DNA of 64,000 bases from contig JARXAE010000025.1 of assembly GCA_029866005.1 (NCBI GenBank), forward strand, positions 1 to 64,000, written 5' to 3'. The number at the start of each line of letters is the position of its first letter. The stretch's first letter is position 1. Positions 1 through 64,000 of this stretch are shown here, piece by piece. The position numbers were made by a program, and so were the translations under genes. This DNA comes from Fimbriimonas sp. GTDB taxonomy: Bacteria > Armatimonadota > Fimbriimonadia > Fimbriimonadales > Fimbriimonadaceae. The notes beneath the pieces were generated by a model. The model saw only the letters and a list, made by a program, of their open reading frames with translations, made no database searches and had not been told where the DNA came from.

Positions 1-238
1 GGGCGGAACTTCCCCGCCCTCGGCCCATACGGTGCCTTTCGGTGCTTCTGAAACCGGTCATCCACCTTCTGTTTCGGGGAACGCCGCAACGCGGCTATTA
101 ACCCTACTCCTCCGGCGCCAAGCTCTTTCGAACGCGATTCAAAGTTTTGCGTCGCCTATCCGTTTCGGCCACTGGCCCACTTAGAGTCAGTAGGACGATT
201 CGGATGATGATTTGTTCGCCAGGGAGTTCAGTTGGTGC

Positions 239-1132
239 TCAGGATTTTGGGTAAGCGACTCGCACGGCTTTTGTGCGCTGGATCAGGACGAGGATTTCTT
301 TGCCGTGTTGGGTGAGGGCGCTGGCTTGAGTGAAGCCTTCGCCGAGGACCTTTGCGGTGGCTTTGTCGCCGTCGATGGTGATTTCAGTGAGTCGGCCAGA
401 GCCTTCGATTTGGAGCATCGTCTTCGCTCCCGAGGTGCGAAGACCATCGGGGCGGGTGAACTTGACGGAGGTTTCGAGGTCGACAATTGGCCCTGCGGTT
501 CCGTCGCGTTGCACTCGGACTCGGGAGAACTTTCCGTTGAAGTAGTTGTTGAAGTACAGGGCTCCGTCAGCAAGGAATGTGAGTCCGTCGATGCCGCGAA
601 GCTGAGGGTCACTGACCCATATATCCAGCGCAGTTGCCTTTGGCTTGAGGCGAAGGATTCGCGAGTCGCTCATATCGCTGACGTAAACAGTTCCGTCCTT
701 TGCGACGGCGATATCGTTGAACAAGCCGCCTCCGGGGGTTGGATAGGTTCCTTTCGGGGCTCCGGTCTTGAGGTCGAACGACCTGAGCGCGGTCTGTCCG
801 CCCGCGGCCGCGTTTCTGCCGGACGCGACGTTGGAGCAGACCCAGAGGGTCTTTCGCTTCTCGTCGGCGAGGACGCCGAGGACGTTTGTGAGCCCCGCTT
901 CGGACGCTTTGATCCAGGGTTCAGCTTGGGTTTGCTTGGGCAGGGCGCGGTAAATCGTCCCCTTGGCGGTGCTTCCGAAATAGACGGTGCCGTCCTTGGT
1001 TGAGGTGATGCTTTCTGGTGAAGCTCCGGGCTCGCTGATTCCTACTTCGGTCGGCGGCTCGGTTTGGGTTGGTTCTTCGAAAGTTAGAAGGTGGGATGAG
1101 ACGACGAGGGAAGCAAGGGTCAGGGTGATCAT
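239..1132 (-). CDS. SMP-30/gluconolactonase/NHL-like beta-propeller secreted protein
   Basis: ORF 297 aa with N-terminal hydrophobic signal and repeated propeller-like motifs (GLFNDIAVAKDGTVYVSDMSDSRILRL, GIDGLTFLADGALYFNNYFNGKFSRV). Confidence 0.7.
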   Translation of the reverse strand: MITLTLASLVVSSHLLTFEEPTQTEPPTEVGISEPGASPESITSTKDGTVYFGSTAKGTIYRALPKQTQAEPWIKASEAGLTNVLGVLADEKRKTLWVCSNVASGRNAAAGGQTALRSFDLKTGAPKGTYPTPGGGLFNDIAVAKDGTVYVSDMSDSRILRLKPKATALDIWVSDPQLRGIDGLTFLADGALYFNNYFNGKFSRVRVQRDGTAGPIVDLETSVKFTRPDGLRTSGAKTMLQIEGSGRLTEITIDGDKATAKVLGEGFTQASALTQHGKEILVLIQRTKAVRVAYPKS

Positions 1133-1267
1133 GGTGTTTCTCGGTGAAAAGTTAAGCGGAGAATACTCGTTTTGGGCGGCGAGAACAGATGCCTACACAG
1201 CGCGTGCAGGCATCAGAGTGACCCAGGACAATCAATCGCCGCTTTTCAGGATCCTTAATAATCAGCT

Positions 1268-1711
1268 TCAGAATTCGTGGATCCAAGCGCGATCAGTTCC
1301 AAAGACAAGCACCCCGAAGAGTCGCTCAACAGTTCCCATTCGACGAACAAGTTTGAGTGGCGTGGGGATTTCCCGGCAAATATGCAACGCCTCGACAAAG
1401 GTGATGCGCCGAACGGTTAAGTCTTCGGTGTCCCATCTGTGCTTTTTGGCAAACCCTTGAAGGTCGTCCTGAGCAAGCTCTTGGCTTGTATAAAGGTCCA
1501 AGAAGCCGCAATTCGGATGCGATTGCAGCTTCGAGATCACGGGGCGATTGAGAGATTCGATCCACACGGTGAAGTGGACCTTGGGTTGCCCCTCCTGTAA
1601 GATCCATTCCATCGGATCTTCCCAGATCGAGTCAATATCGGCGATCAGGGATTGGTGCAAAGGGTCGGCAACGGGCGCCGAAGTTGGTTGAGTGATGTTT
1701 CTCATGTGCAT
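1268..1711 (-). CDS. hypothetical protein
   Basis: ORF 1268..1780; likely start at MHMRNITQP (about 1711). No family recognised. Confidence 0.5.
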   Translation of the reverse strand: MHMRNITQPTSAPVADPLHQSLIADIDSIWEDPMEWILQEGQPKVHFTVWIESLNRPVISKLQSHPNCGFLDLYTSQELAQDDLQGFAKKHRWDTEDLTVRRITFVEALHICREIPTPLKLVRRMGTVERLFGVLVFGTDRAWIHEF

Positions 1712-1937
1712 GGTTCTCCACACACCCGAGGCTGGCTGGTTCGTTGTTTCGGAGCACTGCTCCGCACATCGTTTTGGCACCGTGGGGATTCACCTCGGTT
1801 GCCGGGCCTGAGCCGCTCTGGATGTCAACCAGAGGTTACTTTAACGCGCGGTGAGAATTCAACAACGCGCGCGACTCACGGGAGGCGTTGATGACAAGCT
1901 ACCTGCACAGCGCAGCCGTGCAGGCAGCAAACTCACT

Positions 1938-2879
1938 CTATCTAACCTTCCAGCCTCGGATGATTTCCCGGACGTACTTTCCGGCATCCGTCAGTTGGGA
2001 AGCCGGCCAGTTGCCCTGGGTGTTGGCACCAGGTTTGAGGACGGCGGCGCCTTCGACTTTGTCTGCGACGGACCAGTTGCACATCGTCAAGGAGTTCTTT
2101 TTGGCGAAGGCCAGCCACTCTTTGGTAGAGGCGTCGTCAACTGCGCCATTCCCGTCGTAGTTGACGGTTCCCCATTCGGTGATCACAAGCGGAATGCCGG
2201 CGTTGAGGGCCTTTTGGGCTTTGTCGCGAAGGTACTGCTTGTGACCCGCAGCGTAGAAGTGGAGGGTGTAGGCGACGTTTCGATCCTTGATTGGGTTGGG
2301 GATCACGTCCTCAACGTCCTGGGACCAGTTCGGAGTTCCGACGACGATAAGGTTGTCGGGGTCGTTTTTGCGGATGGCGGCGATCACGGTTTCGGCGTAA
2401 GGCTTGATCGTGTCTTTCCAACTGACCTTGAGGGGTTCGTTGTAGATCTCATAGATCACGTTCTTGTTCTTGCCATACTTCTTGGAGATCGCAGAGAAGA
2501 ACTCGACGGACTGGGCGGTATGGGCTTCGGCTTTGTGGTCGTGCCAGTCGACGATGACGTAGATACCCTCTTTGACGGCGGCATCAATAACGGCTTCGGC
2601 TTTGGCGAGCTCAACCTGGGGTTGCTTGAGATATCCACCTTCGTCGGCGGCGATGGCGGCGCGGACGATGCTGCACTTCCAGTCATCCTTCAGCCACTTG
2701 ACGGTGCCAGCGGTGTAGTACTTGCCGATCCATTGACTCCAGAAAAGGCTCATGCCTTGGAGGGCAACGGGCTTGCCGTCTTTGGCGACGATCCGGTTTC
2801 CTTTGGCTTGGAGAAGACCGTAGGTGTCAACCGGACGGGCGTCTTTGAACATCATTGTTGCGATCAGAGCTGTGAGCAT
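1938..2879 (-). CDS. glycoside hydrolase family 5-like cellulase/endoglucanase, secreted
   Basis: 313 aa; GH5-like motifs GIYVIVDWHDH, VIYEIYNEPL, IPLVITEWGTVNYDGNG. Confidence 0.85.
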   Translation of the reverse strand: MLTALIATMMFKDARPVDTYGLLQAKGNRIVAKDGKPVALQGMSLFWSQWIGKYYTAGTVKWLKDDWKCSIVRAAIAADEGGYLKQPQVELAKAEAVIDAAVKEGIYVIVDWHDHKAEAHTAQSVEFFSAISKKYGKNKNVIYEIYNEPLKVSWKDTIKPYAETVIAAIRKNDPDNLIVVGTPNWSQDVEDVIPNPIKDRNVAYTLHFYAAGHKQYLRDKAQKALNAGIPLVITEWGTVNYDGNGAVDDASTKEWLAFAKKNSLTMCNWSVADKVEGAAVLKPGANTQGNWPASQLTDAGKYVREIIRGWKVR

Positions 2880-2915
2880 GGCGTTACCGTTAAATCATAT
2901 CACCAAATTCCGCTT

Positions 2916-4823
2916 CTAGAGCGGGATGGTGATGACTCCGCAGCCGAGGCGGGGAACGGTTGTGCCTTTTAGCTGAATGATATCAACTTTACGGGCGCGA
3001 CCGGGGGCGTTTTTGTCGGTCTCGGCTTCGCCGGTGACAATGTACGCCTTGGCTTGGTCGAGCTTTGCGCCGGGGTAGTTGAGGTCCAGCTTGACGGCCT
3101 GGCTGGTTGGGTTAACGACGCCGACGGTGAGGGTCTTTCGATCCGCCGAGAGGGCGGCTTCGATGTCGAGTTCGCCAAAGTTACCTTTGATTTGAACCGG
3201 AATAGAGCCGTAGCGCTGGCGGTAGACCTGGAGGACGAGGCCGGTGCTTTCCATTTCGGCGGCGGTGCGGTTCGTTTTGAAGCCACCGATGACGTTGACG
3301 GTTTGGGCGTAGGTCGCGATTTGGATGATGTCGGACTGGCGGAAGAACTCGTGGAGTCCGGCGGCGATGCCGAGGGCGTCCGCGAGGTCGTATTCGCAGC
3401 CAAGTTCACCGTAGGTGTAGTCGCGGTGCCAGTAGTTCCATTCATCCATCGCGATGGGGATGGTTTTGCCGTTCAGGTGCTTCATGCCCTTTTGCATCTT
3501 GCGATGGCCGTCGGCTTTCTTGCGGATATTGGTTGCCATCTGTTTGACGGCTTGGTTGATGGGGAATCGCTGATTCTTATTCCAAGGGAGACGACCGTCG
3601 TAGAAGTGCTCGGAGATCAGGTCCATGTATTCGGAGGATCGCTCGAGCATGCCTTTGGACCAGCTTCGATTCGCGGATTTGCCATCCAGGCCAGTGACAT
3701 CAGGGTCGCCGAGATCACCGCTCCCAATAAGGGTGAGAGAGGGGTCGGCTTTGAGCATCGCCTCGGACACCCAGTTGTGCTTGCGGGTGTAGTGGTCTAG
3801 CTTCATGTAGCCAAGTTGGAAGTCACCCCACATTTCGTTTCCGACGCACCAGATTTTGATGTCGTAGGGTTTGCGGTAGCCGTTCTTCACTCTCCAGGAG
3901 CCGCCGATGGTCTTGGCTGATCCGTTGCAGTATTCGACCCATTGGGCGGCGGTGTAGGCGTCGCCGAAGCCAGTGTTGACGGCGATCAGGGGATCGGTGC
4001 CGATTTCCTTGCAGAACTGGATGAATTCGTCGGTGCCGAAATCGTTGTGCTCGACTCCGCCCCAGGCGGGGTTGCCCCGCGGCGGACGGCGGTCGCGGTC
4101 GCCGATTCCGTCGCGCCAGTCGTAACCGCTCACGAAGTTTCCGCCGGGCCAGCGGTAGATGGTGCCGCCGAGATCTTTGAGCTGCTTGAGCGTGTCTCGG
4201 CGCATACCTTTGACGTTATCGGCGGGCATGATCGAGAGGGTGCCGAGGGCGATGGAGCCGCCATCGACAGCGACGGAAATGGTCATTTCGTCGCTGGTTT
4301 TGTCAGCCTTGAACCTGTAGGGAAACTTCGCGTAGCTTCCAGGCTTGGGGCTGATGGTTGTGGTTTCGGAGCCGAACGAGACGGAAACTTTGGGGGTGCC
4401 AGCGAGGGGCTTAAGCCAGATGTAGCCAATGTATTCTTTTCCGGCGAGGGTGCCGAGGCGGTGCTGGCTGATCTTGGTTCCGTCGGCGAGGACGGGAGTG
4501 TGGCGACCGACAAAGACGTCTTGTTTCGACATTTCGACTTTGCCAGTGTTGATTTCCCAGGGCGATGCGCCGATGCCGGGGAAGTCGGTGTCTTTCATCG
4601 AGACATAGGGCGCGTAGGTGGCTTTGATGGGGTGGAAGAACTTACGATCTTCGAGCATCTCGGCCCAGATTCCACCGTAGATGCAGCGGCCCAGGTGTTC
4701 AATGAACTGACCATAGATATAAGGATTGATCACGTCCCGGGTTTTGGTTGGGTCTATGGAGACGCTAACTGAACTGGCATCTTGCATGGCAAGTGATAAG
4801 AATGCCACGGTGGCTATAACCAT
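2916..4823 (-). CDS. alpha-L-arabinofuranosidase (GH51-like), secreted
   Basis: 635 aa; INPYIYGQFIEHLGRCIYGGIWAEMLEDRKF, RWPGGNFVSGYDWRDGIG, CVGNEMWGDFQ, IAMDEWNYWHRD are GH51 hallmarks. Confidence 0.92.
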   Translation of the reverse strand: MVIATVAFLSLAMQDASSVSVSIDPTKTRDVINPYIYGQFIEHLGRCIYGGIWAEMLEDRKFFHPIKATYAPYVSMKDTDFPGIGASPWEINTGKVEMSKQDVFVGRHTPVLADGTKISQHRLGTLAGKEYIGYIWLKPLAGTPKVSVSFGSETTTISPKPGSYAKFPYRFKADKTSDEMTISVAVDGGSIALGTLSIMPADNVKGMRRDTLKQLKDLGGTIYRWPGGNFVSGYDWRDGIGDRDRRPPRGNPAWGGVEHNDFGTDEFIQFCKEIGTDPLIAVNTGFGDAYTAAQWVEYCNGSAKTIGGSWRVKNGYRKPYDIKIWCVGNEMWGDFQLGYMKLDHYTRKHNWVSEAMLKADPSLTLIGSGDLGDPDVTGLDGKSANRSWSKGMLERSSEYMDLISEHFYDGRLPWNKNQRFPINQAVKQMATNIRKKADGHRKMQKGMKHLNGKTIPIAMDEWNYWHRDYTYGELGCEYDLADALGIAAGLHEFFRQSDIIQIATYAQTVNVIGGFKTNRTAAEMESTGLVLQVYRQRYGSIPVQIKGNFGELDIEAALSADRKTLTVGVVNPTSQAVKLDLNYPGAKLDQAKAYIVTGEAETDKNAPGRARKVDIIQLKGTTVPRLGCGVITIPL

Positions 4824-4869
4824 GCGTGCATTTTACACACAGATTTAGCGGAAAATCGGAAAAGAAAGT

Positions 4870-4954
4870 GGTGGTGAGTGATGGATTCGAACCAACGTAA
4901 GCTCTCGCTGACAGATTTACAGTCTGTTCCCATTGTCCACTCGGGCAACTCACC
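4870..4954 (-). tRNA. tRNA-Tyr(GTA)
   Basis: Reverse complement GGTGAGTTGCCCGAGTGGACAATGGGAACAGACTGTAAATCTGTCAGCGAGAGCTTACGTTGGTTCGAATCCATCACTCACCACCA: paired acceptor stem, GTA anticodon, long variable arm, encoded CCA. Confidence 0.95.
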
Positions 4955-5059
4955 ACGCGGACAAGAGAAGATTATACCACAACCTTGATCGAGGTTCTTA
5001 GAGACAAAAACCGTTACAACTGTCCGTTTGTCGTTAGATTCTTAGTTCAAAATAGTCGG

Positions 5060-5740
5060 GTGCGCCGTGCTTTTACGTTGATTGAGCTGCTTGTCGTGAT
5101 CGCGATTATTGCGATTCTCGCCGCGATCCTGTTTCCGGTTTTTGCTCAGGCGAAACAGGCAGCTAAGGCGGCTTCTTGCATGTCGAATTTACGGCAACTG
5201 GACATCTCTTTTGTGATGTACCAGAGCGACAACGACGATCAGTTTCCGCTGGGGGCTTATGGCGATATGACGTCGACGGTGATCTGGCACGACATGATCA
5301 ATCCGTATGTGAAGAACAAGCAGGTTTGGCTTTGCCCTTGTTCGACAGTGAGCAAGTTTGACCAGAGCGGGGCGGAGACTTCGCACTTCGGCTACAACGT
5401 CCGGTACCTGACGAACCTTGAGTTGGATTTTTCGAACCTGGACACTCAGCGAGCGGTGACTTCGACTGCGCTCGGTGATCCCGCGGGGACGGTGGCGTTG
5501 TCGACGGGTCGGGCTTCGGTGAAGGGGTCTTGGTGCGGGGATGATGGGAAGTTTTTGCTTCGGCCTTCGGACTACTTGGACATGAGTGGCTCAGCGGGCT
5601 TTGACTGCTGGGGGATTCCCGATCCGAATGCAATGGAGAGTGCGATCATTGCCTGGGCGGATGGGCATGCTTCTAAGAGGAAGATGAGTGGCTTTTATCT
5701 GGGGCAGACACCGACGGATCGGTACTTTGATTTAGAGTAA
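5060..5740 (+). CDS. prepilin-type N-terminal cleavage/methylation protein (DUF1559/H-X9-DG type)
   Basis: [36 protein letters not shown] type IV pilin-like N-terminus, [10 protein letters not shown]-terminal [17 protein letters not shown] start at 5060 inferred within ORF 4985..5740. Confidence 0.88.
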
Positions 5741-5759
5741 GTCGTGTTAGACTTGGGTT

Positions 5760-6383
5760 GTGGAGCCGGAACCAGCCAAGCATAACTCGAGATTCACGCT
5801 CTTTCATGGCGTGATCGTTGGAGTGCTCCTGATTGGGGCCTATGCCATGATTGCTCCAGTATCTCGTTCAGCCAAGCCTGCTGCAAAAAAAGTTGTTTGC
5901 ATGTCCAACATGAAACAAGTAGCGACTGCCCAGTTGATCTACTCGGTAGATTACGATGGAGCAATCTCGCCTTACTACACGTTTGACGGAGCTGCCGCAC
6001 AGTCCAATTGGGTCACAGCAACACTTCCGTATGTGAAGAACTATGAGATTCTGCTGTGCTCAGAATCCGCGAGATCTAAGGCTGACCCATCGAATTCTAA
6101 ACAGGAAATGGACTATGAGCATTTCCCGTTGATCTTGAAGCACGAAGGCAAGGACAAGCTGATTTGGCTCGACAAAATCGCGAGCCCCGAACGGTCCGGA
6201 TGGATGCATGACCCAGTGCTCAAGTCGGCAAAGGTGAGGGACGGAGAAGAGATTGAGACGAATCACAAGCAGTATCCCAACAGTTTCTCAGTCATGTTCT
6301 TCGATAGCCATGTGAAATACGTCCCGACACAAAAAGGGGTTGGCTCCGATGCAATGAGCACCGACGGAGTTTGGTTGAAGTGA
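5760..6383 (+). CDS. membrane-anchored H-X9-DG-like protein (pseudopilin-like paralog without class III signal)
   Basis: N-terminal TM, VVCMSNMKQVATAQLIYSVDYD, C-terminal FSVMFFDSHVKYVP; similar to the flanking ORFs. Confidence 0.7.
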   Translation: MEPEPAKHNSRFTLFHGVIVGVLLIGAYAMIAPVSRSAKPAAKKVVCMSNMKQVATAQLIYSVDYDGAISPYYTFDGAAAQSNWVTATLPYVKNYEILLCSESARSKADPSNSKQEMDYEHFPLILKHEGKDKLIWLDKIASPERSGWMHDPVLKSAKVRDGEEIETNHKQYPNSFSVMFFDSHVKYVPTQKGVGSDAMSTDGVWLK

Positions 6384-7009
6384 TGGGAGACGCATTTTAT
6401 GGCGAGAAGAAGTCTCTCGGATGTTTTGCGGAATGGGTGATCGGGACCGTTGTCGGATTAGTCGTCATGGCACTCCTCTATCTGATGATCACTCCCGCGA
6501 GGACTGGACATGACCGGTCGCAGTGCATTTCTCAGCTAAAGCAGCTGTCGATAGCTCAGTTGATCTACGCTGCTGACGAAAGCGACACTCTTCCACCTTA
6601 CTACTCGTTTGATGGACCCGACTCCAAACGTGCGTTTGTGGAGGCAATCGACCCTTACGCAAAGAATGCCATGATATACGCTTGCCCAAAGTCTCCTGCA
6701 GGTAAGTCTGCGATTGGGGAATCGAATCCAGTTCTCGGATACGAGCACTTTGTCCTGATCTTGCGGGAGAGAGGGCGGAATGGGTTAATTGAGTTAGTGG
6801 ATATGGAGGAACCGACCCGGAAGGCATGGATGCATGACCCGATCGTCAAGCTTGAGGTCAAAGGTGATGGTGAGCATATAGAGACTTACCACGGTCCTGG
6901 TAAGAGTGGGTTCTTCGTGTCCTTCTTCGATGGACACGTTCGTTGGACACCCACAGTTCCCGGGCTGGGGAGCGATCCGATGAACACGCTTGGGGTTTGG
7001 CAGAAGTAG
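6383..7009 (+). CDS. membrane-anchored H-X9-DG-like protein, tandem paralog of preceding gene
   Basis: ATG overlaps upstream stop (TGATG). N-terminal TM, SQCISQLKQLSIAQLIYAADESD, FFVSFFDGHVRWTPT. Confidence 0.7.
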   Translation: MGDAFYGEKKSLGCFAEWVIGTVVGLVVMALLYLMITPARTGHDRSQCISQLKQLSIAQLIYAADESDTLPPYYSFDGPDSKRAFVEAIDPYAKNAMIYACPKSPAGKSAIGESNPVLGYEHFVLILRERGRNGLIELVDMEEPTRKAWMHDPIVKLEVKGDGEHIETYHGPGKSGFFVSFFDGHVRWTPTVPGLGSDPMNTLGVWQK

Positions 7010-7127
7010 GTATCTGGTTTCGGATTGACGCTGACCGCAGTGGAACTGGACACTTTTCAGTCTGTGCAATTTGCAGAAATTGCGTACAATAGGTTTGAGC
7101 TTGCAGAGCCAAGGATGGGCGCGGGGC

Positions 7128-7907
7128 ATGAGACAGGAAGTTAGGGACGCAGATTTAGAGATTTTTCGGGATGAGGCGCGGAGCATTGGGTTCTCGCTCG
7201 TACAACGCCTGTACCTTCGGAAGGCGCATCGCATTGCGCTCCGGAACCCGCTTGAGGCGTTGACTCCCCTTCCGATCGGTCGAGCGGACCAATTTGAAGA
7301 TGCCTTCCAGGCCGAGATGGTGCGGCGCTTCATTGATCCCTTTTTTGGCGAGCTTTGGTATGCATGCCGGGAGCGATTCTGGGCGTTTGAAGACGGGATT
7401 GCGAAGCTGAAGTCTTCGGAGATTGCGGAGTTTCGGGAGCTACCGAATACGGTTCGGGATGTTGCTTTGGGGCTTTACGAGGCGCTGCGATGGGCTGACT
7501 TGATGCACGCGGATATTGCGGAGAGTGAGTCGAAGCCTTGGCTTTCGCCGGGACTGCCGTCGTTTCATCCGGGTGACCGCCAGGCTTCGGCCCTTTATGC
7601 CGTGGCCGAGAAAAACGTTCTTGAGTACGAGCGGAACTATCAGGAGCTGACGGGCGGGATCGAGCGGACGAAGGCTCAGGCGAGCGTGTTTATAACGACT
7701 TTGGATGCGCTTCGACTGAAGATGCTTTCGTATCGGCACGTTGGCCGAGATCCGTCGTTAGGTTCTCAGGATTTCTTGTCGGCTTTGGCTGAGGCTCGGG
7801 CGCAGTTATCAGCGATTGATAAGGCTTTGGACGAGGTTGATTTGAGCCACTATCCGACAGCCGTTGCGTACGTGGAGTACGGTTCTCAGAAAGCGGTTAT
7901 CGAATGA
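7128..7907 (+). CDS. hypothetical protein
   Basis: ORF 7071..7907; likely start MRQEVRDADLEIF. Predicted alpha-helical, no family recognised. Confidence 0.55.
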   Translation: MRQEVRDADLEIFRDEARSIGFSLVQRLYLRKAHRIALRNPLEALTPLPIGRADQFEDAFQAEMVRRFIDPFFGELWYACRERFWAFEDGIAKLKSSEIAEFRELPNTVRDVALGLYEALRWADLMHADIAESESKPWLSPGLPSFHPGDRQASALYAVAEKNVLEYERNYQELTGGIERTKAQASVFITTLDALRLKMLSYRHVGRDPSLGSQDFLSALAEARAQLSAIDKALDEVDLSHYPTAVAYVEYGSQKAVIE

Positions 7908-7956
7908 TCATTCCGGGTTGATTGTGACCAGCACCTAGGCTAAACTCCCTGCTGAC

Positions 7957-8946
7957 ATGGCAGAAGTTCGGTTTGGGTTGATTGGTGTTGGTGGGTTTGC
8001 TCGGTATCGAGTTGCGAACTTGCTCAAGGTGAAGGGGGCCAGCGTGGTGGCGATGGCGGATACGTCGGCAGACAATATCTCGGCGATGAAGGCGGCGCAT
8101 CCGCAAAGCACGGGCGCAGCCGAGTACGGCGATTACAAGGATTTACTGAAGGATCCAAATGTAGACGCGGTGATGATCATGACTCCGCACACGCTGCACG
8201 CTCAGCAGATCGTGGATGCTCTCGAAGCAGGTAAGCACGCTTGCGTGGAGAAGCCGATGGTTTGTACGGTGACGGACGCTCACCGAGTGATTGCCGCTCA
8301 GAAGGCATCCGGGAAGGTCGGAATGGTCTCGTACCAGCGGCACTTCGATTCGGTTTATCGCAAGATCAAGGGGATGATCGATAGTGGCGAGGCGGGCGAG
8401 ATTCAGTTCATTGCGGGCTTGAGCTGCCAAGAGTGGAAGGTGGCTTGCGCCGGAACTTGGCGCCACGATCCGGCCTTGAGCGGTGGCGGACAGTTGAACG
8501 ATACCGGTTCGCACTTCGTTGACATCATGCTTTGGGTGACCGGTTTGCAGGCCGAGACGGTTTCGGCGGTGGGCGATAATCGCGGGCTTCAAGTCGATAT
8601 TGATTCGGCGCTTGCTATCAAGTTCAAGAACGGCGCGGTCGGCAACATCTCGATCATTGGCGACTCGACCAACTGGCACGAGGACATGACGATCATGGGG
8701 ACCAAGCTTGGCTTCTTCGTTCGGGGCGGCAAGCTGACGGTGCGAAACTTGGCCAAGGATCGGATTGTTTATGAAGAGACTTACGGTGGCTCGACGCCGG
8801 ATCAGCACTTCTTCGACTGTATCACGCAGGGTATTCCTTGCGAGAGCGGCTTTGAGTGCGGGCTTGAGGTGATTCGTCTGACCGAAGCGGCTTGGAAGTC
8901 GATGGAAGCCAGCGGGGCGATGGTTCGCGTTTCGGACTTGGGTTAA
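7957..8946 (+). CDS. Gfo/Idh/MocA family oxidoreductase
   Basis: 329 aa; Rossmann GLIGVGGFARYRV, ACVEKPM motif, GGGQLNDTGSHFVDIMLW. Confidence 0.93.
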   Translation: MAEVRFGLIGVGGFARYRVANLLKVKGASVVAMADTSADNISAMKAAHPQSTGAAEYGDYKDLLKDPNVDAVMIMTPHTLHAQQIVDALEAGKHACVEKPMVCTVTDAHRVIAAQKASGKVGMVSYQRHFDSVYRKIKGMIDSGEAGEIQFIAGLSCQEWKVACAGTWRHDPALSGGGQLNDTGSHFVDIMLWVTGLQAETVSAVGDNRGLQVDIDSALAIKFKNGAVGNISIIGDSTNWHEDMTIMGTKLGFFVRGGKLTVRNLAKDRIVYEETYGGSTPDQHFFDCITQGIPCESGFECGLEVIRLTEAAWKSMEASGAMVRVSDLG

Positions 8947-8950
8947 TGCC

Positions 8951-8990
8951 AAACCGGGTCGCTCGGTTTTCGAGCGACCCGGTTTTCCGT
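8951..8990. terminator. hairpin terminator between convergent genes
   Basis: aaaccgggtcgctcg-gtttt-cgagcgacccggtttt inverted repeat followed by a T-rich run. Confidence 0.8.
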
Positions 8991-8991
8991 T

Positions 8992-9486
8992 TTAGTTCAT
9001 TACTGCGGTGCTGATCAGGCGGTCGAACGCTTTGTTGAGTTCATTCTCGCTCTTCACTTGCGTGATTCGCACGCTGAGGGCGAGGATGTCCTCTTTAGCA
9101 TTCTTGAGAATGACATACTTTGAGGTTGGCTTTCCGTCCTTGCCCATCATCTCGAAGCTCATGGTCTCATAACCCTTCTTGTTCTTGCCGAGCTTGTAGG
9201 GGGTTGGGGTGGCTTTTTCGCGTCGCTGGATAAAGTAAAGGCTGGTGTTGTAGAGGCGGTCCCAGTTGGAGCCTTTTGCGCTACCGGTCATAGTGCCGAT
9301 TTCGCCCTTGCTGGAGTGGAACTCGCGCTGACCGAAACTGGTTTCCTCTCCGACTTCCCATCCTTTGGGGACCTCGACGGTGTACTTCTTGGTCTCGACT
9401 CGTATGTAGCCGTCTTTGAGATCGGTAATGGTTGGCTCGACCATGGCGACCAGGGCGGCGAGGTAAGACAGATTTTGGAGTGTCAT
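8992..9486 (-). CDS. hypothetical secreted protein
   Basis: 164 aa with N-terminal hydrophobic segment (MTLQNLSYLAALVAMVEP). Confidence 0.6.
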   Translation of the reverse strand: MTLQNLSYLAALVAMVEPTITDLKDGYIRVETKKYTVEVPKGWEVGEETSFGQREFHSSKGEIGTMTGSAKGSNWDRLYNTSLYFIQRREKATPTPYKLGKNKKGYETMSFEMMGKDGKPTSKYVILKNAKEDILALSVRITQVKSENELNKAFDRLISTAVMN

Positions 9487-9592
9487 GTGCGTTACTACGC
9501 AGAGCGGAGAAGCGATGTCCTACAGTTTTTGTGTTTTGCTCTGGCTGGGACTCGCTCGAGGCAAGGGCGCATGGTAGTTAAGTTGGAGTTTT

Positions 9593-9903
9593 GAAGTTGG
9601 CCTGTAAGCCGGATTCTGTATTTGTGTGACGATTTATCTACGCGGCCAACCCGGAGGGTCGTCGGGCCGAGTCAGCCCCTCCCTATTTGGCCTTGCTTCT
9701 GGTGGGGTTTGCCCTCTTTGACTATTGCTAACCAAAGACGTGAGCTCTTACCTCACAATTTCACCCTTACCCCGATTGCTCGTGGCGGTTTGTTTCTGTT
9801 GCACTTTCCGTCGGGTCGCCCCGCCCCCCGTTGCCGAGGGCACCATGCCCTATGAAGTCCGGACTTTCCTCCCGCTTGCGCGAGCCGTCACCCGGCCAAC
9901 TTC
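9593..9903 (-). ncRNA. rnpB: RNase P RNA component
   Basis: Minus strand has GAGGAAAGTCCGGACTTCATAGGGCATGGTGCC near the 5' end and ACAGAATCCGGCTTACAGGCC near the 3' end. P1 arms GAAGTTGGCC / GGCCAACTTC define the ends. Confidence 0.95.
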
Positions 9904-9906
9904 GGG

Positions 9907-10263
9907 TTACAGGGTACCGCTTTGGACCCGGTTTTGGCGAAGAGCAGGGCGGGCCTGGTCCTCGATTCGATCCAAGTAAGCATCGTAACCGAGCGCGAAC
10001 CCGATCACTAGGAAGCCGCACAGGTGGTAAATCGCACACCATCGCAACGCGACTTTTTCGGCTGCTTTCAGCTTCCTGAAGTACGCATAGATCGCGAGGT
10101 AAAGCAAAACAAGCGCAGGAACGACCCAAGCCACACAGAAAATGATAACGAGTGGCACGTGAATAATTTGCGGAAGTGAAATGTTAGCGGCGGCGATGAA
10201 AATAGGGGGAACAAGGCCAAGAAAAACAAGTCCGGACATCCCGAACTTTTTGGCCAGGCGCAC
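9907..10263 (-). CDS. small multi-TM membrane protein, hypothetical
   Basis: 118 aa with several hydrophobic segments, directly upstream of rnpB on the same strand. Confidence 0.5.
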   Translation of the reverse strand: MRLAKKFGMSGLVFLGLVPPIFIAAANISLPQIIHVPLVIIFCVAWVVPALVLLYLAIYAYFRKLKAAEKVALRWCAIYHLCGFLVIGFALGYDAYLDRIEDQARPALRQNRVQSGTL

Positions 10264-10393
10264 ACCTTACTCGTCTGTCATGCCTTCGTTATACGGAAGC
10301 AACCGGGCAATGGTTGGCGGCGACAAGAGGACTGGGGGTTCCGGCTCTTGGAACTTGAATCTTCTGTCGGTCTCCGAGAGTATTCTCTGGCGG

Positions 10394-11302
10394 ATGTCGG
10401 TCGAGCCGAGAATTTTGGTTTACGAGGGGCGGCGTTTTCTTCGTCCGGAGACGGGGCCGAAGGTTGTTGGGGCTAAGGAAACGGGGTTTGGGAACTTGCC
10501 TCGGTTAGCAATTGCTTCGATTGGTACAGCGGTGTTCATGATCGGGAGCGGGGTTTGGTTTGCGAACAAACTCCGGTCGGGGGAGATTCCTTGGGACAGT
10601 CCTTGGAAGTGGTTTGCGTTGGCAATAATGCTTGTCCCGATGTTTTTTTTCATGGGATTGGTGCTACTGCAAGCCAAAAAGAAGCCAGTGGAGAAGCCAA
10701 AGCTGCCTCCAAACCCCATCTACATGAAGACCAGCCTGTATACGAACAAGGCGGGAACTGTTTCGACCGGCTCGCTTGAACTCCAGAACGGTCTGATCAG
10801 AGTTGTGGGCGAAAAACAGACTATCGAAATCAATCGGCTCGAAGTGGAGAGCATTAAGCTCGTTGAAGGGCGGGTTCGGCTCGTTATACCAAAACATCAT
10901 GCCTTGCCAGCCATGCACATTTTCCTGTCTCCGATTAACGAGGAATTGGGAAACATGCTGGTGAAACGGGAGGTACTCAAGGAGTTGGCTTCGCGGATTG
11001 AGTCCATGCCGACTTCGACCCTTGCGAGTACGTACCCGAGGATCGAGTTTCGGGAGTTTCAGAGACCTCCCGGGACTCTTGCAAAGTGTATCGTTGGAGG
11101 CGGGACTGCAGGGCTAGGCATATCTGCCCTCATGATGCTCCTGGGGAGGCCATCAAGGCAAGATCCTGGGAGCGACGCTCTGCTGTTGGTGATACCGCCC
11201 CTCTGCCTCGCCACTCTGGTGGTCGTAATAGCGTTCGGGGATGTTTGGGTTGCGAAGTCGAATAACAAGTGGCTTCGCAAGAAGGGGATTCTTCGGGATT
11301 AA
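10394..11302 (+). CDS. hypothetical membrane protein
   Basis: Within ORF 10181..11302; start MSVEPRILVYEGRRF; two N-terminal and two C-terminal hydrophobic segments. Confidence 0.6.
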   Translation: MSVEPRILVYEGRRFLRPETGPKVVGAKETGFGNLPRLAIASIGTAVFMIGSGVWFANKLRSGEIPWDSPWKWFALAIMLVPMFFFMGLVLLQAKKKPVEKPKLPPNPIYMKTSLYTNKAGTVSTGSLELQNGLIRVVGEKQTIEINRLEVESIKLVEGRVRLVIPKHHALPAMHIFLSPINEELGNMLVKREVLKELASRIESMPTSTLASTYPRIEFREFQRPPGTLAKCIVGGGTAGLGISALMMLLGRPSRQDPGSDALLLVIPPLCLATLVVVIAFGDVWVAKSNNKWLRKKGILRD

Positions 11303-11391
11303 TCTCGCTATTGTCGAGAGTTCTCGGTAAAGCCTCCCTCACCCCCAAACCCCCGCTCCCCCTGGGGAGGCGAGGGGGCTTTTCGGACGGA

Positions 11392-12288
11392 TTACTTTGC
11401 GAATTGCCAGGCGATGCGTTGCATTTCTTTGACGGCGACGGGGTCGGGACGTTGGTGGATGGGGCCGTTGCCGTAGAGTTGTTTGCCCCAGTATTCGCCA
11501 CCCCAGCGGCCTTTGAGGTCAACCGTTAGCCCTTCGGGAGAGCGGCCAAAGAGGACTCCGTATTGGAGGCAGGCGATGAAGTACATTCCGGCGGGTTTGA
11601 GGTGGATGTCGTCGCCGAAGAGGTCTTGGGCTTTGGTGAATCCGGGGAGGCGGCCGGCTTCGGCAGCGTCGACGAGGGCGCCGAGGGCTTGGGCTTCTCG
11701 GATGATGGTGATCTTTTTGCCGGTGGCTTTCTCGGCGGCGGATTTGATTTTTAGCCACATCGGGGCGTCGGCGTCGACGCGTTTGCGCCAGAGGAGATTG
11801 CGGGTGGGGCTGTGAGTGTCCCATTCAGCTTTGCCGGTTCCGCTTTTGAGGCTGTGCCAGGGTTCAACGTAGTAGATGCTTGCATTCGGGTTCGTGCGAC
11901 CGATGTAATCGGCGAACTTGGTGAGGAATTCGACAGAGTTTTTCTCTTGCCAGTCGCCGCCACGGGGGACGGAGTCGATGAGGACAACCGCGTTGTAACC
12001 GCCCTTCGCAAGGGAATTCGGGTAGTTGACACGGAACTGCTTGTCATCGTATTTATCACCGGGCTTGACGGCTTCGTTCCATTGAGTTTCAAGTGAAGCG
12101 CCGAGGCGGAATTGTTCTTGGAATTCAAACTTTAGGCCCGGGGTGTTTTTTGCGAGCGAAGCGACCATGTCGGGGATCTCGCTGCTGAGCGAGTGGCCGA
12201 TTGAGTAGAGCTTGACGCTGCTCGGCTTTGGAGTTTGGACGGCTGGATTGCAAGCAACGAGAGCTAAACCGAGTAGGGCGCGGATCAT
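11392..12288 (-). CDS. SGNH-hydrolase-like lipoprotein, hypothetical
   Basis: MIRALLGLALVACNPA lipobox-like; YSIGHSLSSEIPDMV N-terminal block and C-terminal DLFGDDIHLKPAGMYFIA (D-x-x-H). Confidence 0.6.
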   Translation of the reverse strand: MIRALLGLALVACNPAVQTPKPSSVKLYSIGHSLSSEIPDMVASLAKNTPGLKFEFQEQFRLGASLETQWNEAVKPGDKYDDKQFRVNYPNSLAKGGYNAVVLIDSVPRGGDWQEKNSVEFLTKFADYIGRTNPNASIYYVEPWHSLKSGTGKAEWDTHSPTRNLLWRKRVDADAPMWLKIKSAAEKATGKKITIIREAQALGALVDAAEAGRLPGFTKAQDLFGDDIHLKPAGMYFIACLQYGVLFGRSPEGLTVDLKGRWGGEYWGKQLYGNGPIHQRPDPVAVKEMQRIAWQFAK

Positions 12289-13580
12289 TTCTGGGGTTTA
12301 CCTCCGAAGGCGACTTCGCAAGGCGTCGATAGGGTGAAAGGCTTACCGTCGATGTTGTAGCGGGCTTCGAGGAAGACGGCGCTCCATTTGCCAGGTTTGA
12401 GTTCGGTTTTGAGGATATCGGTTTTGGCTTTCTTTTCTTCGACGAATCGTTGCTCGCGGAAGTCTTTGGTGTCGCTTTCGGCTTTCCAGATCGAGACCGC
12501 TTCCATTTGGCCCTCGCTGGGGTCGAGATTAAAGGCGACTTCTTCCTCATTGACGGTGGTCTTGCTTTGGAGGCGCGGGAACTTGAAGGATCCGTTCACG
12601 GAGCGGGCGAAGGCGCCAATCGAGTTGGTGAGGCGGATTCGGTCGCTAAGTCCGTGACCATTGTTAGGGACTTGGAGGACGTTCTTGGGTTGCTTCAAAT
12701 CGTTCCAATAGAGCTTGGTGGCGTCGGTTGCCCAGTACTGGTCGTTAGAACCGTTGACGATAAGGGTGGGGATTTTGATCCGATCGCGGTAGGAGTACGG
12801 GTCGACCATCTCCATGAGTTTTTGACCTTCTTTGGTCTGGAGTTTTTCTTGGAGGCCCCGGCGGGTGTAGTCCGCGATTTGCTCACTGTACTCTCCCCAC
12901 ATTTCTATTTGATGCTTCATTTGGGCGTCGAATCTGAGATTATCGAACACCATCGGGGCAATACCGGCGACTCGTTTGTCGCCACTCGCCGCGGTCAGCC
13001 AGGTCGTCCAGCCGCGCTTGCTGGCTCCGGTAACCACAAACTTTTTGATAATCATCCCGTTTTGTTTGGTGAAGCGTTGGATCACATCCATTGACGAGAC
13101 GGCGGCTCTGGTCATCGGGAAAAGGAGTGGCCAGGTGGCGTCGCCGGTTTCCAGATACTTGGTAAAGGTGTGAGCGATGAGGTCGTCTTCCTTCATCTCC
13201 CAGATGGGCTGGTTGGGGATGTTGAAGAGCATCATGATCGGCATTCCCGTCGCATTAGAAAGGAGGTTGATGTCGACCATGTCGCCGTTTCTCGGGCCAT
13301 CGCCGGTGATGAACAGGATGGCGGTTTCCGACTTCTCGGCACCCTTCGGAACCTTCATCAGAATTCGATGCGACCAGAGCTGTTTTTGCCACATCTGGCT
13401 ACAGAATTCAATCTCGTCGATGCCGTTGTTTCGAGTAAGTTTTGCGGTTGGCAACCCCTTCTGGGGGAGGGCCAAGTAGTCCAGCAGGGGGCGGTGATCT
13501 TGCTTAGACATGGCAAGGGATGCAACGAGCACAGAGAGCATGTCTTTATTGACGCACAACCTGTTACATAAAATTGTCAA
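12285..13580 (-). CDS. PhoPQ-activated pathogenicity-related (PqaA-like) protein, alpha/beta hydrolase fold
   Basis: 431 aa; KKFVVTGASKRGWTTWLTAASGDKRVAGIAPMVFDNL, IVNGSNDQYWATDATKLYWNDL. Stop/start overlap with downstream SGNH-like gene. Confidence 0.85.
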   Translation of the reverse strand: MTILCNRLCVNKDMLSVLVASLAMSKQDHRPLLDYLALPQKGLPTAKLTRNNGIDEIEFCSQMWQKQLWSHRILMKVPKGAEKSETAILFITGDGPRNGDMVDINLLSNATGMPIMMLFNIPNQPIWEMKEDDLIAHTFTKYLETGDATWPLLFPMTRAAVSSMDVIQRFTKQNGMIIKKFVVTGASKRGWTTWLTAASGDKRVAGIAPMVFDNLRFDAQMKHQIEMWGEYSEQIADYTRRGLQEKLQTKEGQKLMEMVDPYSYRDRIKIPTLIVNGSNDQYWATDATKLYWNDLKQPKNVLQVPNNGHGLSDRIRLTNSIGAFARSVNGSFKFPRLQSKTTVNEEEVAFNLDPSEGQMEAVSIWKAESDTKDFREQRFVEEKKAKTDILKTELKPGKWSAVFLEARYNIDGKPFTLSTPCEVAFGGKPQK

Positions 13581-13596
13581 GATCGCAAAAAGATTG

Positions 13597-13625
13597 TTGA
13601 CATTCGCGGCGAGAAGTGCGACAAT
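13597..13625 (+). promoter_or_regulatory. sigma70-like promoter upstream of the 13671 gene
   Basis: TTGACA (13597-13602), 17-bp spacer, GACAAT (13620-13625). Confidence 0.5.
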
Positions 13626-13670
13626 AAGCCACCTGTATTGCTATCCGGGGGGATAGTGCTTGGTGATAAC

Positions 13671-15095
13671 ATGGTGAATAGGTTCACGAAGATTAAAAGA
13701 ACGTTGGCGTTGGCGGGCGCGGCTGCCCTTTCGGCTGGTTCGTTCGCATTTGCATTTGATGCCGAGATCTTGATTCAGCGCGCGCTGAACAGCCCGACGC
13801 TGACCGTGAAGTACGACGGCGCAAATGCATCGCTCGTTGAACTCCGAATCAACGGCGAATCGTTTGCCACTCGAGCAGTTGCCTCGAAGGAAACCAAGGG
13901 AACTGTTGAGTTCACCGTCACCGTCACCGACCTGAAGGACGGAGACAATGAAGTCGAGATTCGACTTTACGACAAGACTGGCAAGGTTCTTTCAAGCCAG
14001 AAGCAAAACATTTCGACCGACCAAGGTAACAAGGGTCCGGTTTACATCACTGGCCCAAAGCAAGGTGAGACCGTCAAGGGTCCAGTCGAAATCAAGATCG
14101 GTTTCGGTAAAGAGCTGAAGAATTCTTTCGTTTCATTCTTCATCGATGGCGACCACAAAGAAATCAAGAACACCCCCCCTTACAACTACGTTTGGGACAC
14201 CCAGAAGGAGTCCAACGGATGGCACACTGTCGAGGCTTGGGTTGTTGATGAACTCACCAACACCTACAAGTCGAAGCAGGTTCGCGTTTTTGTTAACAAC
14301 CCAGGCGGTCGAACCAATCGAACCGGTCTTGGTGGTGGTGAGGCAGTTGTTGCTAAGGGCACCAGCCAAGCCACGATCGAGGATACAAACAACGGTATCA
14401 AGGGATCGGATCTGACGGTGGCCGCGACCACCGCACCAGTTGGCGTTTCAACTCCGAAGGTCGGGGCTGTGAAGACCACGGTGACGGCAAAGACTCCAGT
14501 TGCTGCTCCAGCCGCTTCGAAAGCTCAGCCGGTTGCAACCAAGGTAACCCCTAAGATTGACGATAAGGTGGCAACGCTCAAATCGCCAGCTGTTGATGGC
14601 GGAATTCCAATGGCAAGCATGAACATGGTTCCTACCGGAAGTCGAATTGCCCGACCTCATGGCCTTCCAAACTTCGCAACTGAAGCCGCGACAAAGGTTC
14701 TCTCCATTGGAAAGGGCTTCCGAATGGAAGGTGTTAACACCTTCTCAGTGCTTTACAACGGTCGTTTCGTCGAGTTTGACGTTCAGCCTCGAGTTGACGA
14801 AGGGATTCCGATGACCCCATTCCGACACCTGATCGAAAAGGCAGGCGGCATGGTCGGGTGGCTCAAGTCAGCGAAGGAAGTTAACGCTTCTGCAGATGGT
14901 ATGAAGATTTGGTTTAAGGTAGGCGATGCCAACGCAAAGGTCAACGACAAAGCATTCAAGCTCGAAATGGCACCTTACATTGATCGTGGTCGAACAATCG
15001 TTCCTCTTACATTCATGAGCGACGCTCTTAAGGTGAACATTGATTTCGATCCGTCCACCGGACACGTTCTCATCACCAAGAAAGACTCCAAGTAA
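13671..15095 (+). CDS. secreted protein with Ig-like domain and C-terminal copper-amine-oxidase-N-terminal-like (stalk) domain
   Basis: Start MVNRFTKIKRTLALAGAAALSAGSFAFA; GPVYITGPKQGETVKGPVEIKI Ig-like; C-terminal MTPFRHLIEKAGGMVGW...RTIVPLTFMSDALKVNIDFD. Confidence 0.8.
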   Translation: MVNRFTKIKRTLALAGAAALSAGSFAFAFDAEILIQRALNSPTLTVKYDGANASLVELRINGESFATRAVASKETKGTVEFTVTVTDLKDGDNEVEIRLYDKTGKVLSSQKQNISTDQGNKGPVYITGPKQGETVKGPVEIKIGFGKELKNSFVSFFIDGDHKEIKNTPPYNYVWDTQKESNGWHTVEAWVVDELTNTYKSKQVRVFVNNPGGRTNRTGLGGGEAVVAKGTSQATIEDTNNGIKGSDLTVAATTAPVGVSTPKVGAVKTTVTAKTPVAAPAASKAQPVATKVTPKIDDKVATLKSPAVDGGIPMASMNMVPTGSRIARPHGLPNFATEAATKVLSIGKGFRMEGVNTFSVLYNGRFVEFDVQPRVDEGIPMTPFRHLIEKAGGMVGWLKSAKEVNASADGMKIWFKVGDANAKVNDKAFKLEMAPYIDRGRTIVPLTFMSDALKVNIDFDPSTGHVLITKKDSK

Positions 15096-15116
15096 GGACT
15101 TTCGAAGTCAAAAGTT

Positions 15117-15153
15117 AAGGCGATCCACAATTTGGATCGCCTTTCTTGTTTTT
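15117..15153 (+). terminator. Rho-independent terminator
   Basis: GGCGATCC-ACAATTT-GGATCGCC followed by TTTCTTGTTTTT. Confidence 0.9.
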
Positions 15154-15246
15154 GATGGTTCGCAACTCTCCGTATATGGAATGAACTCTCCGATAACTCT
15201 TCTGTGCCGACCATTTTGGTTGGCATATGAGACTAGGAGAATTCCG

Positions 15247-15615
15247 TTGAATCTTGCTTATAACACAGACAAACGACGCTACATTCGGTATGAGTTACTG
15301 GACTATGCCGTCATGTCGCTTGACGGCACGACCGAAACGGTCAATGTGGTCATTACCGATATTGGCTTGGGTGGTGTTCAGGTTCGTACAAGAACCCAGC
15401 TGATCTCGGGCTCCAAAGTCTTTATTCAGGTAGCTTGCACCGATGGCGAAAGCCTCAGCCTCCGAGGGGAAATCCGACACACCGTCGAGATTCCAAACTC
15501 AGATCTCTTCAGCGCAGGTGTCCGCTTCGTGCCCGAGAATCACGAAGAGCGCATGGCGGTGGCGGAGTTTGTCCACCAGGTGTTCCAGCGTCAAGCCGAT
15601 GATCTTGCCTCTTAA
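15247..15615 (+). CDS. PilZ domain protein
   Basis: NTDKRRYIRYELLDYAVMSLDG...VVITDIGLGGVQVRTRTQL...FSAGVRFV is PilZ-like. TTG start with AGGAGA Shine-Dalgarno 6 nt upstream. Confidence 0.8.
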   Translation: MNLAYNTDKRRYIRYELLDYAVMSLDGTTETVNVVITDIGLGGVQVRTRTQLISGSKVFIQVACTDGESLSLRGEIRHTVEIPNSDLFSAGVRFVPENHEERMAVAEFVHQVFQRQADDLAS

Positions 15616-16856
15616 GCAGGCAGGATCGTCCCTTCCACTTCCCCGAATCCGACACGGAAGCCCTCACCCTGGCAGTAACCAGTGAGCACGAGGCTGTCTC
15701 CATCTTCCAAAAACTTCCGGCTTGTCTCGCCAACTTGTACCGGCTTTGATCCTCTCCAGGTGAGCTCCAACAGGGAGCCGAAACTACCTTCTTCAGTGCC
15801 AGAGATGGTGCCACTGGCGTACAAGTCGCCCCATGAGAGCGGGGTTCCGTTTGAAGCTTGGTGAGCAAGCTGTTGGTCAAACGACCAGTAAAGTTGGTTC
15901 GCGTTTGTTTTTGAAACTGTCGTATAGTCTGCGGCTTCTTCCGGCTTCAGCTTGACCTCAAGGGTGACATCATATGCCATCGGCTCACTTGTTCGCAAAT
16001 GACCGAGGACGGGTGGGTCTTGCTCAAGGCGAGTCACTCTGAACGGTTCAAGGGCGTCGGGAAGAACAACCCAGGGCGAGACAGAGGTCCCAAAGGACTT
16101 AGCAAGAAATGGACCGAGAGGCTGGTATTCCCAGCGCTGAACGTCACGAGCCGACCAGTCGTTGACGAGGACAAAGCCCAGGATGTGCTCTTTGACGACT
16201 CCAATATCAACGGTCTCACCCATTGCCGAGGGCATACCAACGTAGAAGCCCATCTCAAGTTCAAAATCTAACTCCTTTGTTGGACCGAATTCAGGAACTT
16301 CGGAATCTGGTGCTTTGGTCTGTCCTTTGGGGCGACGGATTGGGGTCCCGCTCACGACTACACTGCTTGCGCGGCCGTTGTAGGCGACCGGTAGGTGGCG
16401 ATAATTCGGGAGTAATGGTGGCATGTCGGGGCGGAACATTCGGCCAACGTTACTTGCATGGTTGATCCCTGAGTAGAAATCGATGAACGCAGTAGGCTTG
16501 ATGGGGAGCAGAAGCCGCGCCCTGCTGATCGGAATCAGGGCTTTCAAGCGCAGGATCTCGTTGTCTCGGAACGCAGGGTTTGACTCCTCCAAAAGCTCGA
16601 AGAGAGCTTTGCGAAGCGCGGTGAATTCTTCTTGAGTCAGATCAGCAAAGCTATCGAGGAACGGATACTGCTTTTCAGAAATGAGACCGGCGTCACGCAG
16701 AACGGTGAGATCAACAACATAGTCACCGATTGCGGTTGCAAGGGTCACTTCCCGTCCCGTCGGAGCAAGAATTGCGAACGGAAGGTTCTGAATGGAGAAG
16801 TGAGAAGCTGGGTCTACGTTAACCCATGAGCGAGCTGTTTTTGGTACGACAAACAT
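15612..16856 (-). CDS. fahA: fumarylacetoacetase
   Basis: 414 aa; DFYSGINHASNVGRMFRP, LDFELEMGFYVG, VLVNDWSARDVQRWEYQPLGPFLAKSFGTSVSPWVV, GTPLSWGDLYASGTISG. Confidence 0.93.
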   Translation of the reverse strand: MFVVPKTARSWVNVDPASHFSIQNLPFAILAPTGREVTLATAIGDYVVDLTVLRDAGLISEKQYPFLDSFADLTQEEFTALRKALFELLEESNPAFRDNEILRLKALIPISRARLLLPIKPTAFIDFYSGINHASNVGRMFRPDMPPLLPNYRHLPVAYNGRASSVVVSGTPIRRPKGQTKAPDSEVPEFGPTKELDFELEMGFYVGMPSAMGETVDIGVVKEHILGFVLVNDWSARDVQRWEYQPLGPFLAKSFGTSVSPWVVLPDALEPFRVTRLEQDPPVLGHLRTSEPMAYDVTLEVKLKPEEAADYTTVSKTNANQLYWSFDQQLAHQASNGTPLSWGDLYASGTISGTEEGSFGSLLELTWRGSKPVQVGETSRKFLEDGDSLVLTGYCQGEGFRVGFGEVEGTILPA

Positions 16857-16859
16857 GAT

Positions 16860-17714
16860 TTAGTTCCTTGCGAGGCGGTCCAGTCCGGCGAGGGGCTCGG
16901 CGACACTGCACGAACCGAAAGTGATGAAGAATGAGCGGAGATCCTCAAGGTCTTCTTCCGAGAACTCGCGACCTCGATAGGCAAAGGCTCCTTTGATTGA
17001 GAACGACTGGGGATTTTCGTCCGCGAGGACGCGTGCCATTTCGGTGATGCTGGAGTCTTCGAGGTAGCGCATGCCGATTGCAGCGAAGACATTCAAGAAC
17101 CCGTGCTGACCGTCATGAGCGACTGCTTCGTGGAGGCCTGCGGTTAGCTTGAATGGGAGTTCGAGATCGATGCATTCCTTGAGAACAGTGGCGAGCTGGG
17201 TCGGTGAGGGGATTGCGGTTCCGCCGCATCGGAACTTTGCAGAAAGCCATTCTCCTTCGGCCATCATGGCCAGCTCTTCGCTAACGTCTCGGCTCCAAGG
17301 AAGTTCAAAGTAAACATCCGTTTCGTCGCGATAGCTTTTGAGGGAGGTGATACCGGCGCTAAAGTGAGAGAGAGGAGGTGCAGGGCACTCGTAGGTTCGA
17401 ATTTGGGAGTTTTGGCTGACTCCAAGAAAGACAGACATGTCCTTGGCGTCAGCTTCGCGAGCTGCTTGCCACTCGGACCAACCCTCGCCAGGGCGACCTA
17501 TGGCGGCAATCCCAACAGAGCGGTTTCCGAGTAAATCTGCCAGGGTTTGGAGATCAGCAACTCGCCACGCTAGATTCTCAACGATCCAACTTTCGTCTCC
17601 TTCTAACAAATCAAAGTAGCTCGAAACTGCCTCAGCTGGAGCGAGGGAGGCGGGCGGAAAGGTACCCGCATAATCAATGATCTGTTCGAGAAAACCGTCT
17701 GCGCGCTTTGCCAC
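16860..17714 (-). CDS. conserved-looking hypothetical protein upstream of fah
   Basis: 284 aa; DYAGTFPPASLAPAEAVSSYFDLL; 3 nt upstream of fah on the same strand. Confidence 0.65.
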   Translation of the reverse strand: MAKRADGFLEQIIDYAGTFPPASLAPAEAVSSYFDLLEGDESWIVENLAWRVADLQTLADLLGNRSVGIAAIGRPGEGWSEWQAAREADAKDMSVFLGVSQNSQIRTYECPAPPLSHFSAGITSLKSYRDETDVYFELPWSRDVSEELAMMAEGEWLSAKFRCGGTAIPSPTQLATVLKECIDLELPFKLTAGLHEAVAHDGQHGFLNVFAAIGMRYLEDSSITEMARVLADENPQSFSIKGAFAYRGREFSEEDLEDLRSFFITFGSCSVAEPLAGLDRLARN

Positions 17715-17794
17715 GGTTCATTTTAGCTTAGATCATGGTATCTTTTAGGTTCGTGACGCGGATCGGTAAAGATCGTGTCGACACCGTTGCAGCC

Positions 17795-18370
17795 ATGTCC
17801 CAAGTTCGCGTGTTGATTGCCGACGATGAGCCGATTATTCGGCTTGACCTCCGCCAGATGTTGGAGAGCCTAGGCTATGAGGTCGTGGGTGAAGCGGGCG
17901 ACGGAAAGACTGCGGTTGAACTTGCGAGAGAGCTTAAGCCGGACGTTTGCATCTTGGACGTCAAGATGCCGGTAATGGACGGAATCGAAGCGGTTGACAT
18001 CATCACCGAGGAGAACATCGCTCCAACCATTCTGCTGACTGCGTACTCCGACAAGGAACTGATCGACCGGGCGCGAGCGGCGGGGGTATTTGCCTATCTC
18101 GTGAAGCCGTTTAAGCCGAGCGATTTGGCGCCTTCGATCGAGGTCGCGCGAGCTCGCTTTGAGCAGAACGTTTTACTCAACAAAGAAGTCACGAATTTGT
18201 CGCAGCGCCTTGAGGCCCGAAAGGCAATTGATCGGGCAAAAGGGATTCTTATGGATTCACACAGCCTCGGCGAAGCTGAAGCTTACCGACGGATTCAGGT
18301 GCAGTCGATGAATCTTCGGAAGACGATGCAGGAAGTCGCGGAAGCGATTATTCTTGCGAAGTCGATTTAG
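17795..18370 (+). CDS. response regulator with C-terminal ANTAR RNA-binding domain
   Basis: RVLIADDEPIIRLDLRQMLE receiver, DVKMPVMDG; C-terminal QRLEARKAIDRAKGILMDSHSLGEAEAYRRIQVQSMNLRKTMQEVAEAII. Confidence 0.9.
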   Translation: MSQVRVLIADDEPIIRLDLRQMLESLGYEVVGEAGDGKTAVELARELKPDVCILDVKMPVMDGIEAVDIITEENIAPTILLTAYSDKELIDRARAAGVFAYLVKPFKPSDLAPSIEVARARFEQNVLLNKEVTNLSQRLEARKAIDRAKGILMDSHSLGEAEAYRRIQVQSMNLRKTMQEVAEAIILAKSI

Positions 18371-18387
18371 AGTCTAAACTAGACCCT

Positions 18388-18876
18388 ATGCCAGAGAATT
18401 TGTGGGCGCCTTGGCGTCTGAAGTATGTCGAGAAGCCCTCGGCATCGGGCAACATTTTTGTAGAGCTTCCCGCCCGAGGTGATGACAAGGCGAACCTTGT
18501 TTTGTATCGAGGAGAGACTGCGTTCGTCATTTTGAATGCTTACCCATACACCAATGGACACTTGTTGATTGCGCCGTTTCGGCAGACGAACGACTTGCCG
18601 ACAATGACGGACCAGGAATTACTAGAGATCAACCAGTTGGTTGCGCGGTCAGTGAAGTGGATCTCGGAGGTTTACAAGCCGGATGGATTCAATATTGGCG
18701 TCAATCTTGGCAAGGCTGCCGGAGCGGGGATTCCGGAACATATTCACTGGCACGTTCTTCCGCGGTGGAATGGAGACACAAACTTCTTGACGACGGTTGG
18801 CAACACGCGCGTGATGCCTGAGTCGCTTGAGGACAGCTACGACCGCCTTCGGGAGGCGATTCAGCGTGACGTTTGA
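18388..18876 (+). CDS. HIT family protein (AP4A phosphorylase/hydrolase-like)
   Basis: LWAPWRLKYVE, LNAYPYTNGHLLIAPFRQ, IPEHIHWHVLPRWNGDTNF. Confidence 0.92.
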   Translation: MPENLWAPWRLKYVEKPSASGNIFVELPARGDDKANLVLYRGETAFVILNAYPYTNGHLLIAPFRQTNDLPTMTDQELLEINQLVARSVKWISEVYKPDGFNIGVNLGKAAGAGIPEHIHWHVLPRWNGDTNFLTTVGNTRVMPESLEDSYDRLREAIQRDV

Positions 18877-19468
18877 AGAGCTTCGCTCACGGGCTTTGGT
18901 GTGTACGGCATGTCCGCTGAGTGAGCGAAGAACAAACGTTGTTTTTGGCGAGGGAGATCCGTCGTCTCCGCTTGTATTGGTCGGCGAGGGGCCAGGAGAT
19001 CAGGAGGATAAGTCAGGTCGACCGTTTGTAGGTAGGGCAGGTCAGCTTTTAGACAAGGCTTTGGTCGAGGCGGGATTAAGCCGGGAGACCGTTTACATCT
19101 GCAACACCGTCAAGTGTCGGGCCGCGGATTGGTCAACGGGTAAACCTCAGAATCGCCCTCCGACAGATCAAGAGACAGTAGCTTGTCGGCAATGGCTTCT
19201 TCCTCAGCTCGCCATGATTGCACCAACTGTGATCCTTTGCGTAGGGGCACCGAGCGCAAAGAACTTGATTCGGAAGAACTTTGCGATCACGAAGGAGCGG
19301 GGCCTCTACAACGAGTGCGAGTATGCCAAAACGGCGATTGCAACGTTGCACCCGAGCTACATTTTGCGGCAGCAAAGACCTGATAATGACGGCGGATACG
19401 GCCTCCTGGTCGCGGATATTCGCAAGGCGTGGGACGCTGCGGTTCGGTTAAGAGAAAAGATGGGCTAA
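18866..19468 (+). CDS. uracil-DNA glycosylase, family 4-like
   Basis: CTACPLSERRTNVVFGEGDPSSPLVLVGEGPGDQEDKSGRPFVGRAGQLLDKAL; KCRAADWSTGKPQNRPPT; ATLHPSYILRQ. GTG start overlaps the HIT gene. Confidence 0.92.
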   Translation: MTFEELRSRALVCTACPLSERRTNVVFGEGDPSSPLVLVGEGPGDQEDKSGRPFVGRAGQLLDKALVEAGLSRETVYICNTVKCRAADWSTGKPQNRPPTDQETVACRQWLLPQLAMIAPTVILCVGAPSAKNLIRKNFAITKERGLYNECEYAKTAIATLHPSYILRQQRPDNDGGYGLLVADIRKAWDAAVRLREKMG

Positions 19469-19476
19469 GATAGCTT

Positions 19477-21771
19477 ATGCTTTTCGGCTCGGTTATCGCC
19501 GCTTCGGCGTTTTTTGGACCTGATACTCGACCGCCTCACCAATTCGATCTCCTCGATGTGAAGCTCGACGTCACCTTGGACTTTAAGGCGGAGGCCGTCT
19601 CGGGGATCGTCTCACACAAGCTCGTAACCGTGGCGAAGGATGCAGTCTTGGCGTTCGACAAGGGACCAATGACGATCCAGTCAGTGAGCATCGTTGGGAA
19701 AGGCAAGTTCAAGACCGAATCCACCGCCAAAAATGTGTTTGTTCGATGCACAGGCGTCCCTAATGGGACGCCATTGACGGTCTCGATCAAGTATTCAGCT
19801 GCACCAGAGGCTGGGATTTACTTTGTTCCTGCTGAACGGGCTTATCCGAGTAAAGGATCACTGGCCTACACCCAGGGCGAGATGGAGGATAACCGTTACT
19901 GGTTCCCTACTTACGACTTTCCCAATGATAAAGCGACTGCGGAGTTGATTGCTCGAGTTCCAAAGGGAATGAGCGTCTTGTCGAACGGGAAGTTGCTTGG
20001 GACGAAGACGGTTGGGAACCAAGCGATTTGGCATTGGAAGCAGGATCAGCCGATGTCAACGTATCTCATCTCGTTGGTTGCGGGGGATTACATTGCAATT
20101 CCCGACGGAACCTTCAAAGGTAAACCCATTCAAATCTGGGCACCAAAAGGGGCCGAAGATGCTGCGCGAACTGCATTTAAGGGAACCGATAAGCTCGTTG
20201 AGATTTACTCCAAGCTGACCGGCGTGGACTACCCATGGGCTAAGTACGCCCAGTCAGTCGTTCCAGAGTTCATGTTTGGCGGGATGGAGAACTTGAGTTG
20301 CACGACCCAGACGATCGGGGCGATTTTCCCGGAGAATGCAGCTGAGACTTCATCGGCACGGGGTCTGAATGCTCACGAATTGGCTCACCAGTGGTTCGGT
20401 GACCTAATCACAACTCCGACTTGGGCACATATCTGGGTTAACGAGGGCTGGGCGACGTTTCTTCCCCACTTTGTGACTCGGCAGTTGGATGGCGATAGTG
20501 CTTTCCACATTGAGCGTTTCGGAACCTATGAAGGGTGTAAAGGTTCGGCGAAGGAACATCCTATGGTGCGAACAAATTACACGGTCCCGATGGAGATGTT
20601 CGATGGCAACGCTTATCCGGGTGGAGCGACGCGGATGTTTATGCTGATGCGCCAGCTCAGCGAGCCGAAGTTCTGGTCTTCGACCAAAGTATATCTGGGT
20701 GAGTATGGCCGTAAGAACGTGACGACTGAGCAGTTCTTTGCTTCCTTTGAGAAGACTTCCAGCGCGAAGCTACAGGACTTCCGAAAACAGTGGTTCTACA
20801 CCAAGGGGTATCCCAACTTTAAGTTGACGAAGGCAGGATCTGGATTCACTGTTCGGCAGACGACTGCCGGCTTTGATGTTGATGTCGAGTATGTGATCAT
20901 GAACAATGAGATGGTCACTCGGCGCGGCTTGCTTGGTGGGACATCTGCCGAAGCGGTTTCGGTGGCGGTTGGAGCCGGGGAGACGTTGATCATTGATCCC
21001 GGTGCGTGGCTATTGTGCGATGTGTCCTATCCGGCGGACTACAAGGCAGCTGACTGGGAGCGGGCTTGGACCTTGGCAGACAACGATGCGCAGCGAATGC
21101 GGCTCATTGACCGAGTTTCGCAGGACTTTCGAAAGGCAGAGTTTGAGCGTCCACGATCTGAAGCCCTCAAAGGGGAGCTTTTACGAAGGATTCAGGATGA
21201 TGCGTTCTTGGTTAACGTTCTAGAAACGAGCAAGAATGCAAAACATCAGATCACGGCCCTTTACGGTCTGTCGGCAAACAAAGGTTCGAAAAACGAGGCA
21301 CTCTTTGGGAAGTTGTTTAACTCAGTTTCGAACGAGGAGATGAAAAATGCGGCTTTTGACAAGCTCCTCTCCGTGAGAAATAATGCGGCGACCGCAGAGC
21401 TGGGGTGGAATACGACAACTTGGAATCTGCAAACCCAGACGCGGGCACTATCATGGTTTGCCGCAAACGACAAGGACAGGGCACGGACGATGGCACTGAA
21501 GGCGGTCAAGGAGTTCGCGCCGGGACCTGTTCGGATGCAGGCGATTAGCGTGCTTGGACAGGTGAAGGATGCTACCGGTTCGCGTGAGGTTTTCGACTTA
21601 CTGGTGTCACTAGCAAAAGGGCGGGCCTATGCTCCGATGGACCAAGCAATCAATGCTCTGGCGGACTACGGCGATAAGCGAGCAATTCCCGTGATTGAAT
21701 CACGGAAGAATCACTCGCTGCACTTCGCTCGTAACACGATTGAAGGAGCTCTAGCGCGGCTGCAGCGCTAG
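19477..21771 (+). CDS. M1 family metallopeptidase (aminopeptidase)
   Basis: 764 aa; GGMENLSCTTQT, HELAHQWFGDLITTPTWAHIWVNEGWATF. Confidence 0.95.
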   Translation: MLFGSVIAASAFFGPDTRPPHQFDLLDVKLDVTLDFKAEAVSGIVSHKLVTVAKDAVLAFDKGPMTIQSVSIVGKGKFKTESTAKNVFVRCTGVPNGTPLTVSIKYSAAPEAGIYFVPAERAYPSKGSLAYTQGEMEDNRYWFPTYDFPNDKATAELIARVPKGMSVLSNGKLLGTKTVGNQAIWHWKQDQPMSTYLISLVAGDYIAIPDGTFKGKPIQIWAPKGAEDAARTAFKGTDKLVEIYSKLTGVDYPWAKYAQSVVPEFMFGGMENLSCTTQTIGAIFPENAAETSSARGLNAHELAHQWFGDLITTPTWAHIWVNEGWATFLPHFVTRQLDGDSAFHIERFGTYEGCKGSAKEHPMVRTNYTVPMEMFDGNAYPGGATRMFMLMRQLSEPKFWSSTKVYLGEYGRKNVTTEQFFASFEKTSSAKLQDFRKQWFYTKGYPNFKLTKAGSGFTVRQTTAGFDVDVEYVIMNNEMVTRRGLLGGTSAEAVSVAVGAGETLIIDPGAWLLCDVSYPADYKAADWERAWTLADNDAQRMRLIDRVSQDFRKAEFERPRSEALKGELLRRIQDDAFLVNVLETSKNAKHQITALYGLSANKGSKNEALFGKLFNSVSNEEMKNAAFDKLLSVRNNAATAELGWNTTTWNLQTQTRALSWFAANDKDRARTMALKAVKEFAPGPVRMQAISVLGQVKDATGSREVFDLLVSLAKGRAYAPMDQAINALADYGDKRAIPVIESRKNHSLHFARNTIEGALARLQR

Positions 21772-22523
21772 AGTGGCTTCGCGGCCTTCAGAACCGTCTG
21801 CATGGCGGTTTTGAGGGCTTTCTCGTCGACTGGTCGGTTGCCGTCTTTGTCTAGGACTCTGACGACCGGTTCAATCCGTTGGAATCCCCCGGTCGCGCTG
21901 TCGAGCGTGGCGGCAATGTCGAGCATTTCGAGGCCGTTTTTAAGGACTTCGTCAAGCGATCGCTTGGCAAAGGAGCCCTCTTTGCGCCGAAGGTATTCGA
22001 AGACTCCCTTGATCTGCATGCTGCCAGATCCGGCGCACGCATATTCGTCGTTGAGGAATCTCGCCCCGGCGCCGTCGAAGAAGTAGAGAACAAACTCTTC
22101 TTTTTCTTTGTTGTAGGCAGCGAGAATGGGGAGGAAGACGCCGATGCCTTCCATTGCCGAGGCAGCGTTTCCAGCGAGGGAGCGACTGATTTCGGCGAGT
22201 TTGCCTTCGAGGCTAAGTTCTTGCAAGACCGAGCGTCGGTAGTACTTGAAGCTGTGCTTTAGGTAGCGGCAAATTTCAACCGAACGGGCGAAAGAACCGC
22301 TGATCGCGACGACCGTCGAGTCATCGAGAGCCATGATCTTGTCGGCCTGCTCGAACATGATGAGGTTGCCCATCGTCGCCCGACGGTCGGCAAAGATAAG
22401 GATTCCGTCCTTGTACCGAAGAGCCAGGACGGTTGTGCCGTGGGTTTCGGGGTGGTTTCCAGTGGCCTCATTAAAGGGTGCTGGGACGAGCTCGCTAAAG
22501 GGCCGAGCGAGCGGACTCATCAT
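21768..22523 (-). CDS. prcB: 20S proteasome beta subunit
   Basis: 251 aa; propeptide then HGTTVLALRYKDGILIFADRRATMGNLIMFEQADKIMALDDSTVVAISGS with predicted catalytic Thr after Gly. Confidence 0.92.
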   Translation of the reverse strand: MMSPLARPFSELVPAPFNEATGNHPETHGTTVLALRYKDGILIFADRRATMGNLIMFEQADKIMALDDSTVVAISGSFARSVEICRYLKHSFKYYRRSVLQELSLEGKLAEISRSLAGNAASAMEGIGVFLPILAAYNKEKEEFVLYFFDGAGARFLNDEYACAGSGSMQIKGVFEYLRRKEGSFAKRSLDEVLKNGLEMLDIAATLDSATGGFQRIEPVVRVLDKDGNRPVDEKALKTAMQTVLKAAKPL

Positions 22524-22702
22524 TGACCCGACCTCTGGCGGTACTTCTTGGCCTGATCCGGGTCAACCTTTTTGAGTCGGCGGAGGAGTTCGTTTCCTCC
22601 TTCTGGTTTTGTCACGTCCGGGGCCTTGGGGCCGCTGTCGTCGCCGAGTTTGCGCTCGGGGGCTGATGGCATTTGTCTTTGCGGCTGTTCGGCGTTTATC
22701 AT
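22520..22702 (-). CDS. UBact/Pup-like small protein modifier
   Basis: 60 aa, hydrophilic: MINAEQPQRQMPSAPERKLGDDSGPKAPDVTKPEGGNELLRRLKKVDPDQAKKYRQRSGQ; C-terminal GQ; between dop-like and prcB with 4-nt overlaps on both sides. Confidence 0.88.
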   Translation of the reverse strand: MINAEQPQRQMPSAPERKLGDDSGPKAPDVTKPEGGNELLRRLKKVDPDQAKKYRQRSGQ

Positions 22703-24123
22703 CTGATCTCCCTGAGAGCGACTATGAATGATTCTACGTCAGGGCAGTCGGCGAGCGTCGCGGGATATTCCTTTTCTGGCGGCAGATCGATGAATTCGTT
22801 GTTGATGGTGATGCCCCGCCAGCCGACGGTTTGGATGTGGCCTTTGAATTTGGTGACTGCGAGGGAGCGGGCGAAAGCGCGGGATCTGAGTAAGTTTCCA
22901 AGCTTGGTGGAAGGGATGGCAGGTTCAACTTGATCGGCTTGCTCAAGCGCGTGGTAGAGTCCTTCGTCAAGGTCGATGTTGTGGAACTCAAGGTCGTAAG
23001 ATCGAAGATCGGCGTCATCGCCAAACTCTTCCTTGACTTGTTGAAGAAGGCTTCGCTTTGCGAACCACTCGATACGCCTAGCCACTGCCGGGTGGGATGA
23101 CTCCAAACCGGTAAGAAGCTCGGTGGTGTTCTTGGCTACCCAGTCCATCTCTGGATCAATGCTCTTAAGCTCAGCTTCGGAGGCAGCGGACAGGTAAGAC
23201 TCGATGATTTCGCGAGCCGAGTTCCTTGCGCTGGCGTCATCAGGGTTTCGGCTGAAATGTTTAAACTGATCAACTGGGTCATCAATCTTCCAGACCGGCA
23301 CCTTCCCGTTCTCGAGCAGATAAAGAGCCATCTTTACTAGTCCCACTTTTAAGGCCGTGCTAACCTCCATCATGTTCGAGTCGCCGGTGATGACGTGGAG
23401 CCGAATCCATTTGGCGGGGTCGGCGTGGGGTTCGTCTCGGGTGTTGAAGATTGGGCGTCGCCAGAGGGTCTCTAGGTTGCAGAGTTCGGAAAGGTGGTCG
23501 GCACGCTGACTGAGTTGGAAGTCGCATGGCTCGTCAGTTTCGGCACCGACTTTTCCGGCTCCAGTAAGAAGTTGCCGGGCAATGAGGATCGGCACTACAG
23601 CCTTCTGGATCGCTTCAGGCGAGTGCTTGCGCGAAACAAGGTAACTTTCGTGGGTTCCGAAGGAAGAACCGTGGAAGTCGGTGTTGTTGCGATAAAGAGT
23701 TACTTTGCGACCAATCTTGGAGGCGTAAACTCTCGCTGTGTCAAGTAGATGGTAGTCGCCATCGGAGACGAATCGAGCAAGCTCGAGCACTGAGAATGAC
23801 TCAGGCGTGGCGTATTCGGGGTGGCCGTGGTCGTTGTAGAATCTCGCTCCGTTCGGAAGTACTCGGTCGGCTCGGACGTCTTTCGGATCGCCGTATGACT
23901 TCCCTTTGTCAAACTTGGCATCATTAGGGTCGATTGCGAGGCGATCGACCGAGAATCCTCGAAGGTCGTTACGAGGGTTCTCGAACCGATAGTCCCAGCC
24001 AACAAAACAAGGACCCGGATAACTTCTTACGAAGTCTTCCGAGTCCTCGACTTGGGTTTCGGCTCCTCGCCCCTCAATACGGAGTCCGTACTCCGTATCG
24101 ATTCCGGCGAGAATTCGATGCAT
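22699..24123 (-). CDS. dop: Dop-like depupylase/deamidase (Pup ligase superfamily)
   Basis: 474 aa; MHRILAGIDTEYGL, WDYRFENPRNDLRGFSVDRLA, NGARFYNDHGHPEYATPE, LYRNNTDFHGSSFGTHESYLVSR, NTRDEPHADPAKWIRLHVITGDSNMMEVST. The WDY-E-P-DLRGF block fits Dop rather than PafA. Confidence 0.9.
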   Translation of the reverse strand: MHRILAGIDTEYGLRIEGRGAETQVEDSEDFVRSYPGPCFVGWDYRFENPRNDLRGFSVDRLAIDPNDAKFDKGKSYGDPKDVRADRVLPNGARFYNDHGHPEYATPESFSVLELARFVSDGDYHLLDTARVYASKIGRKVTLYRNNTDFHGSSFGTHESYLVSRKHSPEAIQKAVVPILIARQLLTGAGKVGAETDEPCDFQLSQRADHLSELCNLETLWRRPIFNTRDEPHADPAKWIRLHVITGDSNMMEVSTALKVGLVKMALYLLENGKVPVWKIDDPVDQFKHFSRNPDDASARNSAREIIESYLSAASEAELKSIDPEMDWVAKNTTELLTGLESSHPAVARRIEWFAKRSLLQQVKEEFGDDADLRSYDLEFHNIDLDEGLYHALEQADQVEPAIPSTKLGNLLRSRAFARSLAVTKFKGHIQTVGWRGITINNEFIDLPPEKEYPATLADCPDVESFIVALREIR

Positions 24124-25595
24124 TATCTGCGTAGAACGACGATCTTGCCGCTTGCTGGGAAGCCAGGTGCAGGCGTCGTGAACGAGAAGTCAATCCATCG
24201 GGTCTTTTGTGGAGACACCGTTGAAGTACCGGTGGAGCTGTACTGCGTACTGATCGTTCCTGCAACCTCACCCGTTCGGTTCGTGATTGCATTTGAATCA
24301 CCAATGTTTGCGATTGGGTAGAGGAAGATCTGCTTGGTGCCCATGTCAATGTAGCCCCACATCATGGAGGTGATGGTCGCGAACTTAGCTCCGTTAGCGG
24401 CAGTTCCAATGGTTTGGTTAACAAAGACGACGTCCTGTCGCTCGTCATCCAGGCTACTTGGGATCGAAATCGCCTCAAACGAGTGCGCATTTCGCAGATA
24501 GCCGATATCCGAGATCAGTCCGGAGGACGGATCTTGCCGTTGTTGGAAGTGTGGTCGCCAAGTTCCTTGGAACGAGGTGATCTTTCGAGCAAGAACAGGA
24601 TCGGTGGTCGTTACGTCCGTTGGATCCACACCAAGAGTCGTGTAGCTACCCGGAGTCACTGAGAGTCCGATTCCGCTTGGCAGAGTTGCCGGTGAGGAGT
24701 ATCGACCGACAACTGAGGCGTCTTGACCAGCAGCGAAGATCGTTTCGAATGGTGCTCCACCCACTACTCCTGCGGAAGGGTTTCCTGCACCAAGTGCATA
24801 CCCGTCTCCCGAGAAGAAGATTCTGTTCGCAGTTCCTAAGCCTTGGCTCAGAGTAGGACGCAGTCCGCTTGAAATTGAGGAAACATCAAAGCACACATAG
24901 TCGCTAAGGAAGCCACGGACGACTGTCGTGTCACCATCAATCCGGTTAACGCTATCGAACCAGGCTCTATCGAAAACGGCAACTTCAGTGTCGACTCCTC
25001 CGATGTTTTGTGTTTCCGTATTGATTGTCGAGCCATCCATGAAGAGCGGCACGAGGGTTTCGCGACCCTTGAAGATTCGCACTTCTGATGGGATCGAGCC
25101 CGGGATGCCTTGAATGTTGTTGAAAGTTCGGGTTCCCAGATCGTCAATGAGGTCATAGCGAACCATATTGACGTCAACGGAGGTGAAGTTTCTGGATTCC
25201 GTCGTTAGCAACCCAACGTTGGTCGCAAGAATCTGCGACTGGTTGGACGTAAGCGTCAGAGTTTTTTCCGTTAAGTCCGACGTCTCGATACCGAAGTTGT
25301 CAGAGACTGCCATGTTTCGGGCAATCGCAACTTCAGTTGCTGGTGCTCGTCCTGCACCGGTGAGGAACACATACTGAAGAAGAGCAGGTGTGTTCGACAA
25401 ATTGACAGTCGCAACCTCCGGGAACAGACCTCCAGAAGTTGCTGTCGACCCCGAAGACGCGGTGGACCCGGAGGTCGCAGTTGAGCCCGTTGACGAGCCG
25501 CCAGCGGTGTTACCCGCACAGCCAAAAATCGCGATGGCGAGGGCTCCAACGCCCAGACCCCACTTCAGTTGTTTCCAATCCAATTGACGACGCAT
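24123..25595 (-). CDS. putative secreted lipoprotein with Ser/Thr/Gly linker, hypothetical
   Basis: MRRQLDWKQLKWGLGVGALAIAIFGCAGN lipobox-like, then GGSSTGSTATSGSTASSGSTATSGG. Stop overlaps dop start (TAATG). Confidence 0.7.
   Translation of the reverse strand: MRRQLDWKQLKWGLGVGALAIAIFGCAGNTAGGSSTGSTATSGSTASSGSTATSGGLFPEVATVNLSNTPALLQYVFLTGAGRAPATEVAIARNMAVSDNFGIETSDLTEKTLTLTSNQSQILATNVGLLTTESRNFTSVDVNMVRYDLIDDLGTRTFNNIQGIPGSIPSEVRIFKGRETLVPLFMDGSTINTETQNIGGVDTEVAVFDRAWFDSVNRIDGDTTVVRGFLSDYVCFDVSSISSGLRPTLSQGLGTANRIFFSGDGYALGAGNPSAGVVGGAPFETIFAAGQDASVVGRYSSPATLPSGIGLSVTPGSYTTLGVDPTDVTTTDPVLARKITSFQGTWRPHFQQRQDPSSGLISDIGYLRNAHSFEAISIPSSLDDERQDVVFVNQTIGTAANGAKFATITSMMWGYIDMGTKQIFLYPIANIGDSNAITNRTGEVAGTISTQYSSTGTSTVSPQKTRWIDFSFTTPAPGFPASGKIVVLRR
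25430..25515 (-). repeat. low-complexity tandem (S/T/G/A)-rich linker coding repeat
   Basis: Translates to repeated STAxSGS units (GSTATSGSTASSGSTATSGG). Confidence 0.7.
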
Positions 25596-25696
25596 AGTGA
25601 TCCCTAGCAACAAGAGTGATCGGAGTATAGCAAGTTATGTTCCCGCTTGGATAGGTTTTTTTGTCAAAACGCCACGCTGGTACAATTTCAGTCCGG

Positions 25697-26232
25697 TGCG
25701 AAGGGACGACTTACTAGACCTCAACGACGTTCTCCAGCATCCTGGAAGAGAACTAGCGGTTGATATTGCCACTGAACTACCAGAAATGGAAGACCTTGAC
25801 CTCGTAGCTCCTGTGGAAGGATTCATAGAAGCTGTCTCTACTGGTAATGCGCTGTTGCTCACCGGAGAGTTTAAGGCTAGGGTCGTCTTGGAGTGCTCGC
25901 GGTGCGATCGGCCACTCGAGATGGATATTGAGTTCGTTCTCGACGAGCAATTTGGTGTCGTCGGAATTCCGAGTTCGATGAGCCATCAAGATTTCGCAAA
26001 AGTAGAAGCCGATCCCGACGAGCCGATCAAATTTTTCGAGGAGAACAATCTCATGGTTGAGGCACTCATCCAGCAAACCTTGTTGCTCAACCTCCCGATT
26101 CATCCACAGTGTGACGAAGATGCGATTGCGGAGTGCGACCGGCTTTTCGCCGAAGGCGCCACCCGAATTATTGACAACGAAAATAGCGAACTCGGCAAGC
26201 TCAAACAGCTTTTAGGAGATTCGACCGAGTGA
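25697..26232 (+). CDS. DUF177/YceD family protein
   Basis: C-terminal part of ORF 25597..26232; LTGEFKARVVLECSRCDRPLEMDIEFVLDEQF, LNLPIHPQCDEDAIAECD; upstream of plsX. Start approximate. Confidence 0.8.
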
Positions 26233-27305
26233 GCGAGGCCGGGCAGATTCACCTTTCCGAGGTCATCTCGCACGGCGAGCCAAATATTGTGCTGGACGCG
26301 ATGGGTGGTGATTACGCGCCTGATGAAGTCGTACGAGGCGGCATTGAAGCGGCACCTTTCATCAAGGGCAAGTTGATTTTAGTAGGTCAAACCGATGCGA
26401 TTCATGCTTCCCTCAAACGCGTAAATGATGGTCTTTTGCCTTCTAATGTTGAGATTCACCATGCTTCTCAAATTGTTGAGATGCATGAAAAGCCGCTTGA
26501 TGCCTATCGCAAAAAGAAGGATTCTTCGATGCTGGTCGGCTGCAAGTTAGTGAAAGACGGCAAAGCCAAGGCTTTCGTCTCGGCAGGTTCGACAGGTGCC
26601 GCATCGGCGACTTCCCTGCTCACTTGGCGACAAGTACACGGCATACATCGCCCGGCAATTGGATCTCAGCTACCAAATATGCACGGAGGTTTCCTCCTGC
26701 TGGATTCGGGAGCCTCTCCCGATGTTGATCCTGAGCATCTTGTGGAATTTGCGATCATGGGCCGAGCATATGCCGAGGCCGTTATGGGGCGCAAAAAGCC
26801 CCGAGTCCATTTGGTCAATATCGGCGAAGAGGAAGGCAAAGGAAATTCCTTTGCAAAGCAAGCCTATAAGCTATTGCAAGACCATGAATGGTTTGCAGGG
26901 AACATCGAAGGGAAAGACATGTTCAACTCAGCCTGCGATGTTGTTGTCTGCGAGGCTTTTGTTGGAAACACGATTTTGAAGACTGCCGAAGGCGTTGCTG
27001 AGATGTTTGCGAAGATGATCAAGTCAGGCGTTCCAACCAACAAGCTTCTACAAACCATGTACTGGCCACTGAAGAAGGTCATGAAGCCAATCCGCAAGCA
27101 CATGGATTACGCCGAAGTAGGTGGTTCGCCTTTGCTAGGACTTAACGGAACGTGCATCATTGCTCACGGGCGAAGTAACGCGAAAGCGATCAAGAATGCC
27201 GTTTTGATGGCGGACAAGGCTATTCGTTCCGACTTGGTTGATCACATCCGGGACGCGATTCACCGAGAGTTGCCCCAGAACTTCATAGAGACCCAAAACG
27301 GGTAA
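26229..27305 (+). CDS. plsX: phosphate acyltransferase PlsX
   Basis: 358 aa; IVLDAMGGDYAPDEVVRGGIEA, AFVSAGSTGA, NIGEEEGKGN, GGSPLLGLNGTCIIAHGRSNAKAIKNAV. Confidence 0.96.
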   Translation: MSEAGQIHLSEVISHGEPNIVLDAMGGDYAPDEVVRGGIEAAPFIKGKLILVGQTDAIHASLKRVNDGLLPSNVEIHHASQIVEMHEKPLDAYRKKKDSSMLVGCKLVKDGKAKAFVSAGSTGAASATSLLTWRQVHGIHRPAIGSQLPNMHGGFLLLDSGASPDVDPEHLVEFAIMGRAYAEAVMGRKKPRVHLVNIGEEEGKGNSFAKQAYKLLQDHEWFAGNIEGKDMFNSACDVVVCEAFVGNTILKTAEGVAEMFAKMIKSGVPTNKLLQTMYWPLKKVMKPIRKHMDYAEVGGSPLLGLNGTCIIAHGRSNAKAIKNAVLMADKAIRSDLVDHIRDAIHRELPQNFIETQNG

Positions 27306-27320
27306 CTTCTTTGCAAGTTA

Positions 27321-28307
27321 ATGAACAGAAACGCCGTCGTAAAAGGCATCGGGCACGCACTTCCATCGCGGATCCTTACTAACGAGGAACTGAGCAAAAC
27401 CGTCGACACCACCGACGAGTGGATCGTTCAGCGTACGGGTATCAAGCAACGCCGAATTTGTGCACCTAACGAAGGTTGCTTTGATCTTGCGCTCACGGCG
27501 GCGAGAGAAGCTCTCGAAAGCTCAGGGCTGTCGAAAGATGACATTCAGATGGTCATCGTGGCCACCGTTTCGGGCGACTACGATTGGCCCACCGCGGCTT
27601 GTTACGTTCAGGATCAGCTTGGCATCAAAAACGCCGGAGCGTTTGACCTCGGTGCGGCTTGCGCAGGATGTATTTACGCGATGTCCGTCGGCACCGCGAT
27701 GGTTGAGAGCGGGCAGATCAACAACGCCATCATCGTAGGCGTTGATACGCTGACGAAGCAAGTCAATTGGAACGATCGTTCGACGTGTATTTTGTTCGGC
27801 GACGGTGCGGGGGCGATTGTGCTCGGACACCAAGAATCAACGACTCGTGGCGTCATCAAAACGATCCTACTCAGCGACGGCAGCGGTGCGAATCACATCA
27901 TGAACGAACTTGGTGGAACCAAGTATCCGCCGAAAAGTGAAGAATGGTTTGCCCGAACCTATGGCATCAAGATGAATGGGAACGAGGTGTACCGTTTTGC
28001 CATTGGAGCCATGGGTGATGCTTGCGAACGAGTGCTGCATGACGCGGGAATGACAGCGGATCAGGTTGACCTCTTCGTTCCTCACCAAGCCAATATTCGG
28101 ATCATTGAGTCTGCCGCAAAGCGGCTGAATTTGCCTCCTGAAAAGGTCTTTATCAACCTTGATAAGTACGGCAATACGAGCGCTGGCTCCATTCCGCTGG
28201 CGCTTTATGAGGCGGTTCATGAAGGACGACTGAAGGAAGGCATGGTCGTCATGACCGTCGGCTTTGGTGCAGGTCTTGTCTGGGGCGCTAATCTAATCCG
28301 CTGGTAA
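27321..28307 (+). CDS. fabH: beta-ketoacyl-ACP synthase III
   Basis: 328 aa; TDEWIVQRTGIKQRRI, AFDLGAACAGCIYAM, FVPHQANIRIIESAAKRL, YGNTSAGSIPLAL. Confidence 0.96.
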   Translation: MNRNAVVKGIGHALPSRILTNEELSKTVDTTDEWIVQRTGIKQRRICAPNEGCFDLALTAAREALESSGLSKDDIQMVIVATVSGDYDWPTAACYVQDQLGIKNAGAFDLGAACAGCIYAMSVGTAMVESGQINNAIIVGVDTLTKQVNWNDRSTCILFGDGAGAIVLGHQESTTRGVIKTILLSDGSGANHIMNELGGTKYPPKSEEWFARTYGIKMNGNEVYRFAIGAMGDACERVLHDAGMTADQVDLFVPHQANIRIIESAAKRLNLPPEKVFINLDKYGNTSAGSIPLALYEAVHEGRLKEGMVVMTVGFGAGLVWGANLIRW

Positions 28308-29310
28308 GGGTACTGAAGCCAGTCGCCATCCTCTGAAGTAGATCTCTACGCTCTTGCTCGGGAAGAAAGGCATTTCTTGCCGCGTTTTGAGAGAGAGAAA
28401 ATACTGTGTCCGTCGAAAACTCAAAAGTCTCGGCACAGCGGAGGTACTCGTCGGAGAGGGTTGTGTTGAAGAATGGGGGGTCGTCGGAATTGATCGAGAT
28501 GTTCAGCCCTTCGTCCATGAGTCTCGGCAGAGAGTGTTCTTCGAGAGATTTGAAGACCCCAAGGCAGATGTTGGATGAAGGATTCACTTCAAGGTGAATT
28601 TGAGAATCTCTCAACTGAGCGACCAGGTGCGGATCCTCTACGCATCGGACTCCGTGACCAATCCGGTCGGGATCAGCGTCCGCAAGGACTTCACGGATGG
28701 AATCTGGACCTTGAGTCTCGCCAGCATGAGCTGATACTTTCAGCCCTGCTTTTTTCGCCTCACGGATTGCATTTGAATGCTTAGAGACTGGCGTTCTACC
28801 TTCAAAGCCAGAAAGACCAATCGCACAGACCCCTTTCCTATGCCACTTTTGGCACAGTTCGGAGGTCCACTCTCCATTGGGGACATCCATGTCACGAACG
28901 ATATCAAGGATCAGTTGGACGCGAGTATCGGGGACCTTTGCAAAACCAGACAGTAGCGCTTCAATCTGTTCATCAGCCGGGACGCCACAGCGACGAAAAA
29001 TGGTTTCTGCGGTGTAAGTAGCCTCGGTGTATAGAATGTTCTGACGAGCTTGTTCACGGGCAAACTCTTCGGCAAGAAGTTCGATATCCTCGCCTGAACG
29101 GAAGCACTCAATGCAAGCAATATAAACCTGTACGAAATGGTCGAAGTTTTCGAACTTAAACCATTCCTTCACACCCTCAAGGTCAGTTGCCGGAAGGCTG
29201 ATTCCATTCTTCTTTGCAAGTTTGAGGAGCGTCTCGGGTCGGGTAGCTCCTTCGAGATGGACGTGTAGTTCCACTTTCGGCATTGCTTCGACGAACTCGC
29301 GGGTGAGCAT
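28288..29310 (-). CDS. adenosine deaminase family protein
   Basis: 340 aa; MPKVELHVHLEGATRPETLL, KVSAHAGETQGPDSIREVL, RIGHGVRCVED, ISINSDDPPFFNTTLSDEY. Confidence 0.93.
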   Translation of the reverse strand: MLTREFVEAMPKVELHVHLEGATRPETLLKLAKKNGISLPATDLEGVKEWFKFENFDHFVQVYIACIECFRSGEDIELLAEEFAREQARQNILYTEATYTAETIFRRCGVPADEQIEALLSGFAKVPDTRVQLILDIVRDMDVPNGEWTSELCQKWHRKGVCAIGLSGFEGRTPVSKHSNAIREAKKAGLKVSAHAGETQGPDSIREVLADADPDRIGHGVRCVEDPHLVAQLRDSQIHLEVNPSSNICLGVFKSLEEHSLPRLMDEGLNISINSDDPPFFNTTLSDEYLRCAETFEFSTDTVFSLSQNAARNAFLPEQERRDLLQRMATGFSTLTSGLD

Positions 29311-29322
29311 CTGCTCGTAAGT

Positions 29323-29835
29323 CTACCGTTCGAGGCGTTCGCGGGCGGTCTTGTCGGCCCATTCGTCGGTGTCCATACCGACAGAGGCGGGTTCACCAGA
29401 TTCTAGCCAAAGTTGAAATTTACGATCGTTGATCGTTGGCCGTTGGCGCAGGTCGTTGAAGTGACCTGCAAGGGCAACTCCGAACGCGGCCAACACAATT
29501 CCTGGCCAATAGAACTTGCCAAACATGGTGATGGTGTAAATTACGTTAAGAAGAACTGTGATCGCCCCGTAGGTGATGAGGCTCGCCCGAAAACCTGCCT
29601 GCTTCGCGACCATGAATTTGTCGATCTTAGCTTCCTTTCGGTACTGCTCTTCCGCCTGAGCAAGGGCTTCGGGAGAGATACCCAATTCGTCCGCGGATCG
29701 GGCAAGGCGGTCACGAAGTTCCTGAACCGAGCCGTGCTCGTTTCGTAAAGCGATCTTTAAGATTGCTTCTACATCTTCTCCCGATCTTAAAACCGGCTCT
29801 GCCACGTCCTTTATGATACGGCATACTCTAGGCAA
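29323..29835 (-). CDS. 2TM domain-like membrane protein
   Basis: Within ORF 29323..29973; helical N-terminus then FRASLITYGAITVLLNVIYTITMFGKFYWPGIVLAAFGVALAGHF. Start uncertain. Confidence 0.6.
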   Translation of the reverse strand: MPRVCRIIKDVAEPVLRSGEDVEAILKIALRNEHGSVQELRDRLARSADELGISPEALAQAEEQYRKEAKIDKFMVAKQAGFRASLITYGAITVLLNVIYTITMFGKFYWPGIVLAAFGVALAGHFNDLRQRPTINDRKFQLWLESGEPASVGMDTDEWADKTARERLER

Positions 29836-29869
29836 GGTTTCAAAGAAGCCCGCACGGAAGCGAATCAAT

Positions 29870-31264
29870 ATGGAAAGGCGAACCAAAATCGTGGTCACCC
29901 TGGGACCCGCAGTGGATTCCAAAGAGCGAATCCAGGAACTCATAGAAGCCGGAATGTCCGTCGCGCGGCTCAACTGTAGCCACGGCGACTGGGAAGCTAA
30001 GGGTCGCTGGATCGAGTGGATTCGCGAACTATCTCCTTCGACGGCTCCGGTGGCGATTCTCGCCGACCTCCAAGGGCCAAAGTTTCGAGTCGGTGACGTT
30101 GGAGGAGCAGGACTTGATCTCGTTGCTGGTCAGTTCGTGACAATGGGCAAAGGGGCCGAGCTGCCCATTGAGCAAGATGAAATCCTTGATGTCATGGACG
30201 CTGGAGAGAAGTTGCTCCTGGGCGATGGTGAGATTGAGATTCGGATCGAATCCAAAGAGGTCGAGTGGTTCAGGGGTCGCGTTGTGACGGGCGGAAACCT
30301 GAAGAGCCGAAAAGGGATCACTCTCGTTGGGCAAGCTTTCAATGTTCCCGCGCTTTCCATCAAGGATTTGGAGGATGTTCAGGAAGCGGTAAATCACGGT
30401 TGTGACTTCATCGCGCTGAGCTACGTGAAGCACGCAAAAGACATTGAGCTACTCAAGTGGGAGCTTCAGAAGCACGGTTCGACCATGAAAGTCTGTGCCA
30501 AGATCGAGACTCCCGAAGCGATTCGAGAGCTTGATTCCATACTTCCGGAAGTTGATATTGTCATGGTTGCCCGTGGTGATATGGGCCTGCAAATGGACAT
30601 TGAGGACGTTCCCCGGCAGCAAAAGCGAATTATTGAGCATTGTGGACGAGCGGGTATTCCGGTCATTACCGCAACTCAGATGCTTGAAAGCATGATGACG
30701 AACCCGCGCCCAACAAGGGCTGAAGTGTCTGATGTTTTTAACTCAGTGCTGGATGGCACCGATGCGGTGATGCTCTCTGGCGAGACCGCAGCTGGGCAGT
30801 ATCCAATTGAGTGTGTTAGAGTCATGGCGAGAATCGCGCTCGAGGCGGAATATGAACTTGGAGACGACATTTACGATCGATACACCAAAGAGGACCCTGA
30901 GGAACACACCGAGGCAATCGCCGCGGCGGTAGCAATCCTTGAACGCCAGCTGGTTCCCGCGGCAGTGGTCACGACTTCAACCAGTGGACAGACTCCGCGC
31001 TTGGTTTCAAAGTTTCGGCCAAAGGCAAAAATCCTTTGCGCGAGTTGGAGACCAGAGACGGTGGCGTATATGGCGGTCGTTTGGGGAGTTTCGGCGACTT
31101 TGGTGCCGCAACCATCTTCGACCGACGACGTAATGGCGGCGGCGGTTCAGACATTCACATCGAATGGCTGCCTGGACTCCGGTGACCTGATCATTCTTAC
31201 CGGTGGAGTTCCGGCGGGCAAGGCCGGGAACACGAATATGATCATGACTCAGGTTGTGAAATGA
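29870..31264 (+). CDS. pyk: pyruvate kinase
   Basis: MERRTKIVVTLGPAVDSKERIQELIEAGMSVARLNCSHG, VMVARGDMGLQM, ATQMLESMMTNPRPTRAEVSDVFNSVLDGTDAVMLSGETAAGQYP. Confidence 0.97.
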   Translation: MERRTKIVVTLGPAVDSKERIQELIEAGMSVARLNCSHGDWEAKGRWIEWIRELSPSTAPVAILADLQGPKFRVGDVGGAGLDLVAGQFVTMGKGAELPIEQDEILDVMDAGEKLLLGDGEIEIRIESKEVEWFRGRVVTGGNLKSRKGITLVGQAFNVPALSIKDLEDVQEAVNHGCDFIALSYVKHAKDIELLKWELQKHGSTMKVCAKIETPEAIRELDSILPEVDIVMVARGDMGLQMDIEDVPRQQKRIIEHCGRAGIPVITATQMLESMMTNPRPTRAEVSDVFNSVLDGTDAVMLSGETAAGQYPIECVRVMARIALEAEYELGDDIYDRYTKEDPEEHTEAIAAAVAILERQLVPAAVVTTSTSGQTPRLVSKFRPKAKILCASWRPETVAYMAVVWGVSATLVPQPSSTDDVMAAAVQTFTSNGCLDSGDLIILTGGVPAGKAGNTNMIMTQVVK

Positions 31265-31539
31265 GCCGGCGGCGAGCTCGAAAGAAGAAAAAAAGCCTGT
31301 TTGTGCCAATCGTGATTATCCTCGCGGTTGCGACAGGCCTGTTCGCAGCTCGAGGGCCTTGGCTGATGTACGGCGACCAGAAGGCGAAGGCGAGTGCGAT
31401 GCGCAAAGAAATAAAATCTTTGAAGGAATCGGAAATTAAGGAATCCGGACGGAGCCGTGAAGCGACTAATCCTTTGGAGATGGAAGAGAAGGCTCGTAAA
31501 GCGGGCTGGACTCCACCCGGAGAGATCCCGCTAAAATGA
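31261..31539 (+). CDS. small single-TM protein, hypothetical
   Basis: 92 aa; basic N-terminus plus TM; overlaps pyk stop and downstream start. Confidence 0.6.
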   Translation: MSRRRARKKKKSLFVPIVIILAVATGLFAARGPWLMYGDQKAKASAMRKEIKSLKESEIKESGRSREATNPLEMEEKARKAGWTPPGEIPLK

Positions 31540-32186
31540 CTTTGCTCGCGGTCCTTATCTTTTTCCCTACTTTGAAAGAGGGCCAGTTTTGGGACTACAC
31601 CCTCACTTCTCGGTTTACCAACACGGACACTGACCTGACTAATGAGGAGTCGTTACGAATTCGGGTTGACAAGGTGGAACCGAAGGCGATTCAGTTCACA
31701 TTTGTTCAGAAACTGGCGGCGACAATTGTGGACGGTCAGCGAATTCCAACGGATGTGAAGGCGGCTCCTTCTGAGCGGAAGTGGACTTTACTCCCCACTG
31801 GCTCGGTCGCGTACTCTCCGCCAGAGCGGGGACATGTGGAGGGAGTATTTCAGCGGGTGTTGCGATCGATCAGGGATCGGGACATTGATCGAGGGGATTG
31901 GATTTCGGAATTCATGGATGAGACCGATTCGATGACTTCTGGGGCAGTCGCCGTCGTCCGGAGCTATCAAAACAGGATTCGGATTGACCAGTACACATAT
32001 CGCGAAAGTAATCGACCTCGAATCCGCGGAACCGCGATATGGAATTCGAAGCTGCCATTTCCTGAACTCCTAAAGTTGAGTTTCCAAAAGACGAGGATGC
32101 CCGGTGGAACGGAGGATGTGGCATGCGAGATGGAGCTAAAATTCATACCGCCGCCAGAAAAAAAACTACAAACTTCCCGGTGCTAA
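31536..32186 (+). CDS. hypothetical protein
   Basis: 216 aa, overlaps previous gene by 4 nt. Confidence 0.55.
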   Translation: MTLLAVLIFFPTLKEGQFWDYTLTSRFTNTDTDLTNEESLRIRVDKVEPKAIQFTFVQKLAATIVDGQRIPTDVKAAPSERKWTLLPTGSVAYSPPERGHVEGVFQRVLRSIRDRDIDRGDWISEFMDETDSMTSGAVAVVRSYQNRIRIDQYTYRESNRPRIRGTAIWNSKLPFPELLKLSFQKTRMPGGTEDVACEMELKFIPPPEKKLQTSRC

Positions 32187-32201
32187 CGGCAAACTATACG
32201 C

Positions 32202-33713
32202 ATGATCGCCAAAGCTCACTCCGCGACCCTGAACGGGATTGAGGCGTTGCCGATAGTGATCGAAGTTGATCTTCAGTCTGCAAAGGAGGACATGTTCGTC
32301 CTGGTCGGGCTCCCTGACCAGGCAGTTGGTGAGAGCCGCGAGCGAGTCCGTACCGCGATAAAAAACTCCGAGCTGGACTTCCCCAAAAAGCGAGTTCTTT
32401 GCAACCTGGCGCCGGGAGACGTCCGAAAAGAGGGACCATTTCTGGATCTCCCGATCGCCTGTGCCGTTCTTGCCGCAAATGACGTCCTGCCAGCTTCGGA
32501 ACTTGAGTCGACCCTAATCATTGGCGAGATGGGTCTTGACGGCCAACTGCGTCCAGTTGATGGAGCAGTTTCGGTTGCTCTGATGGCTCTGGAGCAAGGG
32601 TTCAAGCGGCTGATCATGCCGTTTCAGAATGCTCGGGAGGCGGCGGTGGCGGTGGGTGTTGAGGTTTATGGTGTCCGAACTCTTTTGGAAGCGGTGGAGC
32701 TTTTGAACGGGTCGTTGCTGGTTCAGCCGGTGGTTTTTGATGACGGCGAGGATGTTCGGCTACCGCATTACGAGGTGGATTACAGTGATGTGAAAGGGCA
32801 GAAGCATGCGATTCGGGCGCTGGAGATTGCGGCGGCGGGTGGGCATAACGTACTGATGGTAGGTCCTCCGGGGTCGGGAAAGACGATGTTGGCGCGGCGG
32901 TTGCCGACGATTTTGCCTCCGTTGAAGTTGGAGGAGGCGATTGCGGTGACCCGGATTCACTCTTCGGCGGGTCAGAAGGGGGCTCGGGAGGGGCTGGTTT
33001 GGGAGCGGCCATTTCGGTCGCCTCACCATTCGGCATCGCATGCGGCGATTGTTGGTGGCGGGAAGAATCCAAAGCCGGGGGAGATTTCTTTGGGGCACTT
33101 TGGCGTACTGCTGATGGACGAGATGCCGGAGTTTGATCGATCGGTTTTGGAGGCTTTGCGGCAGCCTTTGGAAGACGGGGTGATTACGGTTGCTCGAGTG
33201 AGCAACACTCTCACCTTCCCTGCTGAGTGCATTTTGATCGGGGCGATGAATCCTTGTCCTTGCGGATTTCGGGGTCTGCCGGAGCAGAAGTGTGTTTCGA
33301 ATCCGGCGTCATGCAGTAAGTACGCGAGCAAGATTAGTGGACCGCTGATGGACCGGATTGATATTCACCTTGAGGTTCCTCGGTTGAAGCCAGATGAGTT
33401 GATGGATAAGGATCCGGGGGAGAGTTCTGGTTCGATTCGAGAGCGGGTTGTTGCGGCTCGCGAGCGGCAATCTTTGCGCTTGGGGGGTGCGCGGGTGAAT
33501 GCTAAGATGACGCCTCGGGAGATTCGGGAGATGGTGGTTTTGGACGAGGAGTGCGACCAGTTCATGCGCGCGGTTGCGGCTCGGATGAATATTTCGGGTC
33601 GGGTTTTTGACCGGATTTTGCGGGTTGGGCGGACGATTGCGGATCTGGACGGGTCGGAGCAGGTGAAGAAGGCTCATTTGGCGGAAGCGGTTCAGTATCG
33701 GGAGCGGGTCTAG
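32202..33713 (+). CDS. comM: YifB/ComM-like Mg-chelatase-related AAA ATPase
   Basis: 503 aa; AHSATLNGIEALPIVIEVDL, GLPDQAVGESRERVRTAI, GPPGSGKTMLARRLPTILPPL, MNPCPCGF. Confidence 0.95.
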   Translation: MIAKAHSATLNGIEALPIVIEVDLQSAKEDMFVLVGLPDQAVGESRERVRTAIKNSELDFPKKRVLCNLAPGDVRKEGPFLDLPIACAVLAANDVLPASELESTLIIGEMGLDGQLRPVDGAVSVALMALEQGFKRLIMPFQNAREAAVAVGVEVYGVRTLLEAVELLNGSLLVQPVVFDDGEDVRLPHYEVDYSDVKGQKHAIRALEIAAAGGHNVLMVGPPGSGKTMLARRLPTILPPLKLEEAIAVTRIHSSAGQKGAREGLVWERPFRSPHHSASHAAIVGGGKNPKPGEISLGHFGVLLMDEMPEFDRSVLEALRQPLEDGVITVARVSNTLTFPAECILIGAMNPCPCGFRGLPEQKCVSNPASCSKYASKISGPLMDRIDIHLEVPRLKPDELMDKDPGESSGSIRERVVAARERQSLRLGGARVNAKMTPREIREMVVLDEECDQFMRAVAARMNISGRVFDRILRVGRTIADLDGSEQVKKAHLAEAVQYRERV

Positions 33714-33788
33714 CAGGTGATCGACAGAAATTCTGGAAAGCAGTGAAATCAAACAAGAGTCAAATACTTGGCGGATAAGTTATTCTCG

Positions 33789-35801
33789 ATGAAACATCGA
33801 TCACTTTTCGCATTTGGATTGATTGCGTGCAGTGCCGTCGGACAGACTGTAGCGAGACCGTTCCAGAAACTTCATATCCCCGAGGCGATCTCGGGCACCA
33901 CATTTAACTTAGACTTGCACCCCGCCAGCAAAGTCTTCTGGAAGGGTTCTAAGGGAACACCCACGATCGGTTACAACAACGAGAAGTTTTGGGGCCCGAC
34001 GCTTTTCCTCAAAAAAGGGCAAACAGTAACCTTGAACATGAAGAACGGCTTGAAAGAGCCGACCACAACCCACTGGCACGGCTTGCATATTCCAGCAATC
34101 ATGGATGGTGGTCCCCATCAAATCGTTGACGCTGGAACAACTTGGTCGCCGACATTCGAAGTGAAGAACAACGCAGGCACCTACTGGTACCACCCACACG
34201 CTCATGAGACAACGCAGAATCAACTGACCTCCGGAGCGGGCGGGTTGATCATTATCCAGGATGAGACTGAGTCCAAACTAAATCTACCAAGAACGTACGG
34301 AGTTGACGATATTCCTCTGACGCTAACTAGTCGCCGATTCACCCTCGACGATCAGTTCACGTTCAACGGTGATAACGACAAATATGGCGACTATCAGCTT
34401 GTGAATGGGGTCATGGATCCCGAAACAACTCTTCCGGCCCAGTGGGTGCGGCTACGAATTCTCAACGCAGAGGTGGAACGAGGGTACGAGCTTGGGTTCA
34501 GCGACAACCGAACCTACTATTTAATCGCAACCGATGGTGGCCTTGTGGATCAGCCCGTTGCACTGAAGCGATTACAACTGCACGTTGGTGAGCGAGTTGA
34601 AATTCTGGTGAATCTTGGCGGCGATTCGGTGGGAGAAAATCTGGACTTGATGGCTTACAATGCTGGCCATCCATTTGGCTTTCCCGGTGGGGAGCCAGGG
34701 ACCTCACCTCCAAACGGCGGCTATCTCAACAACATTGATTACCGGATTTTACGAATCAATGTTGGTAAGAAGACGGCTGGTGCTATCACAGATATTCCAA
34801 AAACGTTGACGCGAAATGTATTCCCGAGCGTTTCAGATGTTTCGAAAGAGCGTTCGATCAGAATCACCGCAGATAATCCTGGTGAGCCTTTCGGCTTTGA
34901 TGAAAAGCTGTTCAAAATGGATCGTATTGACCAGATCATAAAATTGGATTCGACTGAAAAGTGGACCGTGACGAATAATCGTATTTTTGGACATTCATTC
35001 CACATTCATGATGTTCAATTCAAAATCGTCAGTCGTAGCAACGGTCCTGTCCAGGAATATGAGAAGGGGTGGAAGGACTCGATGTACGTTCCTCGCGGAG
35101 AGTCGGTAACGTTCGTAACGAAGTTTGATGATTTTGCAAGTGACCAACACCCGTTCATGTACCACTGTCACATGTCCAACCACGAAGACGGCGGATTGAT
35201 GGGACAGTTTCTCGTTGTTAAGGACCCCGGCTCGGTAAGCACCACCTTTCGCCAACGTATGGATCATCCGCTGACCAATGCCCTCCTAGAACTGGCGAAG
35301 CAAACTGCCGGGTCGCCCGCACCATCGTTCTCCGAAGCGGATCTCTCTGGTCGACTAATCAACATGGAGTCTTTGGTGGCTTCCAAGCCGCTCGCTCTGT
35401 TTTTCGTTGACGAACAGTGTCCTTGCGCTCGGGACGCTACCCCCTTTATGAATAGGCTTCAGGAGCAGTTTGGTGATGCTTTCCAGTTGGTTGGCGTAAT
35501 CAACTGCAAGACTGAACCTGCAAAAGTCTGGGCCAGAACAGTCGGTGCTGAGTTCCCGATCATAGCCGATGCTGATTCCAGACTGATTGATCGCTATAGA
35601 GTGAAGAACGCGGGCACGGTCACTTTAGTTACGCAGGGTGGCAAGATCGCAATAACCTACCCAGGATATGGTCGCGAAATGCTGCTCGATCTTTCAACCA
35701 GAATCGCAGCGTTGACACAAGCAAAGGTGGTTCGTAAGAACTTTGCCGATGCGCCGAAGAAATTGATCGTCGGATGCCCACTTGACAGCCGACGACCTTA
35801 A
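33789..35801 (+). CDS. multicopper oxidase with C-terminal redoxin/thioredoxin-like domain
   Basis: THWHGLHIPAIMDGG, YWYHPHAHETT, HSFHIHDVQF, YHCHMSNHEDGGLMGQF (MCO copper sites); C-terminal FSEADLSGRLINM...LFFVDEQCPCARDATPFMNRLQEQFGDAFQLVGVI. Confidence 0.88.
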   Translation: MKHRSLFAFGLIACSAVGQTVARPFQKLHIPEAISGTTFNLDLHPASKVFWKGSKGTPTIGYNNEKFWGPTLFLKKGQTVTLNMKNGLKEPTTTHWHGLHIPAIMDGGPHQIVDAGTTWSPTFEVKNNAGTYWYHPHAHETTQNQLTSGAGGLIIIQDETESKLNLPRTYGVDDIPLTLTSRRFTLDDQFTFNGDNDKYGDYQLVNGVMDPETTLPAQWVRLRILNAEVERGYELGFSDNRTYYLIATDGGLVDQPVALKRLQLHVGERVEILVNLGGDSVGENLDLMAYNAGHPFGFPGGEPGTSPPNGGYLNNIDYRILRINVGKKTAGAITDIPKTLTRNVFPSVSDVSKERSIRITADNPGEPFGFDEKLFKMDRIDQIIKLDSTEKWTVTNNRIFGHSFHIHDVQFKIVSRSNGPVQEYEKGWKDSMYVPRGESVTFVTKFDDFASDQHPFMYHCHMSNHEDGGLMGQFLVVKDPGSVSTTFRQRMDHPLTNALLELAKQTAGSPAPSFSEADLSGRLINMESLVASKPLALFFVDEQCPCARDATPFMNRLQEQFGDAFQLVGVINCKTEPAKVWARTVGAEFPIIADADSRLIDRYRVKNAGTVTLVTQGGKIAITYPGYGREMLLDLSTRIAALTQAKVVRKNFADAPKKLIVGCPLDSRRP

Positions 35802-37220
35802 CTACTTGGCGACTTGGATTGTAGGGTCGCTGGCGATGCCCGTTCGGGTGAAGCTGATGGCGGCGACTTGGGTGGCGTCTTTTAGGAGGACTCCGTCTTC
35901 GGCGTGGACCCAGGGGGACCAGGGGCCTTCTTTGGTTTTGAGGGAGACGGCGGTGGTTTCTTCGTCACCTCGACATTTGAGGGTGATGGTTCCCTCTTCG
36001 ATGATGATTTCGGGGGATTTGGGTTTGCGGGGGGAGAGCCAGGGGGATTCGGGGACGAAGGCGTCATCTTTGTAGAGTCCGCGTTGGAGGCCGGTGCTGA
36101 GGAGTCCCCAGTTCTTCATGAGGGCTTTCATGCTGAAGTGGACGTGGCCGGCGGTGGCTTGCTTTTCACGCGAGAGGCGGATTTGGTCGCCAATTTCTTG
36201 GGCTTTCCAGGCTCCGCCGGCGGGATCGGTTCGGCTGGTGTAGAGTCCGGGCCAGACGTGGCGCTTTTGGTCGTTGACCTTGATCCAGTAGTCGAGGAGG
36301 ACGGGGTAGGACTGGGGGGTTTGGGAGATTGGCCAGTAAAGTTGGGGCGTGTAGTAGTCGCACCAGCCTCTTTTGAGCCACTTTTCGGCGTCGGCGTAGA
36401 GCTCGGCGTATTGGTCAACTCCGGCTTTGATGGTTTCGGGGATGCCGGGGCGGTAGATGCCAAAGGGGGAGATTCCGAACTTGACGTGGCACTTTTGGCG
36501 CTTGATTTCTTTGTAGAGCTTCTCGATGAAGTCGTCGACGTTTTTGCGACGCCAGTCATCTTTGTTCATTCCTTTGCCGTACTTGGCGTAGCTGGGGGCG
36601 TCGGGGAAGTCGACTTTCTTCTTGTTTTCGTCGAGGATTGGGTAGGGGTAGAAGTAGTCGTCGATGTGGACGCCGTCGATGTCGTAGCGTTTGACGACGT
36701 CGATCATGACGTCGAGGGAGCGCTTTTGGACGGCGGGCTCGCCTGGGTCCATCCAGAGGTAGGTTCCGTACTTTTTGACCACTGCGGGGTTGGTTTTGCT
36801 GAGGTGGTTGTTGGCGACGGGGTTCTTTTGGGATGGGTGCTGGGCGCGGTAGGGGTTGAACCAGCAGTGCAGTTCGATGCCGTTTTTGTGGCATTCGTTC
36901 ACCATGAATTCGAGGGGGTCCCAGGCGGGGTTGGGGGCTTGGCCTTGTTGGCCGGTGAGGTATTCGCTCCAGGGTTCGAGTTTGCTTTTGTAGAGGGCGT
37001 CGGCAGAGGGGCGGACTTGGAAGATGAGGGCGTTGAGGTGGAGTTGTTTTGCCCTTGCGACGATGTTGTGGAGGTCTCGCTTTTGGGTTTCGACGCTGTC
37101 GTTGCGGTTGGTGGGCCAGTCGATGTTGTCGACGGTGGCGATCCAGGCAGCGCGGAATTCGCGGTTGATGGGCGGAAGGTCGTTTTGCAGCGTTGCAAGG
37201 GCGATCATCGCAGTGAGCAT
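35802..37220 (-). CDS. family 10-like glycosyl hydrolase (GHL10/DUF187, YngK-like)
   Basis: 472 aa; REFRAAWIATVDNIDWP, LNALIFQVRPSADALYKSKLEPWSEYLTG, GIELHCWFNPYRA, YDIDGVHIDDYFYPYP, WCDYYTPQLYWPI. Confidence 0.9.
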   Translation of the reverse strand: MLTAMIALATLQNDLPPINREFRAAWIATVDNIDWPTNRNDSVETQKRDLHNIVARAKQLHLNALIFQVRPSADALYKSKLEPWSEYLTGQQGQAPNPAWDPLEFMVNECHKNGIELHCWFNPYRAQHPSQKNPVANNHLSKTNPAVVKKYGTYLWMDPGEPAVQKRSLDVMIDVVKRYDIDGVHIDDYFYPYPILDENKKKVDFPDAPSYAKYGKGMNKDDWRRKNVDDFIEKLYKEIKRQKCHVKFGISPFGIYRPGIPETIKAGVDQYAELYADAEKWLKRGWCDYYTPQLYWPISQTPQSYPVLLDYWIKVNDQKRHVWPGLYTSRTDPAGGAWKAQEIGDQIRLSREKQATAGHVHFSMKALMKNWGLLSTGLQRGLYKDDAFVPESPWLSPRKPKSPEIIIEEGTITLKCRGDEETTAVSLKTKEGPWSPWVHAEDGVLLKDATQVAAISFTRTGIASDPTIQVAK

Positions 37221-37267
37221 TCGTCTAGTCTACGCCAACGGCTTTTCGTGCGGGGTAACGTGCTGAG

Positions 37268-38059
37268 ATGAAAACTGGTTTGTCGCGTCGCGGATTGATT
37301 GGGTTGGTGCCTTCCGCTCTATTGGTTCCTTCGGCTGCTTTGGGATCACGGGAGCAGGCGGGTGCGGTGCATCCGTTGTATCCGAGCCATCACCCGGATG
37401 CGGTGAAGGAGATTGTTTCGGCTTCACACGGGAATCTTGAGCGAGTTCGGGCGATGTTGAAAGACACTCCGGCTTTGGCGAAGTCGGCTTGGGATTGGGG
37501 GTTTGGGGATTGGGAGACTCCGCTGGGGGCGGCGGCGCATACAGGTCAAGCGGAGATTGCTATGTTGCTCATGGAGAACGGGGCTCAGCCGGACATTTTT
37601 GCATTTACGATGCTGGGGAACTTAGAGGCGGTGCGGATGTTGGTGAAGCAGAATCCGGGGATTCAGCGGAGCTTGGGGCCGCATGGAATTACTTTGTTGG
37701 CGCATGCTCGGTTTGGCGGGGAGAAGGCGGCGGGGGTTTTGGCTTACTTGAATGCGCTGGGGGATGCGGGGACTGCGGCGGTGAATCTGCCGTTGAGCGA
37801 TGCTGAGAAGGAGGTTTATGTGGGCAAGTATGTGTTTGGTGAGGGGGCTAACGACCACTTTGTGGTGGCTTTGAGCAAGAGCAAGGCTTTGCAGATTCAG
37901 AGGCCGACGGGGGTTAATCGGATGTTGAACCGGGTGGAGGATCATGGATTTGCTCCGACGGGGGCGCCTCATGCTCGGATTCGGTTTACGGTTGAGGGTG
38001 GGGTCGCGGTTTCATTGTCGGTGCATGATCTGCAACCTGTGCTCGTCGCTAAGCGGTAG
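37268..38059 (+). CDS. ankyrin-repeat-like protein
   Basis: 263 aa; TPLGAAAHTGQAEIAMLLMENGAQPDIFAFTMLGNLEAVRMLVKQNPGIQ. Confidence 0.7.
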   Translation: MKTGLSRRGLIGLVPSALLVPSAALGSREQAGAVHPLYPSHHPDAVKEIVSASHGNLERVRAMLKDTPALAKSAWDWGFGDWETPLGAAAHTGQAEIAMLLMENGAQPDIFAFTMLGNLEAVRMLVKQNPGIQRSLGPHGITLLAHARFGGEKAAGVLAYLNALGDAGTAAVNLPLSDAEKEVYVGKYVFGEGANDHFVVALSKSKALQIQRPTGVNRMLNRVEDHGFAPTGAPHARIRFTVEGGVAVSLSVHDLQPVLVAKR

Positions 38060-38068
38060 ATTCTTTAG

Positions 38069-38593
38069 GTGAGCAGCGATTCGTCGGTTCAGATTGGCAA
38101 GGTTACGTCGACGATTGAGTGGCTGATGACCCCGGTGGGGTTGCTGATTGATCTCGTTGAGTTTGAGGGGGAGTCTTGGCGTTTAGACCCATCGGCTTTG
38201 GAGAAATCGACGGGGTCGGGAACGTTTGTGGCGACGGTTCGGGCGAAGTCGATCGAGGTTTTTCTTGAGAATCTTCGGCCTGCCGATTTGTATGATATCG
38301 CGGTTTCGGTGTCTCAGGATGGGGTGTATATCGAGGGGAAGAAGCAGGTGATCGTTCCGATTCCGGTGAATGCGCATGCGGTTTTGGAGTTGGCTTCCCC
38401 TTCGGAGCTGTCGATTCGGTTGATCTCGGCGGCGGCGATGGGGGCAGGGTTGAAAAATTTGGTTTCGACTCAGATCGAGAAGATGAACCCGATTGTGGAG
38501 GCGGAGATGTTTCCGGTTCCGGTGGTGTTTGAGGGAGTTGAGCATCGGGATGGCGAGGTGATCGTTCGGGGCTCGGTGCGGCTCAGTAGCTAA
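38069..38593 (+). CDS. DUF2993/LmeA-like protein, hypothetical
   Basis: 174 aa beta-rich; VRAKSIEVFLENLRPADLYDIAVSVSQDGVYIEGKK. Family assignment tentative. Confidence 0.45.
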   Translation: MSSDSSVQIGKVTSTIEWLMTPVGLLIDLVEFEGESWRLDPSALEKSTGSGTFVATVRAKSIEVFLENLRPADLYDIAVSVSQDGVYIEGKKQVIVPIPVNAHAVLELASPSELSIRLISAAAMGAGLKNLVSTQIEKMNPIVEAEMFPVPVVFEGVEHRDGEVIVRGSVRLSS

Positions 38594-38951
38594 GTAATGA
38601 GAGTTCGGGGATTCTGGCGAAGTCTGCAGTATTGCGTGTCACCAGGCTGGTGCCGTTGACGATCGCGGTCGCGGCAATCCAGATGTCGTTGGTTCCGCCA
38701 ACGGTTTTTTGGCGACCGAGTCGGTGGATGAGTTGAGCGTATTTTGCGGCGACTAGCTCGTCGGTTGGTAGTACCTCGAAACTCTGGAGGAAGGTCAGCC
38801 CGGGCTGGGGGTTCGGCGCGAACGGAACTAGGAACTCACCGATGACGATGGGGCAAACGTGTAGTTTGCTCTCGCCAGCTCGAAAAATGAGCTTGAGGGC
38901 ACCCGGGTCGCCTTTCGCTAAGTCGATGAGGAAACAGGTGTCAAGAAGCAA
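38583..38951 (-). CDS. vapC: VapC-like PIN-domain toxin
   Basis: 122 aa; MLLDTCFLIDLAKGD, VIGEF, GTNDIWIAATAIVNGTSLVTRNTADFARI acidic PIN pattern. Confidence 0.9.
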   Translation of the reverse strand: MLLDTCFLIDLAKGDPGALKLIFRAGESKLHVCPIVIGEFLVPFAPNPQPGLTFLQSFEVLPTDELVAAKYAQLIHRLGRQKTVGGTNDIWIAATAIVNGTSLVTRNTADFARIPELSLLSY

Positions 38952-39177
38952 TGTCTTCGACCCTGTCCTGATTGAGAATCATTGCTTCCTGCTCAGGAGA
39001 GATCTCGAGTTTTAGCTCTCCGGAAGTAATTGCCCTGTAAAGAGATGCACCCGTCCACTTCTCTCCGCTTTTCTTCATTCGTCTGATCACTTGAGAAAAC
39101 GATTCGCTAGGATGCTCGCGACTGTCCACGAGCCAGTCGTAGACATCGAGTTCAATGCTGATTGTCTTGGTAGCCAT
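38941..39177 (-). CDS. vapB: VapB-like antitoxin
   Basis: MATKTISIELDVYDWLVDSREHPSESFSQVIRRMKKSG (PF02697/DUF217-like); overlaps the PIN toxin gene. Confidence 0.82.
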   Translation of the reverse strand: MATKTISIELDVYDWLVDSREHPSESFSQVIRRMKKSGEKWTGASLYRAITSGELKLEISPEQEAMILNQDRVEDIAS

Positions 39178-39182
39178 GCATG

Positions 39183-39200
39183 AATTGTACACGAACAATT
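39183..39200. promoter_or_regulatory. putative VapB operator palindrome
   Basis: AATTGT-ACACGA-ACAATT just upstream of the antitoxin start. Confidence 0.4.
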
Positions 39201-39237
39201 GAGATTCGTCGTTCTGGTAAAATTTAAACGTTCATTC

Positions 39238-39323
39238 GGGCGAGTGGCGAAATTGGTAGACGCACTGGATTTAGGTTCCAGCGGTTAATAGCCGTGAGAG
39301 TTCGACTCTCTCCTCGCCCACCA
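39238..39323 (+). tRNA. tRNA-Leu(TAG)
   Basis: GGGCGAGTGGCGAAATTGGTAGACGCACTGGATTTAGGTTCCAGCGGTTAATAGCCGTGAGAGTTCGACTCTCTCCTCGCCCACCA: TAG anticodon, long variable arm, CCA. Confidence 0.95.
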
Positions 39324-39441
39324 CTTTTTGCTCGTTGATTCTCGGCGATCTCCTAGTCCCTTAGTCCCGGACGCCTTAAAAGTTGACATATCATTGACCT
39401 TGTGGGGTCGATTTGATGGACCTCCGGATTGGGAAGATCAC

Positions 39442-39951
39442 ATGAAGTCAGTGCTTGTCTCCGTAACTCTCGTCGGTGCAACTCTTGCCCTCGCTGCCGG
39501 TGCCGGCATCGAAGAGGGCTGTCGAGGTCGTGGTTGGATGATGTCGAATAACAACCGCAAGGTTCGTTTTGAGATCGAAGTGAAGAAAGTGACCCGCGAA
39601 GCAAGGTTCGAGGTTGGCGGTTCCGCCAAGTTTCGATCCGAATTTCGGGATGGCGAGCGAAACGTCGCCGTCGCGGCGGGGTTCCTTCGATGTGCACGTT
39701 TTGCCAAGAGCAAGAACGTCGCGGAATTTGCAGGTGAGGCGACGATGTACCGCAGCGTTGACGGGAAGGTCGTGTACGAGGCGAAGGGCTATCTGCTCGT
39801 TGTTGCGACCGACCGGCGTGCGCCAAACGCGACGACGGGTAACCGGGATGTCATTCGCTACAAGTTCGTTCCACGGGAGCGCGGAGAGACGCTTGAGGTC
39901 ACTGGTGAAGTGATTGATGGCGACGTCCAGGTTTACGACAAGAGGCTCTAA
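39442..39951 (+). CDS. secreted hypothetical protein
   Basis: MKSVLVSVTLVGATLALAAGAGI signal peptide; 169 aa within ORF 39328..39951. Confidence 0.6.
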   Translation: MKSVLVSVTLVGATLALAAGAGIEEGCRGRGWMMSNNNRKVRFEIEVKKVTREARFEVGGSAKFRSEFRDGERNVAVAAGFLRCARFAKSKNVAEFAGEATMYRSVDGKVVYEAKGYLLVVATDRRAPNATTGNRDVIRYKFVPRERGETLEVTGEVIDGDVQVYDKRL

Positions 39952-39970
39952 GAGCACCCTTCAACATATC

Positions 39971-40001
39971 AAGGGGTCTCGACTGTTTGTCGAGACCCCT
40001 T
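39971..40001. terminator. hairpin terminator between convergent genes
   Basis: aaggggtctcgac-tgttt-gtcgagacccctt. Confidence 0.8.
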
Positions 40002-40027
40002 CACTTGTTGGTTCGGTTATTGGAAGC

Positions 40028-40384
40028 TTAGGCTTCGGTGGTTTCTTCGGCTTCCGCGGTACCGGAGCCGATGACGCCGTCCTTGTTGAGGTCTTTGCCG
40101 GTTACGTTTTCTGCAACTTCGACGGCTTTGTCCTTGAGATCACCAAGCACCCCGCCAACCTTGCCCATCAAGCCACCTGCGGCTTCTTTGGCGTCGCCAG
40201 CGACGTGCTCGACTTTATCTTTCACATCACCTGCGACGTCAACGGTTTTGTCCTTGATGTCTCCGGCAACGTCGACTGCCTTATCTTTTACATCGCCCGC
40301 TACATCTACGGCCTTATCTTTGAGGTCGCCTGCGACGTCTGCAGCTTTTTCTGCCATTTCTTTTGCCTTGTCAAATATGCTCAT
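40028..40384 (-). CDS. 11-mer-repeat LEA-like/amphipathic helical protein
   Basis: 118 aa; tandem AVDVAGDVKDK-type repeats (AADVAGDLKDK AVDVAGDVKDK AVDVAGDIKDK TVDVAGDVKDK ...). Confidence 0.8.
   Translation of the reverse strand: MSIFDKAKEMAEKAADVAGDLKDKAVDVAGDVKDKAVDVAGDIKDKTVDVAGDVKDKVEHVAGDAKEAAGGLMGKVGGVLGDLKDKAVEVAENVTGKDLNKDGVIGSGTAEAEETTEA
40180..40350. repeat. 33-bp tandem repeats within LEA-like CDS
   Basis: Repeated units of the type 'gacgtcnacggctttgtccttgatgtcncc', each encoding an 11-residue repeat. Confidence 0.75.
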
Positions 40385-40453
40385 TTTTCTCCGGTCTGCC
40401 CAGGTAATTTCCGCAGGCTACTTCTAGTATGGATTAGATTCGTCCGGTTTGGA

Positions 40454-41197
40454 TCAGTGGGGCTTCGAAATGCTTGATGCACCGCTAGCACTGGCCGAAG
40501 AGGTGTTGAAATGACCGCTAATGTCCACCTTTGATGCGCCTGATGCGACCGCCTTCAGCTTCCCGCCAGATAGTTTCCCGGAGATTTGGCTGGCGCCGGA
40601 GGCATTGACTGTCGCTGAATTCGCGGTTCCGGAGAGGCTTAGTTTCGATGCGCCGGAGACATCTGCAACAAGAGAATCGAGGGTCAACGTGCCGAAGCTG
40701 ATCTGACTAGCACCAGAAGCATCGACCTTGAGGCTCGAAGGGGCTCCGAATATGCTCATCTTGGTTGCGCCAGATGTCTTGAGGTCGAGAGGATGTTTGC
40801 CGATGTTTTTCAGCTCAACCTTAGCGGCACCGCTTGCGTCAAAGGCGGAGATTTTTGCGGTTCGGCCAGTGATTCGGAATCCTTTTTCTGTGGTGATTGA
40901 GCCCTTTGTCGTGACGTAGAGGGTGCCATTTTCAACCTTGGTTTCGATCATTGAGAGCAGGTTGGATTCGGCGCTGATGGTGAGCGGACCCGGAGTGCTT
41001 TCGAAGAATTGGCCTTCGAACGAGGAACCGATCACGACTTTGGTGTAAGGCGCGACGTTTCGATTCTGGTTGGTGACCTTTCCGTTACCCTTGACGGTCG
41101 GATAGCTCTTGGAGGTGCTTTGGGCGATGTGTGAACCTGCATAAACGTAGCCACCGAGGGCAAGTAATCCGACGGGAAGGAGGAGGAGCGCTTTCAT
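40454..41197 (-). CDS. DUF2807 / GIN-domain (putative auto-transporter adhesin head-like) protein
   Basis: 247 aa; VIGSSFEGQFFESTPGPLTISAESNLLSMIETKVENGTLYVTTKG followed by repeated A/S-G-A-S-K/Q-(L/I)S beta-helix-like motifs. Confidence 0.85.
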   Translation of the reverse strand: MKALLLLPVGLLALGGYVYAGSHIAQSTSKSYPTVKGNGKVTNQNRNVAPYTKVVIGSSFEGQFFESTPGPLTISAESNLLSMIETKVENGTLYVTTKGSITTEKGFRITGRTAKISAFDASGAAKVELKNIGKHPLDLKTSGATKMSIFGAPSSLKVDASGASQISFGTLTLDSLVADVSGASKLSLSGTANSATVNASGASQISGKLSGGKLKAVASGASKVDISGHFNTSSASASGASSISKPH

Positions 41198-41239
41198 GCA
41201 GATGTGTACGGCGCGCCGACTGCTTTGGGTTCCAGTCTC

Positions 41240-42349
41240 TTAGATGGGACGGCCAAACTGCCCAGAGGACGGGTCAAAGTGGGTTGTTTGAACAGTTGGA
41301 AGTCTAAGATTGAGCTGCTCAGCCATTGCCTTCATTCCCGGATTTTCGGTGGCAAAGTGCCCGGCGGCAACGATGGCGAGTCTCGCGTTGGTGGCTTCGA
41401 TCGAGATGTGGTGTTTCACTTCCCCGGTGACGAAGACATCCGCTCCGGCTCCGAGGGCATTCTTCCACTCTCCATCGGCGGATCCCCCGACAACAGCGAC
41501 CTTTTCAACCATTCTTTGGGGATCGCCCCAGGCCATGCTTCTCGTGCCGAGTGCGGCGTCGGTTTGACTTAGGAATTGTTGGAAGGTGATGGGAGCAGGC
41601 AACGCACCGATACGACCACTCGGTTGTTCCTCAAGAGGGGCAAGAGGGATGACATCGAATGCGGGTTGCTCGTAGTTGTGCCTCTCGATCATCGCGGAGA
41701 TGACCTCGGACACATTGTGGGTCGGGCTGATCATTTCGATCTTGGTTTCTTCGATCTCGTCGGATTTACCAATTCTTCCGGTGTAGGGGTTGGAACCTGG
41801 GAGCGGTTCGAATGTGCCGACTCCTTGGGCTTTGAAACCGCAACGTCGGTAGTTGCCGATGTTTCCAGCGCCATGCTCGGCCATGACATCCAGAAGGATG
41901 TCTTCTTGTTCTTGCTGACAGAAGACGATGATTTTGCTATATGGGACGCTTGCAGCGGAGCCAAAGGAAGTGAGATTTTGAAGACCGAGGAGACCGGCGA
42001 GGGTGTCATTGATTCCGCCGGGTGCCGAGTCCCAGTTCGTATGAGCAGCGATATGGGAGATTCCGCGCTTCGCCAGTGCGAGAGCAAATGCGGTGTCATC
42101 GTTTCCATCGGTGATCGACTTGGTTCCCCCCCAAAGAATGGGATGGTGGGTTATGACAAGTTCGGCACCCGTGGCAACGGCTTGATCGACAAGCGCGGGC
42201 GATGGATCAAGTGCCGTTATGATTTTGGTGACTTCGGCTGACTGCGATCCAACGAGGAGGCCTACATTATCGAAGTCGAATGCCCAACGAACGGGGGTGA
42301 AGGATTCTAGTGTTCGGAGGACGTCGTTGACGGTGAGCATCCTTAGCAT
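41240..42349 (-). CDS. Nif3-like dinuclear metal center hexameric protein
   Basis: 369 aa; LVITHHPILWGGTKSI, HIAAHTNWDSAPGGINDTLA, VFVTGEVKHHISIEA, AGHFATENPGMKAMAEQLN. Confidence 0.93.
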   Translation of the reverse strand: MLRMLTVNDVLRTLESFTPVRWAFDFDNVGLLVGSQSAEVTKIITALDPSPALVDQAVATGAELVITHHPILWGGTKSITDGNDDTAFALALAKRGISHIAAHTNWDSAPGGINDTLAGLLGLQNLTSFGSAASVPYSKIIVFCQQEQEDILLDVMAEHGAGNIGNYRRCGFKAQGVGTFEPLPGSNPYTGRIGKSDEIEETKIEMISPTHNVSEVISAMIERHNYEQPAFDVIPLAPLEEQPSGRIGALPAPITFQQFLSQTDAALGTRSMAWGDPQRMVEKVAVVGGSADGEWKNALGAGADVFVTGEVKHHISIEATNARLAIVAAGHFATENPGMKAMAEQLNLRLPTVQTTHFDPSSGQFGRPI

Positions 42350-42520
42350 TATGGCGGTTGCGTAGTCTTGAGTCTCTAGTCTTGAGTCTTGAGCAATGAA
42401 GCCAGCAGCGGGGCAGGACTCTGTTGAACCGGCTATTGTGTTTAAGTTGGCCGAGCGGAGCTCTGGTTATTCAAAGCGAGAACAAGTTTTCGCACTCCAA
42501 ACCGATCTCCAGAAACAAAG

Positions 42521-42543
42521 AGGGGAGGCGTCTTGCCTCCCCT
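42521..42543. terminator. hairpin terminator
   Basis: AGGGGAGGC-GTCTT-GCCTCCCCT with T-rich flanks on both strands. Confidence 0.7.
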
Positions 42544-42557
42544 TTCTTTGCTTCGTT

Positions 42558-42758
42558 TCACCTTGGTGCAACTGCTACCGTATTTAGATTGATTGAATAA
42601 TTGCTCTTTTCGCTTCGTTGCGAACAATACGACGCCAATTTCCGCATTGCGACCGCTGTCGCTTCGTCAACCGGCCCAGGGCTGGTTAAACAAAGTCCCA
42701 ACAGTGCGAATGCTTCGTCCTCGGTGAGCTTCAGTCCTCTGTTTGTCAGAGATTCCAT
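42558..42758 (-). CDS. small hypothetical protein
   Basis: 66 aa, followed by a hairpin terminator on the minus strand. Confidence 0.45.
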   Translation of the reverse strand: MESLTNRGLKLTEDEAFALLGLCLTSPGPVDEATAVAMRKLASYCSQRSEKSNYSINLNTVAVAPR

Positions 42759-42894
42759 GATTGCTCCTCCTTGGTCTTTTCGACACAGTCAGTGTACGGC
42801 AAGTTCGGTGCCATTCGCCATTTATCGGTTTTGTTATGGGATTCTTCATAGTTGATGGGGATTGAGGCCTAGGAAATCCTTCAGCCATCAGGCT

Positions 42895-42945
42895 TCAGCT
42901 GTCAGCGTTGTAACGAAGCACTGGTGGTTGAGGGCTGACAGCTGA
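42895..42945. repeat. 12-bp perfect inverted repeat upstream of DUF1385 gene
   Basis: tcagctgtcagc (42895-42906) / gctgacagctga (42934-42945). Confidence 0.7.
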
Positions 42946-42962
42946 GAGCTATACTTAACTCG

Positions 42963-43967
42963 ATGTCCAAGGATGAATTCCTGAGTGTTGGCGGTCAAGC
43001 GATCATCGAGGGAGTGATGATGAGGTCGCCGAAGTACTTTGCGGTCGCTTGCCGAGCACCCAACGGCGAACTGGTGGTGAAAGCCGAGCCGTTGGAGAAG
43101 ACGTGGATTGGTCGCCAGAAGTGGCTGAAGACGCCGTTTTTGCGAGGGTCGTGGGCTTTGTTGGATGCGATGTCGCTGGGGATTCGGGCGATGAAGTTTG
43201 CTTCGGATATTCAGTTGGCTCCGGAGTATCAAAAGCCAGAAGATAAGGTTGTTGAAGCTGGAGACACGGCAGCGAAGAACTCACAACCGGTGGCTTCGAA
43301 GGCGATCCAAGACGGTGTCGTCGCCGGAACGATTGTTGTATCCCTTGCTTTCAGCCTTTTCCTTTTTAAGTATCTGCCTCAAGTTGGCGGAACGACTTTG
43401 CGCCAAAAGTTTGATCTTGGCCCACAGGTGACGAACTTGCTCGTCGAGACGATCAAGTTTGTGTTCTTCATTGGCTACCTCTTGCTGATCAGCCAGATGA
43501 AGCAGGTGAAGGAGGTCTTTATGTACCACGGCGCGGAGCATAAGGCGATCAATACCTATGAAGCCGAGCAGGAACTGACGCTGGAGAATTGTAAGGCTCA
43601 GACGCGGTTGCACCCTCGGTGCGGAACCTCTTTTGCGATTATTGTTTTGCTCCTCGGGTTTGTGATCTTCCCTTGGATTCCTCGGTTTGAGGATCACTTC
43701 ACGCAGTTCAAGGGCAACACCTTGATGATTGCGCTAGGCAACTTTATCTATCACATTGCGGTTCTGCCGTTCATTGCGGGGATCGCCTATGAGCTGCTTC
43801 GTTTTGCCGGGAAGTTTCGGGATAACGCAGCGATCATGGTGATGTTCAAGCCTGGTTTGTGGACTCAGTTGATCACGACTTCGGAGCCTCGCGATGACCA
43901 AATCGAGGTGGCTTTGGATTCGCTGAAGGCTTGCCTTGCTGGCGAAGAGACTCTGAAGGCTTCGTAA
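42963..43967 (+). CDS. DUF1385 family membrane protein (YqhQ-like)
   Basis: 334 aa; VGGQAIIEGVMMRSPKYFAVACR, YHGAEHKAINTYEAEQELTLENCKAQTRLHPRCGTSFAIIV. Confidence 0.93.
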   Translation: MSKDEFLSVGGQAIIEGVMMRSPKYFAVACRAPNGELVVKAEPLEKTWIGRQKWLKTPFLRGSWALLDAMSLGIRAMKFASDIQLAPEYQKPEDKVVEAGDTAAKNSQPVASKAIQDGVVAGTIVVSLAFSLFLFKYLPQVGGTTLRQKFDLGPQVTNLLVETIKFVFFIGYLLLISQMKQVKEVFMYHGAEHKAINTYEAEQELTLENCKAQTRLHPRCGTSFAIIVLLLGFVIFPWIPRFEDHFTQFKGNTLMIALGNFIYHIAVLPFIAGIAYELLRFAGKFRDNAAIMVMFKPGLWTQLITTSEPRDDQIEVALDSLKACLAGEETLKAS

Positions 43968-44009
43968 GCCAGACTCGGTACATGTACGGGGCGGTACCCT
44001 TATGGGTCT

Positions 44010-45563
44010 ATGCCAGTCCGCGTTCGATTTGCGCCAAGCCCGACAGGGCTCCTTCATGTGGGAGCCTTGCGCACGGTTCTGTACGACTATTTGCTTCGTC
44101 AGAAAGAGGGCGGTTCGTGCATTTTGCGCATTGAGGACACTGACCGAAGTCGGTACAACCCGGATAGCGAGCACGAGTTTGTTGAAACGCTGCGGTGGGT
44201 AGGAATTGAGTTTGATGAGGGACCGCATCTTGAGGGTGGGCCACATGCTCCTTACCGACAGTCGGAGCGTCAGGCTCTGGGGATTTATGCTTCGAAGATC
44301 GCCGAACTAGAGGCGAATGGGCATGCTTATAAGGCATTTGATACGACTGAAGAGATCGAGCAGATGCGCGAGTTTCAGCAGATTAACAAGGTCCAGATCG
44401 GCTATTACGGTGGGGATTGGCGCGATGCTGATGCTTCGAAAGTTGAGGCAGCAATTGCTGAGGGCAAGCCTTACGTCATCCGGCTGAAGGTTCCTCGGGA
44501 TCGGAAGATCGTAGTCCAGGACTTGATTCGGGGTCGGGTTGAGTTTGATTCAAATACGTTGCCGGATCCTGTTTTGATTAAGGCAGACGGCATGCCGACG
44601 TATCACTTTGCGGCGATGGTGGATGACCACCTGATGGAGATCACGCACGTTTTGCGTGGCGAGGAGTGGATTTCAACTTCGCCGATTCACTGGCTGATTT
44701 TTGAGGCGTTTGGTTGGGAGCCGCCGATTTTCGTTCACTGTCCGGTCATTGTTGGGGCGGACGGAAAGAAGCTTTCTAAGCGGCACGGCGCAACTCGGGT
44801 TTTGGACTACATGGCTCAGGGGTACTTGAAGTCGGCGCTGAAGAACTTTATCGCGCTCATCGGCTGGTCGCCAGGAGACGATCGCGAGGCGATGTCGGAG
44901 CAGGAGTTGATTCAGGCGTTCTCGTTGAGTGGACTTCAGCCGAGTCCGGGTAAGTTTGACATGGAGAAGCTGAAGTGGCTGAACGGACACACGATTCGAT
45001 CCATGACCGCCGAGCAGGTCTTGGCGGAGATCGAAGGGTTGTATGCCGAAGAGCACACGAAGGGTTTCTGGGAGAATTTTGTGGATGAGGAGGTTCTTCC
45101 GAACCAGACTCCACGAGATGGGAAGGCGATTTTCGAGCGGTTCGAGAAGTTCGTTTTGTTTGCTCGGACTAACCAGGAGTATGCGCTGGAGTGCATCAAG
45201 CTTGAGCAGGAGCGGGTGACGAACCTGATTGAGTTCGGCGAGGCGTGCGAGTTCTTTATTGTCGAGGAGCCAGCGATGGATCCGAAGGCGGTTGAGAAGT
45301 GGTTTAGTCAGCCTCATGCGCGGGCTTTGTTCGATCATATTCGCTCCGTGTGTGGGGCTGCAGTACTGACTCCAGATGAGATGAAGGCAGCTTTGGTTGC
45401 TTTCCAGGAAGCCAACGGGATTGAGAAGTTGGGACCAATCGTTCACCCGACCCGGGTTGCTTTAACGGGTAAGACGTTTGGGCCGGGGCTATTTGAGTTG
45501 ATGTCAGTTCTCGGTCCAGATAGGATTGTCAAGCGGATTGACCGTGCACTTGCGATGCTATGA
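44010..45563 (+). CDS. gltX: glutamyl-tRNA synthetase
   Basis: 517 aa; VRFAPSPTGLLHVGALRTVLYDYLLR, LRIEDTDRSRY, KLSKRHGATRVLDY (KMSKS-like). Confidence 0.97.
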   Translation: MPVRVRFAPSPTGLLHVGALRTVLYDYLLRQKEGGSCILRIEDTDRSRYNPDSEHEFVETLRWVGIEFDEGPHLEGGPHAPYRQSERQALGIYASKIAELEANGHAYKAFDTTEEIEQMREFQQINKVQIGYYGGDWRDADASKVEAAIAEGKPYVIRLKVPRDRKIVVQDLIRGRVEFDSNTLPDPVLIKADGMPTYHFAAMVDDHLMEITHVLRGEEWISTSPIHWLIFEAFGWEPPIFVHCPVIVGADGKKLSKRHGATRVLDYMAQGYLKSALKNFIALIGWSPGDDREAMSEQELIQAFSLSGLQPSPGKFDMEKLKWLNGHTIRSMTAEQVLAEIEGLYAEEHTKGFWENFVDEEVLPNQTPRDGKAIFERFEKFVLFARTNQEYALECIKLEQERVTNLIEFGEACEFFIVEEPAMDPKAVEKWFSQPHARALFDHIRSVCGAAVLTPDEMKAALVAFQEANGIEKLGPIVHPTRVALTGKTFGPGLFELMSVLGPDRIVKRIDRALAML

Positions 45564-46048
45564 AACCGGTTCAGGAGTCGCCCCGTACTGATTCGACAAT
45601 GACTTTGGAGATTCCGAAGAAGGATCAGGGTTTAGCGATGGTGATGAACCTGGCGTCGATTCCGCTACCGTACGTGGCTCCGATTGCGGGTTTGATTATC
45701 GGGGCGAGGTCGCCCTATGCCAAGTTTCACTCTTACCGAATGCTCATCGAGCAAGTCATTGGCACCATTATCGCGGGGATCCTGATTGCTTGCAGCTTGT
45801 CCTACAGCCTCTGGAAAATGAAGGAGGATGGCGTTCTAGATGCAAGCGGATTGCATTTGGAAAAGATCGGATGGGTTGGCATCATTGTCAAAAGTGCGCT
45901 GACCTGGGTTCTGTTTGCTCTTTGGGGGCTGTGGAATACGTTGAACTCGTTGAAGGATGCGATGGAGGCGGGGCGAGGCTATTTGCCGCCGAAGCCGCGC
46001 TGGTCAGAGCGGCTGGCGATGAAGTGGTCTGGGCTTGGTAAAGGGTAA
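45560..46048 (+). CDS. multi-TM membrane protein, hypothetical
   Basis: 162 aa with three hydrophobic segments; overlaps gltX stop. Confidence 0.6.
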   Translation: MKPVQESPRTDSTMTLEIPKKDQGLAMVMNLASIPLPYVAPIAGLIIGARSPYAKFHSYRMLIEQVIGTIIAGILIACSLSYSLWKMKEDGVLDASGLHLEKIGWVGIIVKSALTWVLFALWGLWNTLNSLKDAMEAGRGYLPPKPRWSERLAMKWSGLGKG

Positions 46049-46088
46049 AACTGAGCTTCGGTTTCAAGGGCGAGCCGCGATTTGATCC

Positions 46089-47072
46089 ATGAATCTCGTT
46101 GATGTAACTGTTATCGGTGGCGGCCCTTGCGGGTTGTTTGCCTCGTTTTATGCCGGCCTGCGCGGGATGTCCGTAAGGATTATTGATTCCCTTCCGGAGC
46201 TTGGGGGGCAGCTGATGGCCCTTTATCCAGAGAAGTACATCTTTGATATGCCGGGATTCCCAAAGGTTTTGGCGAAGGAATTGGCGCGTGATCTTATCGC
46301 TCAGGGGACGCAGTTTCACCCGAAGTTGGTGTTGGAGAACACGGCGGTTTCCGCGGAGGATTGCGGCGATCATTGGATGCTGCGGACCGATAAGGGCATG
46401 GAGTTGCGGACTCGCACCGTAATTATTTCGGCGGGGGCAGGCGCGTTTTCGCCGACGAAGATCGGAGTTGAACGGGAAGACGAGTTTGTGGGGAAGAGCG
46501 TGTTTTACGGGGTTCGAGATCGTTCGATTTTCACAGGTAAGAAGTTGCTGATTGTTGGCGGCGGCGACTCTGCGTTTGACTGGGCGATGAACCTCAACGA
46601 CATTGCCGAAAGTATCACGCTGGTGCACCGTCGGGACGTTTTTAAGGCTCATGACCATTCGGTCGAAGTCGTGCGTAATTCCAGCGTACTTATGAAGCTG
46701 TTTTTTGTTGTGAAGGAACTTCACGGTTCAGACGGCAAACTGGAGGCGGTGACCCTGGAGAACACCCAGACGAAGGAGCTTGAGCGAGTTGAGGCGGATG
46801 CGATCTGCGTCAATATCGGGTTCAAGTCCTCGCTTGGCCCGCTGAAGGAGTGGGGTCTGGAGATTGAGAAAAACCAGATCAAAGTGGACTCAAAGTTCGA
46901 GACTAACCTCTCTCGAATCTTCGCGGTTGGGGACGTTGCAACGCATGGCTCAAAGCTGAAGTTGATTGCAACGGGAGTTGGCGAAGCGGCGACCGCGGTT
47001 TGTTTTGCGAAAACGTACATCGATCCCGATGCGAAGCTGTTCCCAGGTCATAGCAGCGATATGGAACTATAA
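46089..47072 (+). CDS. thioredoxin reductase-like ferredoxin-NADP+ reductase (YumC type)
   Basis: 327 aa; VTVIGGGPCGLFASFYAGLRGMSVRIIDSLPELGGQLMALYPEKYIFDMPGFP, LLIVGGGDSAFDWAMNL, no CxxC. Confidence 0.92.
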   Translation: MNLVDVTVIGGGPCGLFASFYAGLRGMSVRIIDSLPELGGQLMALYPEKYIFDMPGFPKVLAKELARDLIAQGTQFHPKLVLENTAVSAEDCGDHWMLRTDKGMELRTRTVIISAGAGAFSPTKIGVEREDEFVGKSVFYGVRDRSIFTGKKLLIVGGGDSAFDWAMNLNDIAESITLVHRRDVFKAHDHSVEVVRNSSVLMKLFFVVKELHGSDGKLEAVTLENTQTKELERVEADAICVNIGFKSSLGPLKEWGLEIEKNQIKVDSKFETNLSRIFAVGDVATHGSKLKLIATGVGEAATAVCFAKTYIDPDAKLFPGHSSDMEL

Positions 47073-47179
47073 TTTTTCAAAAGTGGTAGACAGATGTGCC
47101 TTTAGATCGCCTATTATTGGAGTAGGGATTGTTACATAGCAAGTGCACGAATCCGCCTCCGCATGTAGGAGCATAGAAA

Positions 47180-47686
47180 ATGACAACACCACACGAAAGC
47201 AAAGCAGTTGCGAACTGGTTTCTGGAACGTTTTTTCCGGGAGTCCCGCGAATGCACTCAGTTGCATATTAACAAACTGGTCTTTATTGCACATGGCTGGC
47301 ACTTGGCACTTGATGATAATGGTCAAGGTTTGATTGCCGAGAAAGCAGTTGCGTGGAAGCACGGACCCGTCATTCCCTCTTTACGAGACGAATTTCGGAA
47401 CTTTGAGGCCAAGCCGATCAGCAGGCTGGCTAACGAGCAGTTGGATTGGGACACGGTTATTGTGCCTAAGCTGGATTTGGACAGCGATCCGCTCTCCTCA
47501 ATTCTCCTGCCGTGGATTGACAAGCACTACGGCCATCTGTCCGCCGGGCAACTGATCCAAGTAACCCATGAACCAGGAAGCCCTTGGGATCAAGTGACTA
47601 AAGGCGGAACCCATATTGGTTACAACCAGGAGATTCCGAACAGCATAATCAGGAGCTATTACACTGACCTCAAGCAACGACTTTAA
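47180..47686 (+). CDS. Panacea/DUF4065 (SocA/GepA-like) domain protein, putative antitoxin
   Basis: 168 aa; AVANWFLERF...LHINKLVFIAHGWHLAL, AVAWKHGPVIPSLRDEFRNF, LSAGQLIQVTHEPGSPW. Confidence 0.88.
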   Translation: MTTPHESKAVANWFLERFFRESRECTQLHINKLVFIAHGWHLALDDNGQGLIAEKAVAWKHGPVIPSLRDEFRNFEAKPISRLANEQLDWDTVIVPKLDLDSDPLSSILLPWIDKHYGHLSAGQLIQVTHEPGSPWDQVTKGGTHIGYNQEIPNSIIRSYYTDLKQRL

Positions 47687-48404
47687 CAATCTTTCGGAAA
47701 AGAGTCCTCCGGACTTAACTTCCAACAAAGTAACTGTCTCTAAGCAGGTCTCCGATGAGCAAGTCAAGGCTTATGAGCGAGACTTGACTTTCGGGGTTCA
47801 CAGCTTAACGTCACTTGATAGTTCTAGGCAACACTCAATGGCATTGCTGAGCATGATTAAGTCCGAGGATGAGCTCTCGAAAGCGAAGACCGATCAGCAC
47901 GGCTCTGAAGGTCAGCAAGCTACGGCCCCTCAGGAGCAACCGCCCAAGATTGATATTCGGCAAAGAATCAGAATACTTTTGACAGGGACAATCCCGGACC
48001 AACTCAAACTAAAACTGACGGATCCAAGAACCAGCGAGCGAAACTACTCTCTCTGGGAAAGGCTAAAATTTCTCTTCAACGGAATCGCACCCGATGTCCA
48101 CCCGTTGCTATCACAAAGTCACCCTGAACTCGTTCGCCGATTTCTCGCTTTAGAGGCCGAGCTTCAGGTAAGCATTCGCAAAGTTAGTTTCAATGACAAT
48201 CGGAGTGAGCGCATTGCTCGTGCCCTCCTAACCACAGCCGTATCGGTGGCAACCTTGATCCCAACCTATTTGATTGTTCAGTATTGCATCAAGGACGGGT
48301 CCAGCGTTGAAAAGATTAAGCCTTTGCTGACCTTTGCCGGCGGTAGCTTACTAGCCACGTTCGGTATTGTGTTAGGCTACTACTTTTCTAAAGGAAAGAA
48401 TTGA
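47664..48404 (+). CDS. uncharacterised protein with C-terminal two-TM hairpin, candidate partner of the Panacea protein
   Basis: ORF caller starts at TTG 47784, but the frame is open back to a stop at 47646-47648. CTG at 47664 sits 8 nt after AGGAG (47651-47655). C-terminus ALLTTAVSVATLIPTYLIVQYC and LLTFAGGSLLATFGIVLGYYFSKGKN. Confidence 0.6.
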   Translation: MTSSNDFNNLSEKSPPDLTSNKVTVSKQVSDEQVKAYERDLTFGVHSLTSLDSSRQHSMALLSMIKSEDELSKAKTDQHGSEGQQATAPQEQPPKIDIRQRIRILLTGTIPDQLKLKLTDPRTSERNYSLWERLKFLFNGIAPDVHPLLSQSHPELVRRFLALEAELQVSIRKVSFNDNRSERIARALLTTAVSVATLIPTYLIVQYCIKDGSSVEKIKPLLTFAGGSLLATFGIVLGYYFSKGKN

Positions 48405-48468
48405 AGTGGCCCACCCAACTCACTAAGGGTGTATCATCATTCCCACACGTCTCGGAGTTGTTAAGAAA

Positions 48469-49596
48469 TTGGGAAGCGCATATACACCTGGATTGACCGT
48501 TAGTGGCGACATCGTTGTCCGCCGCACCCGCCGCCTGCCGATCAAAGGCGAGGTTTTGGTGGGCATTGGCGACATGGTGGAGCCGACGACTCCCATTGCT
48601 CGGGCATTGCTTCCGGGGAACCTTCAGACGATGCGAATTGCCGATCCACTCGGAGTTGAGCCGAAAGACGCGATGGCGTTTATGATTGTCAAGGTCGGCG
48701 ATCCTATCGAGAAAGGCGACCTGGTTGCGACCGGCAAGAAGCTATTTGGGATTTTTAAGGCTCCGACGGCGGTGTCGGAGCACACGGGAACGGTTGAGAG
48801 CTATAGCGACATCACTGGTAATGCCCTGATTCGTGAGCCATCGATTCCCATCGACATGAATGCCTATATCAAGGGCAAAGTCGCCGAAGTTCTTCCTCAG
48901 GAAGGGGCAATTATCGAGACTCGCTGTGCCATGGTGCAGGGGATTTTTGGCGTCGGTGGAGAGCGGCAGGGTTCGCTACGCCAGGCGGTTTCTTCTCCTG
49001 ATGAAGTGCTCGACGAAAATCACATTCTGGATTCGGATGCCGGCAAGATTTTGGTGGGTGGCGCTGGGATGACGGCGGCAGCGATCAAGCGGGCTTCGTC
49101 GGTTGGGGCTGCAGGAATCATTGCTGGTGGCATCAAAGACAGTGACTTGATTGAGTTCCTTGGCTACGACATCGGTGTTGCAATTACAGGCTCAGAGAAG
49201 ATCAATTTGACTCTCATGGTGACCGAGGGCTTCGGGTTCTTGCCGATGGCTTCGCGAACCTTTGAGCTTTTGAAATCGTTGGAAGGGCACGAGTGCTCGA
49301 TCAACGGAGCCACCCAGATTCGGGCGGGTGTTATCCGGCCCGAGTTGATCGTTCCAGAGCCGCGCACAACGGGTGAGGCGAGCAAGGAAGCGAAGATTCT
49401 TTCGCTCAATATCGGAACTCAGATTCGTGTGATTCGAGAGCCTTACTTCGGCTTGCTGGCGAACGTGACGGACTTGCCTGCGGAGCTCGTTACCCTGGAC
49501 TCCGGTACGCACGTTCGGGTTCTTCGAGCCAAGCTCAACAGCGGTGAAGAAGTGACGGTTCCGAGGGCCAACGTCGAGATTATTGCGGCTGGATAA
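48469..49596 (+). CDS. hypothetical protein with barrel-sandwich-like N-terminus and KOW-like C-terminal domain
   Basis: 375 aa; DPIEKGDLVATGKKLFGIFKAPTAVSEHTGTVESY; C-terminal GTQIRVIREPYFGLLANVTDLPAELVTLDSGTHVRVLRAKLNSGEEVTVPRANVEII. Confidence 0.65.
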   Translation: MGSAYTPGLTVSGDIVVRRTRRLPIKGEVLVGIGDMVEPTTPIARALLPGNLQTMRIADPLGVEPKDAMAFMIVKVGDPIEKGDLVATGKKLFGIFKAPTAVSEHTGTVESYSDITGNALIREPSIPIDMNAYIKGKVAEVLPQEGAIIETRCAMVQGIFGVGGERQGSLRQAVSSPDEVLDENHILDSDAGKILVGGAGMTAAAIKRASSVGAAGIIAGGIKDSDLIEFLGYDIGVAITGSEKINLTLMVTEGFGFLPMASRTFELLKSLEGHECSINGATQIRAGVIRPELIVPEPRTTGEASKEAKILSLNIGTQIRVIREPYFGLLANVTDLPAELVTLDSGTHVRVLRAKLNSGEEVTVPRANVEIIAAG

Positions 49597-49659
49597 TTCC
49601 CAGATTTTAACGATCTTTACTAAGCCTTAACATCTTCGCGCAAAACTTGCAGAGGAAAT

Positions 49660-50331
49660 ATGACTCTACTGATTGTTGACGATGAGCCGGCGATCTCCGA
49701 AACTTTGGAAGCAAAGTTCCGACGAGAGGGATACACCACTTTTACTGCTGATAGCGCAGAAGACGGCATGCGACTCTTTAAGAAGGTCAAGCCGGATCTG
49801 GTTATTCTTGACATCATGTTGCCAAACCGGTCGGGCTTTGACTTTTGCCGAGCCGTGCGAAAGGACAACCAGACTCCAATCATTTTTGTATCCGCAAGGG
49901 CCGATGAGGAAGACCGCGTCCGTGGTCTAGAGATGGGAGCTGATGACTATGTGGTCAAGCCGTTCAACATGGCAGAGCTTGCGGCCAGAGTGAAGGCTAT
50001 TTTGCGACGCGCCCAGGGCGAACCGACGAGTGAGCTCATTGAGCGCGGTGGATTGCTGATCGATCCTCGGACCCATGAGGCAAGCATCGATGGAAAGCCA
50101 ATGACTTTGTCGCCCAAAGAGTTTGCGCTCCTGCTGTTTTTGGCGAAGCACTCTGGTCAAGTGTTTACTCGAGAGGCCCTGCTGGACCGAGTTTGGGGCA
50201 AAGATGCTTATGTGACCTCTCGAACCGTCGATGTTCATATTCGATGGCTCCGAACCAGAATTGAGCCAGACCCGAACGTTCCCGAGAAACTCGTGACCGT
50301 CCGGGGTGTTGGCTACAAGTTCATGGGTTAA
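49660..50331 (+). CDS. OmpR/PhoB-family DNA-binding response regulator
   Basis: 223 aa; LLIVDDEPAISETLEAKFRREGY, DIMLPNRSGFDFC, C-terminal winged helix LSPKEFALLLFLAKHSGQVFTREALLDRVWG...SRTVDVHIRWLRTRIEPDP. Confidence 0.95.
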   Translation: MTLLIVDDEPAISETLEAKFRREGYTTFTADSAEDGMRLFKKVKPDLVILDIMLPNRSGFDFCRAVRKDNQTPIIFVSARADEEDRVRGLEMGADDYVVKPFNMAELAARVKAILRRAQGEPTSELIERGGLLIDPRTHEASIDGKPMTLSPKEFALLLFLAKHSGQVFTREALLDRVWGKDAYVTSRTVDVHIRWLRTRIEPDPNVPEKLVTVRGVGYKFMG

Positions 50332-50957
50332 GCTGACTTGCGTCGGCGTCGGAGGAGGACTAGTGAACCCATTCCGAGAGCGGCAACCGTCATCGGTTCC
50401 GGAACTGCGGTCATCTGCGATTGTCCGCCTGCTCCGGTGGACCCGAAGAAGGTGACGCCGTTCGTTGGGGTGGTGGAAAACGTCGCGTAGTATTGCGAAG
50501 CGAAGCCAAGAATTTCAGAGCTCACGTTTTGGGCTTTGAATCCAGCGCTGGACGCATCGAATGTAGCTCCACCATCATAAATGGCTTCCCACACCGCAAG
50601 CTGAAGGCCGGCTTGCTGGGCGGCGGTGGTAGCTCCCGCCTGGTTGTTTGCCAGAATCGTTCCTGCCTTGCCCAAGTTAGTGGTTGGGGACAGGGTGAGC
50701 TGGCTCACGTTGTAGCGGTTCGAAGCGCCGTTGAGTGTGGAGAGGGCTTCTCCACAGTAGGTGCTTAACGAGCCATTGCTTGAGCTGAAGTTGATCTGGC
50801 CGGCGTAGACCGACCTGAACGAGCTACCGTTCACCGAAATGGACGCCGTTGCCGCGTTCGGAAGGCTCATTCCAGTGTAGGTCAAGTCAATTGCCTCTGC
50901 CGAGCCTGAGATCATCAGACCGGCAGCCAAAATTGTCGGGAGGAGGAGATGTTTCAT
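50328..50957 (-). CDS. PEP-CTERM sorting domain-containing secreted protein
   Basis: Signal peptide MKHLLLPTILAAGLMISGSAEA; C-terminal AVPEPMTVAALGMGSLVLLRRRRKSA. Confidence 0.92.
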   Translation of the reverse strand: MKHLLLPTILAAGLMISGSAEAIDLTYTGMSLPNAATASISVNGSSFRSVYAGQINFSSSNGSLSTYCGEALSTLNGASNRYNVSQLTLSPTTNLGKAGTILANNQAGATTAAQQAGLQLAVWEAIYDGGATFDASSAGFKAQNVSSEILGFASQYYATFSTTPTNGVTFFGSTGAGGQSQMTAVPEPMTVAALGMGSLVLLRRRRKSA

Positions 50958-50959
50958 GT

Positions 50960-50992
50960 CTGTTCTGTGACTCGGTTTGAGTCACAGAACAG
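50960..50992. promoter_or_regulatory. 14-bp perfect palindrome adjacent to PEP-CTERM gene start codon
   Basis: ctgttctgtgactc-ggttt-gagtcacagaacag, 2 nt upstream of the minus-strand ATG (50957-50955). Confidence 0.75.
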
Positions 50993-51033
50993 GGTGCAAA
51001 TTTCGTGCCAGTGAGGCTAGCAGTGAAACTGGC

Positions 51034-52032
51034 TTAGTGATCCATGCCTGGCATGCGGAGGCTTCTTTCGATCTGATCGTCCGGGTCCGTGATGTCCATT
51101 TGAGCATCTCGCCAGAGCCAGCGCATCATGTCGGGAAGGATTTGACCGCCGAAGGCTCCACCGTGATTGTTGATGCCCCAGGTGTAGTTCAGGTCGTATC
51201 CTTTCTTTGTGAGTGCATCCTTCATGCGGACATTTTGGAGATACCAGTCCCAGGTTGCGTCGTACTTGCCGTTGCGGACGCCCCGAAGGTCGTTACGACC
51301 ATCGCAAAGGAAGACTCTTAGCGGCTTCTTCTTATCTTTCAGGATGATTTCCGGATACTGATGGCCGCCGCGAATGTTGGTGAACGAGCCAACGATACTG
51401 AGGACCTTTCGGAAAGAGTTGGGGCGGTGCCAGGCGACACCGAATGCGGCGATTGCACCGGAGCTGGTTCCCCCGATACCGCGTTGCTCGGGATCTTTGC
51501 TAATGCTGTAGGTCTTCTCGACTTCGGGGAGGATTTCGTCCGTAACGACTCGGGCGTACTTGTCGTCGAGCGCGTTGTACTCCTGTCCTCGATTAGTGAA
51601 ACCATCGCCCCAGCCGCGCTGGGCGGATGGTTCATCCTGCTGCGGAGTTCGGCCGGGATTGATGAAGATACCGAGCATCACTGGGATTTCGCGGCGGAAA
51701 ATGAGGTTGTCCATCACGACGCTGGCGCGGAAGCCGCCGTCGGGACCAACGTGAGCGTGACCATCTTGGAAGACCATGAGCGAGGCAGGCTTCTTGGCAT
51801 CGTACTGGGCGGGAACAAACACCCAATAGGTGTGCTGAGTGCCTGGGTAGGCGGTGCTGGGAAGCATGAATGGTCCCTTGATATCACCCTTTGGCACGCC
51901 CTCCTTAACTTGGGAGTCAGGTCCGAGCTTGTAGAAAGAGTCTGGGTTTGGCTTTGCGGCTTGGTTCTGAGCGACGACAAGGGTGGTGCCGACTCCGGCA
52001 AGGAATGCGAGGGCGACGATTCCGCTCTTCAT
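51034..52032 (-). CDS. enterochelin esterase-like alpha/beta hydrolase, secreted
   Basis: [22 protein letters not shown] signal; [78 protein letters not shown]. Confidence 0.88.
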
Positions 52033-52126
52033 GAAGGCTACGTTACCCCTAATTTGATGGAATCGACCCACTCGAAGATTTGAACCGCGACAAACAGATA
52101 CGTTCAGTAGTACAACATAGATCTCA

Positions 52127-53176
52127 ATGAGCTTCCCTACCCGTGCCTTTGCTGCCCAATCCTCTTCATCCCCTCTCGAACCATGGAGTCTCGAACGCAG
52201 GGCACTGGGGGCTGATGATGTTCTGATAGACATCTTGTTCTGTGGCGTCTGTCACAGCGATCTCCACCAAGCCCGCGATGAGTGGGGCGGTTCGCTGTTC
52301 CCGATGGTGCCTGGGCACGAGATTGTTGGTAAGGTTCTCTCGGTTGGCACCGGGGTGACGAAGTGGAAGGTTGGCGACACGGTCGGAGTTGGCGTCTTTG
52401 TTGATTCTTGTCGCGCTTGCCCTCAATGCCTTGCGGGTGAAGAGCAGTATTGCGATGAAGGAATGACGGCTACTTACAATGCGCAAGCGCGGGATGGTGG
52501 AGGACTCACCTTCGGTGGATACTCGACGCAGATCGTGATCCAAGAAGACTACATCGTTTCGATTCCCGAGGCCCTGCCATTGGACGCGGCGGCTCCGTTG
52601 CTTTGCGCGGGGATCACTACTTACTCGCCTCTGCGCTACTTCGGAGTGAAACCTGGAGATTCGGTCGCCGTGGTTGGTTTGGGCGGACTCGGTCACATGG
52701 GCGTGAAGTTTGCCAAAGCGTTTGGCGCTCACGTGACGGTGTTGAGCCACTCACCATCGAAGCGGGAAGCGGCTTTGGCGATGGGTGCGGACGATTTCAT
52801 CGCGACCGGCGATGAGGCGGTGTTCGCGGACAATCGCAAGAAATTTGATCTCATTCTCGATACCGTCTCGGCCGATCATGATCTGAACTCCTATTTGGGA
52901 TTGCTGAAGATCAACGGAACGATGGTCTTGGTCGGACTGCCCAACCCCTCGCCGGTGAGCGCATTCTCCCTGGTCGGAGGGCGTCGATCGCTTGCTGGTT
53001 CGATGATCGGTGGGATCAAAGAAACGCAGGAAATGCTCGATTTCTGTGCCGAGAAGGGCATCGTTTGTGACATTGAGGTGATCCCGATGGACTACATCAA
53101 CACGGCTTACGAGAGGATGCTCAAGAGCGATGTTCGATACCGGTTCGTCATCGATCTGGCCACGCTGAAGGGCTAA
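52127..53176 (+). CDS. zinc-dependent NAD(P)-alcohol dehydrogenase (YahK/CAD-like)
   Basis: 349 aa; [74 protein letters not shown]. Confidence 0.94.
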
Positions 53177-53177
53177 G

Positions 53178-53918
53178 TCAGTTCTTGAGGACACGGTTCT
53201 TAAGAGCCTGGGCGATCTTCTGAGCCGTGTCCGTTACCGTAGCTTTTGAGCGATAATCTGCGCCGACTTCGATTTGAAGGGCATTGATTCCTCTTTCGGA
53301 GCTTGCCCCGTATGTCCTGGTGATCCAACCTCCATCGAAACTGGGGTGCTCTTTTTCTTCGGCGTTCTCCGCTTTGGGTTGGAACTTGAGCCCAGCACGT
53401 TCTAGCTCTCCAAGGAATCCGGTGGGCTCGATCAGATCTCTCAGCGAGTCTCGCTTCAGCGATCGCAGGTTTGCGGTTCCGCGAAAGATCAGATCTTTCG
53501 TATTACCTTGGGAGTGAAAATCGAGGAGGAGAGCTCCGGGCTCGGAGCGGCTGGCGTCTACTGCCTGCCGAAGAGCGTCGTGGTAGCGGCGATGAACCGC
53601 CTTTCCGGAATCACTTTCGGTACCGTGCTCCAAGGGGCGGTTCGCATCGACGTATTTCCGACTGAACTTTGCGACGATGAGCCATGGCTTTTTGCCGGTG
53701 AGCTTTTCGAGTTCTTTGGCGGTTTCTTCCGCGAGTTTGTCTGAGTTGGTGTCGAGGACTGTGACGAATTGGGGAAGGGATTTGTTGGTTCGGAGCGGGC
53801 AATCAGGGATTGAGAGGCGCCCTCCGTGGGGGGCAGAGATAACAATTGGGAGCTCGCCTTTCTGAATGACGATCAAAGGATCGTCATTCAAAAGGAGTAA
53901 GGCGGCGAGCTGGAGCAT
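53178..53918 (-). CDS. N-formylglutamate amidohydrolase-like protein
   Basis: 246 aa; PIVISAPHGGRLSIPDCP, FSRKYVDANRP, LLLDFHSQG. Confidence 0.75.
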   Translation of the reverse strand: MLQLAALLLLNDDPLIVIQKGELPIVISAPHGGRLSIPDCPLRTNKSLPQFVTVLDTNSDKLAEETAKELEKLTGKKPWLIVAKFSRKYVDANRPLEHGTESDSGKAVHRRYHDALRQAVDASRSEPGALLLDFHSQGNTKDLIFRGTANLRSLKRDSLRDLIEPTGFLGELERAGLKFQPKAENAEEKEHPSFDGGWITRTYGASSERGINALQIEVGADYRSKATVTDTAQKIAQALKNRVLKN

Positions 53919-53920
53919 GT

Positions 53921-56900
53921 TTAGACCCTCAGTTTGAGCGTGATGATCTCGAATGGTTTGTAGTCGAATTGGACGGCTCCGTCTTCGATTTCCAGCTCAC
54001 CCATCTCGGTCTCTTCTAGGTTGCACAGCTGAGCGCCCAGGATTGGCCTGAGAGAGCGAAGTTCGGCGGTACCACGGGTGTTGTGGCACTCGTACACTCT
54101 TACAATCAGGTCGTTCGAGTCTTCTGCCTTTTTGACGGTTTCGATGACGATGTTGGGGTTGTCGCAACTGACCAGCTGAGGAAGCATTGCCGCCGTGCCG
54201 GTGCTCGGGTCCAAAGGTGCAGAGCGCATCGGTGCATTGAGCGCGTAGGCTGATCGAACGACATCGGCGTACTGGTGCGGACCGAAGTGGGGCATCAGGA
54301 CATAGGTGAACTTGTGGATGCCCATATCGCACTCGGGATCCGGGGCCTTTGGAGCACGAAGCAGGGACATTCGCATGACGTTCTGGTGGACGTCATGCCC
54401 GTACTTCCCGTCATTCAGCAAGGCGACACCGAGGTCGCCCTCACTCACATCAATCCATTTTTGGGCGCAGACCTCAAAGCGAGCCATGTCCCAGGTTGTG
54501 TTGTAATGGGTTGGTCGCTCGACGCTTCCGAATTGAATTTCGTAGGTCGCGCGAGCGGCGTTGACATTCAACGGAAAGGCGACTTTGAGAAGTTTGTCGT
54601 CTTCGTGCCAGTCAATTTCGGTGTCAAAACGGATGCCTGGGGTCGGCCCGAGACTGATCCGTTGCTTTATCGTCGACTTGCTGAACTTCTTGATGATTTC
54701 AACGGCAACTCGGACGGGGCCACGCTCCACGATCTCGAAGCTTTCGCTTTTAAGGAGGTCTTGAGCAGTTTCGTAGGCGAAGACGTCAACGTCCCATGCG
54801 CTCCAGAAAAGGGGCTGGTCATCGAAGAGCTGGAAAACATTGGCGAGCTTGCCTGGCTCGATGAATTCGGTGCCGTCTTCGATGCTCTGGATCGAGCTGA
54901 TGTTGCCATTAACATCGAAGCGAACGCTCCATTGGTCGTTTTCGATTTTGCGACCACTACCCTTAAGGCGGTACTTAGTGGTTGGGCTGGCGTCTGTGAA
55001 GTCGGCGGCGGCGACAGAACCTTGGGCGGCAAGAGGGGTTGGAAAGATGAGTTCTCCCTCCAACTTTTGGACGGGAAAAATCTCGTCTCCGCAGATGATA
55101 CTGTTCGGGGTTGCCTCACCCGTCCAGGGCACTGAGCCTTGAGTTTGGACGGTTGTGTTCTGGAAAATGGCGTGAGGATGCTTCATCTCCGCTGTGGCCA
55201 ATTTGTCACCGATTTCTTTGAGGGCGGCGGAGACGAGAGTATTACCGGCTTCGGTCACCTTCTCGTAGTCGACTTTTGAATCTCGGTAGACCTCTTGGAC
55301 CGATGAACCCGGAATGATGTCGTGGAACTGGTTCAACAGCACAAGCTTCCAAGCCGCCTCCAATTCTTTGGATGGGTACTTATTGGGGAAGCTAGCGGTG
55401 AAGGAGTTGAGCCACTCGGCATCTCGGAGCAGAAACTCGCACTCGCGGTTCGACTTCTTGTTCGCTGCTTGGGAGGTGTAGGTTCCTCGGTGGAGTTCAA
55501 GATAAAGCTCTCCAACCCAGGTCATCAGATCTTTTGACTTGGCTTTGGCTTCTCGGAAGAAGTCAATCGCCCGCTTTCCAGACATGACTTCGGGATAATT
55601 GGGGGCTAACCGACCCCGGCGAATGAACTCGAGATGACGCTCGGTTGGACCGCCGCCGCCGTCACCATGACCAAACACATAGAGCGACTGGTCTGCTCGG
55701 GCGTGGTCCTTGTAGTTCTTAACCGAGTAGACGACTTCCTTGGGTTCTGCCGATGCGTTGTAGGTATCGGCAGGCGGGAAGTGGGACCAAACCCGGGTGC
55801 CGTCAATTCCTTGCCACCAGAACGTGTGGTGCGGAAACTTGTTGAACTGGTTCCAACTGATTTTCTGGGTGAGGAAGTAGTCAATATTGAACTTGCTCAG
55901 GATCTGAGGGAGGGCGGCGGAGTAGCCGAAGACGTCGGGGAGCCACATGTCCTTGGTGGTGTATCCGAAGTGCTTGCGGAAGTATCGCTTGCCGTAGAGA
56001 AACTGGCGGATGAGGGATTCGGCGCCGGTGAGGTTACAGTCGGCTTCGACCCACATGGAGCCAACAGGCTCCCACTGACCCCGGGCGACGGCTTCTTTGA
56101 CGCGCTTGAAGAGCTTGGGATATTCGAGCTCGAGCCACTCGTATTGGCTTGCTTGGCTGTGAACGAAAACGTATTCTGGGTACCGCTCCATCAGGCTGAG
56201 CTGGGTTGAGGTCGTATGAGCCATCTTCTTCTTAGTGATGTCGATGGGCCAGAGCCAGGCGGTGTCGAGGTGGGCGTGACCGACGGGATAGATGGCGTGT
56301 TTGAACTCGCCGTTGAGGCTGCCGAGGGCGTCTTTGATGATTTTCCTTGCCCGAGGAATGCTCTCCATTTCCTCTTTAACCCAGGTGTTGATCACTTCGT
56401 TGAGGGCACGAAGGACGGTTGCATAGCCGGGATCATCCGACTGGTAGGTCTCGAGGAGACTGAGGCAAAAGTCAACGTCGAAGTGCAGGGCTTTGACTTC
56501 GGGGCGGACGATCTTCAGGTAGGCGAATTCAACTTTTTCGACTTCCTGTTCCCGTGGGAGTTCCTTGAGGTGAACCCGGCACTGAGGGTTCTTTGTGTAG
56601 GCTTCGAGAATGTATTCGACGGATTCGCCGCCTTTGACAGGGCCATCGGTGGGGAGGGTACCGCCGGTTAGGAAGCCAAAGTCAGTGTGCTTGTAGTCGA
56701 TACCTCGGTAGGGGCTGTTATCTTTCCAGAGCGTGCGTTCGCTTCCAATTTCGGCGTGGACGACAACGCTTTGACCTGCCCAAGCTTTGGGAACTTTGCC
56801 GCTGAGACGGAACCAGAAGGTGGTGTATGCGGGCCCATAGCCGAAACCCGGGCCGACCTCTTCCCAGTTCCCTGCAAGCGCTTCCTTTTGGTCCTTCGCA

Positions 56901-57016
56901 GGATGCCGATTGATTTCGATTTTCAGATCAACCTGATCGCCGTAGATAAGGGGCTCGAGTGTATTGACGAGGAACTGCGAGACGCGACGGCGGGTGAGAT
57001 CGGAGTGCTTGAGCAT
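53921..57016 (-). CDS. alpha-mannosidase (GH38)
   Basis: 1031 aa; YPVGHAHLDTAWLWPI, YVFVHSQASQYEWLE, GSMWVEADCNLTGAESLIRQFLYGKRYF, MWLPDVFGYSAALPQILSK. Confidence 0.96.
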   Translation of the reverse strand: MLKHSDLTRRRVSQFLVNTLEPLIYGDQVDLKIEINRHPAKDQKEALAGNWEEVGPGFGYGPAYTTFWFRLSGKVPKAWAGQSVVVHAEIGSERTLWKDNSPYRGIDYKHTDFGFLTGGTLPTDGPVKGGESVEYILEAYTKNPQCRVHLKELPREQEVEKVEFAYLKIVRPEVKALHFDVDFCLSLLETYQSDDPGYATVLRALNEVINTWVKEEMESIPRARKIIKDALGSLNGEFKHAIYPVGHAHLDTAWLWPIDITKKKMAHTTSTQLSLMERYPEYVFVHSQASQYEWLELEYPKLFKRVKEAVARGQWEPVGSMWVEADCNLTGAESLIRQFLYGKRYFRKHFGYTTKDMWLPDVFGYSAALPQILSKFNIDYFLTQKISWNQFNKFPHHTFWWQGIDGTRVWSHFPPADTYNASAEPKEVVYSVKNYKDHARADQSLYVFGHGDGGGGPTERHLEFIRRGRLAPNYPEVMSGKRAIDFFREAKAKSKDLMTWVGELYLELHRGTYTSQAANKKSNRECEFLLRDAEWLNSFTASFPNKYPSKELEAAWKLVLLNQFHDIIPGSSVQEVYRDSKVDYEKVTEAGNTLVSAALKEIGDKLATAEMKHPHAIFQNTTVQTQGSVPWTGEATPNSIICGDEIFPVQKLEGELIFPTPLAAQGSVAAADFTDASPTTKYRLKGSGRKIENDQWSVRFDVNGNISSIQSIEDGTEFIEPGKLANVFQLFDDQPLFWSAWDVDVFAYETAQDLLKSESFEIVERGPVRVAVEIIKKFSKSTIKQRISLGPTPGIRFDTEIDWHEDDKLLKVAFPLNVNAARATYEIQFGSVERPTHYNTTWDMARFEVCAQKWIDVSEGDLGVALLNDGKYGHDVHQNVMRMSLLRAPKAPDPECDMGIHKFTYVLMPHFGPHQYADVVRSAYALNAPMRSAPLDPSTGTAAMLPQLVSCDNPNIVIETVKKAEDSNDLIVRVYECHNTRGTAELRSLRPILGAQLCNLEETEMGELEIEDGAVQFDYKPFEIITLKLRV

Positions 57017-57110
57017 CGGTTTTCAGAAAGTCTACTTTGGTGTCCGGTGGAGGAGCCTCGTTTTTTGGAATTCTAACATTGGACAACCTAGTCAGATCCA
57101 AGTTGCGGAG

Positions 57111-58194
57111 GATGACGAATAAACTTGATACGTTGCGGTACTTATGTATTTCTGTAGTACCTTATACATGGTATCCTGTAATAGTGAGGGCTTTGAGTAC
57201 GGTTGTCGCCGCGCTGTATGGGGTCAGCGAAAGCAGACCCACTTCAAGTGTTTTTCGTCATTCCCAAATACTTTCGTGCCTCCGGCGAGGGTTTGACGGT
57301 GAGACTGAGCCTTCATGGGCTTCGATTCATTCTTCACTCCGTCGCGGGGGATTTGATAAGGAAGCGTTGCAACTCATGGATCCACGGCGACTCACCCGGG
57401 CCGAAATGCTACTTGAAAGGCATGCATTGGTAACCTCGGCTTGTGAAGCGTATCCACAAAGGCTTCTCAAAACATTGGGGCGGAATGCACCTCCGGTGCT
57501 TTGGATGAGCGAACCCGGTATGGCGATCAAACCTCCTTGGCAAGATGACTTCGGTCGGAGCCGACTCGGTGTTGGAGGCGTTGGCTGCCGTCAACCGCTT
57601 GAACTGGGTCTCAGATTGGCGAGAGGAGCAGGAGCTTGGTGCGCGGATCGGGGGTGCTTTGGCGTTTCGGGTGCGGCGGCTGGATGTGATTCGGAGTTTG
57701 GTGAGGGTGTCTTGTCGGAGGAAGGCAATATCGTGCACTGTTTGCCCTGCGGGATGGATCATGGTCGGTATCGCGGATATGCAATCTCGGTTTGCCCGCC
57801 CGGGGAGCCCTTTAGCGCAGGGCGCGCGATGGAGCGGAATCGGTTGATCTACGCCTTGGCAAATTTCACCTTGGTTTGTTCGGCACGGTTTCGCATCGGC
57901 GGCTCGTGGCAGGGAGCCACCAGCGCCATCCGCAGTCATCATGCGGTAGCAGTTGTTGACTGGACATTGAGGAGCAGCTACGCCGCACCATTGGATGACC
58001 ATGGGGACCACCTTCAGCGAGGTACTCATCTATGTGCCCAACGTGCGTTGACAAACTTGGGGGCTTATCAATTGAGAGTCAATCCGGCCTCCTGGGAGGC
58101 TGAGTTACCACTAGCATTGGATGAGGCGATGACCTGGGCCGGTGAAAGGCAGACCGGAGTAGTCAGTGGGGGGCTTTTCGCTATTGCCCGGTAG
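57111..58194 (+). CDS. divergent DprA/Smf-like (SLOG fold) protein
   Basis: Within ORF 57037..58194; YPQRLLKTLGRNAPPVLWM, LGVGGVGCRQPLELGLRLARGAGAWCADRGCFGVSGAAAGCDSEFGEGVLSEEGNIVHCLPCGMDHGRY, CPPGEPFSAGRAMERNRLIYALANFTLVCSA. Start uncertain. Confidence 0.7.
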
Positions 58195-58214
58195 GCACCC
58201 GATCGGGGCCCGAG

Positions 58215-59264
58215 TTAGCTGAAGGTGAAGACGACTTTTCCGGCTTTGCCTGCTTTCATAAGTTCCATCGCATTTTGGAACTCTGTGTAGTGCATCACGT
58301 GAGTAACGATGGGGTCAAGATTGAGTTTGCCACTCTGCAGGAGAGCTGCCATTTGATCCCAAGTTCCCCAAAGTTTCCGCCCTACGATCCCCTGCAAATC
58401 AATCCCTTTGAAAATGACGTCGTTGAGCCGAATCGACTGTTCGGCTTTGCCGTAAACGCCAAGGAGCGAAACCCGACCACCGGGCCTGACGACGTCGATC
58501 GCGAGGGCAAGCTGGGAGGGGTGACCCGACATCTCAAGGACGACATCGACGCCACCCGGGCATCGATGTCGGACTTCCGTGAGTGGATCCTGGGTGAGCG
58601 GGTTAAAGACCGCATCTGCCCCGACTTTGCGTGCAGATTCCGATCTGAACTCGCTGACTTCGGTGGCAAACACCTGCGCCGCACCGGCGGCCTTACAAAC
58701 GGTGACGGCCATTTGGCCGATCGGTCCCATTCCGGTGATCAGAACTGTACGACCTTCGAGCGGACCGGCCATGGCGGTATGAACTGCATTACCCAGCGCG
58801 TCCTGGAATGCCGCGACGAGGGGCGAAACTTCTCGGGAAGTTGGTCGGGCGTTCTCCCAAGGAATCACCGCGTACTCTGCGAAGCCGCCGTCGACATCAA
58901 CACCGAGGATGACGGTGTTCGCACAAACGTGCGCTTGACCTTGGAGGCACTGGATGCACGTTCCACACACGATGTGCGACTCGCTCGCCACAAAATCTCC
59001 GACCGCCCGTTCGGTGACCCCTTCACCAAGCTCCACAATCGTTCCGCAGAACTCGTGGCCAATGATGCGAGGCGGCTTGATTCGAGCCGAGGACCATTCG
59101 TCCCAGTTGTAGATGTGCAGATCGGTGCCGCAGACGGACGCCGCCTCAAGTTTTAGCTTAACGCAACCGGGGCGAACCGAGGGTTCCGGGACTTGGACGA
59201 TCTCAACGCCCGGCTCAGGTCGCGTCTTTGCGATGGCTTGCACGGCGATCATTGTACTTGGCAT
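58215..59264 (-). CDS. tdh: L-threonine 3-dehydrogenase
   Basis: 349 aa; AASVCGTDLHIYNWDEWSSARIKPPRIIGHEFCGTIVELG, QDALGNAVHTA, LITGMGPIGQMAVTVCKAAGA. Confidence 0.93.
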   Translation of the reverse strand: MPSTMIAVQAIAKTRPEPGVEIVQVPEPSVRPGCVKLKLEAASVCGTDLHIYNWDEWSSARIKPPRIIGHEFCGTIVELGEGVTERAVGDFVASESHIVCGTCIQCLQGQAHVCANTVILGVDVDGGFAEYAVIPWENARPTSREVSPLVAAFQDALGNAVHTAMAGPLEGRTVLITGMGPIGQMAVTVCKAAGAAQVFATEVSEFRSESARKVGADAVFNPLTQDPLTEVRHRCPGGVDVVLEMSGHPSQLALAIDVVRPGGRVSLLGVYGKAEQSIRLNDVIFKGIDLQGIVGRKLWGTWDQMAALLQSGKLNLDPIVTHVMHYTEFQNAMELMKAGKAGKVVFTFS

Positions 59265-59290
59265 CGCCCCTGCCCGGTAAACTGTTTCTC

Positions 59291-61138
59291 GTGTTGAAAG
59301 TTGCAGTTTTGCCCTTGAATGCCGGAGAGGGCGCGAAGCCCCAGCTCGGGCGCCAAATTTCCGCTTTTGTGGCAGATCAACTTCGAAGCCACGGAGGAGC
59401 CGATATTCAGTCGGTTAGTTTCCTTACCCAGATCGAACAAGACGGTGTCGCTCGAACGGCCTTTGTCAATATCGGTGATGGACTTCTCGAAGCCGATCAG
59501 CTTGGCGACTTGTTTGGTCAGTCGGGCGTTGATGTGTCGATGGACGGTTCCATCGCGGTTGTTGACGGTGGACACGAGATCACGGTTCGGTACACGAAAA
59601 AGGATGACCTTGCCGGCGGAGTCACCGAAGTTCACAAGTTTTCTGACGACGCCATTTTTACCGTTCTTCACAAGCTGGTGAAGCGCCTTGCCGACGAGGC
59701 TGAGATCGGATTGCCGGAGTTTCTTGCGGGCGAGACGATGGAGTTTGGCACCGACAACGCAGCATGCTTTCTGAAGTTCCTTGAGGGCTATGACGCTCTG
59801 AACTACATCCAACAAGCGAATGGGCTTGTTGCGCAAGAGTTCTCACCAGAGGGCGCAATGACTTCCCTCTCCGAGGCGATTGAACTCGATAAGGAGTTTG
59901 AAGGGGCATATCAGGTGCTTGTGGGGCTCTGCCGAGCCTGCACCCAGTACCAGATTGGGACATTTGAACTTGTAGAGGGTGCCTTGACCAAAGCGACCCA
60001 GCTCGTTCCGGATGACTTTGGAGCCTACTTCGCTTTGGGCGAACTTCATCAGGCGGCGAACAATGCGGCGAAGGCGGTTGATTTCTTCGAGAAGTCCTCA
60101 CAGCTTAAGGCCGACGATCCGGGGATTTTGAATCGGCTTGGAAACGCCCAGGCGTCGATGAACATGTTCGTTAACGCCGAGCGAAACTTCAAGCGGGCAG
60201 TTGAACTCGAGGATGAAACCAAGCCTTCGATGGACTTTTTGGTTGGAGTTTTGAACGCAACCGGTCGTGGGCACGAGGTCCCGGCACTCTGGAAGGAGTT
60301 GGTAGATGCTAATCCACAGAATCCAGAGTTTCATGCCAAGTACGCCATCTCTCTGATTCAAAACGGGCGCCAGTCAGACGGCGAGAAGGCTTTTGAGCAT
60401 GCGATCGTTTCGGTTGAAGAGAATGTGCTTGTTAAGCGGTTCTATGCTCCCTACCTTGCACAGAACGAGGATCTTGACCGGGCAATGGACTTCTATGAGG
60501 ATGTCATTGACGTTGCTCCGGCGGATGTGCCTCTGCTTCTCGAATACGCCCAGACCTTGCAGGCTGCCGACCGCGAGTTTGAGATCCCTGCGGTTTTGCA
60601 GAACGTATTGAAGGCAAATCCGGATCAGAACACAAAAGCCCAGACCACAGCTTGGCTCATTGAACTTGAGCAGCCAAAGCGGATCGAAAGCGTGCAGGCA
60701 GCGGGTGAGAAGCTGGCCGCAGGGGATGCCGAGGGTGCAATCCGAGACTTGAAGCCACTTCGGAACTGGTTAGCAGATTATTGGAAGATGTGGGCGATGC
60801 TTGCCTCGGCTTACAACCGCGTTGGCGACCATGTCGAGGCTGAGGACTCCGCACGGCGACTGCTGGAGATGTATCCAGGTTGCGAGCCAGCTTATGGCGA
60901 GTACCGCGAAGCGCTGAACGGCCAAGGTAAGAATGAGGATGCTTGGCAGTTTATGCAGTTTGCTTTCTCGCAAAACCAGCAGAGCTTCGGCGTATTCATC
61001 AACCTCGGTCTGGCCGCAAAGCGAGCGGGGCACACCGAAGAGGCGAAGCAAATCGCAGAGCAAGTACGAGCAGTTGTCAATGAAAACCCGGACATGATGG
61101 GTGAACTGAAGGACGTTCTTGCTGAACTTGAGGCGTAA
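59291..61138 (+). CDS. TPR-repeat protein
   Basis: VLKVAVLPLNAGEGAKPQLGRQISAFVADQL N-terminal domain; multiple TPR-like helices (FGAYFALGELHQAANNAAKAVDFFEKSSQLKADDPGILNRLGNAQASM). Confidence 0.8.
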   Translation: MLKVAVLPLNAGEGAKPQLGRQISAFVADQLRSHGGADIQSVSFLTQIEQDGVARTAFVNIGDGLLEADQLGDLFGQSGVDVSMDGSIAVVDGGHEITVRYTKKDDLAGGVTEVHKFSDDAIFTVLHKLVKRLADEAEIGLPEFLAGETMEFGTDNAACFLKFLEGYDALNYIQQANGLVAQEFSPEGAMTSLSEAIELDKEFEGAYQVLVGLCRACTQYQIGTFELVEGALTKATQLVPDDFGAYFALGELHQAANNAAKAVDFFEKSSQLKADDPGILNRLGNAQASMNMFVNAERNFKRAVELEDETKPSMDFLVGVLNATGRGHEVPALWKELVDANPQNPEFHAKYAISLIQNGRQSDGEKAFEHAIVSVEENVLVKRFYAPYLAQNEDLDRAMDFYEDVIDVAPADVPLLLEYAQTLQAADREFEIPAVLQNVLKANPDQNTKAQTTAWLIELEQPKRIESVQAAGEKLAAGDAEGAIRDLKPLRNWLADYWKMWAMLASAYNRVGDHVEAEDSARRLLEMYPGCEPAYGEYREALNGQGKNEDAWQFMQFAFSQNQQSFGVFINLGLAAKRAGHTEEAKQIAEQVRAVVNENPDMMGELKDVLAELEA

Positions 61139-61144
61139 AATGAG

Positions 61145-61804
61145 ATGGTGCAGGTAACCGCACCCTCTGGCGATAAACGCGTACATCCACTGGTGTGCGC
61201 GTTTGTCGCTTTTAATGTGGTCATGGTGACGCTTTATGCGCTACCCAAGCCTTCACCGGCAGTAGTGAACAACGATGCCGTGCCACGCGGAACGGACATC
61301 TTCTTGAAGTGGAACGATGCGACGATGAAATCGCATCCGATTCTAGAGCACTACCTATTACCGACTGGACTTTGGCAGTATTGGGACATGTTCGCACCGA
61401 ATCCGACCCAAGTGGATTTTTGGTGCGACGGCGAGATCATCTTCTTCGACGGATCGAAAACGACCTATCAGTATCCGAGGATGAAAAATCTTCAGCTGAC
61501 AGAAAAGTACTTGAGGGAGCGCTACCGAAAGTTCTTTGAGCGAGTGAATATGAATGATCCGGCTCATGGAAACGATAACGGTTGGATGTGGCCGGTGTTT
61601 GCCCAACATTTTGCCCTCGTTAACGCAAGTGACCCAAAGAATCCTCCGGTGAAGGTAGGACTGACGCGACATTGGCTGGACGTACCCCGGCATGACGCAA
61701 AGCGAGGTCCCGAGCCAAGCTATAACAAGTACACCTTCTACTGGCACATCGTGGATCAGACAAAGTTAGCGAGGGACAAAGGGTGGAAGATTGGAAAGCG
61801 CTAA
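61145..61804 (+). CDS. single-TM protein partner of HTTM gene
   Basis: 219 aa; N-terminal TM, LLPTGLWQYWDMFAPNPTQVDFWCDGEIIFFDG; overlaps HTTM gene start. Confidence 0.7.
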   Translation: MVQVTAPSGDKRVHPLVCAFVAFNVVMVTLYALPKPSPAVVNNDAVPRGTDIFLKWNDATMKSHPILEHYLLPTGLWQYWDMFAPNPTQVDFWCDGEIIFFDGSKTTYQYPRMKNLQLTEKYLRERYRKFFERVNMNDPAHGNDNGWMWPVFAQHFALVNASDPKNPPVKVGLTRHWLDVPRHDAKRGPEPSYNKYTFYWHIVDQTKLARDKGWKIGKR

Positions 61805-62729
61805 GCAACTTTATCGATGGTGGTTCGGCTACGGCAGCCCGGTCACTCTTGGCGTCTTTCGCACCATCTTTTGCTCGCTTATCTTCATCAATTTTGTGAT
61901 GGTCGGTCTCTTCTGGAACGACTGGTTCGGGCAGACGGGTTACGTCCCTGCAGAGATCGGAGCTAAGTGGCTTGACTCACACTATATGAGCGGGGGAGAT
62001 CGTTCACTGCTTATCAACCGAATTGATCCGCTGTTCGGGGTGACAAATGAGCTGATCGTGAAGGCGGTTTACTGGGGGACGGTAGGATTTGCTGCCCTTT
62101 CTGCTGTGGGACTCTGGACCAGATTCAGCACGTTTTGCCTTGCTGTCGGGGTCGTTGCGATTCACCACCGGAACCCGATCATCCTGCACGGTGGCGATAC
62201 ATGGATGCGAGTCGTATCGGTCTATCTCGCCTTGGGACCGTCCGGAGCGGCCGTCTCGTTGGACAGGTGGCTAGCTCGGCGACGTGGGACTGCAGGTGAG
62301 CAGCCAGAGCTGATTTCGATGTGGCCTCAGCGGCTCATCGCTTACAACTTGGCGCTTCTCTATTTCACAACCACTTGGGCAAAGTGGTTTGGGGGGCTCT
62401 GGAAGTCAGGTGATGCGACTTGGTACCCGGCTCGGCTGCATGAGTTTGATAAGTTCCCAGTGCCCGCGTTTTTGGTCGACTACCCGATGGTGAAAATCAC
62501 GTCTTGGGGAAGTTTGGCTGTCGAATTTGCGCTCGGCACATTAGTATTTTTCAAGTCTCTCCGAAAGTATGTGCTTCTGGGAGGAATCATGCTGCACTCG
62601 TGGATCGAGTACTCGATGAATATCCCGTTGTTCGCGTTTCTGATGATGTCGTCCTACATCGTTTTCTATGAGGGTGAGGAGACGGCGGCTTGGTGGGATA
62701 GACTCAAAGCGCGGATTGCGCGTTCCTGA
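61791..62729 (+). CDS. HTTM-domain membrane protein (vitamin K-dependent gamma-carboxylase-related)
   Basis: 312 aa; multi-TM; SPVTLGVFRTIFCSLIFINFVMV, HHRNPIILHGGDTWMRVVSVYLALGPSG, QRLIAYNLALLYFTTTWAKWFGGLWKSGDATWY. Confidence 0.85.
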   Translation: MESAKQLYRWWFGYGSPVTLGVFRTIFCSLIFINFVMVGLFWNDWFGQTGYVPAEIGAKWLDSHYMSGGDRSLLINRIDPLFGVTNELIVKAVYWGTVGFAALSAVGLWTRFSTFCLAVGVVAIHHRNPIILHGGDTWMRVVSVYLALGPSGAAVSLDRWLARRRGTAGEQPELISMWPQRLIAYNLALLYFTTTWAKWFGGLWKSGDATWYPARLHEFDKFPVPAFLVDYPMVKITSWGSLAVEFALGTLVFFKSLRKYVLLGGIMLHSWIEYSMNIPLFAFLMMSSYIVFYEGEETAAWWDRLKARIARS

Positions 62730-64000
62730 TGATCTCTGAATTACGAGTCGAGAATCTTGCGATTATCAACCACGTTGAACTTTCGTTCAATGGTGGCTTC
62801 TCGGTTTTAACTGGTGAAACGGGAGCAGGAAAGTCGTTGATGATCGACGCACTCGAGCTTGCTCTGGGCGAGCGAGCGGATACGGATCTCGTGCGGACGG
62901 GGGCGGCAAAAGCTTCGGTTCAATTGGTTTTGGATTTGTCGTCGCGCCCTGATTTATTGGCTCCTTTGTCTGAGTTAGGGTTGGAGCTGGAGGATGGGAG
63001 ACTTTTCATTCTCCGTGAGGTTTTTGCGGAGGGTCGTTCAGTCGCGCGGGTCAATGGGCGGACGGTTCCGATTGCGACTTTGAAGGCGTTGGGACGGTTG
63101 ATTGTTGATTTGCACGGCCAGCACCAGCATCAGGCGCTGCTCGATCAACTGACACACGTCGGTTACCTCGACCAGTGGATTGGCGCGGAGGCATTAGCTG
63201 CCCTCCTCGCAGTTGATGAGGCTTATTCTCGATTTTCGGCAGTACGGACGAAGATGGATGCCCTCCGACGCGGACTGCGAGAGCGGGAGCAGCGGCTCGA
63301 TATGCTTCGATTCCAAGTGAATGAGATTCGCTCGTTTGCACCAAATGAGGGGGAAGAGGAGGAGTTGACCGCCACACTTTCTCGACTGAAAAACCTTGAG
63401 CGGATCACGCAGTCGGTACAAGTTGCGCTGGCCTCCCTGAGCGAAGGAGAGGTGAACGCTCGCGATCTGCTGGCGGGAGGTTCTTCGGCAGTTTCGGACG
63501 CGCTGCGCTTTGATTCTTCGTTAGACTCAGTCGCCACCGGACTCGAGGCGGCAATCGTCCATCTCGACGAGTCGGTTCATACTCTCTCGGCTTATTTCGA
63601 GCGGTTAGATGCCGATCCCGGCTTACTGGATCTCACCACCGAACGATTGGACGGGCTGAAGCGATTGAAGCGCAAGTACGGCGAAACCGAAGTGGCGATC
63701 TTGAACTTTTGTCAGTCAGCAGAAGAAGAATTGGCAACGCTCGAGGATGCGGAGGCGAGCGAAGAATCGCTGGGGAAACAGATGGAAGCGGCTTCGGCAG
63801 AGCTGGCGAAGGCTTGCGACCGTTTGAGCACGGTGCGACGGTCGAAGGCAGAGGCGTTTGTGGGATCCATGCGTGAACATCTGGACGATCTCTCAATGGG
63901 CAAGGCTCGCCTAGAAGTCTCAATGAAGCCATCCGAACCAACCGCAGCGGGGGCGGATGAAGTTGAGTTTCTGTTCTCGGCGAATGCGGGAGAGCCGCCA
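62729..64000 (+). CDS. recN: DNA repair protein RecN, 5' portion (runs off window)
   Basis: Translation from ATG 62729: MISELRVENLAIINHVELSFNGGFSVLTGETGAGKSLMIDALELALGERADTDLVRTGAAKASVQLVLDL...IVDLHGQHQHQALLDQLTHVGYLDQW. No stop before window end. Confidence 0.93.
   Translation, partial: MISELRVENLAIINHVELSFNGGFSVLTGETGAGKSLMIDALELALGERADTDLVRTGAAKASVQLVLDLSSRPDLLAPLSELGLELEDGRLFILREVFAEGRSVARVNGRTVPIATLKALGRLIVDLHGQHQHQALLDQLTHVGYLDQWIGAEALAALLAVDEAYSRFSAVRTKMDALRRGLREREQRLDMLRFQVNEIRSFAPNEGEEEELTATLSRLKNLERITQSVQVALASLSEGEVNARDLLAGGSSAVSDALRFDSSLDSVATGLEAAIVHLDESVHTLSAYFERLDADPGLLDLTTERLDGLKRLKRKYGETEVAILNFCQSAEEELATLEDAEASEESLGKQMEAASAELAKACDRLSTVRRSKAEAFVGSMREHLDDLSMGKARLEVSMKPSEPTAAGADEVEFLFSANAGEPP

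Follow-up and report, generated by a model that had tools for sequence, protein, structure and literature searches.

A run of bacterial proteasome genes that ends at the beta subunit raises the question of where, if anywhere, the other parts of the system are encoded. Such a run lies in a 64,000-nucleotide stretch of Fimbriimonas sp. DNA, referred to here as the window. The ORF map of the window shows the minus-strand gene order lipoprotein–dop–UBact–prcB between 21768 and 25595, with successive stop/start overlaps (Table 1). The lipoprotein gene and dop have a TAATG in common, dop shares the ATGA at 22699–22702 with a 60-aa ORF, and this ORF shares the ATGA at 22520–22523 with prcB. These coordinates confirmed the four-ORF chain described in the initial annotation, and the identities given there to the four products (lipoprotein, Dop, UBact and PrcB) proved right. 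The cluster was also said to end at prcB against a convergent gene, and prcB indeed overlaps the 3′ end of the convergent 764-aa ORF; the M1 identity of this ORF is by sequence only, and of the loci compared, only that of the closest relative (L043) has an M1-aminopeptidase-like ORF in this position. Upstream of the chain, the DUF177-like–plsX–fabH block was also present in 35 of the 42 related loci with enough flank. A scan of the sequence for sigma-70 promoters and terminators gave matches no more numerous than in shuffles.

Table 1. Positions of the system genes and flanking genes, in the window unless a contig is given.
Feature	Position	Strand	Basis of assignment
UBact, 60-aa ubiquitin-like tag ending YRQRSGQ	22520..22702	-	NF033388, PF20513
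Dop, depupylase/deamidase paralogue of PafA	22699..24123	-	TIGR03688, PF03136, 4b0r alignment, Dop-loop
PrcB, proteasome beta subunit	21768..22523	-	TIGR03690, PF00227, 2jay
Predicted lipoprotein, lipobox IFGC, first gene of the operon	24123..25595	-	Conserved family, without Pfam or NCBIfam match
764-aa ORF, M1-aminopeptidase-like by sequence (flank, outside the system)	19477..21771	+	Sequence reading
DUF177/YceD-like–plsX–fabH, divergent block (flank, outside the system)	25597..28307	+	Names from sequence and conserved order
PafA, second Pup-ligase gene	C23:132159-133532		PF03136 4.6e-120, signatures, orthology
PrcA, 20S alpha subunit	C14:5602-6237		TIGR03691 2.2e-21, below its cut-off
ARC/Mpa-type ATPase	C16:68594-70078 (G000; L005 1432-3111)		TIGR03689 447 bits, below equivalog cut-off

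The tag, Dop and PrcB encoded in the window

The 60-aa ORF scored above the curated cut-offs of both UBact models, NF033388 (8.5e-22; 77.1 bits, cut-off 35) and PF20513 (5.5e-21; 74.5 bits, cut-off 27.8), and has the terminal Gln/Glu of UBact members, its C terminus being SGQ. The Pup model PF05639 had no match in the whole genome, which ruled out Pup as the identity of this protein. Thus, the earlier call of a UBact/Pup-type tag held for UBact and not for Pup. The expected C-terminal Gln was found in the ending YRQRSGQ, and the expectation of a Pup-type GGQ or GGE tail did not stand: the 68 UBact genes read end in SGQ (49) or SGE (19), and none in GGQ or GGE. Because 19 of these relatives already encode SGE, deamidation would be unnecessary there. 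Two tandem UBact-like matches, one of them weak, were seen at G092:C4:768105-768408, and G198 has three UBact matches on three contigs; these are possible tag duplications or, in G198, possible assembly redundancy.

The window Dop had TIGR03688 as its best-scoring family (3.3e-88; 296.6 bits, as compared with 215 bits for the PafA model TIGR03686), though both scores are below the curated cut-offs, the equivalog cut-off of TIGR03688 being 492 bits. It matched PF03136 at 2.2e-109, and its residues 1–439 align with the Dop structure 4b0r. The Dop-loop is a segment of about 40 residues that is present in Dop and missing from PafA (PMC7947786), and it was found in the window protein as WDY.FENPRNDLRGF in the segment aligned with 4B0R (WDYRFENPRNDLRGF). 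This signature ruled out a swap of the paralogues, in which the window gene would be PafA.

PrcB matched the 20S beta model TIGR03690 (1.5e-36, below the equivalog cut-off), PF00227 (1.4e-25) and the solved bacterial PrcB 2jay (2.5e-24), the alignment of the mature chains beginning at query residue 30. The mature N terminus is the Thr of HG/TTVLAL (HG/TTVLALRYKDGILIFADRRATMGNLIMFEQADK, the slash marking the cut), with a predicted propeptide before the cut, and Thr1, Asp17 and Lys33 of the 20S beta subunits, numbered from this motif, are all retained.

The remaining parts and their distribution

No prcA, pafA or ATPase gene was seen in the window, as the initial annotation had noted, and it had offered two explanations, namely that these parts lie elsewhere or that the system is rewired, for example as a beta-only particle. 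When the full genome was searched with HMMs for PrcA, PafA and ARC/Mpa, all of them were found at other loci of the window's own assembly, on contigs C14, C23 and C16, respectively. The first explanation was therefore borne out and the second contradicted by the same genes, and the presence of PrcA, PafA and ARC elsewhere in the genome makes this an ordinary split system, the very outcome that the annotation had named as refuting its rewired reading.

The identity of each distant part was examined in turn. The pocket lysine of alpha subunits (K52 of M. tuberculosis) was kept in every aligned PrcA row, where the M. tuberculosis reference is what we take to be its PrcA sequence, and the solved Rhodococcus alpha chain shows the same lysine. 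The C23 protein scored nearly the same with the PafA and Dop HMMs (278 and 277 bits) and its top PDB match by whole score was Dop, so its naming as PafA rests on signatures and orthology. In the alignment it is without the Dop-loop and has the PafA-type insert preceding the EYAT motif, and it is 50–52% identical to the pafA products adjoining prcA in Chthonomonadales-type clusters and about 30% identical to most dop products. In a maximum-likelihood tree of Dop and PafA the armatimonad paralogues separated, but the two references from Actinobacteria, both on long branches, formed a group of their own, and the tree was for that reason not used for naming. The ATPase matched the Mpa structure 5kwa at 3.3e-104 and showed the Mpa/ARC features, with homology over the OB and AAA regions, the Walker A motif GPPGCGKT and the Ar-Hb-Gly pore loop WVG. 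The NCBIfam equivalog cut-offs appear to be tuned to actinobacterial proteins; Dop, PafA, PrcA, PrcB and ARC all score below them.

These results together make it almost certain that dop, UBact and prcB of the window belong to a complete UBact-proteasome (Pup-like) system distributed over at least four loci, a reading supported by finding every part, with its identity signatures, and by the way the parts occur together or are missing together across genomes. A rewired or reduced system, with an HslV- or Anbu-like beta-only particle and Dop as the sole tag enzyme, would fit the window itself, which holds only these parts, but is barely credible when the genome itself and nearly all relatives encode PrcA, PafA and ARC, and when PrcB is closest to 20S beta. 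It was discarded on finding PrcA, and a tempting but wrong lead, the beta-only UBact proteasome, is thereby removed. The extra parts could also be contaminant contigs of a composite assembly, foreign to the organism, as the source assembly (2.81 Mb) is a 38-contig draft with the parts on different contigs. We consider this highly improbable because the completeness is 97.19% and the contamination 0.03%, same-genus genomes including the single-contig 5.2-Mb genome G062 carry all the parts in the same split layout, and among the loci read the ARC protein is closest (68%) to those of the same-genus genomes G076 and G075.

The working of this complete system may be drawn by analogy with the pupylation scheme (PMC8223512), every biochemical and catalytic step being taken from the actinobacterial system. 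On this scheme, Dop would turn the last residue of UBact from Gln into Glu by deamidation and could also take the tag off again, and PafA would attach UBact to target proteins at lysines. The ARC/Mpa-type ATPase would then bind UBact, unfold the target and feed it into the PrcA/PrcB 20S particle, inside which PrcB would cut it.

Across 81 Fimbriimonadaceae genomes, a Pup-ligase-family gene was found in 79, UBact, PrcB and ARC in 76 each (ARC at E below 1e-80) and PrcA in 74; all six genes were found in 68, the exceptions being mostly incomplete assemblies. The coordinates place dop, UBact and prcB together in nearly all genomes of the family and pafA, prcA and arc elsewhere, also in single-contig assemblies; along G062, for instance, the genes come in the order arc (0.950 Mb), UBact (1.550 Mb), prcA (3.471 Mb) and pafA (3.734 Mb). 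The split layout is the norm of the Fimbriimonadaceae. Chthonomonadales-type relatives have one cluster in the order arc–dop–UBact–prcB–prcA–pafA (L092, L094, L095, L096, L100, L103, L105 and L108), and one ancestral cluster that was dispersed later is the simpler reading. Genes of a bacterial proteasome system that normally form a cluster can thus be stably dispersed, with dop–UBact–prcB kept together and pafA, prcA and arc apart. None of the six genes was found in G029 and G048 (genus g29, 1.5 Mb, 97% complete); this joint absence is as expected for one pathway, and the genus offers a case of reduced genomes in which all parts of the system are gone together. In the wider sample of 201 genomes across the phylum, UBact was found in 100.

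Other layouts were also noticed. In G007, G021 and G057, prcA and arc are about 7–13 kb apart, which may be what is left of the single cluster. In loci L063 and L090 no prcB match follows dop and UBact, and in L084 pafA lies about 1.4 kb before dop with no UBact or prcB nearby; some of the contigs with unusual layouts are short.

The lipoprotein gene and the ATPase tail

The lipoprotein family has a lipobox followed by a Gly/Ser/Thr-rich linker and was seen only in Fimbriimonadaceae-type loci among those compared. Its AlphaFold model is confident and all-beta (pLDDT 81), and had no significant fold match in the PDB: the best Foldseek E-value, 3.7e-3, did not pass the limit of 1e-3. A strong match to the lipoprotein was found in 74 of the 81 family genomes, and in 71 of these dop is the next gene downstream; the lipoprotein–dop junctions are short gaps or overlaps. 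As the gene of the window is co-directional with dop and overlaps it, the two are likely co-transcribed.

The nearly constant position and tight junctions would favour a lipoprotein that works as a partner of the UBact system, for example in envelope-linked regulation, over a mere syntenic neighbour. In the same direction, it remains with dop in seven loci that have no DUF177, plsX or fabH nearby, and it was not found in either g29 genome (G029 and G048), both of which are without the system. Such a partnership nevertheless seems unlikely. In G005 the lipoprotein gene stayed beside the DUF177-plsX-fabH block while dop-UBact-prcB moved to contig C4, genus g9 retains dop–UBact–prcB beside other genes with the lipoprotein absent, the gene is not beside dop in Chthonomonadales-type loci, and an exported lipoprotein and a cytosolic proteasome would occupy different compartments. 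In a separate observation from G005 (L143 4775-8564; G005:C1), the lipoprotein and ARC genes share a strand and are separated by about 0.85 kb, within which lies an ORF on the other strand.

Mpa binds the proteasome via its C-terminal GQYL motif (PMC8755798), which is described as required for opening the mycobacterial proteasome and as contacting an alpha-subunit lysine (PMC12288473). Neither GQYL nor a penultimate Tyr was found in any of the 45 ARC tails from armatimonad loci, the protein of the window's own genome included; the ending is [IV][IVLM] in 43 of these tails and takes the fuller form [KR]x[IV][IVLM] in 37. The absence of GQYL from the 45 tails, together with the retention of the pocket lysine in PrcA, suggests that ARC uses a different docking tail on the proteasome in the armatimonads, the group whose tails were compared. 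An alternative tail of this kind would give a handle on how ARC engages the proteasome outside Actinobacteria. A bolder combined proposal, quite improbable, would have [KR]x[IV][IVLM] replace GQYL as a conserved non-tyrosine tail by which the UBact ATPase of armatimonads docks on the 20S particle, and in Fimbriimonadaceae would have the system expressed together with a lineage-specific surface lipoprotein as its link to the cell envelope.

Comparison with known systems

The 2017 description of UBact reportedly lists Armatimonadetes among the UBact phyla. The system type is already known, as the UBact-proteasome system of Gram-negative bacteria (Lehmann et al. 2017, BBRC 483:946, as cited in PMC12751074), and both armatimonad proteasome subunits (2017) and Dop/PafA homologues in Armatimonadetes (2020; PMC7947786) were previously recorded. 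The proteasome subunits of armatimonadetes, nitrospirae and verrucomicrobia form a separate Gram-negative subcluster (Fuchs et al. 2017, PMC5666114), in which armatimonad alpha and beta subunits, the kind encoded here, were already placed; that paper covers the subunits and not the present gene layout. In our literature search, Fimbriimonas and the proteasome were named together in one paper only, once each and in a different context.

The actinobacterial Pup-proteasome system resembles the present one, by homology, in its paralogous Dop and PafA, its 20S PrcA/PrcB and its Mpa/ARC ATPase. It differs in that the tag here is UBact, with tails SGQ or SGE and no match to PF05639, and in that the ATPase tail here is without GQYL. 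The closer likeness is to the Gram-negative UBact-proteasome system, as the tag matches UBact at the model level and has the C-terminal Gln/Glu, and Dop, PafA, PrcA, PrcB and an ARC-type ATPase are all present. Unlike that system, which is encoded in one cluster, the genes described here lie over at least four loci, and a lipoprotein gene precedes dop.
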